Shown here piece by piece: positions 1 through 64,000 of a stretch of 64,000 bases of DNA. The stretch covers positions 1 to 64,000 of the forward strand of contig NZ_PENZ01000010.1 of assembly GCF_003144395.1 (NCBI RefSeq), in the 5' to 3' direction. Source of the DNA: Proteus faecis. GTDB lineage: Bacteria; Pseudomonadota; Gammaproteobacteria; Enterobacterales; Enterobacteriaceae. A model generated the notes under the pieces. That model did no database searches. It saw only the letters and a list, made by a program, of their open reading frames with translations, and was not told the DNA's origin. The translations under genes were made by a program, and so were the position numbers. Each line of letters starts with the position of its first letter. Position 1 is the first letter of the stretch.

Positions 1-126
1 CGGCGGGACTCGTCGTTTCTGCCCATGGAGGCCAGCGTAAATCCGTCACACAGACGGTTGCGGTCTAAGAAGTGGGAAGCCCCGCCCGACAGGGCGGGGA
101 GCAGTCACATTATTATTGCCTTATAG
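1..126 (+). mobile_element. 3' end of an IS200/IS605-family tnpB gene (cut by window edge)
   Basis: Frame 1 is open from the first base to a TAG at 124-126. It reads RRDSSFLPMEASVNPSH followed by a basic RSKKWEAPP segment. This resembles the poorly conserved C-terminal tail of TnpB/OrfB RNA-guided nucleases of IS200/IS605 elements, where coding sequence runs into the right-end hairpin of the element. The stretch is clearly GC-richer than the flanking AT-rich DNA, consistent with a mobile origin. Only the last 41 codons are visible, so the catalytic RuvC part and any tnpA lie to the left. I cannot tell whether the element is intact. The family call rests on the tail motif plus the hairpin at 80-99. 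Confidence 0.7.
80..99 (+). repeat. Right-end hairpin of the IS605-type element / omegaRNA 3' segment
   Basis: A perfect 8-bp GC stem, CCCCGCCC (80-87) with GGGCGGGG (92-99), has a 4-nt loop and lies inside the end of the tnpB frame. In IS200/IS605 elements such a subterminal hairpin is recognised by TnpA. The same region is the 3' end of the TnpB guide (omega/reRNA). The element probably ends close after AGCAGTCAC (about 108), where the sequence turns AT-rich. Confidence 0.6.
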
Positions 127-181
127 CCCTCTACTGACCTTTTCCATGATTAAGATCACAACTTATTAACATAATGAACTC

Positions 182-229
182 TTAATCACTGACTTCTCGT
201 TATGCTATAGATATCTCATCTGACCAGTC
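182..229 (+). promoter_or_regulatory. fadH promoter region with FadR-like operator
   Basis: A plausible -10 (TATAGA, 206-211) lies 18 bp after a weak -35 (TTAATC, 182-187). Just downstream, 213-229 read on the minus strand gives GACTGGTCAGATGAGAT. This matches about 13 of 17 positions of the FadR operator consensus, with a perfect ACTGGTCNGA half. A repressor site over the start point 15-30 bp before fadH fits repression of beta-oxidation genes in the absence of fatty acids. The match is by eye. Confidence 0.4.
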
Positions 230-232
230 TAA

Positions 233-2263
<2,031 letters not shown>

Positions 2264-2295
2264 ACCGTTAACGTAATGATAAAATGACAAAAAGA

Positions 2296-2330
2296 AACCC
2301 CACAAAATGTGGGGTTCTATTTTTTATTAT
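2296..2330. terminator. Terminator between convergent fadH and sstT
   Basis: The stem AACCCCACA (2296-2304) / TGTGGGGTT (2308-2316) has a 3-nt loop. It is followed on the plus strand by a T-rich tract (2317-2330) and preceded by an A-rich stretch, so it can serve both convergent genes. Confidence 0.85.
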
Positions 2331-2375
2331 TAATTATTATTTTTACCGCTCTTCCTGTCTTACTACTTACCCTTT

Positions 2376-3629
2376 TTACCCATTATTTTTTTCAGTTAAT
2401 GGATTATCTGAAATACGATTATCTTCAGCAATACAGACTGTTGCTGTAAAAAGAACATCTGTTGATGAGTTAAGTGCCGTTTCTGCTGAATCTTGTAACA
2501 CACCAATCATCACACCGACAGCAACAACTTGCATAGCGATATCATTGCTAATACCAAACATGCTACAAGCCAGTGGAATTAACAGTAAAGAACCGCCAGC
2601 AACACCAGATGCACCACAAGCACAAATTGCAGCAACAAGGCTTAATAACAATGCAGTTGGCACATCAACAGGCATACCTAATGTATTTACTGCGGCTAAT
2701 GTCAAAATGGTGATAGTAATTGCCGCACCACCCATATTGATGGTCGCACCTAATGGAATTGAAACAGAATAAGTATCTTCGTTTAAATTCATACGACGAC
2801 ACATTGCCATATTCACAGGAATATTTGCTGCTGAGCTACGTGTAAAGAAAGCAGTTACACCACTTTCACGCAGACATGCCCATACTAATGGATATGGATT
2901 ACTGCGGATTTTCCAAAATACAATCAGTGGGTTCACAACTAAAGCAACAAACAGCATACAACCAAGTAGTACTACCAGAACCTGTAAGTAGCCGGCAAGG
3001 ACTTCAAAACCTGTTGTTGCGATCGTTGATGAGACTAAACCAAAAATACCAATAGGCGCTAAGCGAATAACAACACGTACTACATTTGTTACTGCGTCAG
3101 CTAAATCTTGCGTTAAGACTTTAGTGGTATCACGAGCATGACGTAGTGCTAAGCCAAGCCCAATAGACCACGCTAAAATGCCCATATAGTTACCATTGAT
3201 AAGCGCATCAACAGGGTTTGCGACCACATTAACTAATACGCCTTTAAGAACTTCAGCAATATTCTCAGGTGGTGACAATTGTGATTCACTAACAACCAGC
3301 GTTAAAACTGATGGGAACACAAAACTAGCAACAACTGCGGTTAACGCAGCAAAGAACGTTGCTAACAGATATAAAATTAATACGGGACGAATATTCGATT
3401 TTTGCCCTTGACGATGATTAGCTATCGAAGCCATAACCAGTACCCATACTAAGATAGGCGCTACAGCTTTCAGTGCGCTAATAAACAGAGTACCTAATAG
3501 ACTCATCATCTTGGCAACTTCTGGCGCTAACCAAGCAAGTAAGATCCCTGCAATTAAACCAACGAGTATTTGTTTGACGAGGCTTCCCTTAAAGAACAGG
3601 CTGAAGACTCTGGATTGTTGTTTATCCAT
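2376..3629 (-). CDS. sstT: Serine/threonine:Na+ symporter
   Basis: SstT imports serine and threonine with sodium across the inner membrane and belongs to the dicarboxylate/amino acid:cation symporter (DAACS) family. I place the start at 3629, giving 417 aa against 414 in E. coli, because the family N-terminus is a short basic leader before [11 protein letters not shown] and a GGA motif precedes this ATG. The ATG 39 bp upstream has no ribosome-binding site. Family hallmarks are visible: the serine-rich [13 protein letters not shown] hairpin motif, [11 protein letters not shown] in a central helix, and [17 protein letters not shown] plus [10 protein letters not shown] near the C-terminus. The gene is alone, divergent from yqjA. 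Confidence 0.96.
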
Positions 3630-4354
3630 AGCTATTCCATGACTTAAAATAATATTTAAAAAAGGCATTTTTGAGTGTTTGCAATGCCAGTATAAGGAAT
3701 TGAATCGCGCTGAAAAGCAGATTATGCAAAATATACAGCATTAACCATTTATGTTAACAATAAAATAACATAACTGTGATCATAATAGGGTTTTGTTCAT
3801 TTTAATACACCAATACAAAATGAAAGAAATTATTATTATCAGTAAGTTATATCTCATCATCTTGCTTGTTTTTTATTTTATTTCTCTTATTTTTAATTTT
3901 CTCAATCAACTGACCATCTTTTTTATTAACATTATCACTAACAACTACCCACTGTGCCCATCTTAAACTTGATTAAATAATAAACAAAAAAGTCAAACAA
4001 GATAACGTGTTAATTCTCTTAATTAATATTAAAAAATTATCTTTTATGATCGCTATAAAATAGAAAACACCCCATTGCATTATCCATCCTCTTGAGTTTT
4101 TCTTTTTAAAAACACCCTATTCTGAACTCAAAAAGAGATTTGATGTCTATTTTTCGAGATCCAATATCCATCTGTAAGTAATGTCGTTATTGAGTTAAAA
4201 AATTTTCTGTCTAGTTTTTCCTGATTTTGTTAGAGTGTTGCTGTTTTAAACAATGAAAAATAGACCCTATGAAGTAGAAAATGGGTAAATAGATTACAAC
4301 ACCTATTGATTTCATATTTACCCCCAAATGACTCAGTTTTAGGAAGCCTTTTAT
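3630..4354. other. 725-bp AT-rich intergenic region, no gene seen
   Basis: This divergent region between sstT and yqjA is very AT-rich with no convincing reading frame. The only structure I can point to is a perfect 9-bp inverted repeat, GGGTAAATA (4283-4291) / TATTTACCC (4315-4323). It lies 30-70 bp before yqjA and could be an operator or a leader stem. Confidence 0.6.
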
Positions 4355-5014
4355 ATGGAAATCGTAAGAGAGCTATTCTTGGCGCTATGGCACCAAGATT
4401 ACGAAACCTTAGCTAATCCTTCATTAATATGGATTATCTACATTTTATTATTCACCATACTATTCCTAGAAAACGGAGTATTGCCTGCAGCTTTCTTACC
4501 TGGAGATAGCTTATTAATTTTAGTAGGCGTGTTAATTGCTAAAGATACAATGGATTTTCCATTGACCTTACTGATTTTGACCGCAGGAGCGAGCCTGGGG
4601 TGTTGGTTGGGCTATCTTCAAGGGCGATGGCTTGGAAATACTAAATTAGTACGTAGTTGGCTATCGCATTTACCTGAACATTACCACCAGCGTGCACATG
4701 GGCTTTTTCATCGCCATGGCTTAGCCGCATTACTTATTGGTCGCTTTTTAGCGTTCGTTAGAACATTATTGCCAACAATTGCTGGCCTTGCTGGATTGAA
4801 CAATACTCGCTTTCAAATTTTCAACTGGTTAAGTGGACTTTTATGGGTTGGTATATTGACCACATTGGGTTATATGTTAGGTAATAGCCCACTATTTCGT
4901 CAGTATGAACATCATTTAATGAATATCCTTATGCTATTACCTGTTTGCCTATTAGTTATGGGATTAATTGGTAGTATCTGGGTTGTCATTAAAAAGAAAA
5001 AAGCGAAAGCATAA
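4355..5014 (+). CDS. yqjA: DedA-family inner-membrane protein YqjA
   Basis: YqjA is a DedA/SNARE-associated family membrane protein needed in E. coli for alkaline pH tolerance and envelope integrity, and proposed to be a proton-dependent transporter. DedA proteins are also linked to flipping of lipid carriers. The protein is 219 aa (E. coli 220). The functionally important acidic residues E39 (FLEN) and D51 (LPGD) are present, and the conserved arginine motif GRFLAFVRTLLPTIAG lies at about 130-145. Four to five membrane segments are apparent, with a lysine-rich C-terminus. In E. coli mzrA and yqjC follow; here they are absent, and yqjD comes next after a terminator. Confidence 0.95.
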   Translation: MEIVRELFLALWHQDYETLANPSLIWIIYILLFTILFLENGVLPAAFLPGDSLLILVGVLIAKDTMDFPLTLLILTAGASLGCWLGYLQGRWLGNTKLVRSWLSHLPEHYHQRAHGLFHRHGLAALLIGRFLAFVRTLLPTIAGLAGLNNTRFQIFNWLSGLLWVGILTTLGYMLGNSPLFRQYEHHLMNILMLLPVCLLVMGLIGSIWVVIKKKKAKA

Positions 5015-5073
5015 GATCTATCAAATAATATAAAGATTTTCCTACTGACATAAAAAGCAGTAAGAGAAATGAC

Positions 5074-5112
5074 AAAGGCCTGTTTCATTTATTTGAACAG
5101 GCCTTTATTTCA
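5074..5112 (+). terminator. Terminator after yqjA
   Basis: The stem AAAGGCCTGTT (5074-5084) / AACAGGCCTTT (5096-5106) is followed by ATTTCATTTT. Confidence 0.75.
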
Positions 5113-5276
5113 TTTTGCTATATACTCGTCTTAACATCGCCTCATCCCTTTAACTGTGAACATCTATTAAGATTTATCTCTTTTTTTTACCAATAAGTCG
5201 TTATTTAATTTCATTAAGCGGTAAAATTGGTCTATTGTTATAAGTACCATATCGATGTCTATTAAAGGAGTTACTT

Positions 5277-5582
5277 ATGTCTCATCAACATTCAAATGAA
5301 GATCTGCGTAATGAATTGAAATCTCTTGCTGATACTCTAGAAGAAGTGCTGAACTCCTCTGCAGATAAATCCAAAGAAGAAATCCAAAGCCTGCGTGCAA
5401 AAGCAGAATCGGCAATAAAAGGTTCTCGTGCAAAACTCAGTGATGCAGGTAGAGAAATTGTCGATAACACCAAAGAAATTGCCGGAAAAGCTGATAACTA
5501 TGTTCGTGAAAATCCATGGACAGGTATCGGTATTGGTGCCGCTGTTGGTGTTGTTCTTGGTGTTCTACTAGCAAAACGTTAA
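5277..5582 (+). CDS. yqjD: Membrane-anchored ribosome-binding protein YqjD (DUF883)
   Basis: The protein is 101 aa, identical in length to E. coli YqjD. In E. coli it is an RpoS-dependent protein that tethers 70S/100S ribosomes to the inner membrane in stationary phase. Residues 1-75 are charged and helical (repeated EELKSLADTLEEV-like heptads). They are followed by the DUF883 signature YVRENPWTGIGIGAAVGVVLGVLL, which forms the single C-terminal membrane anchor, and a basic AKR end. AGGAG (AAAGGAGTTACTT) precedes the ATG. It is the first gene of the yqjD-yqjE-yqjK cluster; yqjE begins 6 bp after its stop. Confidence 0.95.
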   Translation: MSHQHSNEDLRNELKSLADTLEEVLNSSADKSKEEIQSLRAKAESAIKGSRAKLSDAGREIVDNTKEIAGKADNYVRENPWTGIGIGAAVGVVLGVLLAKR

Positions 5583-5588
5583 TTTATA

Positions 5589-5999
5589 ATGAGTGATACT
5601 CAAAGACCACAGGGCCCCGCATCCGGGGTTCTGAATTCTCTCAGTAAGATTGGTGCTATCATGATAGACATGGTTGAAACACGCCTAAACTTGATTGCCG
5701 TTGAGCTGGAAGAAGAAAAAACCACACTTATCCAGCTTATTCTAATGGCTGGTATCACCTTATTATTAACCGCTTTTGGTTTAATGAGCCTACTTATTCT
5801 GATCTTTTGGGTTATTCCACCCGAATATCGAGTCTATGCTTTAGCCATCACCACGGCGACTTTACTTCTCTGTGCGCTAATTGGCGCCATCATGACATTA
5901 AGAAAAGCGCGCAACTCTACTTTGTTAGGCGATACTCGCCAGCAATTGGAATTAGATAAACGTCTTTTGGAGCAATATCATGATGAGCAGACAAAATAA
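5589..5999 (+). CDS. yqjE: Inner-membrane protein YqjE (holin-X superfamily III)
   Basis: The protein is 136 aa with two hydrophobic segments (about 48-75 and 85-110), flanked by an amphipathic N-terminal helix and a charged C-terminal tail (LELDKRLLEQYHDEQTK). This is the architecture of E. coli YqjE, Pfam family Actinobacterial holin-X. No biochemical function is established. It follows yqjD by 6 bp and overlaps yqjK by 20 bp, so the three genes are almost certainly co-transcribed and translationally coupled. Confidence 0.92.
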   Translation: MSDTQRPQGPASGVLNSLSKIGAIMIDMVETRLNLIAVELEEEKTTLIQLILMAGITLLLTAFGLMSLLILIFWVIPPEYRVYALAITTATLLLCALIGAIMTLRKARNSTLLGDTRQQLELDKRLLEQYHDEQTK

Positions 6000-6285
6000 G
6001 CAGGCTATCCTAGCAAGACGTAAAAAGCTGTTGTTGAATAAAATTCAGCAACAGCGCTCTGACTTAGGACAAAGCACACAAATTTGGCTTGATGTTACAG
6101 AGCCGTATGATAAAGCGTGGCGAATTTTAGTCTCTTTAAAGCCTGCGCTTTTAGTGGGCGCCAGTTTTATTTCTCTTTATAGTATTAAACATCCTAAAAA
6201 AATCATGCGGTTAGCTCAACGTACTATCGGTGCAATTGGCTTAATTCGTACGCTCCAAAACTCCTTCAAAAAAACCTCTGATTAA
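5980..6285 (+). CDS. yqjK: YqjK-like protein
   Basis: The protein is 101 aa, basic at the N-terminus (MSRQNKQAILARRKKLLLNK), with a possible membrane-associated segment near residues 60-75. It corresponds in size and position to E. coli YqjK (about 99 aa), third gene of the RpoS-linked yqjDEK group. Its start lies 20 bp inside yqjE. The function is unknown. The stop codon lies inside an inverted repeat (6281-6315). Confidence 0.88.
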   Translation: MMSRQNKQAILARRKKLLLNKIQQQRSDLGQSTQIWLDVTEPYDKAWRILVSLKPALLVGASFISLYSIKHPKKIMRLAQRTIGAIGLIRTLQNSFKKTSD

Positions 6286-6315
6286 CATTCAATTTTTTTG
6301 TCAAAGAATGTTAAT
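6281..6315 (+). terminator. Stem-loop at the end of yqjK
   Basis: A perfect 10-bp inverted repeat, ATTAACATTC (6281-6290) / GAATGTTAAT (6306-6315), spans the yqjK stop codon and has a T-rich loop. The sequence after it is only weakly T-rich. It may act as a weak terminator or as mRNA 3'-end protection. Confidence 0.45.
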
Positions 6316-6469
6316 TCTTCTTAATATCCTCTTCACTCAATTCACATTATTGTATATCTCACACCGTAGCCGTGGTTATTAATTCTAAAAATAGAAAATT
6401 AACCAACGAAAATACAAATATAAACAGATATACATTGCAGATAATAGAGTTTGATTAGGAATAAATATC

Positions 6470-6862
6470 ATGAAAAAATTTGAAGACATTGCGTTATTAA
6501 TTGCCCGTATTTTAATGCCGATTTTATTTATCAGCGCAGGCTACGGAAAAATTGGTGGTTATGAAGGCACACAGCAATATATGCAAGCAATGGGTGTCCC
6601 TGGTTTCTTATTACCATTAACTATTCTTTTAGAATTAGGTGGTGGATTAGCTATCTTATTTGGTTTCTTAACCCGTACTACAGCAATCTTTACCGCGGTA
6701 TTTACACTTCTCACCGCATTACTGTTCCACAGTAATTTTGCTGAAGGGATGAACCAATTGATGTTTATGAAAAATATGACCATTGCTGGTGGATATTTAT
6801 TACTGGTTATCACAGGCCCTGGTAAATGGAGCTTAGATCGTATTTTCAATAAAAATTGGTAA
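6470..6862 (+). CDS. yqjF: DoxX-family inner-membrane protein YqjF
   Basis: The protein is 130 aa (E. coli YqjF 130) with four hydrophobic segments and the DoxX-family pattern GYGKIGGYEGTQQYM near residues 24-38. Its physiological role is unclear. In E. coli the yqjF promoter is activated by the LysR regulator YhaJ in response to breakdown products of 2,4-dinitrotoluene and it is used as a nitroaromatic sensor. Here yhaJ lies immediately downstream, on the opposite strand; the E. coli intervening genes yqjG, yhaH and yhaI are missing. Two terminator hairpins follow. Confidence 0.94.
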   Translation: MKKFEDIALLIARILMPILFISAGYGKIGGYEGTQQYMQAMGVPGFLLPLTILLELGGGLAILFGFLTRTTAIFTAVFTLLTALLFHSNFAEGMNQLMFMKNMTIAGGYLLLVITGPGKWSLDRIFNKNW

Positions 6863-6881
6863 TCACGAATTTAGAAACAAA

Positions 6882-6948
6882 AAAGATCCTCTAGGGGATC
6901 TTTAACTCGATAAGAACCCTATGTTTTAAATATAGGGTTCTTTTTTAA
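6882..6948. terminator. Tandem terminators between yqjF and yhaJ
   Basis: Hairpin 1 is AAAGATCC (6882-6889) / GGATCTTT (6896-6903). Hairpin 2 is AAGAACCCTAT (6912-6922) / ATAGGGTTCTT (6932-6942), followed by a T run. Hairpin 2 is the stronger. They separate the convergent genes. Confidence 0.85.
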
Positions 6949-7046
6949 CGATATTAGTATAATTTTCATTAACTTCTTTTCTATTATCCCCACAATGACT
7001 CTGTGAGCGATTATCTCTAAACATAAAAAATTATCTAATAACAAAA

Positions 7047-7949
7047 CTATTTTTTATCATTCGCAAAGAGTTTAGGTATTTCACGTAGACACCAAGATTT
7101 AGCTTCACCCATGCTGTCTCTTCGCCATGCCATAATAATATTATTTTCATGATGGTATTCCGGGCCAACAACACGTAAACGCCCTTCTTTAATATCATCT
7201 TCAATTAAATCAATCGGCATTGTCGCCACACCTAAACCCGCAATTAACGCTCGACGTTTATCTTCAATAGAACTCACCGTTAAACGGCGCTGTTTATCTA
7301 ATAGTAGTACAGTTAAAACTGGGCGCTCTCTTGCCGTGTCTGCAATTGCAATGCCTCGATATTTTAAGCGAGTTTCTTCGGCTAATGGCTCAGGTTCGTT
7401 ATGGATAGGGTGATCTGGGCTGGCAACATAAACGCTGGTGGTATTGTATAAAGGGCGAAAGTTGATTTCAGAAGAAGTGCGAAAATGCATATCGGGCGAA
7501 ATCACAATATCACATTTACCACTTTCTAAGCTTTCCCATGCCCCTGCAAGTACTTCAGTGACTAAGGAAAGTTGCGTATTTGATTTTTCAGCCAGTTTGT
7601 CAACCAAAGGAAAGAGTCTAGATGCGGGAGTCAATGCTTCACAAACAATGGTGATATGTGGTTCCCAACCCCTTGCTAAAGCTTCTGCATCTGACGTTAA
7701 TTTGTCAGCAGCCTCAAGTAATATGCGCCCTCTATCAAGCAACATTCTACCGACATTGGTAAATTTTGTTCTATGACCAGAGCGGTCGAAAAGAACAACA
7801 TCTAAATCTTCTTCTAATTTTTGCATGGTATAACTGAGTGCCGATGGAACTCGATTTAGTTCATCAGCAGCAGCTGCAAAACTCCCTCTACGATCAATGG
7901 CATCCATGACTCGTAAAGATTCCAACGTAATGGCTTTGTCTTTACTCAT
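7047..7949 (-). CDS. yhaJ: LysR-family transcriptional regulator YhaJ
   Basis: The N-terminal winged helix-turn-helix (residues about 6-65, AIDRRGSFAAAADEL...SALSYTMQKLEEDL) is nearly identical to E. coli YhaJ. It is followed by the LysR effector-binding domain, ending in the conserved MAWRRDSMGEAKSWCLREIPKLF. I start at 7949 (300 aa; E. coli 298), because the in-frame codon 18 bp upstream is TTG and family members begin at the MxKxxAITLE region. YhaJ activates yqjF and, in pathogenic E. coli, virulence genes. It is divergent from yhaK, with the shared promoter in the 113-bp gap, as expected for an autoregulated LysR pair. Confidence 0.95.
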   Translation of the reverse strand: MSKDKAITLESLRVMDAIDRRGSFAAAADELNRVPSALSYTMQKLEEDLDVVLFDRSGHRTKFTNVGRMLLDRGRILLEAADKLTSDAEALARGWEPHITIVCEALTPASRLFPLVDKLAEKSNTQLSLVTEVLAGAWESLESGKCDIVISPDMHFRTSSEINFRPLYNTTSVYVASPDHPIHNEPEPLAEETRLKYRGIAIADTARERPVLTVLLLDKQRRLTVSSIEDKRRALIAGLGVATMPIDLIEDDIKEGRLRVVGPEYHHENNIIMAWRRDSMGEAKSWCLREIPKLFANDKK

Positions 7950-8062
7950 TATACTTATCTCTATCAAATAATTTGATTATAGGCACCAGATTAACTTGCT
8001 AACAATAGACAGTCCATACCTCTATGATAAATATATTGATAAACTACTCGAAAAATACCGCT

Positions 8063-8767
8063 ATGATAAAATACAGAACAGCACAACAGTGTGGTAAAGC
8101 GGATTATGGCTGGCTACAAGCTCGCTACACATTTTCCTTTGGCCACTACTTTGACCCCCATTTTTTAGACTATGGCACGCTAAGAGTTCTCAACCAAGAG
8201 GTGCTTGCACCAAATTCTGAATTTAAAGCAAAGACTTACCCTCATGTTGACGTGGTTAATCTTATCCTTCAAGGGGAAGCAACATACCTTGATAATATGG
8301 GGCGTACAGTAACAGCAAAAGAAAATGAGTGTTTACTGATTTCACCACATAATACTGATACATATATAGAGAAAAACAGTAGCCCTGATACGCCATTAAC
8401 TCGTATTCAGTTATGGTTAAATGCTTGCCCACAACAAGAAAGTTTAGCCTCACAAAAATTGGCATTAAATGAAAATTTAAAATATCAATTGTTAGCATCA
8501 CCTACAGGTGATAATGGCTCATTAATGTTAAGGCAAACTATTTGGCTTTATCATATTCATTTGCAAACAGGAGATGAAGTTACACTGCCAATAAAAGGAC
8601 AGAAAGGTTTTTTACAATCCATAAAAGGTGGCACCTATTTGCAAACATCAACTCAAGAAACTGGGCAAATTCAGTGTGGTGATGGCGCGTTTATTCAAGA
8701 TAGCCATAGTATCACGTTAAAAAGCTCAACTGAGTTTCGTGGTTTATTTATTGATATTATTTCGTGA
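8063..8767 (+). CDS. yhaK: Pirin-like bicupin YhaK
   Basis: The protein matches E. coli YhaK (233 aa) along its length: TAQQCGKADYGWLQARYTFSFGHYFDP is the pirin-type cupin N-terminus and a second cupin domain follows. E. coli YhaK is a redox-sensitive cytoplasmic bicupin of unknown reaction. I place the start at 8063 (234 aa), where homology begins. An in-frame ATG at 8024 would add 13 unrelated residues, and neither has a clear ribosome-binding site. It lies divergently from yhaJ and is probably under its control. Confidence 0.92.
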   Translation: MIKYRTAQQCGKADYGWLQARYTFSFGHYFDPHFLDYGTLRVLNQEVLAPNSEFKAKTYPHVDVVNLILQGEATYLDNMGRTVTAKENECLLISPHNTDTYIEKNSSPDTPLTRIQLWLNACPQQESLASQKLALNENLKYQLLASPTGDNGSLMLRQTIWLYHIHLQTGDEVTLPIKGQKGFLQSIKGGTYLQTSTQETGQIQCGDGAFIQDSHSITLKSSTEFRGLFIDIIS

Positions 8768-8795
8768 TAGCTGATTTAGATTGGTGTAAAAGCAG

Positions 8796-8835
8796 AAAAC
8801 CCTCGAAACACAATGTGAATCGAGGGTTTTTTATG
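8796..8835. terminator. Bidirectional terminator for yhaK and rnpB
   Basis: The stem AAAACCCTCGA (8796-8806) / TCGAGGGTTTT (8820-8830) has T-rich sequence on both outer sides. It lies directly past the mature 3' end of RNase P RNA on the minus strand and downstream of yhaK on the plus strand. Confidence 0.85.
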
Positions 8836-9208
<373 letters not shown>

Positions 9209-9217
9209 AGGGTGCGG

Positions 9218-9246
9218 ATTATAGGGATTTTGGTGGAAAATGTATA
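9218..9246 (-). promoter_or_regulatory. rnpB promoter
   Basis: On the minus strand a consensus -10 TATAAT (9218-9223) lies 17 bp downstream of TATACA (9241-9246, 4/6 match to TTGACA). A GC-rich discriminator leads to the RNA start near 9208, as expected for a stringently controlled stable-RNA promoter. Confidence 0.75.
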
Positions 9247-9269
9247 GCGAAAGAAGCTAAAAAATCACT

Positions 9270-10148
9270 TTACTCGTCTTGGGCTTGACCATTTTGCTCG
9301 ATAACATGTTTATAGAGCGCATTTTTCTTCACACCATAAATCTCAGCAGTGACTGCTGCCGCTTTTTTCAGTGGTAACTCTTTTTGTAAAATTGCGAGTG
9401 TCCGCAATACTTCTGGGGAAAAATCATCATCAATGAGTTTTTCATACCCTTCAACAATTAATACCATTTCACCTTTACGACGGTTTTCATCTTCAAGAAC
9501 CCATTTAAGCAGTTCACCAACAGGCATACCTTGAATAGTTTCCCACGTTTTTGTGAGCTCTCTCGCTAATACTACGTAGCGATCTTTCCCCCAAACTGTC
9601 ACCATATCAGCTAAACTATCTAACAAGCGATGCGTTGATTCATAAAAAATCAATGTACGAGGCTCTTCTGATAATGCGCGTAAACAGTCCTGACGACTTT
9701 TTGTTTTTGCGGGTAAAAAACCTTCATAACAAAAACGATCAGAAGGAAGCCCTGCCGCAGACAGTGCCGTGATAGCAGCACAAGCACCAGGTAATGGCAC
9801 AACATTTATGCCATTTTTACGACATTGATTGACTAAATGATAGCCAGGATCGTTAATTAATGGTGTACCTGCATCAGAGACTAATGCGATACTTAGCCCC
9901 TGTTGTAATTTGCTAATTAATTGATCTGCTTTTTGCTGTTCATTATGATCATGTAACGCATACAAACGTGCGTTAATGGCAAAATGCTGTAATAGAAGCC
10001 CTGTATGACGGGTATCTTCTGCAGCAATTAAATCGACATGAGACAGCACATCAAGTGCCCGCTGGGTGATATCGCCCAGATTACCAATAGGTGTGGGTAC
10101 TATGTACAGTGTGGATGTCGTTACCGCTGCTCGATTAGGTTGATTCAT
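9270..10148 (-). CDS. rsmI: 16S rRNA (cytidine(1402)-2'-O)-methyltransferase
   Basis: RsmI uses S-adenosylmethionine to methylate the ribose of C1402 in the 16S rRNA decoding centre. The protein is 292 aa (E. coli 286). It has the tetrapyrrole-methylase fold signature [19 protein letters not shown] at residues 13-31, AEDTRHTG near 43, and the glycine-rich [13 protein letters not shown] loop near 90. It diverges from lpoA across about 60 bp, the standard enterobacterial arrangement. The C-terminus differs from E. coli but is in frame. Confidence 0.96.
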
Positions 10149-10209
10149 TGTTTATTCCGAATGACCGATTTAAAATTGAGCATAATTATAAAACATCACT
10201 GGGTACAGT

Positions 10210-11973
10210 ATGCTTTCCTCAATTTTTGTGCGTTTTAAAACAGGTTTATCCTATACTGCAATACTCTCTGCGTTGATTATGTCAGGTTGTACCCTGACGG
10301 GGCAACAAGAACAACCTCTCACTCCAGCTGCAAAAGCAGAAATGGAGATGAAACAATTTCAAAAAGTGATTGATGACGCTCAAGGGCTAGCATCTTTAGA
10401 TGTTATTAGAGCCTATATAGGGTTAGAAACATTAATTACTGATCCTCAACTGCGTCAGAAAAATATTGATGATACATGGCTCACACTAACCAAACTCACA
10501 CCTGAGCAACGCCGTGGTGTTGTTATCAAAGCAGATGAAAATACGCTGCAAGGTTGGTTAGATTTACTCAATACCTATGAATACAACAAAGATGATGCTG
10601 ATAAGTTATCAACCGCCGTCAGAGAATGGCAGACTCGCTATCCTCGTAATCCAGCTGCATTAACACTTCCAGCTTCATTATTACGTCTTTCACAACCCTC
10701 TGTAAGTACCAATAGCCAAATCGCATTATTATTACCTTTAACAGGGCAAGCGAAAGTCTTTGGTGAAGCCATTCGTCAAGGCTTCCTTGATGCGCAAAGT
10801 GGCTTACCACAACCGCAAGCAATGCCAGCCTCCCAATCACCTAAAAACGATGACAGTCTAGCTTCAATTTTAGAAGAATTAGGCATTAGCAATACTGAAA
10901 CGTCTGCAACAAATTCAGATACCACGAAAGAGTCCCCTGACAATAGTGAAACAAATCAAGCAAAAGAAGAAAAAGAAACAGATGCTTTTTCCAGTAATAT
11001 GACCGTTCAGCTTGATCCTATTGCTCAAAACTCTCGCCAAGTGATTGTTTATGATACCAATAGTCAGCCTATTGATGTCTTGCTGAAAAAAGCACAACAA
11101 GATGGTGCCAACTTAATTGTTGGTCCACTGCTAAAACCTGAAGTCATGAAAACCATTGAACTTCAAAGTGGGTTGCCAGTATTAGCATTAAATGAGTTAG
11201 ATGCGATCCCTTCTGCAACTACCGTCTGTTTCTTCTCTCTTTCACCAGAAGATGAAACCCGTAATGCGGCACAACATTTACGTCAGCAACAAAAATCAAA
11301 TCCATTAATTATTGTTCCTGATAACAAATTTGGCCAAAGAATGGCACAAACATTTGCTGATGAGTGGCAACGCTCTGGTGGTGGCACTGTTTTACAACAA
11401 ACTTTTAGTTCTGTTGAAAGCTTAAAAGCCTCTATTAACCGCGGTGTTGGTATTCGTATGACAGGTACACCTGTTCTACCAACTGCTAATGCACCTTTAC
11501 CATTAGAGACTCAATCTATCCCATCTGCGGGTGGTGCCATTGATTCGGTTTACATCATTGCGACTAGTGATGAATTAACCTTAATTAAGCCAATGATTGA
11601 TATGGCGATCAGTACCCAAAAGCGTCCCCCAATTTATGTAAGCTCACGCAGTAACCAAGGTGGAACAGGCCCTGATTTCCGTATGGAGATGGATGGAATT
11701 CAATTTAGTGATATTCCATTGATGACTGGCGCTAATTTGCCATTAATGCAAAAAGCATCAAGCAAATTTGCGAACGATTACTCATTAATGCGCCTTTACG
11801 CCATGGGAATTGATGCATGGTCATTAGCAAACAATTACAATGATCTAACAAAAGGCACATTGCGTTTTAATGGTATTTCAGGTTCATTACATGTTGAAAA
11901 CAACTGTACTGTTTATAGACAACTTCCTTGGATGCAATTTAAACAAGGTAAGATTGAACCTGTTACACAGTAA
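10210..11973 (+). CDS. lpoA: Penicillin-binding protein activator LpoA, short N-domain
   Basis: LpoA is an outer-membrane lipoprotein that reaches through peptidoglycan to stimulate the transpeptidase PBP1A. Residues 1-27 form a lipoprotein signal peptide ending in the lipobox SALIMSGC (Cys27). The C-terminal periplasmic-binding-like domain begins at about 165 (IALLLPLTGQAKVFG). It contains a Ser/Thr/Glu-rich low-complexity loop at about 205-260 and ends in DAWSLANNY...LHVENNCTVYRQLPWMQF, as in E. coli. The protein is 587 aa against 678 in E. coli. Only about 135 residues separate Cys27 from the C-domain, so roughly 95 residues of the TPR-like helical N-domain have no counterpart. No frameshift is visible. 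Confidence 0.93.
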   Translation: MLSSIFVRFKTGLSYTAILSALIMSGCTLTGQQEQPLTPAAKAEMEMKQFQKVIDDAQGLASLDVIRAYIGLETLITDPQLRQKNIDDTWLTLTKLTPEQRRGVVIKADENTLQGWLDLLNTYEYNKDDADKLSTAVREWQTRYPRNPAALTLPASLLRLSQPSVSTNSQIALLLPLTGQAKVFGEAIRQGFLDAQSGLPQPQAMPASQSPKNDDSLASILEELGISNTETSATNSDTTKESPDNSETNQAKEEKETDAFSSNMTVQLDPIAQNSRQVIVYDTNSQPIDVLLKKAQQDGANLIVGPLLKPEVMKTIELQSGLPVLALNELDAIPSATTVCFFSLSPEDETRNAAQHLRQQQKSNPLIIVPDNKFGQRMAQTFADEWQRSGGGTVLQQTFSSVESLKASINRGVGIRMTGTPVLPTANAPLPLETQSIPSAGGAIDSVYIIATSDELTLIKPMIDMAISTQKRPPIYVSSRSNQGGTGPDFRMEMDGIQFSDIPLMTGANLPLMQKASSKFANDYSLMRLYAMGIDAWSLANNYNDLTKGTLRFNGISGSLHVENNCTVYRQLPWMQFKQGKIEPVTQ

Positions 11974-11996
11974 TGCAGGTATTTAGTTATCATTAA

Positions 11997-12027
11997 AATA
12001 AACCGCCATAAAGGCGGTTTATTTTAT
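11997..12027 (+). terminator. Terminator-like hairpin after lpoA
   Basis: The stem AATAAACCGCC (about 11997-12007) / GGCGGTTTATT (12013-12023) has a 5-nt loop and is followed by TTAT. It lies 30 bp before yraN, so some readthrough into yraN-diaA-dolP is likely. Confidence 0.7.
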
Positions 12028-12053
12028 GAGTAAGATAAAGAAGGAAATCATGG

Positions 12054-12431
12054 ATGATTTTTTCTAAAAACCCTTATTTTTTAGGGTTATACTATGAGCA
12101 GAAAGCGCTAAAATATTTACGCCAACAAGGATTAATATTGATTGAGCGTAATGTCCGATATCCCTGTGGCGAAATTGATCTTATTATGCAGGAAAAGAGG
12201 ACATGGGTATTTGTTGAGGTTCGTTTTAGACGTAACATCTTATTTGGTGATGCAATAAGCTCTATTACTACCTCCAAACGCCGCCGCTTATGGCATACAG
12301 CAAAATGTTGGTTAGCCCAACGCCAAGAAAGTATCGAGACTTCAGACTGTCGCTTTGATATTTGTGCATTTAATCAACGCCAGCTAATATGGCTAAAAAA
12401 CATTCTCGATTATACGGAATTTATTCGTTAA
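12054..12431 (+). CDS. yraN: UPF0102 family protein YraN
   Basis: The protein is 125 aa (E. coli YraN 131). The family core, [21 protein letters not shown] at about 40-60, is present. It resembles the D-ExK core of Holliday-junction-resolvase-like nucleases, but no activity is established. GAAGGAAATC precedes the ATG. It lies between lpoA and diaA as in other enterobacteria. Confidence 0.9.
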
Positions 12432-12453
12432 ATTAGATTATATAGGTCTTAAC

Positions 12454-13044
12454 GTGCTTGATAGAATCAAAGTCTGCTTTACAGAGAGTATTCAAACTCA
12501 AATTGCAGCAGCAGAAGCATTACCAGATGCCATTTCCAGAGCCGCCATGATGATGGTTCAATCTTTGTTAAACGGCCATAAAATATTAAGCTGTGGAAAC
12601 GGTAGCTCAGCAGCAACAGCACAGCGATTTGCCGCAAGCATGATCCATCGTTTTGAAACAGAGCGTCCTAGCTTGCCCGCATTATCGTTAAACACAGATA
12701 GCGTTGTGATGACTGCGATTATGGGGAATCAGCAGCACGATGAAATCTATGCAAAACAAGTGCGTGCATTAGGACAAGCTGGAGATGTGCTACTTGCTAT
12801 CTCAACTCACGGTAACAGCAGAAGTATTATTAAAGCCGTTGAAGCCGCTGTTACACGAGATATGACCATTGTTGCATTAACAGGGTATGATGGCGGAGAG
12901 CTTGCCGGATTATTAGGCCCTCAAGACGTTGAAATTCGTATTCCATCTCAACGTACCGTCAGAATACAGGAAGTTCAGATGCTAACAGTCAATTGTCTCT
13001 GTGATTTAATTGATAATACATTATTCCCACATCAGGATGACTAA
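12454..13044 (+). CDS. diaA: DnaA initiator-associating protein (phosphoheptose-isomerase-like SIS protein)
   Basis: DiaA is a tetrameric SIS-domain protein that binds DnaA and promotes orderly assembly of initiation complexes at oriC. The protein is 196 aa, equal in length to E. coli DiaA and very similar throughout ([64 protein letters not shown]). The start codon is GTG at 12454. It is related to GmhA but lies in the classical lpoA-yraN-diaA-dolP order. dolP begins 9 bp after its stop. Confidence 0.96.
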
Positions 13045-13053
13045 GGAGTTACT

Positions 13054-13632
13054 ATGAAATTGCTTCCTATTACCGCAGTGCTGTGTTCTGCACTTTTACT
13101 GCAAGGTTGTATCGGCGCAGCGGTTGTCGGCACTGCCGCAGTTGCGGGTAAAACTGCAACCGATCCTCGCTCATTAGGGCAACAAGTTGACGATGGTACC
13201 TTGGAAGCACGTGTTTCTGGTGCTCTAAACAAAAACGAACAGATCAAGAAAAGCAATTCACGTATTGTCGCTACCGCTTATCAAGGCAATATTCTGCTAA
13301 CAGGTCAAAGCCCTGATATGTCTGTTGCGAATACCGCCAAACAAGTCGCAAGTAAGGTTGAAGGGGTTAATAACGTCTACAACGAAGTTCGCCAAGGTGA
13401 GCCAGTCACATTAGGTACAGCCTCTTCAGACACATGGCTAACAACCAAAGTTCGCTCTCAAATTTTAGGCAGCGATTCAGTAAAATCTTCTTCTGTAAAA
13501 GTGATCACTGAAAATGGTGAAGTGTTCTTATTTGGTATTTTAACTCGCCAAGAAGGGGCCGCTGTGGCAAAAATTGCCAGTGAAACCAAAGGGGTCGTCA
13601 AAGTAACCACGGCATTTACTTACCTTAACTGA
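13054..13632 (+). CDS. dolP: Outer-membrane lipoprotein DolP (YraP), two BON domains
   Basis: The protein is 192 aa (E. coli 191). The signal peptide ends in the lipobox SALLLQGC, with Cys19 as the predicted lipidation site. Two BON domains follow (about 47-115 and 125-190), carrying the motifs VATAYQGNILLTGQ and VITENGEVFLFGILT. DolP binds anionic phospholipids at the septum, supports outer-membrane integrity and is linked to amidase activation and BAM function. Strong AAGGAG (ACTAAGGAGTTACT) precedes the ATG. It is the last gene of the lpoA cluster, convergent with ureG. Confidence 0.96.
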   Translation: MKLLPITAVLCSALLLQGCIGAAVVGTAAVAGKTATDPRSLGQQVDDGTLEARVSGALNKNEQIKKSNSRIVATAYQGNILLTGQSPDMSVANTAKQVASKVEGVNNVYNEVRQGEPVTLGTASSDTWLTTKVRSQILGSDSVKSSSVKVITENGEVFLFGILTRQEGAAVAKIASETKGVVKVTTAFTYLN

Positions 13633-13666
13633 TCACATTACTCATATCGCTTTTATATTATCCTGA

Positions 13667-13701
13667 CAGTATCGGTCTTTATAATAAAATGACCGATACT
13701 G
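13667..13701. terminator. Inverted repeat between convergent dolP and ureG
   Basis: A perfect 11-bp inverted repeat, CAGTATCGGTC (13667-13677) / GACCGATACTG (13691-13701), is the only candidate transcription end for both dolP and the urease operon. T tracts on either side are poor, so termination here may be inefficient or factor-dependent. Confidence 0.5.
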
Positions 13702-13745
13702 ACAGTTCCTTTCTCGACTAAAATTCGCCTTTTCTCAACAAGCTG

Positions 13746-14363
13746 TTAGCGTCTTAACATCCCTTTATCAATGATAAAATCGATAATCGTTTCTAAGCCC
13801 ACTTTTTCTTTTAGATTGGTGAAAACATAAGGTTTCACAGGACGCATTCTTGCTGTGTCTGCTTCCATCACATCTAATGATGCGCCAACATAAGGTGCTA
13901 GGTCGATTTTATTAATCACTAATAGATCCGAATGTGTAATACCGGGTCCACCTTTACGTGGAATTTTTTCTCCTTCAGCTACATCAATCACGTAAATGGT
14001 TAAATCAGCAAGCTCTGGGCTAAATGTCGCACTTAAGTTATCACCACCACTTTCCACAAAAACGATATCCAGATTTTTGTGGCGCATAGCTAACTCTTCA
14101 ACCGCTGCAAGATTCATTGAGGCATCTTCACGAATAGCGGTGTGAGGGCAACCTCCCGTTTCGACACCAATAATACGATCCGCGTCTAATGCTTCAGCGC
14201 GCGTTAAGATCTTGGCATCTTCTTGAGTATAAATATCATTAGTCACAACCGCGATTTCATAAGTGTCGCGCATTGCTTTACAAAGAACTTCTAACAGTGC
14301 TGTTTTTCCTGACCCAACAGGACCACCAACACCAATACGTAGTGGTTGATTATATTCTTGCAT
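13746..14363 (-). CDS. ureG: Urease accessory GTPase UreG
   Basis: UreG is a SIMIBI-class GTPase that carries nickel and, with UreD and UreF, drives GTP-dependent loading of the urease active site. The protein is 205 aa. The P-loop [15 protein letters not shown] lies at 12-26, the metal-binding CPH motif in [13 protein letters not shown] near residue 72, [13 protein letters not shown] near 102, and the guanine specificity motif NKID near 150. It is the last gene of ureDABCEFG; ureF ends 9 bp upstream. Confidence 0.98.
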
Positions 14364-14372
14364 ATAGATTTC

Positions 14373-15041
14373 TCATGAACGAAAAAGTCGAGTGTATTGT
14401 GTTTCATGGCGACTACTGGCAATGATTTGTGCGGGTGTAAAACTTCCAATATCTTCGGTTGGCCAATGTGCAGATTGAGCAACAATTGCAGGGATCTGCT
14501 CTGCTAATGTAAACAGTATTTTCTGTCCCGCACTTTGCCCTAGAGGGATCAATTTCACCCCTGACATCACTGTATTTTCGAGCCAACCCCAAGCATAAGC
14601 ACAACATAACTTTTCAGCGGAAATACGCCATTTCACCGCTGCTAACGCAAATGCCATAAGTTGTGTCTGTTTTACACACACGAGTAAAGTCTCATCTAAC
14701 TCAATATCTAATTGAGGAAGTAAACGAGCAAAAGCGATACCTCGTTGGCGCTCTTCTTGTCTTAACTCTTTAGTTTCACGACTTGCGACAATAAAATCAC
14801 ACCAATATTTCACTTCACTCATCTTGGCTTGTGCCAAATTTTCTTGTAATCGCCGTAAGATAGGGAGCTCTAATGTTGCTAAGGTGCCAGTCATTTGAGT
14901 ACTTAGCCAATCCGCTAATGTTTGAGGACAACAAACCCATCCCTTTTCAATCGCCCACTCTAACCCTTGAGAATAGGTAAACGATCCCACCGGTAAAGAA
15001 GGACTGACTAATTGATATAAGCGCAGATCTGCAAGCATCAA
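14373..15041 (-). CDS. ureF: Urease accessory protein UreF
   Basis: UreF is an all-helical protein that forms the UreD-UreF-UreG maturation complex on apo-urease and gates the fidelity of nickel insertion. The protein is 222 aa, with the family signature [27 protein letters not shown] at residues 8-34 and the C-terminal Arg/Leu-rich end ([13 protein letters not shown]) needed for UreG binding. It lies between ureE (21 bp upstream) and ureG (9 bp downstream). A second possible Met directly after the first makes the exact start uncertain by one codon. Confidence 0.97.
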
Positions 15042-15062
15042 TAGGCTCCCTTATTCAAATAA

Positions 15063-15560
15063 TTAGTGATGATGATCGTCATAAGAATGATGATGGTGAT
15101 GATGGCCGCCTGACGATCCACCATAAGCACCAGGTTCTGGTTGATATTTCTCTAAACCCACAACCACATTGGCACCTAACCCTCTCGCCATATCATCTAA
15201 AACATGATCATGAAAATAACGACACCAACCCGATTCAATTTGTAGTGGAACATGACGATTACCTAAGTGATAACACACACGAGCCAATAACAGCGGATCG
15301 TCACTATACACGGTTGAAACTTGCTCTTTTGCAGCTTCAATCGTTACCAGCGTATTGTCATCTGACAATAAGATATTGCCCTCTTTTAGTACCGTACCAC
15401 GAGGCAAAAATAGCCCTGCTTCTTGCCCGTCGCTTAATGTCACTTTTAAACGACTTTTAGTCCTTTCATCCATGGTTAAACACAAAGTAAGGAGTTGCTT
15501 TTCCGACGTTGCTATTTCAAGCGCTTTCTCTTTATCTATAATTTGAGTAAATCTTTTCAT
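15063..15560 (-). CDS. ureE: Urease nickel metallochaperone UreE with His-rich tail
   Basis: UreE delivers Ni2+ to UreG during urease assembly. The protein is 165 aa. The N-terminal peptide-binding-like domain (DGQEAGLFLPRGTVLKEGN) is followed by the metal-binding domain with HLGNRHVPLQ near residue 100, the conserved interface nickel histidine region of the family. The last 12 residues contain nine histidines (HHHHHHSYDDHHH), the nickel-storing tail typical of Proteus and Klebsiella UreE. It is positioned in the operon between ureC and ureF. Confidence 0.98.
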   Translation of the reverse strand: MKRFTQIIDKEKALEIATSEKQLLTLCLTMDERTKSRLKVTLSDGQEAGLFLPRGTVLKEGNILLSDDNTLVTIEAAKEQVSTVYSDDPLLLARVCYHLGNRHVPLQIESGWCRYFHDHVLDDMARGLGANVVVGLEKYQPEPGAYGGSSGGHHHHHHSYDDHHH

Positions 15561-15586
15561 TCTCTATATTCTCAATAACACGCCGA

Positions 15587-17613
<2,027 letters not shown>

Positions 17614-17621
17614 GTTGTTAC

Positions 17622-17924
17622 CTACACAATAGGATCATGAATAGAAACAAGTTTTGTACCATCAGGGAATGTACATTCCACTTGAATGTCTTTTATCATT
17701 TCTGGTACACCTTCCATGACTTGCTCCGCTGTCAAAACTGAGCGCCCTTCACTCATTAATTGGGCAACAGTTTTACCTTCTCTCGCCCCTTCCATAATGG
17801 CACAACTGATAAGCGCAACCGCTTCAGGATAATTAAGCTTGAGCCCTTTCGCTAAACGTCTTTCAGCAACAAGACCCGCTGTAAAAAGCAGTAACTTATC
17901 TTTTTCTCTTGGTGTTAATTCCAT
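17622..17924 (-). CDS. ureA: Urease gamma subunit
   Basis: The protein is 100 aa, the standard length. It begins [23 protein letters not shown] and contains [10 protein letters not shown] and the ending [16 protein letters not shown]. It is a structural subunit of cytoplasmic urease. A GGAG motif precedes the ATG (reverse complement of 17925-17940), and ureD ends 21 bp upstream. Confidence 0.98.
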
Positions 17925-17945
17925 TTCTGCTCCTAAAATTAACGA

Positions 17946-18782
17946 TTATGTCGCCCATATACGAGGCGGCTCAGGGCAATACCCTAACCAGTGTTGTCTG
18001 ACGGTTTGCCACACTTGAGCAAAACACGCCATCATCGGCTCTGTTTGGGAGCCTAATAACCGTAAAACTAAAATACCGTCTACATCTGTTAAACCATATT
18101 CGATAACACGATCATAAGAAGCTGAGAAAGCTTCAATGCTTTGTTGAATAAGGCTTTTTAATTTGTCCGTTGCAGGATAAATATAAAGTGATCCCAACAT
18201 CGGGAATTCGCGCATGACAGCCGTTCTATTTTGCAAACCATCGACAAAAAGCGACTCAGTTAATGTCAGTTTTTCATCGATATAGAGATTTAAACGCCCT
18301 TTTACATTGCCATTTGCAAACCATTCATTTAAAACGGGGCGCCCAAAACATTGAATTTCCCAGCCAATAAATCTAGCCGTAGATGCAATATGAATATGCG
18401 TTTCTAGGCGAACTTGAGCTTCAGGAAAAAAGATATTTTCTTGAGGTAACCACTCTAAAAAACCATTAGCTGCCACTTTTAAGGTTTGAACTTGCCGAGC
18501 AACACCACCTGCACTACGGTAAAACTTAGTGGCTCCGGGTGTTGTGAGCAATGCATGCGCTTGGGATTGCACATCAATATTAATCAATAGGTTATCGCCA
18601 CCAACCACACCGCCAGGGGGATGAAGTAAATAAGTGTGTGCAATACCTTGCTCAGGATAAAAAGGACGCTGAACCATTAATGGGCCGATATGACGCTTTT
18701 CTGTAAGACGTGTTATTTCGCGTTTTACTTCATAGCGTAAAGCGATTTCAGCAAGCCAACCCTTCCCTGAAAAGTCAGACAT
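17946..18782 (-). CDS. ureD: Urease accessory protein UreD
   Basis: UreD is the scaffold that binds apo-urease and transfers nickel from the UreF-UreG complex. The start at 18782 (278 aa) is preferred because AGGAG lies about 6 nt upstream (CAGGAGTGAGT), while an in-frame ATG 15 bp further up has none. Family motifs include [20 protein letters not shown] near 55-75, [13 protein letters not shown] near 85, and [12 protein letters not shown] near 115. It is the first gene of the urease operon, driven by the divergent promoter region shared with ureR. Confidence 0.96.
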
Positions 18783-19013
18783 ACTCACTCCTGCCAACTC
18801 GGCAAAATTATCAATAAATCAGGAAAATGCGTGAATAATACAGCGCTATCCATAAGATTGAGTCATTCAAAAACAAACAGAAAATAAGCTAATGAATGTT
18901 GGATAGGGTGTGGATAAAAAACGAACAGTGATATCCTAAGAACAGAATAATCGCCTTCGCCTGTGACGCGCGATTCTACACCTTATTACAAAAAATGCAT
19001 TTTGAATAAATAA

Positions 19014-19026
19014 CAATTTATTTAGA
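19014..19026 (-). promoter_or_regulatory. Possible UreR binding site, ureD-facing
   Basis: Read on the minus strand, TCTAAATAAATTG matches about 10 of 13 positions of the UreR consensus TRYWKYTWWATTG, including the invariant ATTG end. It points towards ureD, 230 bp away. Confidence 0.35.
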
Positions 19027-19065
19027 AAAAATGACACTGTTTAAAATAAATGTAAAAAATGAGCA

Positions 19066-19078
19066 AATATCTATATTG
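19066..19078 (+). promoter_or_regulatory. UreR binding site, ureR-facing
   Basis: AATATCTATATTG on the plus strand matches 12 of 13 positions of the UreR consensus (only the first base differs). It lies about 200 bp upstream of the ureR start and fits autoactivation of ureR by urea-bound UreR. Confidence 0.55.
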
Positions 19079-19275
19079 TCATGTTTTAGCAACAAGATTA
19101 TATTCTGCTTCACTCTCATTCTGCTTTGCATGACAACACTAATTTAAATTAGAATGATCTCTCTATTTATTATTTTAGACGTGGCTTATCTGTTTATACA
19201 ACAAATGAGCTAATTTTGAGTATTGTTCATTTAAGCAAGATTAATGCTTAACTTGCCTACGGTATATCGGAGATC

Positions 19276-20166
19276 ATGGAATACAAACACATCCTGTCCT
19301 CTAACCAAATGTCTTTAAAAACGTTTTACATCGAAAACCCAATGATAGCGATGGTTAGTGGCGCAAAAGGTACGATTTGCATCAATGGACAATCTATTGA
19401 TGTCTCTAGCCATTTAACGCTTATTATTCCGAAATACAGTCAAGTCTCTTGCGATATAGTTAATCAATTTACGCATAAATCGATCGAGCTACACACCCTT
19501 GTATTATGTGAAACAGAGCTTCAATCTGTTTTCTCTTTACTAAAACCTTTAATTAAATCTAGCTCACCACTAACAAGCCACCTTCCTGCTTACCATTTAT
19601 CAACGCCTGAAGTGATAAAAAGTAATTTTGGAATTTTAAAACAGTGCTTACCGCTACCGCATGGCTCTCCATCTCAAGAAACCATGTTTATGCAGCAGTG
19701 TTTATTTTTTATTTTGATGGCGGTGTATCAAGAAGGTATCGATATTTTAAATATCTTCCGATTTAACTACGATGAGCCGAAAAATCAGGCAATTACACAT
19801 TTAATTACGCAAGATCCGCAAAGAAAATGGCATTTAGAAGATGTAGCTAAAACGCTTTTCACAACGCCATCAACGTTACGTCGACATTTAAGTAAAGAAG
19901 GCGTCTCATTCTGCCAATTATTGCTAGATGTCAGAATGGGCATTGCTTTAAATTACCTCACATTTTCTAATTACACTGTTTTTCAAATAAGTCATCGCTG
20001 TGGTTTTGGCAGTAATGCCTATTTTTGTGATGCTTTTAAACGTAAATACGGCATGACACCTTCACAATTTCGCACTCAGTCTCGCCAATCTAACGATCCT
20101 TCTGCAATAACAAAGCTATCAGAGAAGATTGCAGAACCTAATAGAAAAATATTTCAAACCTTATAG
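19276..20166 (+). CDS. ureR: Urea-dependent AraC-type activator UreR
   Basis: UreR binds urea and activates ureD and ureR transcription. The protein is 296 aa. The N-terminal sensing domain (residues 1-165) is followed by two helix-turn-helix motifs in the AraC domain: [28 protein letters not shown] at about 188 and the signature [29 protein letters not shown] at about 238-266. CGGAGATC is the ribosome-binding site just before the ATG. The C-terminus extends about 25 residues beyond the signature. It ends 2 bp before the convergent mtgA stop, with no terminator between them. Confidence 0.97.
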
Positions 20167-20168
20167 AG

Positions 20169-20870
20169 TTATGACAAATTATTTTTCTTTAAAAAGCTAA
20201 TTCCACCCATTAATCGCATCTGATTTAAGATCCACTGTTGTCGTTTTAGGGTGTAAGCAGAAGGTTTATTTACGTGATAAATATGCGGGTTAGGTAATAC
20301 TGCAGCTAATAATGCAGCTTCATGGCTTGTAAGTTGTTTCGCAGGCTTTCTAAAATAGTGTTGAGAAGCCTGCTCTACGCCGAAGATCCCATCACCAAAC
20401 TCAACAATATTCAGATACACAGTTAAAATACGTTTTTTTGACCAAATAAGCTCAACAACTGGTGTCATTCCAGTCTCGAGCCCTTTTCTTATCCAGCTAC
20501 GACCATCCCATAAAAAAAGATTTTTGACCGTTTGCTGAGAAATAGTCGATGCACCACGTAATGTTTTACCTTTGTTATAATTTTTTTTGAAAACTTTCTC
20601 AATAGCATCAAAATCAAATCCCCAATGTTTGGGGAAATTTTGATCTTCAGATGCAATAACGGCTAAATACATCACAGAAGCTATCTCTTTTTCACTGACC
20701 CAAGTGGAATGTGATACATAAGAGAAATCAAACTCACTCCAAGCCGAAATTTGTCTTTGAGCCATAACAGCAGAAAAAGGTACAGGTAAAAAAGAAAACA
20801 GCACAACTGTTAACAGCCATAAAGCAATTAAAATAATTAATACTTTCTTTAACTTTCTCACCAGTACCAT
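20169..20870 (-). CDS. mtgA: Monofunctional peptidoglycan glycosyltransferase
   Basis: MtgA polymerises lipid II into glycan strands at the periplasmic face of the inner membrane. The protein is 233 aa (E. coli 242). One N-terminal membrane anchor (residues 9-30) precedes a GT51 domain with the catalytic motif [14 protein letters not shown] (Glu near 73), [21 protein letters not shown], and [25 protein letters not shown]. It is downstream of elbB by 20 bp and probably co-transcribed. Confidence 0.96.
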
Positions 20871-20890
20871 CTGCTGTTTTTACCTACTCT

Positions 20891-21541
20891 TTATGCCATC
20901 TCAAGGACTTTCTTAACCAATTTCTCAATCCCCACCTGTGCTTGTGCAATAGATTGCGCAAGCATATACGCAGGGGTAGTGACAACACGATATTTTTCAT
21001 CAACAACAATGTCATCAACAGGACAATCTATATGGACGCCACCCATCTTTTCAATTGCACGAGCGGTTTCCTCGTCATTTCCAATTGTTAATTTTACTGG
21101 AGCATTTAACATTTTTGGTAACATTACAGGCGCAATACACATTAGCCCTAATGGTTTATTTTGCTGATGTATCGCTTGTACAAATCTTAAGAGATCTTTG
21201 TTAATTTCACAGTCACTCCCTTTTGTCGCGAAATTACACAAATTCTTAGCCGCACCAAAACCACCAGGAATAATGACAGCATCAAAGTTTTCGGCCTTTG
21301 CCTCTGATAAAGGGGAGATTTTACCACGAGAAATACGAGAAGATTCTTCCATCATATTCCTTTTTTCTGGTTTTTCTTCGCCTGTAATGTGATTAATAAC
21401 AGTTGGTTGTAATTCATTAGGTGAAAAATAATGAACTTCAGCATTATTTTGGCTTAAAGCAAGCATTGTGAGCACTGATTCATGGATTTCACTCCCATCG
21501 AATACACCACAACCACTTAAAATTACCGCAATTGATTTCAT
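20891..21541 (-). CDS. elbB: Glyoxalase ElbB (DJ-1/PfpI family)
   Basis: The protein is 216 aa from the start at 21541, which is preceded by CGGAGAAAGAT; E. coli ElbB is 217 aa. An upstream in-frame ATG would add 30 residues without homology. It is a class I glutamine-amidotransferase-like (DJ-1) fold with IIPGGFGAAKNL near 88 and the nucleophile elbow region GLMCIAPVMLP near 130. E. coli ElbB shows weak glyoxalase activity and is linked to isoprenoid metabolism. It lies between arcB/arcZ and mtgA as in E. coli. Confidence 0.94.
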   Translation of the reverse strand: MKSIAVILSGCGVFDGSEIHESVLTMLALSQNNAEVHYFSPNELQPTVINHITGEEKPEKRNMMEESSRISRGKISPLSEAKAENFDAVIIPGGFGAAKNLCNFATKGSDCEINKDLLRFVQAIHQQNKPLGLMCIAPVMLPKMLNAPVKLTIGNDEETARAIEKMGGVHIDCPVDDIVVDEKYRVVTTPAYMLAQSIAQAQVGIEKLVKKVLEMA

Positions 21542-21667
21542 ATCTTTCTCCGTTTGTAGTAGATTACTAGTTACCCATTTATAGGTGTAAACACCAATCG
21601 GCATCACATATTTAAATGTTTCTTGTAACAAAAAAACTTATCTTTGCTATTTTGTTGCATGTATGAT

Positions 21668-21788
21668 GTATGGAATAGTTTCATCCTATTCGCCTATGTA
21701 ATGAGAATCAAAAAAAGCGGATAGAAAAGTTTCCCTGGTGTTGGCGCAGTATTCGCGCACCCCAACCTTCGGTTGGGGTTATTTTTTT
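21668..21788 (+). ncRNA. arcZ: Hfq-dependent small RNA ArcZ
   Basis: The segment GTTTCCCTGGTGTTGGCGCAG (starting 21730) through TATTCGCGCACCCC is the highly conserved processed 3' part of ArcZ, including the seed that base-pairs with rpoS and other mRNAs. It ends in a terminator, ACCCCAACC / GGTTGGGGT, with seven Ts (21782-21788). As in E. coli it is encoded opposite arcB and runs past the arcB stop. The 5' end is approximate (about 120 nt RNA). TATGAT at 21662-21667 is a candidate -10, and an A/T-rich ArcA-box-like stretch lies at 21610-21630. ArcZ stimulates RpoS translation and is repressed by ArcA. Confidence 0.9.
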
Positions 21789-24115
21789 CTAGCGCCTGAT
21801 AACCAGTTTCTCAAACTTTCCACATCCTTTCTCCAATCTCTTTCTAACTCATCTACCCATTCTTGAACATTGTCCCACCAAGCAGGTAATTCCGATGATT
21901 GGATCTGTTTAGCCAGTTGCTGTAAATGTTTTAAACCAATAGAACCAGCAGCACCTTTAATTTTATGTCCTTCTTCTGAAATCCCCTTCTCATCACGAGC
22001 CGTTAGGTTAGATTCAAGGACTGACATATAACTTGGCATCATCTTTTCAAAAACATCTAGACCATCAGTGATTAATTTAGGTCCAACAAGTTCGATGTAT
22101 TGATTCAGCATGTCTATATCTAATAATTCTTCATTTTTATTCAACAATTCCGATGACTCATTACATGATACAGAAACCGCACCATCCCCCCAGAATTTGT
22201 TGATAATCGCGGTAAGAGCATCCACAGAAAGTGGTTTACTTAGCACATCATTCATTCCCGCGTCCAAATACTCTTTTTTGTCTTTCAAAACATTTGCTGT
22301 TAAAGCGATAAGAGGTGGAAGTTCATTACTGTCGAATTCTTGACGTAATTTTCTTGAAATATCGAACCCTGTCATATCCGGTAATTGAATGTCTAATAGC
22401 ACTAAGTCATATTCATCAGGCTTAAACATCGATAACGCTTCTTGTCCTGTCATGGCGACATCAACGGTATTACCCAGTTTTTCTAAAACAGAACGGGCAA
22501 CAATCACGTTAAGTTCAATGTCTTCAACAAGCAGAATATTTAAAGCAGGTAATAAGAGCTCATCATCACTGTCGATATCGTGATGCTCTTCAATAGCAGG
22601 AGCAACGATAGAGAGGGTAAAGGTAGAACCCTCACCTAACTCACTCTCAACACGAATATCACCGCCCATATGCTGTGCTAGACGTTTTGAGACAGCAAGT
22701 CCGATACCCGTTCCCGTTGCAGAACGACCACCTTGACTATCATTGACTTGATAGTACATGGCAAAGATCTTCTCAAGCTCACTTTTAGGAATACCAATTC
22801 CACTATCTTTCACTTCAAAGAACAACTTATCTGGCGCCTCTTGCCAAATACGCACTTTGATTTCACCCTCTTGAGTAAACTTCACAGCATTACCAATAAG
22901 ATTCCATAAGATCTGACGTAATCGAGTCCCATCAGAGGTTATCTTATGCGGTAGCGTTTCTTCTGCTTCGAGTGTGAATTTCAATCCTTTTGGCTGTACT
23001 AACAATCCAGACAGGTTTTCTAAATCAGAAATAAATTCAGTGAAGTCAATTGGCTGGTTATCTAACTGAATTTTTCTTCGCTCAATTTTATCCATCTCAA
23101 TCACGTCATTAAAAATATTCCCTAACGTAATCGCACTCACATGGATAGTTTTTAAGTAATTGAGTTGTTCTGGTGAAAGCTCGGTATCCAATAAGATACG
23201 GCTTAATCCAACAATACCATTTAGCGGTGTACGCAATTCATGGCTGATTGTTGAGATAAAGGTGGTTTTATCACGACTTGCATTCTCTAACGCGTCTTGA
23301 TAGCGCTTACGCTCTGTAATGTCACGTCCAAAGCCCATTAAGCCATGACGTTTACCAATACGATCATAAAACGGTACTTTGCGCAGTTCAAAACAAGCCT
23401 TACGCCCATCAGGATAAACTAACCATTGCTCATAAGTGAGTGACACATTATGACGGAAGACTTTTTCATCCGTTTCCATCACTTTAATTGCAATATCTTC
23501 GTCATACACATCAAGCGGTGTTAAACCAATAAGTTGCTTCTCACTTTTACCTGTCAGTAATTCCGTCGCACGGTTACATCCTGAAAATTCATTATCTTCA
23601 TTACGGTAATAAACTAAATCAGGAGAAGCATCTAGAAATGAGCGTAAAAGTGAGGATTGCTGTTCAAGCTCGATTTGCGTCAATTCACGACGCTTCATTT
23701 CACTTTTTAGTTTTTCTAGTAGTTCAAGGTGCGCTTTTTCAACTTTTTCACGCTCTTGAATTTCCAAGTTTAATTGCTCAATATTCTCTTTTAATTGAGA
23801 GTTAAGCTCTAAGTCGCGCTGACGCATTACGCCTAGTTTATCCACCATACGAGATAAACGGCGTCGTGATTCTTCAAGCTGTTCAACTACAACAGAGAGG
23901 AAATAGACAGCCCAAGGCGTAATAATCAGTCCAAAGAAAATAGAGCGAACAAGGTCAATACTGGTAACATCACCTGCAAGCAAGAATGTCACCGCCATTT
24001 GAACAACCATCGCTAAAACAACTAATGCAGAAGCTAACAACAATGAGAAGCGAATTAGCCCCAGCCTCATCATTAAGTCAACGTAGTATTGGGCAAGCCC
24101 TTTGAGCAATTTCAT
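21779..24115 (-). CDS. arcB: Aerobic respiration control hybrid sensor kinase ArcB
   Basis: ArcB senses the redox state of the quinone pool and phosphorylates ArcA. It has two N-terminal membrane segments (about 22-75), a coiled coil, a PAS domain (about 150-270), a kinase core with H292 (ISHELRTPLNG) and ATP-binding G boxes, a receiver domain with Asp575 (LVLLDIQLPD), and an HPt domain with H717 (EEGHKIKGAAGS). The start at 24115 gives 778 aa, exactly the E. coli length. GGAG lies 7 nt upstream; the codon before it in frame is a TTG that overlaps this site. Its 3' end overlaps arcZ on the other strand. Confidence 0.98.
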   Translation of the reverse strand: MKLLKGLAQYYVDLMMRLGLIRFSLLLASALVVLAMVVQMAVTFLLAGDVTSIDLVRSIFFGLIITPWAVYFLSVVVEQLEESRRRLSRMVDKLGVMRQRDLELNSQLKENIEQLNLEIQEREKVEKAHLELLEKLKSEMKRRELTQIELEQQSSLLRSFLDASPDLVYYRNEDNEFSGCNRATELLTGKSEKQLIGLTPLDVYDEDIAIKVMETDEKVFRHNVSLTYEQWLVYPDGRKACFELRKVPFYDRIGKRHGLMGFGRDITERKRYQDALENASRDKTTFISTISHELRTPLNGIVGLSRILLDTELSPEQLNYLKTIHVSAITLGNIFNDVIEMDKIERRKIQLDNQPIDFTEFISDLENLSGLLVQPKGLKFTLEAEETLPHKITSDGTRLRQILWNLIGNAVKFTQEGEIKVRIWQEAPDKLFFEVKDSGIGIPKSELEKIFAMYYQVNDSQGGRSATGTGIGLAVSKRLAQHMGGDIRVESELGEGSTFTLSIVAPAIEEHHDIDSDDELLLPALNILLVEDIELNVIVARSVLEKLGNTVDVAMTGQEALSMFKPDEYDLVLLDIQLPDMTGFDISRKLRQEFDSNELPPLIALTANVLKDKKEYLDAGMNDVLSKPLSVDALTAIINKFWGDGAVSVSCNESSELLNKNEELLDIDMLNQYIELVGPKLITDGLDVFEKMMPSYMSVLESNLTARDEKGISEEGHKIKGAAGSIGLKHLQQLAKQIQSSELPAWWDNVQEWVDELERDWRKDVESLRNWLSGARKK

Positions 24116-24788
24116 TGAAAACTCCAATATATTGAATCTATGGAATGATAACCCAAAAATGAATTGGCGCAGTGGCGAACATTCAGAAATCTTGCTACGA
24201 GCAGTTATTTCTCATTACTTTGTTTGATTTAACCCTCTATTTTCTCTTAACGAGCCTATCTGGGACAGCTGCATTAATAAAGATAATACAAAACCAATCA
24301 ACATAATTGATAGCTATATCATCGATAAATAGACCTTATTATAAAAAACGCAATTTGTCTTTTTTTATACAAAATGTATAAAAACAATAAAATTCCAAAT
24401 TTTATATATTCGTCAGAATAACTCACTACTCGTTTTTATCATTAAAGGATGAGATAAAGCTAAATAGCTCAAATAGAGTGATATAGCTCACATTAAAAAA
24501 TCGTTTCCACACCATTTTAAAACAGAATAATTCACAGATTAATCAACATGTTAGAATGTAATTTTCCTTACCTATTTTATCTTAGTCAAATCTCCCTACA
24601 CATTGACCTGATTTTTATTTATCGATAAGTTTAAAAGGCATAGCAGAGCAATATAAAAAACACACCGAGCTAGGCAAACACAACATCACCCGACTGAACA
24701 CCCATAAATTTACCTACATACTTTGAGCCAAAACGTTCCTTTTGCGCTCTTTTTTTGAGGTGCCCAGTAAACTAAGTAGGAAGCAAAA
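24116..24788. other. Long AT-rich region upstream of gltB; yhcC missing
   Basis: In E. coli yhcC lies between arcB and gltB. Here only about 670 bp of non-coding, very AT-rich DNA remains. A TTGACC at 24603-24608 followed by a weak -10, and TTCACA/TAGAAT at 24531-24557 (15-bp spacer), are possible gltB promoters, both uncertain. An attenuator-like hairpin at 24725-24756 is listed separately. Confidence 0.5.
24725..24756 (+). terminator. Attenuator-like hairpin in the gltB leader
   Basis: GAGCCAAAA (24725-24733) pairs with TTTTGCGCTC (24740-24749) with a one-base bulge. It is followed directly by seven Ts (24750-24756), 32 bp before the gltB ATG. This is the architecture of an intrinsic terminator placed inside a leader. 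It could be a regulated attenuator of gltBD, or simply the end of an upstream transcript. Confidence 0.5.
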
Positions 24789-27700
24789 ATGCTCTATCAA
24801 AAGACACAGGAAAAAGACAATTGTGGATTTGGGTTGATCGCGCATATTGAAGGGCAAGCCAGCCATAAGATTGTCAGAAATGCCATACATGGTCTCGCCA
24901 GAATGCAACATCGTGGTGCTATTCTTTCTGATGGCAAAACCGGTGATGGTTGCGGATTACTCTTACAAAAACCAGAGCGTTTTTTCCAATTAGTTGCGCA
25001 AGAAAAAGGCTGGCGTTTAGCAAAAAATTACGCCGTAGGTATGCTATTTTTAAGCCAAGATCCTAATATTGCCAAACAGTGCCGTCTCATCGTCGAAGAA
25101 GAGCTACAACGTGAAACCCTTTCTATTGTTGGCTGGCGTAAAGTTCCTATTAACACTGAAATTTTAGGCAGTATTGCGCTTTCCTCTCTTCCTTTAATCG
25201 AACAAGTTTTTGTTAATGCACCAGCAGGCTGGCGGATAAGTGATATTGAGAGACGACTCTTTGTTGCTCGTAGACGCATTGAAAAACGCATTACTGACAG
25301 TGATTTTTATATTTGCAGCCTTTCTAATTTAGTGACGGTTTATAAAGGCCTTTGCATGGCCATCGATCTACCTCGTTTTTTTACCGATCTGGCTGATCTA
25401 CGAATGGAATCTTCAATTTGTTTATTCCACCAGCGTTTTTCAACGAATACCACTCCCAGATGGCCACTTGCACAACCTTTTCGTTATTTAGCCCATAACG
25501 GTGAAATTAATACCATCACAGGCAATCGCCAATGGGCTAGAGCTCGTGCCTATAAATTCCATACACCACTGATCCCTGATCTACAAAGTGCAGCCCCTTT
25601 TGTAAATGAGAGTGGCTCAGATTCAAGTTCACTCGACAATATGTTAGAGCTTTTTCTCAATGGTGGTATGGATATTGTTCGAGCAATGCGATTGTTAGTG
25701 CCACCGGCATGGCAAAATAATCCACAAATGGATGATGATTTACGGGCATTTTTTGATTTTAACTCAATGCATATGGAGCCTTGGGATGGCCCTGCGGGCA
25801 TTGTATTATCAGATGGTCGTTATGCTGCGTGTACGCTAGATAGAAACGGTTTACGTCCAGCTCGTTACGTTATCACCACAGATAATATCATCACTTGTGC
25901 ATCTGAAATTGGTATTTGGGATTATCAACCAGATGAAGTGCGAGAAAAAGGACGAGTCGGCCCTGGTGAACTGATGGTCATTGATACTCATCAAGGACGC
26001 ATTTTGCACTCCGCCGAAACTGATGAGGATTTAAAAAGACGTCATCCTTATAAACTGTGGCTAGAGCGCAATGTCAAACGCTTAACGCCGTTTGAAGAGT
26101 TACCAGAACAACAAGCCACAGGACAACGCGCCTTTGATGACACCTTATTAGCCACTTATCAAAAACAATTTGCCTATAGCCAAGAAGAGCTTGAAAGCAT
26201 TTTGCATGTACTTGCAGAAAATGGGCAAGAAGCCACTGGCTCAATGGGCGATGACACTCCATTTGCTGTACTTTCTCAACGTCCTCGCCTTATTTACGAC
26301 TATTTCAGACAGAAATTTGCGCAAGTCACAAATCCTCCAATAGATTCATTAAGAGAAGCACATGTCATGTCTTTAGCGACCTGCATTGGACGCGAGATGA
26401 ATGTGTTTTGCGAAGCGGAAGGTCAAGCACATCGGCTGAGTTTTAAATCACCTATTTTGCTTTATAGCGATTTCCAACAGCTTATTAATCAAGAAAATCC
26501 TTATTACCAATCCGTTCATCTTGATATCACTTATCAACCAACAGAATACAACCTAGAAACAGCATTACGCCAATTATGCGCAAAAGCACAACAGGAAGTT
26601 CATCGTGGGGCAGTATTATTAGTTTTATCAGATAGAAATATCACTAAAGAACGATTACCGATCCCTGCTCCTATGGCAGTTGGCGCTGTACAAAAAGCAT
26701 TGGTCGATAATAATTTACGTTGTGATGCTAATATTATTGTTGAAACAGCCAGTGCCCGCGATCCCCACCATTTTGCCGTATTACTCGGATTTGGTGCGAC
26801 GGCTATTTATCCTTATCTTGCTTATGAATCTTTAGCTCAACGTGTCGATAAAAAAATCCTGCAAGCAAGCTATGCTCAAGTGATGCTGAATTACCGCAAC
26901 GGCATAAATAAAGGATTGTATAAGATCATGTCCAAAATGGGCATTTCAACAGTTGCCTCTTACCGTTGCTCTCAATTGTTTGAAGCCGTAGGATTAAACG
27001 ATGACGTTGTCGAACTCTGTTTTGCCGGTGTTGATAATCGTATTAATGGTGCTGACTTTAATGATTTTGAACACGACTTATTTAATCTGTCGAAACGCGC
27101 TTGGTTAACTCGTCATCCTTTAGAAGCTGGTGGTTTATTAAAATACACCCATAAAGGTGAATACCATGCCTATAACCCAGATGTGGTTCAAGCACTACAA
27201 AAAGCCGTAAATAGCGGGGAATATACGGATTATCAGCATTATGCAAGCCTTGTGCAACAGCGCCCAATTACAACCTTACGCGATATGCTAGTCCTCAATA
27301 GCAAGACAACGCCTATCTCAATTGAAGAAGTCGAACCTGAAACTGAACTATTTAAACGCTTTGATACCGCCGCAATGTCAATTGGCGCATTAAGCCGAGA
27401 AGCTCATGAAGCGCTAGCGCAAGCGATGAATACCTTAGGGGGATTTTCAAATTCAGGTGAAGGGGGCGAAGATCCAGCTCGTTACGGTACTAATAAAGTC
27501 TCACGTATTAAACAAATCGCCTCTGGTCGTTTTGGTGTAACACCTTCTTATCTAATGAGCGCAGATGTTTTACAAATCAAAGTAGCACAAGGGGCAAAAC
27601 CTGGTGAAGGCGGACAACTTCCCGGAGATAAAGTGACACCTTATATTGCGCAACTGCGTTATGCCGTACCTGGTGTGACCTTAATATCGCCGCCACCTCA

Positions 27701-29249
27701 TCATGACATCTACTCTATTGAAGATTTAGCACAGCTTATTTTCGACTTAAAACAGATCAATCCAACGGCACTGATTTCTGTAAAACTCGTATCAGAGCCC
27801 GGTGTGGGTACCATTGCTACTGGTGTTGCCAAAGCTTACGCGGATTTGATCACCATTGCTGGTTATGACGGTGGTACTGGTGCAAGTCCTTTAACCTCCG
27901 TAAAATATGCAGGTAGCCCGTGGGAACTGGGCTTAGTTGAAACTCAACAAGCATTAGTGGCAAACGACCTACGCCATAAAATTCGTTTACAAGTCGATGG
28001 TGGATTAAAGACAGGTCTAGATATTATTAAGGCGGCGATTTTAGGCGCAGAAAGTTTTGGATTTGGTACTGGGCCCATGGTGGCATTAGGCTGTAAATAT
28101 CTACGCATTTGCCATTTAAATAATTGCGCAATGGGTGTTGCAACCCAAGATGAGACGCTCCGCCGTAACCATTATCACGGATTACCAGAACGCGTTATTA
28201 ACTACTTCCGTTTTATTGCACAAGAAACCCGTGAGTTAATGGCATTACTTGGCGTGAGAAAAATCACGGATTTAATCGGTCGAACCGATCTACTTTCGTG
28301 CCTAGAAGGTGTTAGCAGTAAACAGCAAAAACTCTCTTTAGGTGGTTTATTAGAGACAGCAGCTTCACCATCAGGCAATGCGCTTTATTGTCAGGAAAAT
28401 AATAATACTTATGATAAAGGCGAATTAAATCAGCGTATTGTTGCTCAGACTCGTGATGCAGTTGAACTACAAAAAAGCCAAACATACTATTTTGATATAC
28501 GTAATACAGACCGCTCTGTGGGAGCAACATTATCAGGCATTATCGCCCAAAAACAGGGTGAAAATGGCTTATCTGCCACACCTATTAAACTTTATTTTAC
28601 GGGAACTGCAGGTCAAAGCTTTGGTGTATGGAATGCACAAGGTGTTGAATTAACCTTAGTGGGCGATGCTAATGATTATGTTGGTAAAGGCATGGCTGGC
28701 GGCCGCATTGTTATTTTCCCTCCAGTTGGCTCTGCTTTTAAAAGTCATCACGCAACCATTATGGGCAATACCTGCCTTTATGGTGCAACCGGCGGAAAAC
28801 TCTATGCCTCAGGCTTGGCTGGAGAGCGTTTCGCCGTCAGAAACTCCGGCGCGATTGCTGTTGTTGAAGGCGTTGGTGATAACGGCTGTGAATATATGAC
28901 TGGCGGTATTGTCTGTGTTCTGGGTAAAACAGGTATTAACTTTGGTGCGGGAATGACGGGTGGATTTGCCTATCTGTTAGATGAAGATCTCACGTTATCG
29001 CAACGGATCAACACTTCGTCAATCGAGTTGCTACCTGTTGCATCCTTTGCCATTCTCGCTGAACATCTACGTGGCATGATTGCAGAACATGTCAGGCTAA
29101 CAGGCTCTCAGCAAGGAGAAAGATTCCTTTCACAGTGGGAATATTGGTCACAACACTTTAAGTTGGTTAAGCCCAAATCAAGTGATGTCAATGCGTTGCT
29201 TGGTCATCCTCGTCGTTCATCTGCTGAATTACGCGTTCAGGCACAATAG
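24789..29249 (+). CDS. gltB: Glutamate synthase (NADPH) large subunit
   Basis: GltB is the GOGAT alpha subunit and makes two glutamates from glutamine and 2-oxoglutarate. The protein is 1486 aa, the length of E. coli GltB counted from the same MLY start. The short propeptide ends before Cys12 (DNCGFGL), which becomes the N-terminal nucleophile of the class II amidotransferase domain. The synthase domain carries FMN and 3Fe-4S sites (GGEDPARYG; CRICHLNNCAMGVATQ with the cluster cysteines), and the C-terminal beta-helix GXXGXXXG repeats lie at about 1250-1400. GTAGGAAGC precedes the ATG. It forms an operon with gltD, 9 bp downstream. Confidence 0.98.
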   Translation: MLYQKTQEKDNCGFGLIAHIEGQASHKIVRNAIHGLARMQHRGAILSDGKTGDGCGLLLQKPERFFQLVAQEKGWRLAKNYAVGMLFLSQDPNIAKQCRLIVEEELQRETLSIVGWRKVPINTEILGSIALSSLPLIEQVFVNAPAGWRISDIERRLFVARRRIEKRITDSDFYICSLSNLVTVYKGLCMAIDLPRFFTDLADLRMESSICLFHQRFSTNTTPRWPLAQPFRYLAHNGEINTITGNRQWARARAYKFHTPLIPDLQSAAPFVNESGSDSSSLDNMLELFLNGGMDIVRAMRLLVPPAWQNNPQMDDDLRAFFDFNSMHMEPWDGPAGIVLSDGRYAACTLDRNGLRPARYVITTDNIITCASEIGIWDYQPDEVREKGRVGPGELMVIDTHQGRILHSAETDEDLKRRHPYKLWLERNVKRLTPFEELPEQQATGQRAFDDTLLATYQKQFAYSQEELESILHVLAENGQEATGSMGDDTPFAVLSQRPRLIYDYFRQKFAQVTNPPIDSLREAHVMSLATCIGREMNVFCEAEGQAHRLSFKSPILLYSDFQQLINQENPYYQSVHLDITYQPTEYNLETALRQLCAKAQQEVHRGAVLLVLSDRNITKERLPIPAPMAVGAVQKALVDNNLRCDANIIVETASARDPHHFAVLLGFGATAIYPYLAYESLAQRVDKKILQASYAQVMLNYRNGINKGLYKIMSKMGISTVASYRCSQLFEAVGLNDDVVELCFAGVDNRINGADFNDFEHDLFNLSKRAWLTRHPLEAGGLLKYTHKGEYHAYNPDVVQALQKAVNSGEYTDYQHYASLVQQRPITTLRDMLVLNSKTTPISIEEVEPETELFKRFDTAAMSIGALSREAHEALAQAMNTLGGFSNSGEGGEDPARYGTNKVSRIKQIASGRFGVTPSYLMSADVLQIKVAQGAKPGEGGQLPGDKVTPYIAQLRYAVPGVTLISPPPHHDIYSIEDLAQLIFDLKQINPTALISVKLVSEPGVGTIATGVAKAYADLITIAGYDGGTGASPLTSVKYAGSPWELGLVETQQALVANDLRHKIRLQVDGGLKTGLDIIKAAILGAESFGFGTGPMVALGCKYLRICHLNNCAMGVATQDETLRRNHYHGLPERVINYFRFIAQETRELMALLGVRKITDLIGRTDLLSCLEGVSSKQQKLSLGGLLETAASPSGNALYCQENNNTYDKGELNQRIVAQTRDAVELQKSQTYYFDIRNTDRSVGATLSGIIAQKQGENGLSATPIKLYFTGTAGQSFGVWNAQGVELTLVGDANDYVGKGMAGGRIVIFPPVGSAFKSHHATIMGNTCLYGATGGKLYASGLAGERFAVRNSGAIAVVEGVGDNGCEYMTGGIVCVLGKTGINFGAGMTGGFAYLLDEDLTLSQRINTSSIELLPVASFAILAEHLRGMIAEHVRLTGSQQGERFLSQWEYWSQHFKLVKPKSSDVNALLGHPRRSSAELRVQAQ

Positions 29250-30656
<1,407 letters not shown>

Positions 30657-30700
30657 AAATGTTTTATTTTCGCTATTTAAAATAACAATTTCTCGTATTT

Positions 30701-30733
30701 ATTATCCCATTTAATTTAAGTGGGATAATTTTT
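30701..30733 (+). terminator. Terminator after gltBD
   Basis: The stem ATTATCCCA (30701-30709) / TGGGATAAT (30721-30729) is followed by a T run to 30733. Confidence 0.8.
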
Positions 30734-31026
30734 CAATACTATCGGTGAAACTAATAAATAGTATTTAAGGAAAATAAAAACATCAGACAAAAATCATTCT
30801 CATTAGCATTTAATTTAATGTATAGAATAATTTTTTGATAAATATCGATATTCTTTTTTGTATCAAAATAACACTCACGATCTATATTAAATATAATTTA
30901 TTTTCGTATTTTTTACTTTGTCTCCTTTTGTTTAACCTTTCCGTCATCTTTTAATGGTAATTGTTTTACAGCATTTGTTAATAACATCACAGTCTAAAAA
31001 AATAGATTTTATTTCAGCTATTAAAT

Positions 31027-31067
31027 TTGATAACAATCAAATATTGTCAACCAACCAACTTCATAAT
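31027..31067 (+). promoter_or_regulatory. FNR class II promoter of the dcuC-like/abgA-like operon
   Basis: TTGATAACAATCAA (31027-31040) is a perfect match to the FNR consensus TTGAT-N4-ATCAA. A -10-like CATAAT sits at 31062-31067. A start point about 7 bp later would put the FNR site centre near -41, the classical class II activator position. The first gene begins about 83 bp downstream of that start. This predicts anaerobic induction. Confidence 0.7.
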
Positions 31068-31156
31068 GGAGTCACCTAATAACTTTACAGAAAAATATAA
31101 TTTATTGATGTTAGGTTCGTTTTCATAAAATTGTCATAATTAACTAGGGGATCACT

Positions 31157-32431
31157 ATGGTGATGCAACTTATCGCAGTAGCCGTTATTATCGTAACTGT
31201 CTATTTGCTAATAAAAAAATATGAAACCCGAATGGTGCTAATTGGTGCCGGCTTATTACTCTGTATTTTAAGTCTGAGCCCATTAGATGCGTTTACCGCA
31301 TTTAGCGAGCGCATGGTGTCTTCATCATTAATTCAAGCAATCTGTTCGAGTATGGGTTTTGCTTATGTTATGAAATATACCAAATGCGATATGCATCTGG
31401 TCCATGTTTTATCAAAAGTAATGACTCGTCTGGGCTTCTTCCTTATCCCAGCTACCGTTGTCGTAACGTATTTCATTAATATCGCAATCCCATCAGCAGC
31501 TGGTTGCGCAGCAGCGGTAGGTGCGACACTTATTCCATTATTAATCGCAGCACGTATTCACCCGGCTATCGCTGGTGGCGCAGTATTATGTGGTACTATC
31601 GGCTCAATGCTAAGCCCTGGTATGTCGCATAACGCCTTCGTTGCTAACATGGCAAATATGGAAGTGGTTGATTTAATCGCTCGTCATAGTCCATACAGCT
31701 TAATGGCAGGTGGTATCGCAGCGGTTTCACTCGCTGTTGTTGCTTTAGTGAAAAAAGAGTTCAAAATGGCTTCTGTTGCTGGTGATGCATCATCTTCATC
31801 AGCACAAGCAACGCCAGAAGCTGTTCGCCCTAACTACTTATATGCAACAGCACCTTTTATTCCATTAATCCTGTTAATTCTGCCATTCTTCGAGTCTTTC
31901 AGTACATTTAAACTGTCTGTACCAGCAGCAATGTTAATTGGTTCTATCTATGCTCTGTTCATCACATTAACTAACCCAGCACAAATTACGAAAGAGTTCT
32001 TTAAAGGTATGGGTAATGCTTATGGTGATGTATTGGGTATCATCATTGCAGCTGCTGTATTCGCAGCAGGTCTGAAAGCATCTGGTTTAATCGACGCGTT
32101 CATCAACTTCTTAACTCATTCTCCTGAATTTGCTCGCTGGGGTGGTACTTTAGGGCCATTCTTAATGGGTATTATTACTGGTTCTGGTGACGCGGCAGCA
32201 TTCGCATTCAACGAAACAGTCACACCACATGCTGCACAATTCGGTTATGAAATTCCTGATATGGGTATGGCTGCTGCACTATCTGGCGCATTAGGCCGTA
32301 CTATGTCACCACTAGCCGGCGCTGCTATTGTTTGTGCTGGCCTTGCAAATATTAACCCAATGGAAATCGCAAAACGTACTGCACCAGGTATGATTATTGG
32401 CGTCATCGCTGTTGCGTTATTCATGTTATAA
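31157..32431 (+). CDS. DcuC-family anaerobic C4-dicarboxylate-type transporter
   Basis: The protein is a 424-aa polytopic membrane protein with about 11-12 hydrophobic segments. The C-terminal half carries DcuC-family patterns: GNAYGDVLGIIIAAAVFAAGL (about 287), MGIITGSGDAAAFAFNE (about 335), and LGRTMSPLAGAAIVCAGLA (about 376). In E. coli, DcuC exports succinate and exchanges C4-dicarboxylates anaerobically. This protein is shorter than DcuC (461 aa) and its substrate is not certain. Being joined to an AbgA-type hydrolase (8 bp downstream) suggests uptake of an acyl- or aroyl-amino acid such as an N-acyl glutamate or aspartate. AGGGGATCACT precedes the ATG, and an FNR site lies upstream. Confidence 0.8.
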   Translation: MVMQLIAVAVIIVTVYLLIKKYETRMVLIGAGLLLCILSLSPLDAFTAFSERMVSSSLIQAICSSMGFAYVMKYTKCDMHLVHVLSKVMTRLGFFLIPATVVVTYFINIAIPSAAGCAAAVGATLIPLLIAARIHPAIAGGAVLCGTIGSMLSPGMSHNAFVANMANMEVVDLIARHSPYSLMAGGIAAVSLAVVALVKKEFKMASVAGDASSSSAQATPEAVRPNYLYATAPFIPLILLILPFFESFSTFKLSVPAAMLIGSIYALFITLTNPAQITKEFFKGMGNAYGDVLGIIIAAAVFAAGLKASGLIDAFINFLTHSPEFARWGGTLGPFLMGIITGSGDAAAFAFNETVTPHAAQFGYEIPDMGMAAALSGALGRTMSPLAGAAIVCAGLANINPMEIAKRTAPGMIIGVIAVALFML

Positions 32432-32445
32432 GTGGAGAAATGAAT

Positions 32446-33714
32446 ATGTCAGCTCTTACTCTCGAAAAATTGATTAAATGGCGTCGCGAATTTCACCAAT
32501 ATCCAGAAATTGGTTGGTCTGAATTTCTTACAACAGCAAAGATCGTTAAAGAATTACGTAGCTTAGGTTTAGAAGTTAAAGTTGGCCCTGAAGTTATCAA
32601 CCAAGAGTTCGCTTTTGGTCGTCGTCGCCAAGTCGTTGAGAAAGGGCTGGCTATTGCAAGAAAACACAACGTTGATGAAGCACTGCTTGATGAGATGAAA
32701 GAACTTACAGGCTGTGTGGCTATCTTTGACAGTGGTAAAGCGGGTCCAACAGTAGCACTGCGTTTTGATATCGACTGTGTGGGTGTTAATGAGGCCACTG
32801 AAACTAAACACCGTCCTCATGCCGAAAACTTTGCCTCTTGTCACGCGGGTGAAATGCACGCTTGTGGTCACGATGGACATATCTCTATCGGTTTAGGTGT
32901 TGCTCACTGGTTAGTTGAGAATAAAGATAAAGTTGTTGGTAAAGTTAAAATTTTATTCCAACCAGCAGAAGAAGGTGTTCGTGGCGCGCGTGCGATGGCT
33001 GAAAGTGGTATCGCAGACGACGCAGATTACTTCTTAGGTGCACACTTAGGCTTTATCGCAAACAGTGGTGAAATTGTTATTAACCCAACACATTTCTTAT
33101 GTACCACTAAATATGACTTCCGTTTTAAAGGTGCTCCATCTCACGCAGGTGCAGAGCCAGAATTAGGCCGTAATGCATTAGCAGGTGCTTGCCATGCAGC
33201 AACACAAATGCTAGGTATTTCTCGCCACGGTAAAGGAATGTCACGTATCAACATCGGTGTATTAAAAGCTGGTGAAGGCCGTAACGTCACCCCTGCTAAT
33301 GCTGAAATGCAAATCGAAGTTCGTGGTGAAAACGAAGAGATCAACAGCTTTATGGCAGCAAATGCTGTACGTATGGCTGAAGGTGCAGCACATAGCTTCC
33401 AGTTAGAAATGGAAAGTGAAATCATGGGTGAAGCCGTTGACTTGACGAATGACCAAGAATTGATTGATGTGATGACCAAAGTTGTGGGTAAACACTCAGA
33501 ACTAACAGCCGTTGCGACGCGTCCATTTGGTGGCAGTGAAGATGCAACAGTATTAGCAAAACGCGTACAGCGTTGTGGTGGTAAATCACTGTACTTCGTT
33601 GTTGGTGCTGATAGAACCGCAGGTCACCACCAAGCAGGCTTTGATTTCGATGAAAAACAATTAATGACAGCTGTTAACCTTTATACAGGTTGTTTAGAAG
33701 AACTGCTGAAATAA
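32446..33714 (+). CDS. AbgA-like M20 family amidohydrolase
   Basis: The protein is about 422 aa. M20/ACY1-type metal ligands are visible: CHAGEMHACGHDGH (about 128-141), the EE of FQPAEEGVRGARAMA (about 172), and the C-terminal TAGHHQAGFDFDE. The dimerisation-domain motif SHAGAEPELGRNAL lies near 230. Overall it resembles E. coli AbgA, the large-insert subunit-type p-aminobenzoyl-glutamate hydrolase, more than generic hippuricases. I prefer the ATG at 32446 because GGAG lies 8 nt upstream; the ATG at 32440 is only 2 nt from that motif. It probably cleaves an amide-linked amino acid imported by the upstream transporter. No abgB partner is present. Confidence 0.82.
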   Translation: MSALTLEKLIKWRREFHQYPEIGWSEFLTTAKIVKELRSLGLEVKVGPEVINQEFAFGRRRQVVEKGLAIARKHNVDEALLDEMKELTGCVAIFDSGKAGPTVALRFDIDCVGVNEATETKHRPHAENFASCHAGEMHACGHDGHISIGLGVAHWLVENKDKVVGKVKILFQPAEEGVRGARAMAESGIADDADYFLGAHLGFIANSGEIVINPTHFLCTTKYDFRFKGAPSHAGAEPELGRNALAGACHAATQMLGISRHGKGMSRINIGVLKAGEGRNVTPANAEMQIEVRGENEEINSFMAANAVRMAEGAAHSFQLEMESEIMGEAVDLTNDQELIDVMTKVVGKHSELTAVATRPFGGSEDATVLAKRVQRCGGKSLYFVVGADRTAGHHQAGFDFDEKQLMTAVNLYTGCLEELLK

Positions 33715-33732
33715 TCTTAATTTAATCACATT

Positions 33733-33766
33733 AAAGCTCTGTAATTTATTTTACAGAGCTTTTTTA
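33733..33766 (+). terminator. Terminator after the amidohydrolase gene
   Basis: The 12-bp stem AAAGCTCTGTAA (33733-33744) / TTACAGAGCTTT (33751-33762) is followed by Ts to 33765. Confidence 0.9.
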
Positions 33767-34083
33767 TATATTAACAACATAAAAAATAGAATTATATTTA
33801 AATGTAAACAAATACATCTATAAAATAAATAATATTCAAAATTAAATAAATAAACTTTAATTAAATCTATATTGCCTATCTTAAGATAAATAATTAATCC
33901 CGCAAAAAATAATACCGTAAATATATTTTTAAATTTAAAATAACCTCAACGCTATATTTATTTACACAGCAATAACAACCCTCCTCTTTTTTTTACTCTA
34001 ATTATATTTTTTACTTATTTAATTGCCCATAAATATTAATTATGATAATAATAATTATTATTATTTTTATTTGTAAAAAAATC
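33767..34083. other. AT-rich upstream region of the feo operon
   Basis: About 320 bp with very high A+T content and no reading frame. It contains the Fur-box-like sequence at 34044-34062 (listed separately) and a palindrome TATCTTAAGATA near 33877-33888. The feoA promoter should overlap or closely precede the Fur box. Confidence 0.5.
34044..34062 (+). promoter_or_regulatory. Fur box upstream of feoA
   Basis: GATAATAATAATTATTATT matches 16 of 19 positions of the Fur consensus GATAATGATAATCATTATC, in a symmetric arrangement, 21 bp before the feoA ATG. It implies iron repression of the whole feo operon. Confidence 0.65.
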
Positions 34084-34332
34084 ATGTCAAATATTAAATT
34101 AATGTCACTTGATAAAGTGAAGCCTAGTCGTATTGCCACAATTAAAGCGGTTAAAAGCGCAGATTTATTATTGAAGCAAAAATTATTTAATATGGGTTTT
34201 ATTCCCGGAGTGAGTATTGAAATGATCCGCTCAGCCCCTTTATTAGATCCTATTGAAATCAAAGTATTAGACTATCTAGTTGTATTAAGGCGAGAAGAAG
34301 CAAGTATGATAGAGGTAGAAATCAATGATTAA
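34084..34332 (+). CDS. feoA: Ferrous iron transport protein A
   Basis: The protein is 82 aa from the ATG at 34084. An in-frame ATG at 34042 would translate through the Fur box into an all-isoleucine leader and is rejected. It has the SH3-like FeoA fold pattern: LMSLDKVKPSRIATIKAV, then LLKQKLFNMGFIPGVSIEMIRSAPLLDPIEIKVLDYLVVLRREEASMIEVE. FeoA is a small cytoplasmic protein needed for FeoB activity. It overlaps feoB by 8 bp. The gene is AT-rich and lacks a clear ribosome-binding site. Confidence 0.92.
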   Translation: MSNIKLMSLDKVKPSRIATIKAVKSADLLLKQKLFNMGFIPGVSIEMIRSAPLLDPIEIKVLDYLVVLRREEASMIEVEIND

Positions 34333-36769
34333 AGTGGCACTGGCAGGACAGCCCAATTGTGGAAAATCAACACTCTTCACAATGCTAAGTGGCATTAATC
34401 AACATGTTGCAAATTATCCTGGTGTAACAATCGATAAAAAGATAGGTCACATTAAATACGATGAGAATAAAATAGAACTCACTGATTTACCTGGAACCTA
34501 TTCATTTAGTTCATTTTCTCTTGAAGAAAAAGTCACTAAGCGTTATTTAATTGAAGAAAATCCTGACATTATTATTAATGTGATTGATGCTTCTTGTTTA
34601 AAAAGAAGCCTATATCTTACCTTTCAATTACTCGAAATTGGCAAGCCTGTCATTATTGCATTAAATATGATGGATATTGCAAAAAGACGAGGTTTAGAAA
34701 TAGATATTGATACACTTAGCAATGAGCTAGGTGTGCCAGTCATAGCGACTAATGGTGTTAGAGGAATAGGCAAACAAGCACTTTTATCCGCACTATCTCA
34801 GATAGATAAAAGAGAAACCAAAATATCACCTTTTCGAATTACTTATGCTGAATTAGATCCGCTTATTGAACGTATTTCAAAAAATATAAATAACAGCATC
34901 CACTTATCTTCTCGATGGTTAGCGATTAAATATTTAGAAAAAGAAGAAGCAGTAATTAATAGTATTGATATTAATAATCAAGAGATTGATACTGAAATCG
35001 ACGCCTTAAAAGGGAAGATAGATGTTGATTCCATTCTCGCATCAGAACGTTATAAATTAGCTAATCATCTTTACTCCTTATCCACAAAAGAAAAAAATAA
35101 AAAAGAGAAAACCTTCACCGATTTTATAGATAAAATCGTCCTTAATCGCTGGTGTTCTTTTATCATCTTATTGCTTGTTATTTATGGCACTTATGAACTC
35201 GCCATTGTAAAAGGTTATGAATTAACTAACTATACTTGGCCTTATCTCGCCAAATTAAAAAACTTATTAATCTCCCTATTACCTGAACCTCAATTCGTTG
35301 ATATTCCACTTTTAACTGAATTAGGCATCTGGTTAATTAACAGTGCATTGGCTTTACTAAATTATATTCCTATTTTTATCATCTTATTTGCCATCATCGC
35401 CATCATGGAAGATGTGGGATATATGCCTCGTATCGCCTTTATTTTAGACCGAATTTTTAGACGATATGGATTACATGGGCAATCTACATTACCTCTCGTA
35501 CTCGGTGGTGCTTTCGTAGGGGGCTGTGCTGTTCCCGGTATTATGGCAACAAAAGGGATTGCCGATGAGCGAGCAAGAATTGCAACCGCTCTCACTGTTC
35601 CCTATATGAATTGCTTAGCAAAGGTCCCTTTTTACACATTACTTTTGGGTTCATTCTTCGTGCAAGAGATGACATTAATGATGTTTTTCATCTCAACAGT
35701 CACTCTCTTTATTGCACTCAGTGTCGCTAAAATATTGACATCAACATTCTTAAAAACCAAAGAGTGTGCCCCCTTTATCATGGCACTTCCCTCTTACCAT
35801 ATCCCGAGTATTAAGAATGTCTCTTTGCGTGTAGCTCAACGAGTTTGGCTTTATATTTATAAAGTTGGCACGATTGTTATGGCTGTTGCTATCGTGCTTT
35901 TCGTCTTATTACAATTTCCGGGGATCTCATCAGAGAAACAGATTGAAATTGATAACAAAGCCCAGATTGCCCTTGATAGTTTTTATCAAAAAGTGGGCTC
36001 TACCCCCTATCAAAAAACATTTGATTCTGAAGAATCCGTTATTGAGCTATTAAATTTATATAACAAATATCGTGCAGATAAGATGGCGTCATCCTCCAGT
36101 GAAGCAAAACAGTTAGATGCTGATTATGCCCTCCAATATCCATTTTTATTTAACTTTATCAAACCAAAAACAAATGATGATCGCGCAATCAATCGCGCCA
36201 TAAGGAAGTTATCCCAACAATCTCAATTAATACAAAATGAGATCAAAAGTGAACGTATTGAAAATTCATTTTTAGGGATGTTTGGCCGCTTTATTGAACC
36301 TGCAACACAATTTGCAGGCTTTGACTGGCGAATAAATGTTGCCTTTCTCAGTTCATTTGCTGCTAGAGAAAGTGCCGTTGCAACAATAGGGGCAATTTAT
36401 ACATCAGGACAAGGTGAACGTATTGAACAATCTTTAGAGAAAGATAGTGTTTATACCCCATTACATGCTTCTGCCATGCTTATTTTTATGATTTTCACCC
36501 CACCGTGTATCGCATCAATGGTTGTCGTGAAACTGAATGTTCATTCATACGGATTAATGCTTTTAGCGATTTTTATGCCATTCATCATTGGAATGACAAT
36601 TGCCTCTATTTTCTACACATTAAGTCTTAATCTACATTGGGATGGTGTTGAAATGATGGGATATTTTTATGCTTTTGTCGTCACCACTACGATCATTCTT
36701 GGTTCAATAAAACGTAAAAAGAAACCGCATATTGAAAAAAATTTAAAAATTTATGTAAGACAACAGTAG
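34325..36769 (+). CDS. feoB: FeoB-type Fe2+ (or other metal) transporter, long variant
   Basis: The protein is 814 aa (E. coli FeoB 773). The N-terminal G domain has G1 GQPNCGKST (8-16), the G2 Thr in NYPGVTID, G3 DLPGTYS, and G4 NMMD. The membrane part contains two gate regions, with the conserved Cys401 in GGCAVPGIMATKGIADERARIATALT and MNCLAKVPFYTLLLGSFF, then a second half with FAARESAVATIGAIY. The gate sequence AVPG...LAKVPFY differs from the E. coli NVPA...GARLAIF type. A charged soluble insertion of about 110-130 residues lies at about 540-665. feoA overlaps it by 8 bp. No feoC gene is present. Confidence 0.92.
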   Translation: MIKVALAGQPNCGKSTLFTMLSGINQHVANYPGVTIDKKIGHIKYDENKIELTDLPGTYSFSSFSLEEKVTKRYLIEENPDIIINVIDASCLKRSLYLTFQLLEIGKPVIIALNMMDIAKRRGLEIDIDTLSNELGVPVIATNGVRGIGKQALLSALSQIDKRETKISPFRITYAELDPLIERISKNINNSIHLSSRWLAIKYLEKEEAVINSIDINNQEIDTEIDALKGKIDVDSILASERYKLANHLYSLSTKEKNKKEKTFTDFIDKIVLNRWCSFIILLLVIYGTYELAIVKGYELTNYTWPYLAKLKNLLISLLPEPQFVDIPLLTELGIWLINSALALLNYIPIFIILFAIIAIMEDVGYMPRIAFILDRIFRRYGLHGQSTLPLVLGGAFVGGCAVPGIMATKGIADERARIATALTVPYMNCLAKVPFYTLLLGSFFVQEMTLMMFFISTVTLFIALSVAKILTSTFLKTKECAPFIMALPSYHIPSIKNVSLRVAQRVWLYIYKVGTIVMAVAIVLFVLLQFPGISSEKQIEIDNKAQIALDSFYQKVGSTPYQKTFDSEESVIELLNLYNKYRADKMASSSSEAKQLDADYALQYPFLFNFIKPKTNDDRAINRAIRKLSQQSQLIQNEIKSERIENSFLGMFGRFIEPATQFAGFDWRINVAFLSSFAARESAVATIGAIYTSGQGERIEQSLEKDSVYTPLHASAMLIFMIFTPPCIASMVVVKLNVHSYGLMLLAIFMPFIIGMTIASIFYTLSLNLHWDGVEMMGYFYAFVVTTTIILGSIKRKKKPHIEKNLKIYVRQQ

Positions 36770-36792
36770 ATTATTTATCACAAGGATATTTT

Positions 36793-37095
36793 ATGAAAAA
36801 GTACATTATTTCACTCGCGCTCATCTTAGTTTCACCTGCGGCATTCTCACATACCGCCTTATTATCGTGCTTTGATGAAGGAGATGGCACGGTTACGTGC
36901 GAAGGTGGATTTAGTGATGGAAGTAGCGCAAGTGGTGTTGATTTTCATCTTAAACAAGACGGTAAAATTATTTTATCAAAGAAATTTAATGAGCTTAATG
37001 AAGTGAGTTTTGAAAAACCTAAAGGGGATTATTCTGCAGTACTTAATGCCGGTGAAGGACATGAAGTCACCATTAAGAGTTCTGACATTAACTAA
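36793..37095 (+). CDS. Secreted 100-aa NikL-like protein of the feo operon
   Basis: Residues 1-19 form a signal peptide (MKKYIISLALILVSPAAFSH), with cleavage before His20 or nearby. The mature part is a short beta-rich domain with the pattern CFDEGDGTVTCEGGFSDGSSASG and the ending GEGHEVTI. This recalls the periplasmic domain of NikL-type components that accompany DUF4198/NikK proteins in nickel and cobalt uptake loci. Two cysteines (27 and 36) could form a disulfide, and the new N-terminal His is a potential metal ligand. It lies 23 bp after feoB and 12 bp before the DUF4198 gene, with ACAAGGATATTTT as ribosome-binding site. The function is inferred from context only. Confidence 0.6.
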   Translation: MKKYIISLALILVSPAAFSHTALLSCFDEGDGTVTCEGGFSDGSSASGVDFHLKQDGKIILSKKFNELNEVSFEKPKGDYSAVLNAGEGHEVTIKSSDIN

Positions 37096-37107
37096 GGGAA
37101 AATACCG

Positions 37108-37905
37108 ATGAAAAAATTAATCACAGTCGCAACAACAGCATTAGTCCTCTATTCAAGTGCGTCTTTTGCTCACTTTCAAATGATCTATACACCGGAATCA
37201 GCCTTATCTAAAGGTGCAAATATCCCATTAGTTACACTGTTCACGCATCCCTTCTCTGATGAACACACCATGGATATGGGCACACCTGAAAGTTTTTATG
37301 TTGTTCATAAAGACAAAACAAAAGACTTAAAGGATTCACTACAGCCTATTCAATGGCAAGGTAATGCCAATAGTGCTCAAGCTTATAAAACCGATTATAA
37401 AGCACGTGGAATGGGCGATCATGTCTTCGTTTTGACCCCAGCCCCTTATTATGAAAAAAGTGAAGGCGCTTATATACAACAAATCACAAAAGTTATGGTG
37501 AATGTTGCGGGATTACCCACAGACTGGGATAAAACTTACGGCTTAAAAGCAGAGATCGTGCCATTAACGAAACCTTACTCAATTTGGACTAACTCAACCT
37601 TTTCGGGTGTGGTAATGAGTGAAGGAAAACCGGTTCCATTTGCTGATATCGAAGTTGAATATCTCAACTCAGATATGGATTTAACCAACAATAAAACCGA
37701 AAAAACGAAATTTAGCGCACCTCAAGATAGTTTTATTACGTTAGGTATTAAAGCGGATGAGAACGGTAAGTTTACATTTGGTATTCCTAAATCAGGTTGG
37801 TGGGGTTTTGCTGCAATGGGAGTGGGTCCAGATACAACATTCAATGGTAAAGAGCTGAGCCAAGATGGTGTTATTTGGGTTCAAGCTAAAGATATGGGTG
37901 AATAA
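37108..37905 (+). CDS. DUF4198 (NikK-like) periplasmic protein of the feo operon
   Basis: The protein is 265 aa. A signal peptide (about residues 1-21, ending in SSASFAH) leaves His at the mature N-terminus (HFQMIYTPESAL), a typical metal-ligand arrangement of DUF4198/NikK proteins. A C-terminal Ig/carboxypeptidase-regulatory-like part contains GVVMSEGKPVPFADIEVEYLN and ADENGKFTFGIPKSGWWGFAAMG. DUF4198 proteins occur with nickel/cobalt ECF transporters and with Feo loci, where they are thought to collect metal in the periplasm. It is followed 6 bp later by the 38-aa Cys-rich peptide gene. Confidence 0.75.
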   Translation: MKKLITVATTALVLYSSASFAHFQMIYTPESALSKGANIPLVTLFTHPFSDEHTMDMGTPESFYVVHKDKTKDLKDSLQPIQWQGNANSAQAYKTDYKARGMGDHVFVLTPAPYYEKSEGAYIQQITKVMVNVAGLPTDWDKTYGLKAEIVPLTKPYSIWTNSTFSGVVMSEGKPVPFADIEVEYLNSDMDLTNNKTEKTKFSAPQDSFITLGIKADENGKFTFGIPKSGWWGFAAMGVGPDTTFNGKELSQDGVIWVQAKDMGE

Positions 37906-37911
37906 TAAATT

Positions 37912-38028
37912 ATGATAGATAAATTGATACTTATCGTTTTATTTGTTTTAGCTATTGTTTTCTTATACATAAAATTGTTTAAAAAGAAAGGTTGCTCTTG
38001 CAACAAATCAAATTGCTCAAAAAAATAA
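37912..38028 (+). CDS. 38-aa FeoB-associated Cys-rich membrane peptide
   Basis: This short frame runs ATG 37912 to TAA 38026-38028. It encodes a single hydrophobic segment (residues 5-20, LILIVLFVLAIVFLYI) followed by KLFKKKGCSCNKSNCSKK, a basic tail with three cysteines (C28, C30, C35). This is the layout of the FeoB-associated Cys-rich membrane protein family (Pfam PF12669), usually found at the end of feo operons. It begins 6 bp after the DUF4198 gene, so it is the last gene of the operon. The cytoplasmic cysteines may bind Fe2+ at the exit of FeoB. The ribosome-binding site is weak, so expression is not certain. Confidence 0.65.
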   Translation: MIDKLILIVLFVLAIVFLYIKLFKKKGCSCNKSNCSKK

Positions 38029-38158
38029 TTAATTATAGTTTTTAATCAATATGATTTTAGAGTAATAAATACAAATAATTAGGATTAAGTTTCATCTTTC
38101 TATATGGTTTATTAAAGGATCATTCTTTTCCACAAAGAATGGCTTAAAACTCATAACA

Positions 38159-38219
38159 AAAAGCCCAGTGATTGCACTCACCTTATAACGCGGGTAAGTC
38201 AATCACTGGGCTTTTAAAT
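38159..38219. terminator. Bidirectional terminator between feo operon and sspB
   Basis: The 16-bp stem AAAAGCCCAGTGATTG (38159-38174) / CAATCACTGGGCTTTT (38200-38215) encloses a 25-nt loop. A/T runs on both sides allow use by both convergent units. A second smaller hairpin, CATTCTTT (38121-38128) / AAAGAATG (38134-38141), lies just before it. Confidence 0.85.
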
Positions 38220-38242
38220 TTAATCGTATCTTATCGTGTCAG

Positions 38243-38752
38243 TTACTTTACCACACGCAATGATGGTCGACCTGTTGGACGAGGTGGCTCAGGATCATCA
38301 TCAGGTGAGGTGTCATCATCAGAAACAGATTTCTCAGTCACCAATGATAAAACTTCACCAACAGGCGCTTCTGAGGACTCTTGATATTCCTCTTCAGCAA
38401 ACGCTAATGATGCACCAGATTCATAAGCAGGCTCTGGCTCAAACATCATTCCCGCACCGTTTTCTCTCGCATAAATAGCCATAACAGCAGCTATAGGCAC
38501 TCGTACTTTACGAGGTATGCCACCAAAGCTTGCACTAAATAAAACCTGATACGGCGTTAACTCTAAGTCATCTACTGCACGAGATGAAATATTTAGTACA
38601 ATTTGACCATCGTGTGCATATTCCATTGGAACTTGAACACCAACAACATTCACATCAACAACAAGATGAGGTGTTAAATCGTTTTCAATGATCCAATCAT
38701 AATGCGCACGTAATAAATGCGGACGACGCGGAGACATATCCATAATCTCCAT
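38243..38752 (-). CDS. sspB: ClpXP protease specificity-enhancing factor SspB
   Basis: SspB binds ssrA-tagged and other substrates and hands them to ClpXP. The protein is 169 aa (E. coli 165). The substrate-binding domain (residues 7-115) contains PRRPHLLRAHYDWIIENDLTPHLVVDV and FGGIPRKVRVPIAAVMAIYARENG. A flexible acidic linker follows, and the C-terminal ClpX-docking motif is RPSLRVVK. I keep the first ATG because AGAGGG lies 9 nt upstream; ATGs 3 and 5 codons downstream are also possible. It follows sspA by 6 bp in the sspAB operon. Confidence 0.96.
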   Translation of the reverse strand: MEIMDMSPRRPHLLRAHYDWIIENDLTPHLVVDVNVVGVQVPMEYAHDGQIVLNISSRAVDDLELTPYQVLFSASFGGIPRKVRVPIAAVMAIYARENGAGMMFEPEPAYESGASLAFAEEEYQESSEAPVGEVLSLVTEKSVSDDDTSPDDDPEPPRPTGRPSLRVVK

Positions 38753-38758
38753 ATTCTA

Positions 38759-39400
38759 TTACCCTCTTGAAGGTAAGCGCATCTCACGCTCTGCTTCAGT
38801 TAATGAGGCAAGGAATGAATCTCGCTCAAAAACACGTTGCATATAAATTTGTACATCTTTAGCGCCAGCACCACTTAAATCCACACCAAGCACCGGTAAA
38901 CGCCATAACAGAGGAGCAAGGTAGCAATCTACTAAACTGAACTCTTCACTCATAAAGTAAGGATATTCTTTAAACACAGGAGATACAGCCAATAGCTCTT
39001 CAGCTAACTGTTTACGAGCAGCATTTGCTTGCTGTTCAGTTCCTTTCTCAATGGTGTTCATTAAAGAATACCAATCATGCTCAATACGATGCATCATTAA
39101 ACGGCTGCTACCACGAGCAACAGGATAGACTGGCATTAAAGGAGGATGAGGGAAGCGTTCATCAAGATATTCCATGATGATACGTGAATCATACAGAGTT
39201 AGCTCACGATCCACCAAAGTCGGTACACTTTGGTAAGGGTTTAGATCGATAAGATCCTGTGGAAGATTACCAGCTTCAACCTGTTCAATTTCAACACTGA
39301 CACCTTTCTCCGCTAGGACAATTCTGACCTGATGGCTGAAAATATCAGTCGGACCGGAAAACAAAGTCATTACCGAACGTTTGTTGGCAGCGACAGCCAT
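38759..39400 (-). CDS. sspA: Stringent starvation protein A
   Basis: SspA is an RNA-polymerase-associated protein with a glutathione-S-transferase fold, important in stationary phase, acid tolerance and virulence. The start at 39400 is chosen because TTGGAGG precedes it and the sequence then matches E. coli from the first residue (MAVAANKRSVMTLFSGPTDI). This gives 213 aa against 212. Conserved surface motifs include HQVRIVLAEKGV, YLDERFPHPPLMPVYP, EFSLVDCYLAPLLWRLP and VFERDSFLASLTEAEREMRL. It is upstream of sspB. Confidence 0.97.
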   Translation of the reverse strand: MAVAANKRSVMTLFSGPTDIFSHQVRIVLAEKGVSVEIEQVEAGNLPQDLIDLNPYQSVPTLVDRELTLYDSRIIMEYLDERFPHPPLMPVYPVARGSSRLMMHRIEHDWYSLMNTIEKGTEQQANAARKQLAEELLAVSPVFKEYPYFMSEEFSLVDCYLAPLLWRLPVLGVDLSGAGAKDVQIYMQRVFERDSFLASLTEAEREMRLPSRG

Positions 39401-39997
39401 GAAAACCTCCAAGTTAATCAATTAAAGAAATGAATTAGCACAATGCCTTTCCATTTCCCCATTCCTAAAAGACAAGCACACAAACGCAGTAGACCTAAAT
39501 AAACATTTAAGTGACTAACTACATTGGGCAACTACCTGTATAACAGTGTTATCGTGGGATAATCATATTTTACAGGGTTAAAAACTCACCTGTCTTTGCG
39601 GCACATATCATTATCAAGTAATACCAAAATAATCATTCAACAATCATTATTGTCATAATAATTTTGGTATGACTTTCAAACTCATCTCAGATATTACAAT
39701 CAATATATCCATCAGTAACATGATGAAGTTATAGAAAGAAAGACACCAAAGCCCGCTATTCTACCAGAATTCATGTTACTTAGGGGGGCTAATGCAAATA
39801 ATTCAATACAATATGCCACACTACCCTAAAAGTAAGATTATAATATCAAAAAATAAAATTATTTAGAGATAAAATCTAAAAAATAGTTTTTTTAACACCA
39901 TCGTTATCTTAGATAACGCTTGTTTTATGAAAAACAGCATCATGTATTAGCAACATTATGTTTTTATTATTAATAAGCACAAATAAGTCAAAAATAA
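39401..39997. other. Intergenic region upstream of sspA
   Basis: About 600 bp with no gene seen. On the minus strand a TAGAAT (39758-39763) followed by a GC-rich discriminator (AGCGGGC) resembles a stringently controlled promoter and would give sspA a leader of about 350 nt. That leader would contain the inverted repeat at 39621-39670. Confidence 0.4.
39621..39670. repeat. Nested inverted repeat in the sspA upstream region
   Basis: The outer arms ATACCAAAAT (39621-39630) and ATTTTGGTAT (39661-39670) are perfect 10-bp complements. The inner arms ACAAT / ATTGT (about 39640-39653) form a nested stem. It could be an RNA cruciform-type leader structure, a protein-binding palindrome, or a small repetitive element. 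Confidence 0.5.
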
Positions 39998-40023
39998 AAA
40001 ACCCGCCTGTGAAGACGGGTTTT
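39998..40023 (-). terminator. Terminator of the rplM-rpsI operon
   Basis: On the minus strand AAAACCCG / CGGGTTTT (40016-40023 with 39998-40005) is followed by TTTATTTTT. Confidence 0.85.
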
Positions 40024-40055
40024 CAACATCAAATTGATATCTAAAAGATAACAAA

Positions 40056-40451
<396 letters not shown>

Positions 40452-40463
40452 CTATTATCCCGA

Positions 40464-41070
<607 letters not shown>

Positions 41071-41325
41071 GAGAAGTCAGAAAAAAAAATCGAGTCATAA
41101 TTGAAAAACAATTGAATTCTTTTTCAATTTTCAGCGAAAAAAACGAATCTGGCACTTTTTTCTGATTTGACTGATAAATTCTTGCTACCTGAAGAGAAGA
41201 ATTGTTCCTTTCCAGAGCGCTTGTAAATTGCCTAATGCTTTCTATTTTCATAGAAAAAAACATCAAGCAACTTAACCTGCGTCATCCTACCATAACGAAA
41301 GATGACTTTCTTCAAGAATTAAAAA

Positions 41326-42441
41326 TTAAGCGAGATGAGGTTGTACTAAATATTCTTCACTTTGCATCTCTTGTAAACGTGATAAGCAACGCTGATATTC
41401 AAAACGTAAAAAATCACCTTGGTAAATCTCGTTCATTTCTACATTTGCATTAATAATAAGTTTCACTTTACGTTCATAAAACTCATCAACCAGCGCTAGA
41501 AACCGACGCGCAACGTCTTCATTTAATGTTCCCATTTGTTCCATGTCATATAACAAAACAGAGTGGTAATGCTTAGAAAGCGCAATGTAATCAAGCTGAC
41601 TACGTGGTTCCATACACAAGGTTGAAAAATTAATAGCGAGCACCCCATTAGATACTTTTCTTACTTTCATAGGGCGATGATTGATGGTTAAAGTACAATC
41701 AACTTTCGGTTCGCTAGTTGCCAAATGCATGAAAATTCTATCCATCTCATGACGATTTTTATCGTTGAGTGGAGATAAAAAAAGATGCGCTTGCGTTAGT
41801 GTTCTAAGGCGATAATCAATACCTGCATCAACATTTAAAATGTCACAATGGTGTTTGATCTGTTCTATTGCAGGTAAAAAACGAGAACGTTGTAATCCGT
41901 TACGGTAAAGCTCGTCTGGTGGAATATTTGATGTTGCTACTAGCGTGATACCTCTGGCAAATAACGCCTCAAGCAAGGTACCTAAAATCATTGCATCAGT
42001 AATATCAGAAACGAAAAACTCATCAAAACAGAGCACATCAGTTTGCGCTTTAAATCCATCAGCAATAATTTCTAGCGGATTTTCATGGCCTTGCAAGTTT
42101 TTTAGCTCTTCTTGAACACGTAACATAAAACGATGGAAGTGTAAGCGAAGCTTTCGTTCTGTCGGCAAACTTTGATAAAACATATCCATCAACCATGTTT
42201 TACCTCGGCCTACACCGCCCCACATATATAAACCACGTTCTGGTGCAACAATCTGTTTTTTTGTACGAATTCGCCTAAATAATCGTTGTGTTAGCGAACT
42301 TTTTTCTGGTGGAGTCTCTTTTAATAATTCATGGTATATCTGTTGAAGATGGAGAACAGTTTTTCGCTGAACATCATCAGGTTGATAATCACCTTGCTTC
42401 AATGCGGCTTCATAAAGTGATAACGGCGTACTAACAGTCAT
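41326..42441 (-). CDS. zapE: Cell division ATPase ZapE (AFG1-like)
   Basis: ZapE is a P-loop ATPase that destabilises FtsZ rings under low oxygen, heat or filamentation conditions. The start at 42441 (371 aa; E. coli 375) has AGAGGG upstream; a longer frame would add 30 unrelated residues. Walker A is GGVGRGKTWLMD near 70, Walker B is LCFDEFFVSDITDAM near 140, and the arginine-bearing motif FARGITLVATSNIPPDELYRNGLQRSRFLP follows near 165. The C-terminus CLSRLQEMQSEEYL is conserved. It is upstream of zapG on the opposite strand. Confidence 0.96.
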   Translation of the reverse strand: MTVSTPLSLYEAALKQGDYQPDDVQRKTVLHLQQIYHELLKETPPEKSSLTQRLFRRIRTKKQIVAPERGLYMWGGVGRGKTWLMDMFYQSLPTERKLRLHFHRFMLRVQEELKNLQGHENPLEIIADGFKAQTDVLCFDEFFVSDITDAMILGTLLEALFARGITLVATSNIPPDELYRNGLQRSRFLPAIEQIKHHCDILNVDAGIDYRLRTLTQAHLFLSPLNDKNRHEMDRIFMHLATSEPKVDCTLTINHRPMKVRKVSNGVLAINFSTLCMEPRSQLDYIALSKHYHSVLLYDMEQMGTLNEDVARRFLALVDEFYERKVKLIINANVEMNEIYQGDFLRFEYQRCLSRLQEMQSEEYLVQPHLA

Positions 42442-42644
42442 GAATGCCCTCTTATCCTTAATTTTCTGACATACTGATTTGTGTCTGTCGAATGGCTCTA
42501 TTATAAGCATTAAGAATTGTATTAACATCAACGTAACACACGAATTTTATATTAAGCTTAAGGATATTATTCCACCCATGCCTTTTAGCGGTTATGATGT
42601 TATAAGAATCCATCGTCCTCACTATTAGATGAAAAGGAGTTGCC

Positions 42645-43049
42645 ATGGTTTGGGTTTATGCACTGATTGGATTAGTTGTCGGTCTTATTATCGGCGCACT
42701 GGCAATGCGTTACGGTAACAGCACCCTTCGCCAACAAGATGCTATCAAAGCAGAGTTAGACACGAAAAAAGAAGAACTTGATACTTATCGCAATGAGCTT
42801 GTCAGCCACTTTGCTAGAAGTGCTGAACTATTAGATAACATGGCGAAAGATTACCGTCAGCTTTATCAACATATGGCAAAAAGCTCTAATGAGCTCATGC
42901 CTGATATGCCTGAGCAAGAAAATCCATTTAATTACCGATTAAGCGAATCAGAAGCAGCGAATGATCAATCACCAGTAAAAATGCCACCCCGTGATTACTC
43001 CGAAGGCGCATCTGGATTGTTCAGACCAACAGAGAAAAAAGACAGTTAA
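42645..43049 (+). CDS. zapG: Z-ring associated protein ZapG (YhcB, DUF1043)
   Basis: The protein is 134 aa (E. coli 132). An N-terminal membrane anchor (VYALIGLVVGLIIGALAMRYG, 4-24) is followed by a cytoplasmic coiled coil (about 30-85) and a disordered tail with NPFNYRL. E. coli YhcB/ZapG interacts with divisome and elongasome proteins and coordinates envelope synthesis. AAAAGGAGTTGCC is a strong ribosome-binding site. A terminator follows 5 bp after the stop. Confidence 0.95.
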   Translation: MVWVYALIGLVVGLIIGALAMRYGNSTLRQQDAIKAELDTKKEELDTYRNELVSHFARSAELLDNMAKDYRQLYQHMAKSSNELMPDMPEQENPFNYRLSESEAANDQSPVKMPPRDYSEGASGLFRPTEKKDS

Positions 43050-43053
43050 TATT

Positions 43054-43086
43054 AAAAACGCCACATTTTGTGGCGTTTTTTCTTTC
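43054..43086 (+). terminator. Terminator after zapG
   Basis: The 12-bp stem AAAAACGCCACA (43054-43065) / TGTGGCGTTTTT (43069-43080) is followed by TTCTTTC. Confidence 0.92.
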
Positions 43087-43185
43087 TAATAAACATCATA
43101 AAATGACAATTATTTGCTATGGTTTTAAAGATAGCTTTTGTCTTGTAAATCCGTGTAAAAGGAAGCAAAGCACACCATGTCTTAA

Positions 43186-43214
43186 TGAACTTTCCTCTGT
43201 CAGTACAGGTCTTA
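43186..43214 (+). promoter_or_regulatory. Possible sigma-E type promoter of degQ
   Basis: TGAACTT (43186-43192) is a 6/7 match to the sigma-E -35 element GGAACTT. TCTTA (43210-43214), 17 bp further on, resembles the -10 TCTGA. Transcription would start about 60 bp before degQ. Spacing is at the long end and the -10 is imperfect. Confidence 0.3.
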
Positions 43215-43279
43215 GTGATATCGAGCTCATTTTGAGCAATAACTTTTATTTTGATAACTGTATCAAGAGACTCTAATTC

Positions 43280-44671
43280 ATGTTGACTAAAAAAAGAAAA
43301 TTATTACTTAGTGCATTAGCAATGAGTGTCGGACTTTCACTCTCTACTATTCCAGCAACCAGCATGGCCGCGTTGCCTGCGGTTATGCCATCAGGTGAAC
43401 AACTGCCAAGCCTTGCACCGATGTTAGAAAAAGTGTTACCTGCTGTTGTCAGTGTGCACGTTTCAGGAACACGAGTGCAAAGCCAGCAAGTCCCTGAAGA
43501 GTTCAAATTCTTCTTTGGTCCAAATTTCCCATCACAACAACAAAGCATTCGTCCTTTTGAAGGATTAGGCTCTGGTGTCATTATTGATGCTCAAAAAGGC
43601 TACGTATTAACAAATAACCACGTTGTTGATGGCGCAGATAAAATTCAACTGCAAATTAATGATGGGCGTGAATTTAGTGCAAAATTAATTGGTAGCGATC
43701 CACAAACAGATATCGCATTACTGCAAATTGAAAAACCAACTAACTTAACTGCAATTAAAATGGCAGACTCTGACCAATTACGTGTTGGTGACTTTGCGGT
43801 TGCAGTGGGTAACCCATTTGGTTTAGGCCAAACAGCAACATCAGGTATTATCTCCGCATTAGGCCGTAGCGGTTTAAATCTTGAAGGTTTAGAGAACTTT
43901 ATTCAAACCGATGCATCTATCAACCGTGGTAACTCTGGTGGTGCGCTCGTTAACCTAAATGGTGAGCTAATCGGAATTAACACAGCTATTTTAGCTCCGG
44001 GTGGTGGCAACATCGGTATCGGCTTCGCCATCCCAAGTAATATGGCGCGTGACCTTAGCCAACAACTGATTTCTCATGGTGAAGTTAAACGAGGTATCTT
44101 AGGTATTCGTGGTACAGAAATGAATTCTGATCTGGCGAAATCCTTTAATATTGATGCACAACGCGGCGCTTTTGTTAGCGAAGTAATGCCAGATTCATCA
44201 GCAGCAAAAGCAGGCATTAAACCGGGTGACGTTTTAATCTCAGTTGATGGTAAACGTATCAATAGCTTTGCTGAATTAAGAGCCAAAGTGGGTACAACAC
44301 CGCCAGGTAAAGAGATCCTGATTGGCCTAATCCGTCAAGGTAAACCAATGGATGTAAAAGTGACATTAGAGAAACAATCCGCCGATGCAACACGCGCAGA
44401 TAACTTCTCTCCTGCACTACAGGGAGCCACATTAAGTAACTATGTGAATAAACAAGTGAAAGCTGTTGCTGTCGATTCGGTAGAAAAAGATTCTGCAGCC
44501 GCTGCATCTGGTTTACAAAAAGGCGACCTTATTATTGGTATCAATAATACGCCAATTACATCACTAGGCGATTTACGCAAAGCAATTGACGCTAAACCGC
44601 CTGTTCTTGCACTGAATATTCAGCGTGGTAATGAAGAAATTTACCTGCTGTTACGTAATACACCTCGCTAA
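43280..44671 (+). CDS. degQ: Periplasmic serine endoprotease DegQ
   Basis: DegQ is an HtrA-family periplasmic protease/chaperone. The protein is 463 aa (E. coli 455). A signal peptide (about 1-31, ending SMAA) is followed by a trypsin-like domain with catalytic triad H114 (TNNHVVDG), D144 (TDIALLQI) and S219 (GNSGGAL), then two PDZ domains (about 270-350 and 375-460). It lacks the long LA-loop insertion of DegP, which supports DegQ. It lies directly upstream of degS, with a terminator between them, as in E. coli. Confidence 0.97.
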   Translation: MLTKKRKLLLSALAMSVGLSLSTIPATSMAALPAVMPSGEQLPSLAPMLEKVLPAVVSVHVSGTRVQSQQVPEEFKFFFGPNFPSQQQSIRPFEGLGSGVIIDAQKGYVLTNNHVVDGADKIQLQINDGREFSAKLIGSDPQTDIALLQIEKPTNLTAIKMADSDQLRVGDFAVAVGNPFGLGQTATSGIISALGRSGLNLEGLENFIQTDASINRGNSGGALVNLNGELIGINTAILAPGGGNIGIGFAIPSNMARDLSQQLISHGEVKRGILGIRGTEMNSDLAKSFNIDAQRGAFVSEVMPDSSAAKAGIKPGDVLISVDGKRINSFAELRAKVGTTPPGKEILIGLIRQGKPMDVKVTLEKQSADATRADNFSPALQGATLSNYVNKQVKAVAVDSVEKDSAAAASGLQKGDLIIGINNTPITSLGDLRKAIDAKPPVLALNIQRGNEEIYLLLRNTPR

Positions 44672-44710
44672 GAAGTAAGCTTTTCACCTATCTAATTTAT
44701 TGATTTCTTT

Positions 44711-44743
44711 AGCCCTATAATTTCCATTATAGGGCTTTTTTTT
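44711..44743 (+). terminator. Terminator after degQ
   Basis: The 11-bp stem AGCCCTATAAT (44711-44721) / ATTATAGGGCT (44726-44736) is followed by eight Ts. Confidence 0.92.
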
Positions 44744-44867
44744 ATACCTATTTTTAGGCTTAAAAGGGTATTTTATGTGCTAAGCGATGCTTTCATAAGT
44801 TAAACTATGCTATTCTCACTGCTCCTACGCGAATAATTTCACAGTCAGACATAAATACAGGATTTTT

Positions 44868-45935
44868 ATGTTAACTAAGTTACTGCGATCAACTCTAATT
44901 GGTCTTCTCACAGCAGCAATTCTTTTGATTGCAGTTCCTTCAATTCGCCCTATTTTTATTGAACGCCTACTTAATGGCGATTTTCTCAATGCACCTTTTA
45001 GCTATAACACTGCAGTGCGACGAGCAGCTCCTGCGGTTGTTAATGTTTATAGCAGTACGATGGGGAGTTTTTCTCAAGAAGGCCGTGAGCTAACATCTTT
45101 AGGTGCTGGCGTCATTATGGATGGTCGTGGTTATATTCTGACGAATCAGCATGTTATTAATAATGCTGATCAGATCCTTATCGCCCTTCAAAATGGTGAT
45201 CTTTATGAAGGCTTACTTGTTGGTTCTGATCCTTTAACCGATCTTGCGGTATTAAAAATTGATGCCGATAAACTCCCTACAATCCCCATTAATACTAAAC
45301 GAATTTCTCATGTTGGTGATGTCGTGCTAGCTATCGGTAACCCATTTAATATTGGGCAAACTATTACACAAGGGATCATCAGTGCTACTGGACGCGTTGG
45401 ATTAAGCCCAACCCGTTACCAAAATTTCCTGCAAACAGACGCCTCAATTAATGAAGGTAACTCTGGCGGTGCACTAATTAATACTGAAGGTGAACTCGTA
45501 GGTATTAATACCATGACATTTGATTCAGGAACCTATAACGGATACCGCCCTACGGCAGAGGGACTAGGCTTCGCTATTCCGACCGAACTTGCAGTTAAAA
45601 TTATGAATAAGCTAATTCGTGATGGTCGTGTTATCCGTGGTTTTATTGGTATCACAGCAAAAGAATTACCAAAAATTCGCTCATCAAATACAGATATTAA
45701 GCAAATTCAAGGATTGCGAATTTTTAGGATCACACCAAATGGCCCTGCGGATAAAGCTGGAATAAAAACCGGCGATATCATCCTTAGCATTAATCATGCA
45801 CCTGCCACTTCCGCGATGGAAATGATGGATTACATTGCAGAAACGCGCCCCGGTACAGCGCTACCTGTCACGATATTACGAGAAGGTAAAGAGATCAATG
45901 TAGATGTAACTATTTCTGAATACCAGCCAGAATAA
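44868..45935 (+). CDS. degS: Site-1 protease DegS
   Basis: DegS is the inner-membrane-anchored HtrA protease that senses misfolded porin C-termini with its PDZ domain and cleaves RseA to release sigma-E. The protein is 355 aa, the E. coli length. It has an uncleaved N-terminal membrane anchor (LIGLLTAAILLIAVPSI, 11-27), triad H95 (TNQHVINN), D125 (TDLAVLKI) and S199 (GNSGGALI), and a single PDZ domain (about 260-350). In E. coli mdh follows; here a synteny break starts after degS. Confidence 0.97.
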   Translation: MLTKLLRSTLIGLLTAAILLIAVPSIRPIFIERLLNGDFLNAPFSYNTAVRRAAPAVVNVYSSTMGSFSQEGRELTSLGAGVIMDGRGYILTNQHVINNADQILIALQNGDLYEGLLVGSDPLTDLAVLKIDADKLPTIPINTKRISHVGDVVLAIGNPFNIGQTITQGIISATGRVGLSPTRYQNFLQTDASINEGNSGGALINTEGELVGINTMTFDSGTYNGYRPTAEGLGFAIPTELAVKIMNKLIRDGRVIRGFIGITAKELPKIRSSNTDIKQIQGLRIFRITPNGPADKAGIKTGDIILSINHAPATSAMEMMDYIAETRPGTALPVTILREGKEINVDVTISEYQPE

Positions 45936-45945
45936 TAACTAACAA

Positions 45946-45981
45946 AAAATCGCCTTATTCTTGGCTAATCAGGCGATTTCA
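45946..45981. terminator. Terminator shared by degS and the CPCC gene
   Basis: AAATCGCCT (about 45948-45955) pairs with AGGCGATTT (45971-45979). The right arm overlaps the last codons of the minus-strand gene. Read on the minus strand it is followed by six Ts. Confidence 0.75.
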
Positions 45982-46210
45982 TATAAAACGTCGCACTTTG
46001 TAAGCAGCTTTCTTTAAAGGTTTCGGTATTGCGATAATCCTCTAAGGTACTGTGATTACAACCACTGTATTGTCCTTCTTTAGTACCATCATTTTGCCAA
46101 CCACATACAGGGCAGATCTCAAAAAATGCCTCATCTTTATCTTTGAAAACAAAATAATGACACGCAACACAACTCACTTCTAAAGGAAGATGACAACTTC
46201 GCTTTTCCAT
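45965..46210 (-). CDS. CPCC-type cysteine-rich small protein
   Basis: The protein is 81 aa with a zinc-ribbon-like arrangement: SCVACHYF (C14, C17), ICPVCGWQND (C33, C36), and the family signature YSGCNHSTLEDYRNTETF. This fits the Cys_rich_CPCC family (PF14206), small proteins of unknown function. Some members occur as candidate immunity or accessory proteins near polymorphic toxins, but no toxin gene is adjacent here. It is followed by its own terminator and preceded, after 56 bp, by a DUF2157 gene on the same strand. It sits at the degS synteny break. Confidence 0.75.
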   Translation of the reverse strand: MEKRSCHLPLEVSCVACHYFVFKDKDEAFFEICPVCGWQNDGTKEGQYSGCNHSTLEDYRNTETFKESCLQSATFYMKSPD

Positions 46211-46266
46211 AGGAAAAACTCTCCTACTACATTATTAATCAATACGTTTTCATTATACTATTGGCT

Positions 46267-47325
46267 CTAATTCTCTTTATTAGCGATTGAGTTATTTTCA
46301 ACAGCATGCCAAATTTTTTCAGCTTTTCGTCCAATTAAAATCAGTGAAACCGCCAAAATAAAGAAGAAAATCGCACTGTGTAAACTATCCCAGAAATATT
46401 CAAAGAATCGGGTATAAAGGTTGATACCAAGGAATGTTAGACCGAATCCTCTTAACATACCGTCATCTGTTTTAAGGCTAATATAAATACAACTAACTGA
46501 AACAACAGCAAATAACAGTGCCCAAGGTAACAATTTTATACTTGATGTGTAATACCATGTATCAGGATCGTAATTGCCGAAAATAGACATTATCCATAGC
46601 GCAATAAACAGATAAGTGAGCCCCATTATTTTTGTCATGGTAAATAAACGACGCTGTACCAATACATTTTGTAGAAAATAACAGCCTGCTAATAATACTG
46701 CGCCAAAGAAAACAAAGCGGATAGGATAGTTCATCCCTAACCAATAAGCCCCCCAACCAGAGACATATCCTGTTTCAGCACCAAACCAATTTCCTAACAT
46801 CAATAAGAAGAATAACCACACCAAAGAAGAGCGACTGATAAATCCAATTGCACCATAAATGACACAGCCAATTAGAAAGAGAGGAGCAATATGACCACTA
46901 CCTGTATCCAGTAACTCTCCTAACTGCCAAAGAAAAATAGCCGTAAACATCACACCTAAAAAGAGAATAAACTCAGTACTGTAATGCCACTGTGTTTCTT
47001 TTCGCTGACGTTTAAATCCCCAAAAATAGAGTGCTGAAGCAATAAGTGCAGGAGAAATCACCCGCATAATTTCAGAAACACTAAAAATCTCAATGAGATA
47101 ATAAATTAATGCACTATCACTAAAAATACTACCAGCTGCAATAATCAAACAGACCATCGCTATCCAGAATGCATAACGGCTCAGCCGTTTCCAATCAAAA
47201 GGAATGCGGTGCAATGTATTTCCTAACTGCTGATATTCTTGTTCTGAAATCTCACCAGATCGTTGCCATTCATCCAGTGCTTGACGAACTAGGCGCTCTT
47301 GTTTCCTTGTTACCTGCATATTCAT
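46267..47325 (-). CDS. DUF2157-type polytopic membrane protein
   Basis: The protein is 352 aa. A soluble N-terminal region (residues 1-45, TRKQERLVRQALDEWQRSGEISEQEYQQL) resembles the DUF2157 N-terminus. It is followed by about ten hydrophobic segments and a short charged tail. The function is unknown. AAGGAAGAA precedes the ATG at 47325. It may share a transcript with the CPCC gene downstream. Orthologues in enterobacteria are scattered rather than universal, so I treat it as accessory. Confidence 0.65.
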   Translation of the reverse strand: MNMQVTRKQERLVRQALDEWQRSGEISEQEYQQLGNTLHRIPFDWKRLSRYAFWIAMVCLIIAAGSIFSDSALIYYLIEIFSVSEIMRVISPALIASALYFWGFKRQRKETQWHYSTEFILFLGVMFTAIFLWQLGELLDTGSGHIAPLFLIGCVIYGAIGFISRSSLVWLFFLLMLGNWFGAETGYVSGWGAYWLGMNYPIRFVFFGAVLLAGCYFLQNVLVQRRLFTMTKIMGLTYLFIALWIMSIFGNYDPDTWYYTSSIKLLPWALLFAVVSVSCIYISLKTDDGMLRGFGLTFLGINLYTRFFEYFWDSLHSAIFFFILAVSLILIGRKAEKIWHAVENNSIANKEN

Positions 47326-47647
47326 TTCTTCCTTTTAGTTCATAGAAATTTATCTAAAACAGGTCTATTTTTCTTACTGTATCTTGCTGCGAAAGAAATG
47401 CCTTATGAATTATCCTATTCTGAATTTATTCAAAATGATGGCGGATATTTCATAATACACATATTTTTATCATACCCTGTTGTTAACACTAAACTGTCTA
47501 TCCATTTTATCTATTTTAATAATCCGAAATAGTTATTTATTACTATATAGCACACAAAATTTAACCCTAAAGCAGGAAATTAATAAAATTTATGATATTT
47601 AATATTAATAAAATAATTATAAGAATGGAGATATCAAGGGTAATTTA
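47326..47647. other. AT-rich upstream region of the SIR2 module
   Basis: About 320 bp of strongly AT-rich DNA between the DUF2157 gene and the zinc-finger/SIR2 pair. The promoter of the pair must be here; TATATA around 47544-47549 is a weak -10 candidate. No repeats resembling attachment sites or insertion-sequence ends were seen. Confidence 0.45.
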
Positions 47648-48559
47648 ATGAAAATAGAACTCGCAAAAAGCCTAGAATTAAATAAATCTATTTCAGCAGA
47701 AGAAGCAGATAAATTATTCTCAGACAGAATAATAACATCGAAACATCTTTTTGAATGCTCTGAACTTGATTGTCACGCCCAAGTAACTTGTGCCAACCTT
47801 GATAAACCTTTTCGGCTAAGAAAGAGAGTCCCATATTTTAAATTTGTTTCTGAACATAGCAATACATGTAAAGTTGGGATTAATGAAGAAGATGAGTTTC
47901 GTAGAATAAAAAAGGTTACCGAAGATCCAGAAGCACTCCCTTTTATTCTCAATGATACCGTTGAACTTGATCTCTCATCTCCTTATAAAACTAAATTTCA
48001 TGATATCTCCTCCTCAAAAGAGGAGAATAGTATAAATAAACGCTTAAAAACAAAAAATATTGATGAAGAAAATATTAATAAAACACGCCATTCAAGAAAA
48101 CGCTTGTCTGGGCTAGTTAACGCATTTATAGATAAAGAAAATTTCTTTCTAAATACCGCAGAAGGAAGAATTCACTTAAGAGATTTTTTTATAAATATTA
48201 ATGATGAAAAGGATCTCAGTGAATATGTAGAGGAGCCTCGTGTATATTTTGGTAAAGCTTGGATTAAGCGTATAGATAATTATTACCTAGTCCGTTTTGA
48301 TAAAGAAATGAGATCTGGTGACTTAAAATGTAAGCCAACATTTTTTATTCCTGAACGTCTTGTTGATAAATCAGAGTATAAAAGAACTTCTCGACAAGAG
48401 TTAGATAAAATAGCACTTTCAACACCACCAAAACCTCTTTACTTATTTATATTCAGTGAATTACCACCTGTAAAAATGAATAGTGGTGATTTTATAAATT
48501 TCAAATTAGATGATTTAACATACCTATATTACAAAACATGGGGTAAGAAAAATGAATGA
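47648..48559 (+). CDS. CCHC zinc-finger-like protein, first gene of SIR2 module
   Basis: The protein is 303 aa and is not assigned to a named family. Near the N-terminus C37-x4-C42 and H70-x3-C74 flank RLRKRVPYFKFVSEHSNTC. This resembles the zinc-ribbon at the start of CoiA-like and related nucleic-acid-associated proteins, in which a Cys pair is followed by an R-x-PHF-x-H type motif. A central charged linker (120-150, SSKEENSINKRLKTKN) follows, and a C-terminal domain of about 150 residues contains GKAWIKRIDNYYLVRFDKEM. AAGGGTAATTT precedes the ATG. It overlaps the SIR2 gene by 8 bp. Base composition is about 32% GC, lower than the flanking core genes. I infer a sensor or specificity role. 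Confidence 0.6.
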   Translation: MKIELAKSLELNKSISAEEADKLFSDRIITSKHLFECSELDCHAQVTCANLDKPFRLRKRVPYFKFVSEHSNTCKVGINEEDEFRRIKKVTEDPEALPFILNDTVELDLSSPYKTKFHDISSSKEENSINKRLKTKNIDEENINKTRHSRKRLSGLVNAFIDKENFFLNTAEGRIHLRDFFININDEKDLSEYVEEPRVYFGKAWIKRIDNYYLVRFDKEMRSGDLKCKPTFFIPERLVDKSEYKRTSRQELDKIALSTPPKPLYLFIFSELPPVKMNSGDFINFKLDDLTYLYYKTWGKKNE

Positions 48560-49856
48560 AATATATGAAATAGCTTATTCAGCAGCAGCAAATAGATTAT
48601 GTTTATTTACAGGTACAGGTTTTTCTAAAGCACTGACAAATAACGAGGCTCTTGGCTGGCAATCTCTACTTGAAAAAGCATGTGATAAACTAAGCGGTCT
48701 AAGTAAAATAAAAAAATCACTCTTTCCACATGATGGAAAAAATCCATTAAGTTTAGAAGAAGCTGCTCAAGTTATTTATATTGAATATCAAAAAAAAGGT
48801 GAAAATTTACATGAGAAAATAGCAGAGATAATAAAAGAAATTCATTTATCAGAAGATAACAAACATGTAAAAGATTTTTTAGAGAATAATTCAGTAAGAA
48901 TAATAACAACAAATTATGATAAACTTATTGAAAAAATGATCCCCATAAAAAAATGTCAATCTCTTGCACCTGGCTTACCAATACCAAAAGCATCTTCAAG
49001 TACAAAAATTTATCATGTACATGGCTCTATTGATTCACCAAGTAATATGGTAGTCACTTCTGATGATTATTTTAAATTTATAAATGATAACTCTTATTTT
49101 TCCAAGAAAATAAGCTCTATGATTTATGAAAATACTATTGTTATATTAGGTTATTCTCTTGGTGATACAAACCTTAAAGCAATTATTAACGAGTACAAAA
49201 ATTTTTCAAGAGAAAATGTTATTGGTTCTTCTATGTTTTTAGTATCTAGAAAGAAAGTAGAATCTTATTTAAAAGAATACTATTTCCATTGTTATGGCAT
49301 TAGAGTAATTGATAATTTAGATATTCATGACTTTTTTGAAAAATTAAATTCCAAAATTCAAAATGTACAAAAAAGAGTAGAAGACTCGTTAGAAAATATC
49401 AAAAAAGTACTGAGTGGCAGTCATAGCTTTTCTAAAGAATTTCTAAAGGTTGAAAGTAATTTTTATGAAATAATTGTATCTTTAGCCGCATCTGGTGTTC
49501 GAGTAACTGATACCAAAGCAATGAATATGATAGAGAGAATAATACAAGAAAAAATAGAATTAACGAGTGAAAACAATGCTTGGGAGCAATATGTTCATTT
49601 AGCAAATTGGCTAATCTATCTTGCGACTATAATTGAAATAAGAAACACTCCCTTAGAAAAAATATATCTTAAAGCAGTATCTCATTCAATGAATCATATG
49701 AGTAAAGATTATTCTATAGGCTATTCGTGGCATGCTTATCGTGCATGGGAGAATAAATGGCCATCTCTTATTGTGTCAAATAGAGTTATGATAAAAAATT
49801 ATGTTAGTAACTATATTAGCTATACCGATGCTGTAAATTTAGTTAAAAATTTATAG
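48552..49856 (+). CDS. SIR2-domain protein, candidate NADase effector of a defence module
   Basis: The protein is 434 aa. SIR2-like NAD-binding and catalytic motifs are in order: GTGFS (21-25, GAGxS type), TTNYDKLIE (119-127, with N121 and D123), HVHGSID (155-161, catalytic His157), and ILGYSLGDTNL (198-208). This is the SIR2_2/defence-type fold found in Thoeris ThsA, DSR, SIR2-HerA and pAgo-associated proteins, which deplete NAD+ on phage infection, rather than a CobB deacetylase (no zinc-binding Cys quartet). Residues 280-434 are a helical region with no recognised domain. It is coupled to the upstream gene by an 8-bp overlap and ends before a terminator shared with murA. It is AT-rich and located at a synteny break. 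Confidence 0.8.
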   Translation: MNEIYEIAYSAAANRLCLFTGTGFSKALTNNEALGWQSLLEKACDKLSGLSKIKKSLFPHDGKNPLSLEEAAQVIYIEYQKKGENLHEKIAEIIKEIHLSEDNKHVKDFLENNSVRIITTNYDKLIEKMIPIKKCQSLAPGLPIPKASSSTKIYHVHGSIDSPSNMVVTSDDYFKFINDNSYFSKKISSMIYENTIVILGYSLGDTNLKAIINEYKNFSRENVIGSSMFLVSRKKVESYLKEYYFHCYGIRVIDNLDIHDFFEKLNSKIQNVQKRVEDSLENIKKVLSGSHSFSKEFLKVESNFYEIIVSLAASGVRVTDTKAMNMIERIIQEKIELTSENNAWEQYVHLANWLIYLATIIEIRNTPLEKIYLKAVSHSMNHMSKDYSIGYSWHAYRAWENKWPSLIVSNRVMIKNYVSNYISYTDAVNLVKNL

Positions 49857-49876
49857 CTAATTTGAGCTAATAAAAT

Positions 49877-49914
49877 AAAAAAACCATAGCACAACAATGC
49901 ACTATGGTTTTGAA
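49877..49914. terminator. Bidirectional terminator between SIR2 gene and murA
   Basis: The stem AAAACCATAG (49880-49889) / CTATGGTTTT (49902-49911), with further pairing inside, has A/T runs on both sides. On the minus strand it ends with seven Ts and terminates murA. Confidence 0.85.
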
Positions 49915-49941
49915 TGACTAAAAAATGATAACTAAAATAAA

Positions 49942-51243
<1,302 letters not shown>

Positions 51244-51251
51244 CTACTGAA

Positions 51252-51506
51252 TTAAAGCCCGTTAAGTTTACGATCCCTCTTCCACTCTTCAGGTGTGTAG
51301 GCTTTAATAGACAAAGCGTGAATACGGTTATCTGCAATATATTCCATCAAAGGGGCATAAATGGTTTGTTGTTGTTTGACTCTGCTCATTCCCTCAAACA
51401 TTGCGCCGACAACAACAACTTGAAAATGACTACCATCACCATTGACGATGACTTCATCTAAAGACAGGCTGTCCATTAATACTTGTTTGATTTCATTTGT
51501 ATCCAT
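51252..51506 (-). CDS. ibaG: BolA-family acid-stress protein IbaG
   Basis: The protein is 84 aa, the same length as E. coli IbaG (YrbA). The BolA fold signature is [35 protein letters not shown]...[15 protein letters not shown]. BolA-type proteins bind [2Fe-2S] clusters with monothiol glutaredoxin. IbaG is linked to acid stress and, in other species, to envelope biogenesis. It is followed by murA and separated from the mla operon by a terminator. Confidence 0.96.
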
Positions 51507-51580
51507 AATTGCTTAATCTCAACGTTAAAATAATAATCAGTCGTCTATCCTAATGGAATCCGCCCTACTCTTAAACCATC

Positions 51581-51623
51581 AAAAACCCCCTTAATGATAA
51601 AAGTATCACGAAGGGGGCTTTTT
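51581..51623 (-). terminator. Terminator of the mla operon
   Basis: On the minus strand CCCCCTT / AAGGGGG (51611-51617 with 51586-51592), with an inner GTGATA / TATCAT stem, is followed by TTTTT. It lies 24 bp past the mlaB stop. Confidence 0.8.
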
Positions 51624-51646
51624 AATACTTTTACTCAAAATCGGTG

Positions 51647-51940
51647 TTAGGCAATATTCATAATTTCATCAAGATCATAGAGTGTAATTAAGGTCTGAAA
51701 ACGTTCACTTACACCTTGAATAATAAATTGACGATTTTGCTCTTCCATTTCTGCTTTTAAATGAACAAAAAGAGCCAATCCTGTTGAATCAATATGCCCT
51801 AAGGCAGAAATATCAATGGTATTAATATCAGCCAATAATACTTTACGTTGTTGCCACACAGACAATAACGTTTCACGATCTAGCGTTCCTTGGAAATAGA
51901 GGACATCCTCTTTTTTTTCCCAATTTAACGAAGCTGACAT
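51647..51940 (-). CDS. mlaB: Phospholipid ABC transporter STAS-domain subunit MlaB
   Basis: MlaB is a cytoplasmic STAS protein that stabilises and activates the MlaFEDB complex by binding MlaF. The start at 51940 gives 97 aa, equal to E. coli; a longer frame would run back into mlaC. The STAS core reads TLDRETLLSVWQQRK...INTIDISALGHIDSTGLALFVHLKAEM, with the conserved Thr-Gly (T, near 52) important for activity. The start lies 1 bp beyond the mlaC stop. Confidence 0.95.
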   Translation of the reverse strand: MSASLNWEKKEDVLYFQGTLDRETLLSVWQQRKVLLADINTIDISALGHIDSTGLALFVHLKAEMEEQNRQFIIQGVSERFQTLITLYDLDEIMNIA

Positions 51941-51941
51941 G

Positions 51942-52571
51942 TTATTTTTTCTCATCCAGCGTAATTGGTGTTTTAGCACTGATTTCTAACTGTTTTGTTA
52001 AACCATCAACACCTTTAGAATTTAAAATATCTGACCACTCATTCTGTTTTGTTGTGATCATGCTGACACCTTCAGCAATCATATCATAAGCTTGCCATTC
52101 ACCTGTTTTACTGTTTTTACGCCATTGGAAATCGAGGCGAACAGGTGGGCGACCATTTGTATCGATAATGGTGACACGAATAGTTAGAGTTGATTTATCT
52201 GCGAAAGGTTTTGCCGGCTCAATGCGGTACTCTTGACCTTCATACATCGCTAATGCTTGACCATAAACTTGAGCAAGATATGCTTCAAACGCAGTGAAAT
52301 AAGCATCGCGTTGCGCTGGTGTTGCATTGCGATAATGTGGCCCTAACACTAATGCTCCTGCATATTTAATATGAACATAAGGCAGTAATTCTTGCTGAAC
52401 AATTTGGCGTAAGACTTCAGGGTTTTTACGAATTTCAGGTTGTTCATTTTTTAATTTACTAAAGGTCTTTTGCGCTGCATCTTCCATTAATGCGTAAGGA
52501 TTGGTTTTATCTACCGCCATTGCAAAAGGCGTTATCACTAATAGTGCGACCATCAATAAGCGTTTAAACAT
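51942..52571 (-). CDS. mlaC: Periplasmic phospholipid-binding protein MlaC
   Basis: MlaC shuttles phospholipids between the outer-membrane MlaA-porin complex and MlaD in the inner membrane. The start at 52571 (209 aa; E. coli 211) is supported by TGAGGAGAAGC upstream and by the match [19 protein letters not shown], a cleavable signal peptide. Conserved lipid-cavity motifs include [26 protein letters not shown] and [25 protein letters not shown]. It is in the order mlaF-E-D-C-B. Confidence 0.96.
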
Positions 52572-52667
52572 ACGTTCGCTTCTCCTCAAATAGGGTTTCA
52601 ATAATACGATGCATTTATTACGCTAAATCTAGCTAAATGTGTAAGTGCATCGTATAGGAATTAATGA

Positions 52668-53204
52668 TTAAGGTAATGCAGAGTGTTCTTCTATCGGCTT
52701 AGATTCAGATTTAGCTGAATTATCACCTTCACCCGTTTTATAAAGGAATTGACCAATAAGATCTTCTAGCACCATTGCTGAATTGGTGTTTGTGATCCGT
52801 CCCCCGTCTTTTAACAAAGTAGAATCTAATGCTTCATCATAAAAGCCTAAATTCAATGCAAGGAACTGCTCACCTAATAAACCAGATGTACGAATAGACA
52901 ATGAGCTACTTTCTGGAATATGGTCATAAATGCTCAGAATATCGAGCGCAACTTCTGGACGATAGTTCCCTTCATCTTCTTCTTTTAAGGTGATAGAGGA
53001 AACGCGACCAATAACTACCCCACCAATCTTAACTGGAGAGCGCTCTTTCAACCCACCAATATTACCGAAACTGGCATAAACGCGATAAGTCGGTTGATTA
53101 CCCATTTCTTTAATATCAGCTACTTTCAGGCATAAGAAAATCACGGCAGCTAACGCAATCAGAACAAACAGACCAACCCAAACTTCAATTTTTTTACTTT
53201 GCAT
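52668..53204 (-). CDS. mlaD: MCE-domain phospholipid transport subunit MlaD
   Basis: MlaD is an inner-membrane-anchored hexameric MCE protein that forms the lipid channel above MlaE. The protein is 178 aa (E. coli 183). It has one N-terminal membrane helix (VWVGLFVLIALAAVIFLCLKV, 8-28) and an MCE domain (VYASFGNIGGLKERSPVKIGGVVIGRV) with the central pore-loop region TSGLLGEQFLALNLG. It follows mlaE by 3 bp. Confidence 0.96.
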   Translation of the reverse strand: MQSKKIEVWVGLFVLIALAAVIFLCLKVADIKEMGNQPTYRVYASFGNIGGLKERSPVKIGGVVIGRVSSITLKEEDEGNYRPEVALDILSIYDHIPESSSLSIRTSGLLGEQFLALNLGFYDEALDSTLLKDGGRITNTNSAMVLEDLIGQFLYKTGEGDNSAKSESKPIEEHSALP

Positions 53205-53207
53205 GAC

Positions 53208-53987
53208 TTAGTTCCCAAACATCAGTGCGGTTAGCACAAAATCTAAACCCAATACGGCTAACGATGAATGAACAACGGTACGTGTTGTTGCTCTGCTAAT
53301 CCCTTCTGATGTTGGGATTGCGTCATACCCGTTAAAAAGCGCTATCCAAGTGACAGTAATGGCAAAAACGACACTTTTAATAAAGCAGTTCACTAGATCA
53401 AGTCGCCATTCAACGGCACCTTGCATCGATGCCCAGAAAAAGCCTTCATCGATCCCTTTCCAATCCACCCCAACAATTGCACCACCCCAAATACCGATGG
53501 CAACAAAAATAAGTGAAAGCAACGGCATACTAATAAGACCAGCCCAAAAACGGGGCGCAACGACACGTCTTAAAGGATCGACTGCCATCATTTCTAAACT
53601 AGAAATTTGTTCTGTAGCTTTCATTAAGCCGATTTCAGCGGTTAAGGCAGAACCCGCACGACCTGCAAATAATAGTGCCGTGACAACTGGGCCTAATTCT
53701 CTTAACAATGAAAGTGCGACCATCATACCTAGGCTAGCTTCAGCACTAAAGGTTGTTAAAACTAGATAACCTTGTAGCCCCAGCACCATGCCAATAAATA
53801 GGCCAGACACCATGATAATTAATAAGGATTGAACACCAACGTTATACAATTGCTTCAGTAAAAGAGGCCATTGTTTACGAAATTCAGGCTTACCAACTAA
53901 TGCTCGAAAAAGCATAATGCCGGCTCTACCAAAAGTTGCAAAAATCGCCAACGCTCTAGTGCCAATGCGAGATAATAAATTTATCAC
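53208..53987 (-). CDS. mlaE: Phospholipid ABC transporter permease MlaE
   Basis: The protein is 259 aa (E. coli 260), the MlaE/YrbE permease family. An interfacial N-terminal helix is followed by five membrane segments, with the family motif [54 protein letters not shown] (LRELGP form) at about 90-145. It forms a dimer with MlaF ATPases and MlaD. It lies 3 bp after mlaF. Confidence 0.96.
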
Positions 53988-53990
53988 GTA

Positions 53991-54803
53991 CTAATTTCCT
54001 CGTCCTAATAGGTCGTCCTGATAATCTCCCGCAGGAAAACGGAAAGGTACAGGGCCATCAGCGATCCCATCTAAAAACTGTCTTACTTGTCTATTTGGAT
54101 TATCCTGTAATTCTTGAGCACTACCTTGAGCAATAACTTTCTGTTCCGCAACAATATAGGCGTAATCTGCGATACTTAACACTTCGGGTACATCATGGGA
54201 AACCACAACACAAGTCACACCCAGCGCATGATTTAACTCATCAATTAACTTAACAAGCACACCCATTGTGATAGGATCTTGCCCAACAAAAGGCTCATCA
54301 AACATAATCAGTTCAGGATCAAGTGCAATAGCCCTTGCTAATGCGGCTCTTCTCGCCATACCACCTGATAATTCAGAAGGCATTAAGCTTGCCGCACCAC
54401 GTAACCCGACGGCTTCAAGTTTCATCATCACCGTTGTACGGATCAAGGCTTCAGGTAAATTTGTATGTTCTCTGAGTGGGAATGCTACATTTTCAAACAC
54501 ATTCATGTCTGTGAACAGTGCACCTGACTGAAAAAGCATACTCATTTTCTTTCTTGCCTGATACAACGCAGAACGTGATAGCGCAGGAATATTGTCGCCA
54601 TCGAACCAAATTTCACCACTATCTGGAAGGATTTGTCCTCCCATTAGGCGTAACAAGGTTGTTTTACCAATCCCTGAAGGGCCCATAATCGCAGTCACTT
54701 TTCCCCTCGGTACAACAAGATTGATCTCGGAGAAGATCTTTCTGCTACCGCGAGTGAAGTTCATATTGCGCACTTCAATTAGATTGTCAGATTGTGCGTT
54801 CAT
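53991..54803 (-). CDS. mlaF: Phospholipid ABC transporter ATPase MlaF
   Basis: The protein is 270 aa (E. coli 269). Walker A is GPSGIGKTTLLR near 41, signature LSGGMARRAALARAI near 145, Walker B LIMFDEPFVGQDP near 165, and the switch histidine lies in VVSHDVPEV near 205. It powers Mla lipid transport. It is the first gene of the mlaFEDCB operon, divergent from yrbG across about 240 bp. Confidence 0.97.
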   Translation of the reverse strand: MNAQSDNLIEVRNMNFTRGSRKIFSEINLVVPRGKVTAIMGPSGIGKTTLLRLMGGQILPDSGEIWFDGDNIPALSRSALYQARKKMSMLFQSGALFTDMNVFENVAFPLREHTNLPEALIRTTVMMKLEAVGLRGAASLMPSELSGGMARRAALARAIALDPELIMFDEPFVGQDPITMGVLVKLIDELNHALGVTCVVVSHDVPEVLSIADYAYIVAEQKVIAQGSAQELQDNPNRQVRQFLDGIADGPVPFRFPAGDYQDDLLGRGN

Positions 54804-55042
54804 GAATAAAACATCCTCAAGCCTGTCTGCATAAACGAATTTTTACGCTATTTTGGCAGGTCATTCGCTATGTTACAAAGAAATCACCACTATTTAGCAA
54901 TTTATTGCACGGTTAATTTTACTTTTCGTGCTTGGCTAGTCAAAATATGGTTAATTAGCAAAACCTTTTGACAATATGTTTTTTTATCAGCCCTGTCTTA
55001 TTGGTTTTTTCTTTATTCGCTCATTGTTGGAAAACTGATGGC

Positions 55043-56023
55043 ATGTTGATTACTTTGTCTCTTTTAATTCTTGGGTTGATGTTACTCGTTTATGCATCAG
55101 ACCGATTAGTTTATGGTGCGAGTGTTTTTGCGCAATCGTTAAAAATCCCCCCCGCTGTTATCGGTATCTTAATTGTAGGTACAGGTACCTCACTACCTGA
55201 GCTTTTTATTTCAACTGATGCCGCAGTTCATAATTTACCTGATATCGCTATCGGGACAGCGATTGGCTCTACTCTCACCAACCTTCTCCTCATTGCGGGT
55301 ATTGGCGCGATGATTTACCCCATGAACATTCAATCCGCAGTGCTAAAAAAAGAGCTTCCATTGATGATTGTAGTCATCATGCTCGTTGGCATTATCGTTT
55401 CTAGCGGAGAACTAGGGCTTAGAGAAGGCACACTGCTCTTTTTTATTGGTTTTGCATCCATTTTTCTGATGATAAAAACGATGCATAAAACACTAACACA
55501 AGAGCGCCACGTATTACCTTTAGAAACCTTAACGCGCTTTGAATTACAGACAAATCCCCGTAATTCTGTTGCTCTTTTTTGGGTTGTTATCGCGTTACTG
55601 ATTATTCCAGTTGCAACTCAAATGATATTAGATAATGTCTTTATTCTAATGCAACAGTATCATCTCAGTGGTTTTTTTGTTGGTTTAACCTTGCTATCCA
55701 TTGGTACAAGTTTACCTGAATTAGCAACGACCATCGTGGCTGCACTCAGACGTGAAAATGAATTAGCCTTAGGGAATATTATAGGTGCTAATATTTTCAA
55801 CCTGACATTTGTTTTAGGAATGCCAGCATTACTTTCACCAAGCACATTTAATATCAACACTTTTTATTTTAGTTTTGCTGTACTTGGTGTGGCCAGTTTA
55901 CTGTTTTCTCTCTTTTCATTAGGGCGAAAGCAACGCCTCAACCGAGGAAAAGGGATATTCTTATTAGTTTGCTTTATTATTTATATTACGGTGTTGTGCG
56001 TCGCACATTCTCTCTTAACCTAA
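55043..56023 (+). CDS. yrbG: Na+/Ca2+ exchanger family protein YrbG
   Basis: I start at 55043 (326 aa; E. coli 325). The in-frame ATG at 54968 would add 25 residues with no homology. The family's two alpha-repeats are visible: GTGTSLPELFISTDAA (about 52-67) with GTAIGSTLTNLLLI, and SIGTSLPELATTIVAALRRENELALGNIIGANIFNL (about 220-255). About ten membrane segments are apparent. It is probably first in the yrbG-kdsD-kdsC-lptCAB transcription unit. Confidence 0.94.
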   Translation: MLITLSLLILGLMLLVYASDRLVYGASVFAQSLKIPPAVIGILIVGTGTSLPELFISTDAAVHNLPDIAIGTAIGSTLTNLLLIAGIGAMIYPMNIQSAVLKKELPLMIVVIMLVGIIVSSGELGLREGTLLFFIGFASIFLMIKTMHKTLTQERHVLPLETLTRFELQTNPRNSVALFWVVIALLIIPVATQMILDNVFILMQQYHLSGFFVGLTLLSIGTSLPELATTIVAALRRENELALGNIIGANIFNLTFVLGMPALLSPSTFNINTFYFSFAVLGVASLLFSLFSLGRKQRLNRGKGIFLLVCFIIYITVLCVAHSLLT

Positions 56024-56041
56024 AATAAATGGTACAAAAAA

Positions 56042-57016
56042 ATGACCGAGTTTGATTTTCAGCAAGCAGGAAAAAAAGTTCTTCATATTGAACGTGATGG
56101 ATTAGCTGAACTAGAACAATACATCAATGATGATTTCACTCTTGCCTGTGAAAAAATTTTTCACTGCCAAGGTCGAGTTATTGTCATGGGAATGGGTAAA
56201 TCTGGTCATATTGGACATAAGATTGCCGCTACATTCGCCAGCACAGGCACACCTTCTTTCTTTGTTCATCCTGGTGAAGCAAGCCATGGCGACTTAGGTA
56301 TGGTGACAGAAAAAGATATCGTTCTAGCGATTTCAAACTCCGGTGAAGCCAGTGAGATCCTCGCACTTATTCCGGTACTGAAACGGAAACAGATAACACT
56401 GATTTGTATGACACGCACACCTCAAAGTACAATGGGGAAAGCGTCTGATATTCATCTTTGTATCAAAGTACCTAAAGAAGCGTGTCCTTTAGGTCTTGCA
56501 CCAACAACCAGTACAACAGCAACCTTGGTCATGGGGGATGCACTGGCGATCGCTCTTTTACGTGCTCGTGGTTTCACCGCTGAAGATTTTGCGCTTTCTC
56601 ATCCCGGTGGTGCATTAGGCCGTAAATTACTCCTTCATGTCAGTGATTTAATGAATAAAGAGGAAGATATTCCTCGTGTCACTAAAGATGCCACTTTACG
56701 TGAAGCACTTGTCGAGATAACCCGTAAAAAATTAGGTATGACCGTTATTTGCGATGATAGTATGCAGATCAACGGTATCTTTACTGACGGTGATTTACGG
56801 AGAATATTTGATTTAGGAATAGATCTGAACAATGCCAAAATCTCAGATGTTATGACAAGAGGCGGTATTCGTATTCGCCCAGATTGTTTGGCAGTTGAAG
56901 CACTGAATTTAATGCAAGCAAAACATATCACCTCACTATTAGTAACAGAACAAGATAGTGATATCCTGTTAGGTGTTTTACATATGCATGATTTATTACA
57001 AGCGGGTGTTGTATAA
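56042..57016 (+). CDS. kdsD: D-arabinose 5-phosphate isomerase
   Basis: KdsD converts ribulose 5-phosphate to arabinose 5-phosphate, the first step of Kdo synthesis for LPS. The protein is 324 aa (E. coli 328). The SIS domain reads VIVMGMGKSGHIGHKIAATFASTGTPSFFVHPGEASHGDLGM (about 46-90), with the active-site His in PGEASHGD and in LSHPGGALGRK. Two CBS domains follow (about 205-324). It starts 18 bp after yrbG and precedes kdsC. Confidence 0.97.
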   Translation: MTEFDFQQAGKKVLHIERDGLAELEQYINDDFTLACEKIFHCQGRVIVMGMGKSGHIGHKIAATFASTGTPSFFVHPGEASHGDLGMVTEKDIVLAISNSGEASEILALIPVLKRKQITLICMTRTPQSTMGKASDIHLCIKVPKEACPLGLAPTTSTTATLVMGDALAIALLRARGFTAEDFALSHPGGALGRKLLLHVSDLMNKEEDIPRVTKDATLREALVEITRKKLGMTVICDDSMQINGIFTDGDLRRIFDLGIDLNNAKISDVMTRGGIRIRPDCLAVEALNLMQAKHITSLLVTEQDSDILLGVLHMHDLLQAGVV

Positions 57017-57043
57017 GATATTCATAACGTTCGAAGGATAAAA

Positions 57044-57601
57044 ATGAATACAATGATAGAAACTTGTTATGGTGCAGTCAGTAAGCAAATCATCCAAAAA
57101 GCAGAAAAAATCCAATTGCTGATTTGTGATGTTGATGGTGTGATGTCTGACGGACTCATTTACATGGGTAATAATGGCGAAGAATTAAAAGCCTTTAATG
57201 TCCGTGATGGATATGGCATCCGTTGTTTGCTTACATCAGGCATTGAGGTTGCTATCATTACAGGTCGTCAGTCTAAACTGTTAGAAGATCGCGCTAAAAC
57301 CCTTGGCATTACATATCTTTACCAAGGTCAGCATAATAAGCTTTTGGCGTATCAACAACTGTTAGATACACTAAACCTTAAACCTGAACAAACAGCCTAT
57401 ATTGGTGACGACCTGATTGATTTACCAGTAATGGAAAAAGTGGGACTTTCTGTCGCCGTAGCTGATGCTCATCCATTACTTACACCTCGTGCTAATTATG
57501 TAACTCGCATTGCGGGTGGTCGTGGTGCAGTACGAGAATTGTGTGATTTAATCCTTTTAGCGCAAGGTCGGCTTGAAGACGCTAAAGGTCTTTCGATTTA
57601 A
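57044..57601 (+). CDS. kdsC: 3-deoxy-D-manno-octulosonate 8-phosphate phosphatase
   Basis: KdsC releases Kdo from Kdo-8-phosphate. The protein is 185 aa (E. coli 188), a HAD superfamily member without a cap domain. Motif I is LLICDVDGVMSDG (nucleophile Asp near 27), motif II is ITGRQS near 75, and motif III is YIGDDLIDLPVM near 122. It lies between kdsD and lptC. Confidence 0.97.
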   Translation: MNTMIETCYGAVSKQIIQKAEKIQLLICDVDGVMSDGLIYMGNNGEELKAFNVRDGYGIRCLLTSGIEVAIITGRQSKLLEDRAKTLGITYLYQGQHNKLLAYQQLLDTLNLKPEQTAYIGDDLIDLPVMEKVGLSVAVADAHPLLTPRANYVTRIAGGRGAVRELCDLILLAQGRLEDAKGLSI

Positions 57602-57617
57602 CGTATAACGATACAGA

Positions 57618-58196
57618 ATGAATAAATTAAAATCCTGGTTTACCTTAATTCTTGCCATTATCGCCCTTGGGCTGATTGGCTGGAACTACACTAATAACAC
57701 TGAATTCGGTGATGGTGCGATTGTTGAAGATGGTCAGCCAACTTATCAATCCAAATCATCGATATCTTTTGTTTACGAGCCAACGGGTATACTCGGATAT
57801 AAACTTGTTGCTGATGATGTCAAAAATTATGCTCAGCAAAAGTTTACGTGGTTTACTAACCCTGTCTTAACCACCTATTCACCGACAGGGGATGCTACAT
57901 GGACAGTACGCGCAAATAAAGCCAAGCTAACAAACAGTAAAATGCTCTATCTTTATGGCGATGTTCAAATTGATAGCTTAACGGATGACTCTCAACTACA
58001 GAGAATAAGCACAGACAATGCTATTGCAAATTTGGACACACAGGATGTTTCCTCTGATGATGAAGTGACTATTATCGGCGTCGGACTGAAATCAGTCGGC
58101 TTAAAAATGCGAGGCAATCTGCGCGAAAAACGTGCAGAGCTGATTGAAAAGGTAAACACCTATTATGAGATCCCTAATGAATCAAAAAATCCGTAA
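57618..58196 (+). CDS. lptC: LPS export protein LptC
   Basis: LptC is an inner-membrane bitopic protein that passes LPS from LptB2FG to LptA. The protein is 192 aa (E. coli 191). An N-terminal membrane helix (SWFTLILAIIALGLIGWNY, 5-23) is followed by a periplasmic beta-jellyroll with ARTYSPTG-like and WTVRANKAKLTNSKMLYLYGDVQI motifs. It overlaps lptA by 32 bp, as in E. coli. Confidence 0.96.
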   Translation: MNKLKSWFTLILAIIALGLIGWNYTNNTEFGDGAIVEDGQPTYQSKSSISFVYEPTGILGYKLVADDVKNYAQQKFTWFTNPVLTTYSPTGDATWTVRANKAKLTNSKMLYLYGDVQIDSLTDDSQLQRISTDNAIANLDTQDVSSDDEVTIIGVGLKSVGLKMRGNLREKRAELIEKVNTYYEIPNESKNP

Positions 58197-58710
58197 TACA
58201 CTGATTATCGGTACACTTTTAGCGATAAGCGTACCTGCGATGGCGCTTAAAGATGACACACAACAACCTATTGTTGTTAACTCTGAAAAACAGTCGCTTG
58301 ATCTAGAAAAGAATGTGACAACATTTACACAAAATGTTGTGATAAAACAAGGTTCTATTGATATTCGTGCAGACAAAGTCGTTGTCACACGTCCTGGCGG
58401 AGACTCCAAAAAAATCGTTATAGAAGCATTTGGTAACCCTGTGACTTTTTATCAGTTACAAGATGATGGCAAACCAATCAAAGGTCGTGGTGACAAAATG
58501 ACCTATGAAATGGATAAAGAGTTAATAACCTTAACGGGTAAAGCCTATCTTGAACAATTAGACAGTAATATCACCGGTGATAAGATCACTTATCTCGTCC
58601 CAACTCAGCAAATGGAAGCCTTTAGCGGTAAAGGTAAACAAGTGACAACTGTTTTACTGCCTTCCCAGTTGCAAGAGAAAGGCCCTGGTGTTAACAACAA
58701 AGGTAAGTAA
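58165..58710 (+). CDS. lptA: LPS transport periplasmic bridge protein LptA
   Basis: LptA forms the periplasmic filament that carries LPS to LptD/E. The protein is 181 aa (E. coli 185). The signal peptide ends near SVPAMA (about 27). The OstA/LptA jellyroll includes QPIVVNSEKQSLDLEKNVTTFTQNVVIKQGSIDIRADKVVVTRPGG. I keep the ATG at 58165 because the 32-bp overlap with lptC is the same as in E. coli; the ATG four codons later cannot be excluded. Confidence 0.95.
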   Translation: MRSLMNQKIRNTLIIGTLLAISVPAMALKDDTQQPIVVNSEKQSLDLEKNVTTFTQNVVIKQGSIDIRADKVVVTRPGGDSKKIVIEAFGNPVTFYQLQDDGKPIKGRGDKMTYEMDKELITLTGKAYLEQLDSNITGDKITYLVPTQQMEAFSGKGKQVTTVLLPSQLQEKGPGVNNKGK

Positions 58711-58716
58711 CACTTT

Positions 58717-59442
58717 ATGGCGCTGTTAAAAGCTGAAAATTTAGCGAAAGCATACAAAGGGCGCACCGTTGTCGGTGATGTCAGCCTGAACGTTAATTCA
58801 GGTGAGATTGTCGGTTTGCTTGGACCAAATGGTGCAGGTAAAACAACCACATTCTATATGGTTGTTGGCATTGTCGCTCGCGATGCAGGTAGTATTACCA
58901 TTGATGATGAAGACATTACGCTGTTACCGTTACATGAACGAGCACGTAAAGGCATTGGCTATCTTCCTCAAGAGGCGTCTATTTTTAGACGCTTAAGCGT
59001 TTATGACAACATTATGGGGATCTTAGAAATCCGCCATGACTTAACGCCTGAAGAACGAAAAGATCGCGCAGAAGAACTGCTAGAAGAGTTTAATGTCAGC
59101 CACTTACGTAACAGTTTAGGGCAATCATTATCAGGGGGGGAACGCCGCCGTGTTGAAATCGCACGAGCATTGGCAGCAAATCCTAAATTCATTTTATTAG
59201 ATGAACCTTTTGCGGGTGTTGACCCTATTTCGGTGTTAGATATTAAAAAAATTATCCAGCATCTCCGTGATTATGGATTAGGTGTACTGATTACTGACCA
59301 TAACGTTCGTGAAACATTAGATGTATGTGAGCGTGCTTATATCGTCAGCCAAGGTCATCTTATCGCTCATGGTTCACCAGAAGAAATTCTTGAAAATGAG
59401 CAAGTTAAACGTGTTTACTTAGGTGAAGGCTTCCGCCTGTAA
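58717..59442 (+). CDS. lptB: LPS export ABC transporter ATPase LptB
   Basis: The protein is 241 aa, the same length as E. coli. Walker A is [13 protein letters not shown] near 37, the signature is [16 protein letters not shown] near 137, Walker B is [16 protein letters not shown] near 158, and the switch His lies in [17 protein letters not shown] near 195. It energises extraction of LPS from the inner membrane with LptFG. It starts 6 bp after lptA and 59 bp before rpoN. Confidence 0.98.
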
Positions 59443-59501
59443 TCTTTGATTCACTTTTACTCTGTCATGGATGACAACAGCAAAGGACTCATCGCATTAT
59501 T

Positions 59502-60983
59502 ATGAAACAAAGTTTGCAACTTCGTCTTAGTCAGCAACTGGCAATGACGCCACAGCTACAACAGGCTATTCGTTTGTTGCAACTTTCGACGCTTGAATTA
59601 CAACAAGAAATTCAACAAGCGCTTGAATCTAATCCACTTCTAGAACAAGACGACGATCAACAAGATCCCGTTTTAGATGATACCTCTCATACAAAAGATC
59701 AGTCAGACTCAACAACAGAAACAACAACTGAAAACGACGTTGAAGAGTTCGATACACTGGATGCTTTAGAACAAAAAGAGATGCCTGATGATCTCCCTTT
59801 AGATACACAATGGGAAGAGATCTACACAGCAGGCACACCTTCTGGCACCAGTAATGACTATACTGATGATGAACTGCCACTGTATCAAGGTGAAACTACA
59901 GCCTCATTACAAGATTACCTAACATGGCAGGCGGATCTCACTCCATTTTCGGAAACAGACAGAGCCATTGCGATAAGTATTATCGATGCTATTGATGAAA
60001 CAGGATATTTAACTGTCACAACAGATGACATCCTTACTGGAATGGGCGATGATGAATTAGAGCTAGATGAAGTCGAAGCCGTATTAAAACGTATTCAACG
60101 CTTTGATCCTATTGGTGTTGCTGCACGTGATTTAAAAGAGTGTCTTTTGATTCAGCTATCCGCTTTTTCAACAGAAACACCCTATCTTAAAGAAACGCAG
60201 TTAGTCATTAGCCAATATTTAGAATTGCTAGGTAACCGTGATTTTCGTCAATTGATGCGTCAAACGAAGTTACGAGAAGAGACACTAAAATCTGTTATTG
60301 AGATGATCCAGTCTCTTGATCCTAAGCCCGGATTAAGTATTGATACAGGCGAGTCAGAGTATGTTATTCCAGATATACTAGTAAAAAAATCAGGTGAACG
60401 CTGGCAAGTTGAGTTAAATACAGATAGCATTCCTCGCCTACGAATAAATGAGACTTATGCAGCATTGGGTCAATCGGCTCAAAATGAAAGCGATGGAAAA
60501 TTTATTCGTGACAATTTACAAGAAGCTAAATGGCTGATAAAAAGTTTAGAAAGCCGAAATGAGACATTATTAAAAGTCGCTCATTGCATTGTTGACACAC
60601 AGCAGGCATTTTTCGAATTCGGTGAAGAGCATATGAAGCCTCTTGTGTTAGCTGATATTGCTGAACAGGTTGAAATGCACGAATCCACCATTTCTCGAGT
60701 GACAACGCAGAAATTTTTGCATTGCCCGAGAGGAATTTTCGAATTGAAGTATTTTTTCTCTAGCCATGTGAACACTGATAGCGGAGGTGAAGCCTCTTCA
60801 ACAGCAATCAGGGCTTTAGTGAAGAAACTAATCGCAGCAGAAAATCCAGCGAAACCACTTAGTGATAGTAAACTGGCCGATATGCTCGCAGAACTTGGCA
60901 TACAAGTTGCTCGACGTACTGTTGCGAAGTATAGAGAGTCATTATCCATCCCGCCTTCAAATCAACGTAAAGAGTTGGTTTGA
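59502..60983 (+). CDS. rpoN: RNA polymerase sigma-54 factor
   Basis: Sigma-54 directs transcription of nitrogen, formate, phage-shock and other genes with AAA+ activators. The protein is 493 aa (E. coli 477). Region I is [43 protein letters not shown] at the N-terminus, followed by an acidic region II that is longer than in E. coli (about 50-120). The core-binding and HTH regions follow, and the RpoN box [10 protein letters not shown] lies near 475. It overlaps the hpf upstream region, with hpf, ptsN, rapZ and npr downstream in the conserved order. Confidence 0.98.
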
Positions 60984-61006
60984 GCATAATTGAGAAGGAA
61001 GACACT

Positions 61007-61294
61007 ATGGAACTTCAAATCACTGGTCATAATATTGAATTAACCGATGCTCTGCGTGATACCGTCAAAGCAAAAAGCGCGAAATTACCTCAGTTCTTTG
61101 ACAAAATTAATAACGTTCAGGTTATCCTGAAAGTCGAGAAAGTTAATAAAATCGCGGAAGCGACCATTCAAGTTAATGGCGGTGAATTACATGCCTCTGC
61201 AGAAGCAGAAGATATGTACGCAGCAATTGATGGATTAATGGATAAACTGGCTCGTCAATTAACCAAACACAAAGATAAACTGAGACAACATTAA
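61007..61294 (+). CDS. hpf: Ribosome hibernation promoting factor
   Basis: This is the short HPF that binds the 30S A/P site region and promotes 100S ribosome formation in stationary phase. The start at 61007 gives 95 aa, the E. coli length, and AGAAGGAAGACACT lies just upstream. A frame starting at 60980 inside rpoN is rejected. Family motifs include ITGHNIELTDALRD and NGGELHASAEAEDMYAAIDGLMDKLARQLTKHKDK. Confidence 0.97.
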   Translation: MELQITGHNIELTDALRDTVKAKSAKLPQFFDKINNVQVILKVEKVNKIAEATIQVNGGELHASAEAEDMYAAIDGLMDKLARQLTKHKDKLRQH

Positions 61295-61390
61295 TTCATT
61301 TCCCATTGTAAAATGGGGATACAATCGGCGAAGTTACTGCGTTGTTTATGACTCGGTTTAAACCAACGCCTAATCAATATCAGTAACGAA

Positions 61391-61424
61391 AAACCAGATG
61401 TCACTTTGTGGCATCTGGTTTGCT
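61391..61424 (+). terminator. Hairpin between hpf and ptsN
   Basis: The stem AAACCAGATG (61391-61400) plus CAC, pairing with GTG and CATCTGGTTT (61412-61421), is followed only by TGCTGG. It is probably a partial terminator or an mRNA processing/stability element inside the rpoN operon. Confidence 0.5.
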
Positions 61425-61443
61425 GGTCTAAGTGAATAAGACA

Positions 61444-61911
61444 ATGAACAACGATACAAAGATGAATATTAGCGACGTACTTTCTCTGGCATGTACGCAT
61501 AATAATGTACATTGCACGAGTAAAAAGCGCGCGTTAGAAATTATCAGTGAAAATGCGGCAAAAGCACTTAATTTACCCGAAACACTGATATTTGAGGCCT
61601 TACTGACGCGTGAAAAAGTCGGTACAACAGGAATTGGGGGTGGTTTAGCAATCCCTCATGGACGTATTGAAAGTGATGAAACAGAAAAAGTAGTTGGCGT
61701 GTTTCTTCACCTAAGCGAACCTATTGCCTTCGACGCTATTGATAATCAACCTGTCGACTTGTTGTTCGCATTACTCGTTCCTGCGACACAATGCAAGGAA
61801 CATTTACACACACTGTCTTTAATTGCAAAACAGTTGGCAGACAAAAACTTATGTCGCCGACTACGCTCCGCACAAAGTGATGAAGAGCTTTATCAGATTA
61901 TCACAGAATAA
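61444..61911 (+). CDS. ptsN: PTS IIA-like nitrogen-regulatory protein
   Basis: EIIA-Ntr is the output protein of the nitrogen PTS, controlling potassium transport and other targets. I start at the ATG 61444 (155 aa) because the sequence then aligns with E. coli PtsN (MTNNDTT...); the upstream in-frame GTG at 61432 is an alternative. The phosphorylation site is His72 in GGGLAIPHGR. Further family motifs are AFDAIDNQPVDLLFALLVPA and HLHTLSLIAKQLADK. The C-terminal tail is about 8 residues shorter than in E. coli. Confidence 0.96.
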   Translation: MNNDTKMNISDVLSLACTHNNVHCTSKKRALEIISENAAKALNLPETLIFEALLTREKVGTTGIGGGLAIPHGRIESDETEKVVGVFLHLSEPIAFDAIDNQPVDLLFALLVPATQCKEHLHTLSLIAKQLADKNLCRRLRSAQSDEELYQIITE

Positions 61912-61990
61912 CCCCTACGGGTTTAATGGGACGCGAATAGCATACAGTGGAATGATATTCATCACTGGGAATTTATAGGGGAGCTACCTC

Positions 61991-62845
61991 ATGGTGCTGA
62001 TGATAGTCAGCGGACGCTCTGGTTCAGGTAAGTCAGTCGCTTTGCGTGCGCTTGAAGACATGGGATTTTATTGTGTTGATAACTTACCTGTTGATCTTTT
62101 ACCGGAGCTCGCAAAAACACTGGCTGAACGTGATGCTTCTGCTGCCGCAGTCAGTATTGATGTCCGAAATATGCCTGAGTCGCCGGAGATCTTCGAAAAA
62201 GCGCTAGAAAGTTTACCCGCTGAATATTCTCCACAACTCTTATTTTTAGACGCAGATAGAAATACTTTAATTCGTCGTTATAGTGATACTCGACGTCTTC
62301 ACCCACTTTCGACCAAAAATCTTTCGCTAGAAATGGCAATTGATACCGAAAGTGATCTGCTTGAGCCATTACGATCACGCGCTGATCTCATCATTGACAC
62401 CTCAGAAATGTCAGTTCATGAGCTTGCAGAAATGCTACGGACTCGCTTATTAGGCAAGCGTGAACGTGAGTTAACGATGGTTTTTGAATCATTTGGCTTT
62501 AAGCATGGTATTCCTATTGATGCGGATTATGTTTTTGATGTGCGATTCTTACCCAATCCACATTGGGATCCAAAACTGCGTCCAATGACAGGTCTTGATC
62601 GCCCTGTCGCGGCATTTTTAGATAGACACACCGAAGTTCATAACTTTATTTATCAAACTAGAAGCTACCTTGAACTTTGGTTGCCGATGTTAGAAACCAA
62701 TAACCGTAGTTATTTGACGGTTGCAATTGGTTGTACGGGGGGGAAACACCGTTCAGTTTATGTTGCTGAGCAACTCGCCGATTATTTCCGCTCTAGAGGG
62801 AAAAACGTACAATCACGTCACAGAACTCTAGAAAAACGCAAATGA
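61991..62845 (+). CDS. rapZ: RNase adapter protein RapZ
   Basis: RapZ binds glucosamine-6-phosphate and presents the small RNA GlmZ to RNase E, controlling glmS and cell-wall precursor synthesis. The protein is 284 aa, the E. coli length. An N-terminal P-loop ([28 protein letters not shown], Walker A at 8-15) is followed by a C-terminal RNA/GlcN6P-binding domain with [23 protein letters not shown] and the basic tail [18 protein letters not shown]. It overlaps npr by 4 bp. Confidence 0.97.
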
Positions 62846-63114
62846 CCCAATATCGACAAGTTGCGATTAAAAATCGACTCGGTATGCATGCAAGGCCTGC
62901 AATGAAATTATTTGATTTAGTCAAAACATTTCAATCAACCGTCATTTTACGTAACAACGAAGGGGTTGAAGCACAAGCGGATAGTGTGATTGCTATGCTG
63001 ATGTTAGATTCAGAGCAAGGCAGTCAAATTGATATAGAAGTTACTGGTAGTGATGAAAATGAAGCTATTGATGCTATTATCGCATTATTTGAATCGGGGT
63101 TTGATGAAGAATAA
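62842..63114 (+). CDS. npr: Phosphocarrier protein NPr
   Basis: NPr is the HPr-like protein of the nitrogen PTS that transfers phosphate from PtsP to PtsN. The protein is 90 aa. The active-site His16 lies in [12 protein letters not shown], and the region corresponding to HPr Ser46 reads [21 protein letters not shown]. It starts within the last codons of rapZ (ATGA overlap), so the two are coupled. A terminator follows 46 bp after the stop. Confidence 0.97.
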
Positions 63115-63159
63115 TCGTAATAGAAAACAATAGATTAGCATTTCTTAACTAAATAACCA

Positions 63160-63193
63160 GAAAGAGACTGTGATCACTGTCTCTTTCTTTTTT
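63160..63193 (+). terminator. Terminator of the rpoN-npr operon
   Basis: The stem GAAAGAGAC (63160-63168) / GTCTCTTTC (63179-63187), with palindromic loop GTGATCAC, is followed by six Ts. Confidence 0.9.
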
Positions 63194-63227
63194 ATACAGA
63201 ACCGCCTATTATCTCTTATATGAGTTT

Positions 63228-63264
63228 AACAACACCCCCACCTCACCCGTGGGGGTGTTGTTTT
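63228..63264 (+). promoter_or_regulatory. Strong stem-loop in the rnk leader
   Basis: A perfect 14-bp stem, AACAACACCCCCAC (63228-63241) / GTGGGGGTGTTGTT (63249-63262), has a 7-nt loop and is followed by only a short T tract. It lies 26 bp before the rnk ATG and after the npr terminator. It may be a second terminator for the upstream operon, or a leader structure or attenuator controlling rnk. Confidence 0.6.
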
Positions 63265-63289
63265 GCATTGGAATAAATTGGAGTATGGT

Positions 63290-63700
63290 ATGACAAAGCC
63301 AACAATTATCATCAACGAACTTGATGCAGAACGTTTAGATTCATTACTTGAACAACCGGCATTTGCAGATAGCCCGATTGCTGAAGCATTGAATGAAGAA
63401 TTAGATCGTGCTGACATTGTTACACCAGCTGATATCCCTGCTAATATTGTCACAATGAACAGCACAGTCCGTTTTATGGACTTAAAAAATAATGAAGAAC
63501 GTACTCGTACTTTAGTGTATCCCGCTTCATTAAAAGACAGCGCCACTGAACTTTCAGTCATGGCACCCATGGGGGCTGCTCTACTGGGTTTAGCGATTGA
63601 TGATGAGATCAGTTGGAAGCTGCCAAATGGCCTTGAAACCAAGGTTAAAGTATTAGAAATTCTATACCAACCTGAAGCTGCAGGTGAATTACACCGTTAA
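63290..63700 (+). CDS. rnk: Nucleoside diphosphate kinase regulator Rnk
   Basis: Rnk is a small GreA/GreB-C-domain-like protein that binds RNA polymerase and in E. coli influences Ndk levels and ppGpp-linked phenotypes. The start at 63290 (TTGGAGTATGGT upstream) gives 136 aa, the E. coli length. An N-terminal coiled coil (residues 1-45, [23 protein letters not shown]) is followed by an FKBP-like domain with [30 protein letters not shown] and [10 protein letters not shown] at the end. In E. coli rnk is elsewhere; here it is between npr and pmbA. Confidence 0.96.
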
Positions 63701-63766
63701 GCAGAGCTGAAGGTTCGCGTCTTATTTTTATCTTCTCAAATTGAAAAGCACACGGGTAAACGCGAT

Positions 63767-63791
63767 ATCTCAGCCCATTGCGGGCTGAGAT
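63767..63791. terminator. Terminator-like hairpin between rnk and pmbA
   Basis: The stem ATCTCAGCCC (63767-63776) / GGGCTGAGAT (63782-63791) lies between the convergent genes. T tracts on either side are short. Confidence 0.6.
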
Positions 63792-63817
63792 TAAAGGTTG
63801 CAATAAGTATCTAAAAT

Positions 63818-64000
63818 TTACTCACCTGCAATACTCATTTCTGGTAATAACAACGATCCACACTGAACATTACTGCGCGTCTCAATATCATCACCCATGG
63901 TAGCAATATTTGCCCACATCTCTTTTAAGTTACCTGCAATTGTCACTTCACTTACAGGATATTGAATTTCACCGTTTTCAACCCAAAAACCGCTCGCACC
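63818..64000 (-). CDS. pmbA: Metalloprotease PmbA/TldE, C-terminal part (cut by window edge)
   Basis: Reading leftward from the window edge gives 60 residues, starting [20 protein letters not shown] and ending [12 protein letters not shown] before a TAA at 63818-63820. This is the conserved C-terminus of PmbA (TldE), the regulatory partner of TldD. The complex processes microcin B17 and CcdA and degrades unfolded peptides. The gene continues beyond position 64000. Confidence 0.93.

Follow-up and report, generated by a model that had tools for sequence, protein, structure and literature searches.

Results

Genes of the locus

As read from the sequence and its open reading frames, genes T and H form a two-gene operon on the (+) strand of the window, i.e., the 64,000-nt stretch of Proteus faecis DNA analyzed here, and lie downstream of an FNR box and a CATAAT −10 hexamer. 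T (31157–32431, +) encodes a membrane carrier of the DcuC family (NF037994, DcuC_1) and H (32440–33714, +) an AbgA-like M20 amidohydrolase, each of 424 amino acids. A terminator-like hairpin is found 3′ of the operon (33733–33762, +), and another one 3′ of gltD (30701–30729, +) sets the upstream operon apart. From the gltD hairpin to the start of T the gap measures 427 nt, and it contains the FNR box on the strand of the operon.

T scored 514.1 bits with NF037994 (cut-off 100), 70.2 bits with PF03606 (cut-off 23.1) and 214.5 bits with TIGR00771 (cut-off 187). By these curated cut-offs T is assigned to the DcuC family, with C4-dicarboxylate transport as a putative activity; it stayed below the equivalog models of Escherichia coli DcuC, PRK10654 (89.4 bits of 513) and PRK09804 (62 of 623). 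H reached 285.4 bits with the subfamily model TIGR01891 (cut-off 153.75). In the M20 family, metal-binding and catalytic roles are taken by a Cys, a His, a Glu-Glu pair and two further His; in H, these residues (C142, H144, E177, E178, H202 and H397) are present in all 55 aligned rows. By model match and residue conservation, H thus classifies as an M20 (M20D-type) amidohydrolase. Its closest solved structure is 3io1, named as an aminobenzoyl-glutamate utilization protein (E 4.8e-101). AlphaFold models were too poor for use, with a mean pLDDT of 52.5 for H and 32.1 for T (11 and 9 close-kin rows as input). The NF037994 and TIGR01891 scores bear out the pair of carrier and M20 hydrolase that an earlier note on this DNA had described.

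The T–H promoter

The FNR box TTGATAACAATCAA (31027–31040, +) matches the consensus exactly (TTGAT-AACA-ATCAA), and the −10 hexamer CATAAT (31062–31067, +) follows after 21 nt. If transcription starts around 31075, as estimated from the −10, the box centre (31033.5) falls at −41.5 and the predicted 5′ untranslated region comprises about 82 nt (31075–31156, +). By eye, an AGGGG ribosome-binding sequence stands directly 5′ of the T ATG. The earlier note had claimed the exact box with its CATAAT −10 and a position of the site near −41, and the first is upheld; the second would follow from the 21-nt distance to the −10, a spacing that is conserved.

The window holds two exact FNR boxes with 0.26 expected, a number reached in 2 of 100 shuffles; the second box (25981–25994) lies inside gltB. 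When the intergenic stretch was shuffled 1000 times, an exact box appeared in seven shuffles, and its combination with a −10 20–22 nt away in one. Further upstream we found a candidate CRP site, TGTTAATAACATCACA (30976–30991, +), with one mismatch to TGTGA-N6-TCACA. Centred near −91.5, 50 bp ahead of the middle of the FNR box, it lies within a block that is almost unchanged over 11 aligned Proteus sequences; sites of equal quality occurred in 16 of 1000 shuffles.

The layout of box and 21-nt distant −10 was present in all 10 Proteus loci and all eight Providencia loci (six distinct genomes), and the spacing is kept between genera while the flanks diverge. Among loci with 64–70% identical carriers, the strict layout was found in 7 of 11, or in 9 of 11 when 22 nt or two mismatches were allowed. 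It occurred in none of eight more divergent enterobacterial loci (L113–L120), in six of which a divergent LysR-type gene adjoins T instead, and the strict class II layout was found in none of the 18 Pasteurellaceae loci tested. An FNR box universal to T–H loci is hence not supported. For this layout test, L071 was excluded (carrier identity 53.99%, under the 54% filter), and for L061, L062, L064 and L065, where pepE is absent from the stretch, the sequence ahead of T was taken. At L069 four more same-strand genes precede pepE, and the promoter may therefore lie farther upstream.

An FNR gene is present in the genome; its product shares 93% identity with E. coli FNR across 245 of 250 residues. 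Exact FNR boxes number 32 genome-wide versus five matches of the reversed pattern; this control may be too low because the reversed pattern contains TAG, which is rare in enteric DNA. With a −10 counted from at least four of six matching positions, the best −10 lay at 21 nt in 11 of the 64 directions that the 32 boxes offer, with other distances at 19 (3), 20 (1), 22 (4) and 23 nt (4). Exact boxes 21 nt from a −10 also stand upstream of the nirB, dmsA-like and ompW genes of this genome. Nowhere in the genome does a perfect TATAAT stand 19–23 nt behind a box, which says little since CATAAT differs from TATAAT. The genome's own pepE is unlinked to T–H; its upstream gap has no box within one mismatch and two sites with two mismatches, and a shared FNR box at this gene is thus not supported.

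Gene pairing and neighborhood

Of 56 loci with a T of at least 54% identity, 52 have H directly behind it; the other four are L053, L054, L055 and L064. At the level of the order, 20 of 394 genomes encode a T of at least 54% identity; an H with E up to 1e-120 is encoded by 20 of 388, and both genes occur together in 18. Pasteurellaceae loci have the same gene order, with T at 54–58% and H, where adjacent, at 56–59% identity. In 15 of 19 Pasteurellaceae loci, among them L054 and L055 that lack the adjacent H, pepE, the gene of an aspartyl dipeptidase, directly precedes T; the name PepE comes from NCBIfam for one of the 15 proteins and from clustering with that protein for the others. A hydantoinase/carbamoylase-type M20 gene lies near T–H in 14 loci, eight of Providencia (six distinct genomes) and six of Pasteurellaceae. 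The two of these M20 members that were scanned scored 385 and 382 bits with N-carbamyl-L-glutamate amidohydrolase ErtE, both below the cut-off of 520. In two loci, a distant T relative (45–47%) adjoins an argininosuccinate-lyase-like gene, of a superfamily that releases fumarate. In genome G296, H directly follows another DcuC-like gene with 28% identity to T. A description of the T–H pair was not found in the portion of the open-licence PubMed Central literature covered here, and it may be in print elsewhere.

Discussion

T–H is very probably switched on by FNR when oxygen is lacking, in Proteus as well as in its relatives. The FNR class II promoter put forward in the earlier note is well supported at the sequence level by the conserved geometry, the FNR gene and the other boxes of the genome. 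FNR would bind near −41.5 under anaerobic conditions and activate the operon, and CRP near −91.5 might assist.

As the best explanation, for which we see a roughly even chance, we propose anaerobic, FNR-driven uptake and cleavage of a conjugate of an acidic amino acid, most likely aspartate, that feeds fumarate respiration. T would act as an inner-membrane carrier whose imported substrate is small and contains an acidic amino acid, most likely in the form of an N-acyl- or aminoacyl-aspartate (or glutamate); import might proceed in exchange for succinate. In the cytoplasm H, as a two-metal M20 hydrolase working without AbgB, could then cut the amide bond and release the free amino acid. Aspartate would be converted to fumarate by aspartase, and fumarate would be the electron acceptor of fumarate respiration. 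Import and cleavage of an N-acyl dicarboxylic amino acid had already been suggested in the earlier note; the T–H pairing, the pepE linkage and the nearby carbamoylase-type M20 genes agree with this, all of them indirectly. PepE cleaves Asp-X, and its linkage is hence no proof that H acts on X-Asp.

We may also speculate, with clearly less confidence, on a previously undescribed pathway common to Enterobacterales and Pasteurellaceae, in which the NF037994 carrier would exchange succinate for aspartyl conjugates or dipeptides from outside, and aspartate released by H and PepE would supply fumarate within the FNR fumarate-respiration programme.

In favor of aspartate in our best explanation, FNR directly activates pepE in E. 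coli (PMC3688515), and L-aspartate feeds fumarate respiration in Actinobacillus succinogenes (PMC10634366). The latter paper also describes bovine rumen fluid in which aspartate is present and fumarate and malate are absent.

With the same FNR-controlled import and cleavage, the substrate could be an N-acyl or N-carbamyl derivative of an amino acid other than aspartate, such as an N-acyl-glutamate or a neutral amino acid in conjugated form, which would serve as a nitrogen or carbon source. M20 amidohydrolases of the H kind vary widely in substrate, and the hydantoinase/carbamoylase-type genes near T–H in Providencia and Pasteurellaceae fit such a role. Nevertheless, the linkage to pepE and the membership of T in a dicarboxylate carrier family favor an aspartate-like moiety, and we regard this variant as rather unlikely.

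Still less probable is that T serves mainly as an exporter or antiporter of C4-dicarboxylates such as succinate, while H works on an internally made compound, so that both genes share regulation and not a substrate. E. coli DcuC exports succinate during fermentation, and the four loci without H directly behind T would agree with separate tasks. Adjacency in the 52 other loci argues against this, as does the low identity of T to E. coli DcuC, with scores below its equivalog models. In G296, moreover, H also sits directly behind a DcuC-like gene, one that differs from T.

The p-aminobenzoyl-glutamate pathway of the Abg type, by which a folate breakdown product is used, could operate with a DcuC-type carrier in place of AbgT. 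As in E. coli abgABT, an AbgA-like M20 hydrolase gene stands beside a carrier gene; H is 40% identical to AbgA, and 3io1 is its closest solved relative. T–H differs from abgABT in that it has no AbgB subunit, its carrier is of the DcuC and not the AbgT family, and it features an FNR box where abgABT has the divergent abgR. E. coli requires both AbgA and AbgB. At E up to 0.001 the genome contains a single further match to H, which lies on contig C27 and shows 21% identity with H and 25% with AbgB. The single AbgT gene of the genome is unlinked, on contig C34, and the 4.5 kb examined around it contain no M20 gene. The earlier note was right that the operon itself lacks the AbgT/AbgAB set, although an AbgT gene is found elsewhere in the genome. 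Furthermore, positions that are invariant in all 55 H rows, e.g., R262, N337 and D338, are different in AbgA. As AbgB is missing and AbgT unlinked, p-aminobenzoyl-glutamate is weakened as a substrate, and we consider this pathway quite improbable.

Finally, the box at 31027–31040 might serve another Crp/Fnr-family protein or be non-functional: CRP half-sites resemble those of FNR, GTGAT...ATCAA hybrids occur among the Pasteurellaceae sites, and 11 of the 32 exact boxes of the genome lie within long reading frames. We regard this as very improbable given the 21-nt spacing kept across genera with diverged flanks.

Aspartate is a known fumarate source in anaerobic respiration. If aspartate-conjugate uptake and cleavage holds true, bacteria of the gut, the urinary tract and the airways would have a further, new route of supply, namely a carrier and a hydrolase for bound aspartate, both under FNR control. 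It would also assign a function to a carrier subfamily so far named DcuC by similarity, and to Haemophilus influenzae genes given as hypothetical or putative in PMC3879429 and PMC3877243.

In Pasteurellaceae, T and then H follow the order of the H. influenzae region pepE-HI0586/HI0585-HI0584. These loci differ from the Proteus locus by pepE ahead of T in 15 of 19 and by the absence of the strict FNR box from all 18 tested. We take HI0587 to be pepE and presume that the HI locus tags correspond to the loci of this analysis. Both HI0585 and HI0586 bear the annotation of a C4-dicarboxylate carrier (PMC3877243). In PMC3879429, HI0584 and aspA belong to the same iron/heme-responsive gene set; HI0584 changes slightly (−1.59 to −1.84 across three isolates, with −1.75 and ns in two further columns), dcuB and nrdD shift alongside it and nrfA and fdnH in the opposite direction. 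These expression data concern iron/heme and not oxygen. According to the gene list in PMC3928620, type f strain KR494 lacks HI0584, which is therefore dispensable there.

E. coli DcuC, an anaerobic carrier of C4-dicarboxylates, and T share the Pfam DcuC family, and as T has its FNR box, so dcuC is a listed FNR target (PMC3688515). The two differ in subfamily, that of T being NF037994, and their aligned parts agree at 95 of 373 positions (25% identity). With the class II promoters of nirB and dmsA, the T–H promoter has in common an exact box and its 21-nt distance to the −10, and it differs from them in its target genes.

Results

An FNR box upstream of the carrier–hydrolase operon

The window comes from a Proteus-like genome (52 contigs, 3.89 Mb in total), and its AbgA-like M20 hydrolase, H, is 100% identical (rounded) to H in P. 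terrae and P. penneri genomes. The gene for H (32440-33714, forward strand) follows that for the DcuC-family carrier T (31157-32431, forward strand) after a gap of 8 bases. The pair is flanked by gltBD (24789-30656) and a FeoAB-like cluster, and because terminator-like hairpins lie after gltD (30701-30729) and after the operon (33733-33762), T and H appear to form their own transcription unit.

The earlier note had proposed an FNR class II promoter with an exact site for this unit. The box TTGATAACAATCAA was found at 31027-31040 as an exact match to TTGAT-N4-ATCAA, with the -10 element CATAAT 21 nt further on (31062-31067). A transcription start near 31075 would place the box at -41.5 and yield a leader of about 82 nt. 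According to PMC3688515, of 23 E. coli promoters that FNR activates directly and whose start is known, 19 have the site at -41.5 ± 4. When the 427-nt intergenic stretch was shuffled 1000 times, an exact box arose in 7 cases, and one with a -10 at 20-22 nt in 1. The whole window holds two exact boxes versus 0.26 expected, a number reached by 2 of 100 shuffles. The second box (25981-25994) lies inside gltB and probably occurs by chance, because 11 of the 32 exact boxes of the genome sit inside long reading frames (>360 nt) and 21 outside. The reversed pattern occurred 5 times genome-wide, a control that may be too low because the pattern holds TAG.

The genome encodes an FNR with 93% identity to the E. 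coli protein. All 32 boxes were read both ways, and the best -10 (at least 4 of 6 positions) at 19-23 nt was taken. It lay at 21 nt in 11 of the 64 directions, the T–H box included, and at 19, 20, 22 and 23 nt in 3, 1, 4 and 4; two of the eleven boxes (L141, L157) fall inside frames. NCBIfam named six of seven box-adjoining proteins. Most of the seven were fragments, which can be expected to score under cut-offs set for full-length proteins. The remaining protein, resembling Ndh by eye, obtained no name at E 1e-30. Spacing was 21 nt upstream of the NirB, DMSO-reductase-like A subunit and OmpW genes, 22 nt for an iron alcohol dehydrogenase gene and 23 nt for a FeoA gene, and the hydrogenase-2 small subunit gene had a box with no such -10 at 19-23 nt.

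The FeoAB-like cluster beside the operon (34084-37905) contains a small FeoA-like frame, recognized by eye, and encodes an FeoB-like protein of 814 aa (TIGR00437 456.7 bits, cut-off 315.65; PRK09554 350.8 of 683). Two small exported-looking proteins are encoded 3' of the latter, one weakly NikL-like (37 of 100 bits), the other DUF4198. NikL belongs to nickel/cobalt transport. Rather than canonical Feo, the cluster could encode a different metal importer; nickel would fit a urease producer. Another feoA of the genome has an exact FNR box (L156).

Conservation of the promoter layout

We searched 400 nt upstream of T (410 nt for L010 and L011) for a box with at most one mismatch and, at a spacing of exactly 21 nt, a -10 matching at least 4 of 6 positions. 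Per locus, 300 shuffles yielded this layout 0 to 4 times. It occurred in 10 of 10 Proteus loci, always with an exact box and CATAAT, and in 8 of 8 Providencia loci from six distinct genomes (L133 equals L013, L135 equals L012), with one mismatch in the box and CACAAT or CAAAAT. Seven of eleven Enterobacterales loci with carriers of 64-70% identity (L102-L112) passed; L102 has an exact box 22 nt from its -10, L110 two mismatches at 21 nt, and no box was seen in this test in L108 or L109, each of them a second copy within its genome. The strict layout was found in 0 of 8 more divergent enterobacterial loci (L113-L120) and 0 of 18 Pasteurellaceae loci, although in L056 and L058 TATAAT lies 21 nt after a box with two mismatches, and some others carry CRP/FNR hybrid sites.

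In an alignment of eleven Proteus sequences (window and ten loci), the intergenic DNA mostly drifts, but little change is seen in the box and the -10, in parts of the leader, and in a block at about 30974-31008. This block contains an A-rich run and a CRP-like site with one mismatch, centred near -91.5, 50 bp upstream of the midpoint of the FNR box. It may be a CRP site or that of another regulator; since 16 of 1000 shuffles held an equally good site, CRP is a suggestion only.

Pairing of T and H across genomes

T (424 aa) matches Pfam DcuC (70.2 bits, cut-off 23.1), TIGR00771 (214.5, cut-off 187) and NF037994 DcuC_1 (514.1, cut-off 100). Its scores with the E. coli DcuC models fall far short of their cut-offs, and it shares 25% identity with that protein over the aligned part. 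Five further Pfam DcuC matches exist in the genome, four scoring above T and one, the AbgT gene, below. H (424 aa) scores 285.4 bits with TIGR01891 (cut-off 153.75); among solved structures its best match is 3io1, an aminobenzoyl-glutamate utilization protein. Residues C142, H144, E177/E178, H202 and H397, the presumed metal ligands and base of the family, are identical in all 55 aligned rows. The sole other H match in the genome (E up to 0.001) is distant and on another contig.

Wide stretches from 68 loci (L001-L014, L053-L071, L101-L135) were compared. Where T reaches 54% identity (56 loci, L071 counted at a rounded 54), H is the next same-strand gene after T in 52, or in 50 of 54 leaving out two repeated genomes; the exceptions are L053, with H three genes on, L054, L055 and L064. 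In contrast, H was next in 0 of 12 loci with T of 42-48%, and the pairing hence is a property of the T subfamily. In nine of these twelve (L121-L129, T 47-48%), an adenosine-deaminase-like gene (TIGR01430 191 of 216.55 bits) directly precedes T and is itself preceded by a gene that looks LysR-like by eye; two (L130, L131, T 45-47%) have an argininosuccinate-lyase-like gene directly before T, hinting that this carrier branch imports N-succinyl-type compounds releasing fumarate, and L132 has neither type. Neighbor identities rest on one scanned member per cluster.

At order level, 20 of 394 genomes have T (at least 54%) and 20 of 388 have H (E up to 1e-120); 18 have both. These counts are not independent, because one family dominates them. 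G296 and G155 have H but no T, G074 and G332 have T but no H, and G314 carries both at a distance from each other. Among 369 genomes of the class sample, T (E up to 1e-60) occurs in 2, both of the window's order. In G296 (C10:23477-26111), an H relative (54%) directly follows a DcuC-like gene of another subfamily, 28% identical to T, possibly an independent pairing.

Discussion

The T–H observation is real, and an FNR class II promoter is well supported by comparative data.

Neighboring genes may offer clues to the substrate. Nineteen loci share one family (f9) of the kinship table, with genomes of 1.8-2.7 Mb. Pasteurellaceae genomes carry family-typical DNA-uptake words, and we took f9 as Pasteurellaceae because 18 of its 19 stretches hold at least three copies (L053 has 1; six controls 0 to 1). 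In 15 of the 19, pepE is the same-strand gene before T (one product scanned: PepE model 321.8 bits, cut-off 156), also in L054 and L055, where H does not follow. An M20 gene of hydantoinase/carbamoylase type lies near T–H, in varying orientation, in eight Providencia loci (six genomes) and six Pasteurellaceae loci.

E. coli pepE is described as directly FNR-activated (PMC3688515). H. influenzae HI0584 is annotated either as a putative peptidase/hydrolase or as an aminobenzoyl-glutamate utilization protein (PMC3879429, PMC3928620) and is listed as absent from strain KR494 (PMC3928620). It belongs to an iron/heme-responsive gene set that also includes aspA, pckA and mdh (PMC3879429). Its change there is small: values for three isolates run from -1.59 to -1.84, and two further columns give -1.75 and ns. 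A second paper lists paired values as far as -3.39. As dcuB and nrdD change the same way and nrfA and fdnH oppositely, these data point to co-regulation with aspA more than to oxygen control. In A. succinogenes, L-aspartate supplies fumarate respiration (PMC10634366).

Taken as a whole, these data make an aspartate conjugate the favored candidate substrate; a glutamate or carbamyl conjugate may be cleaved instead. The earlier proposal of anaerobic import and cleavage of an N-acyl or N-aroyl dicarboxylic amino acid is plausible though unproven, and would now be narrowed to an aspartate conjugate. In this sharpened form, plausibly, aspartate would serve fumarate respiration, with H acting without AbgB.

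The proposed departure from the AbgT/AbgAB set also holds. The operon contains no AbgB, and the AbgT-family carrier gene that the genome does possess is unlinked (contig C34, L137:1483-3060), with no M20 gene, neither AbgA nor AbgB, in the surrounding 4.5 kb. H shares 40% identity with E. coli AbgA and 28% with part of AbgB. Several positions invariant among the 55 H rows, e.g., R262, N337 and D338, have other residues in AbgA. The T–H operon is made of known parts in variant form and is not a new kind of system.
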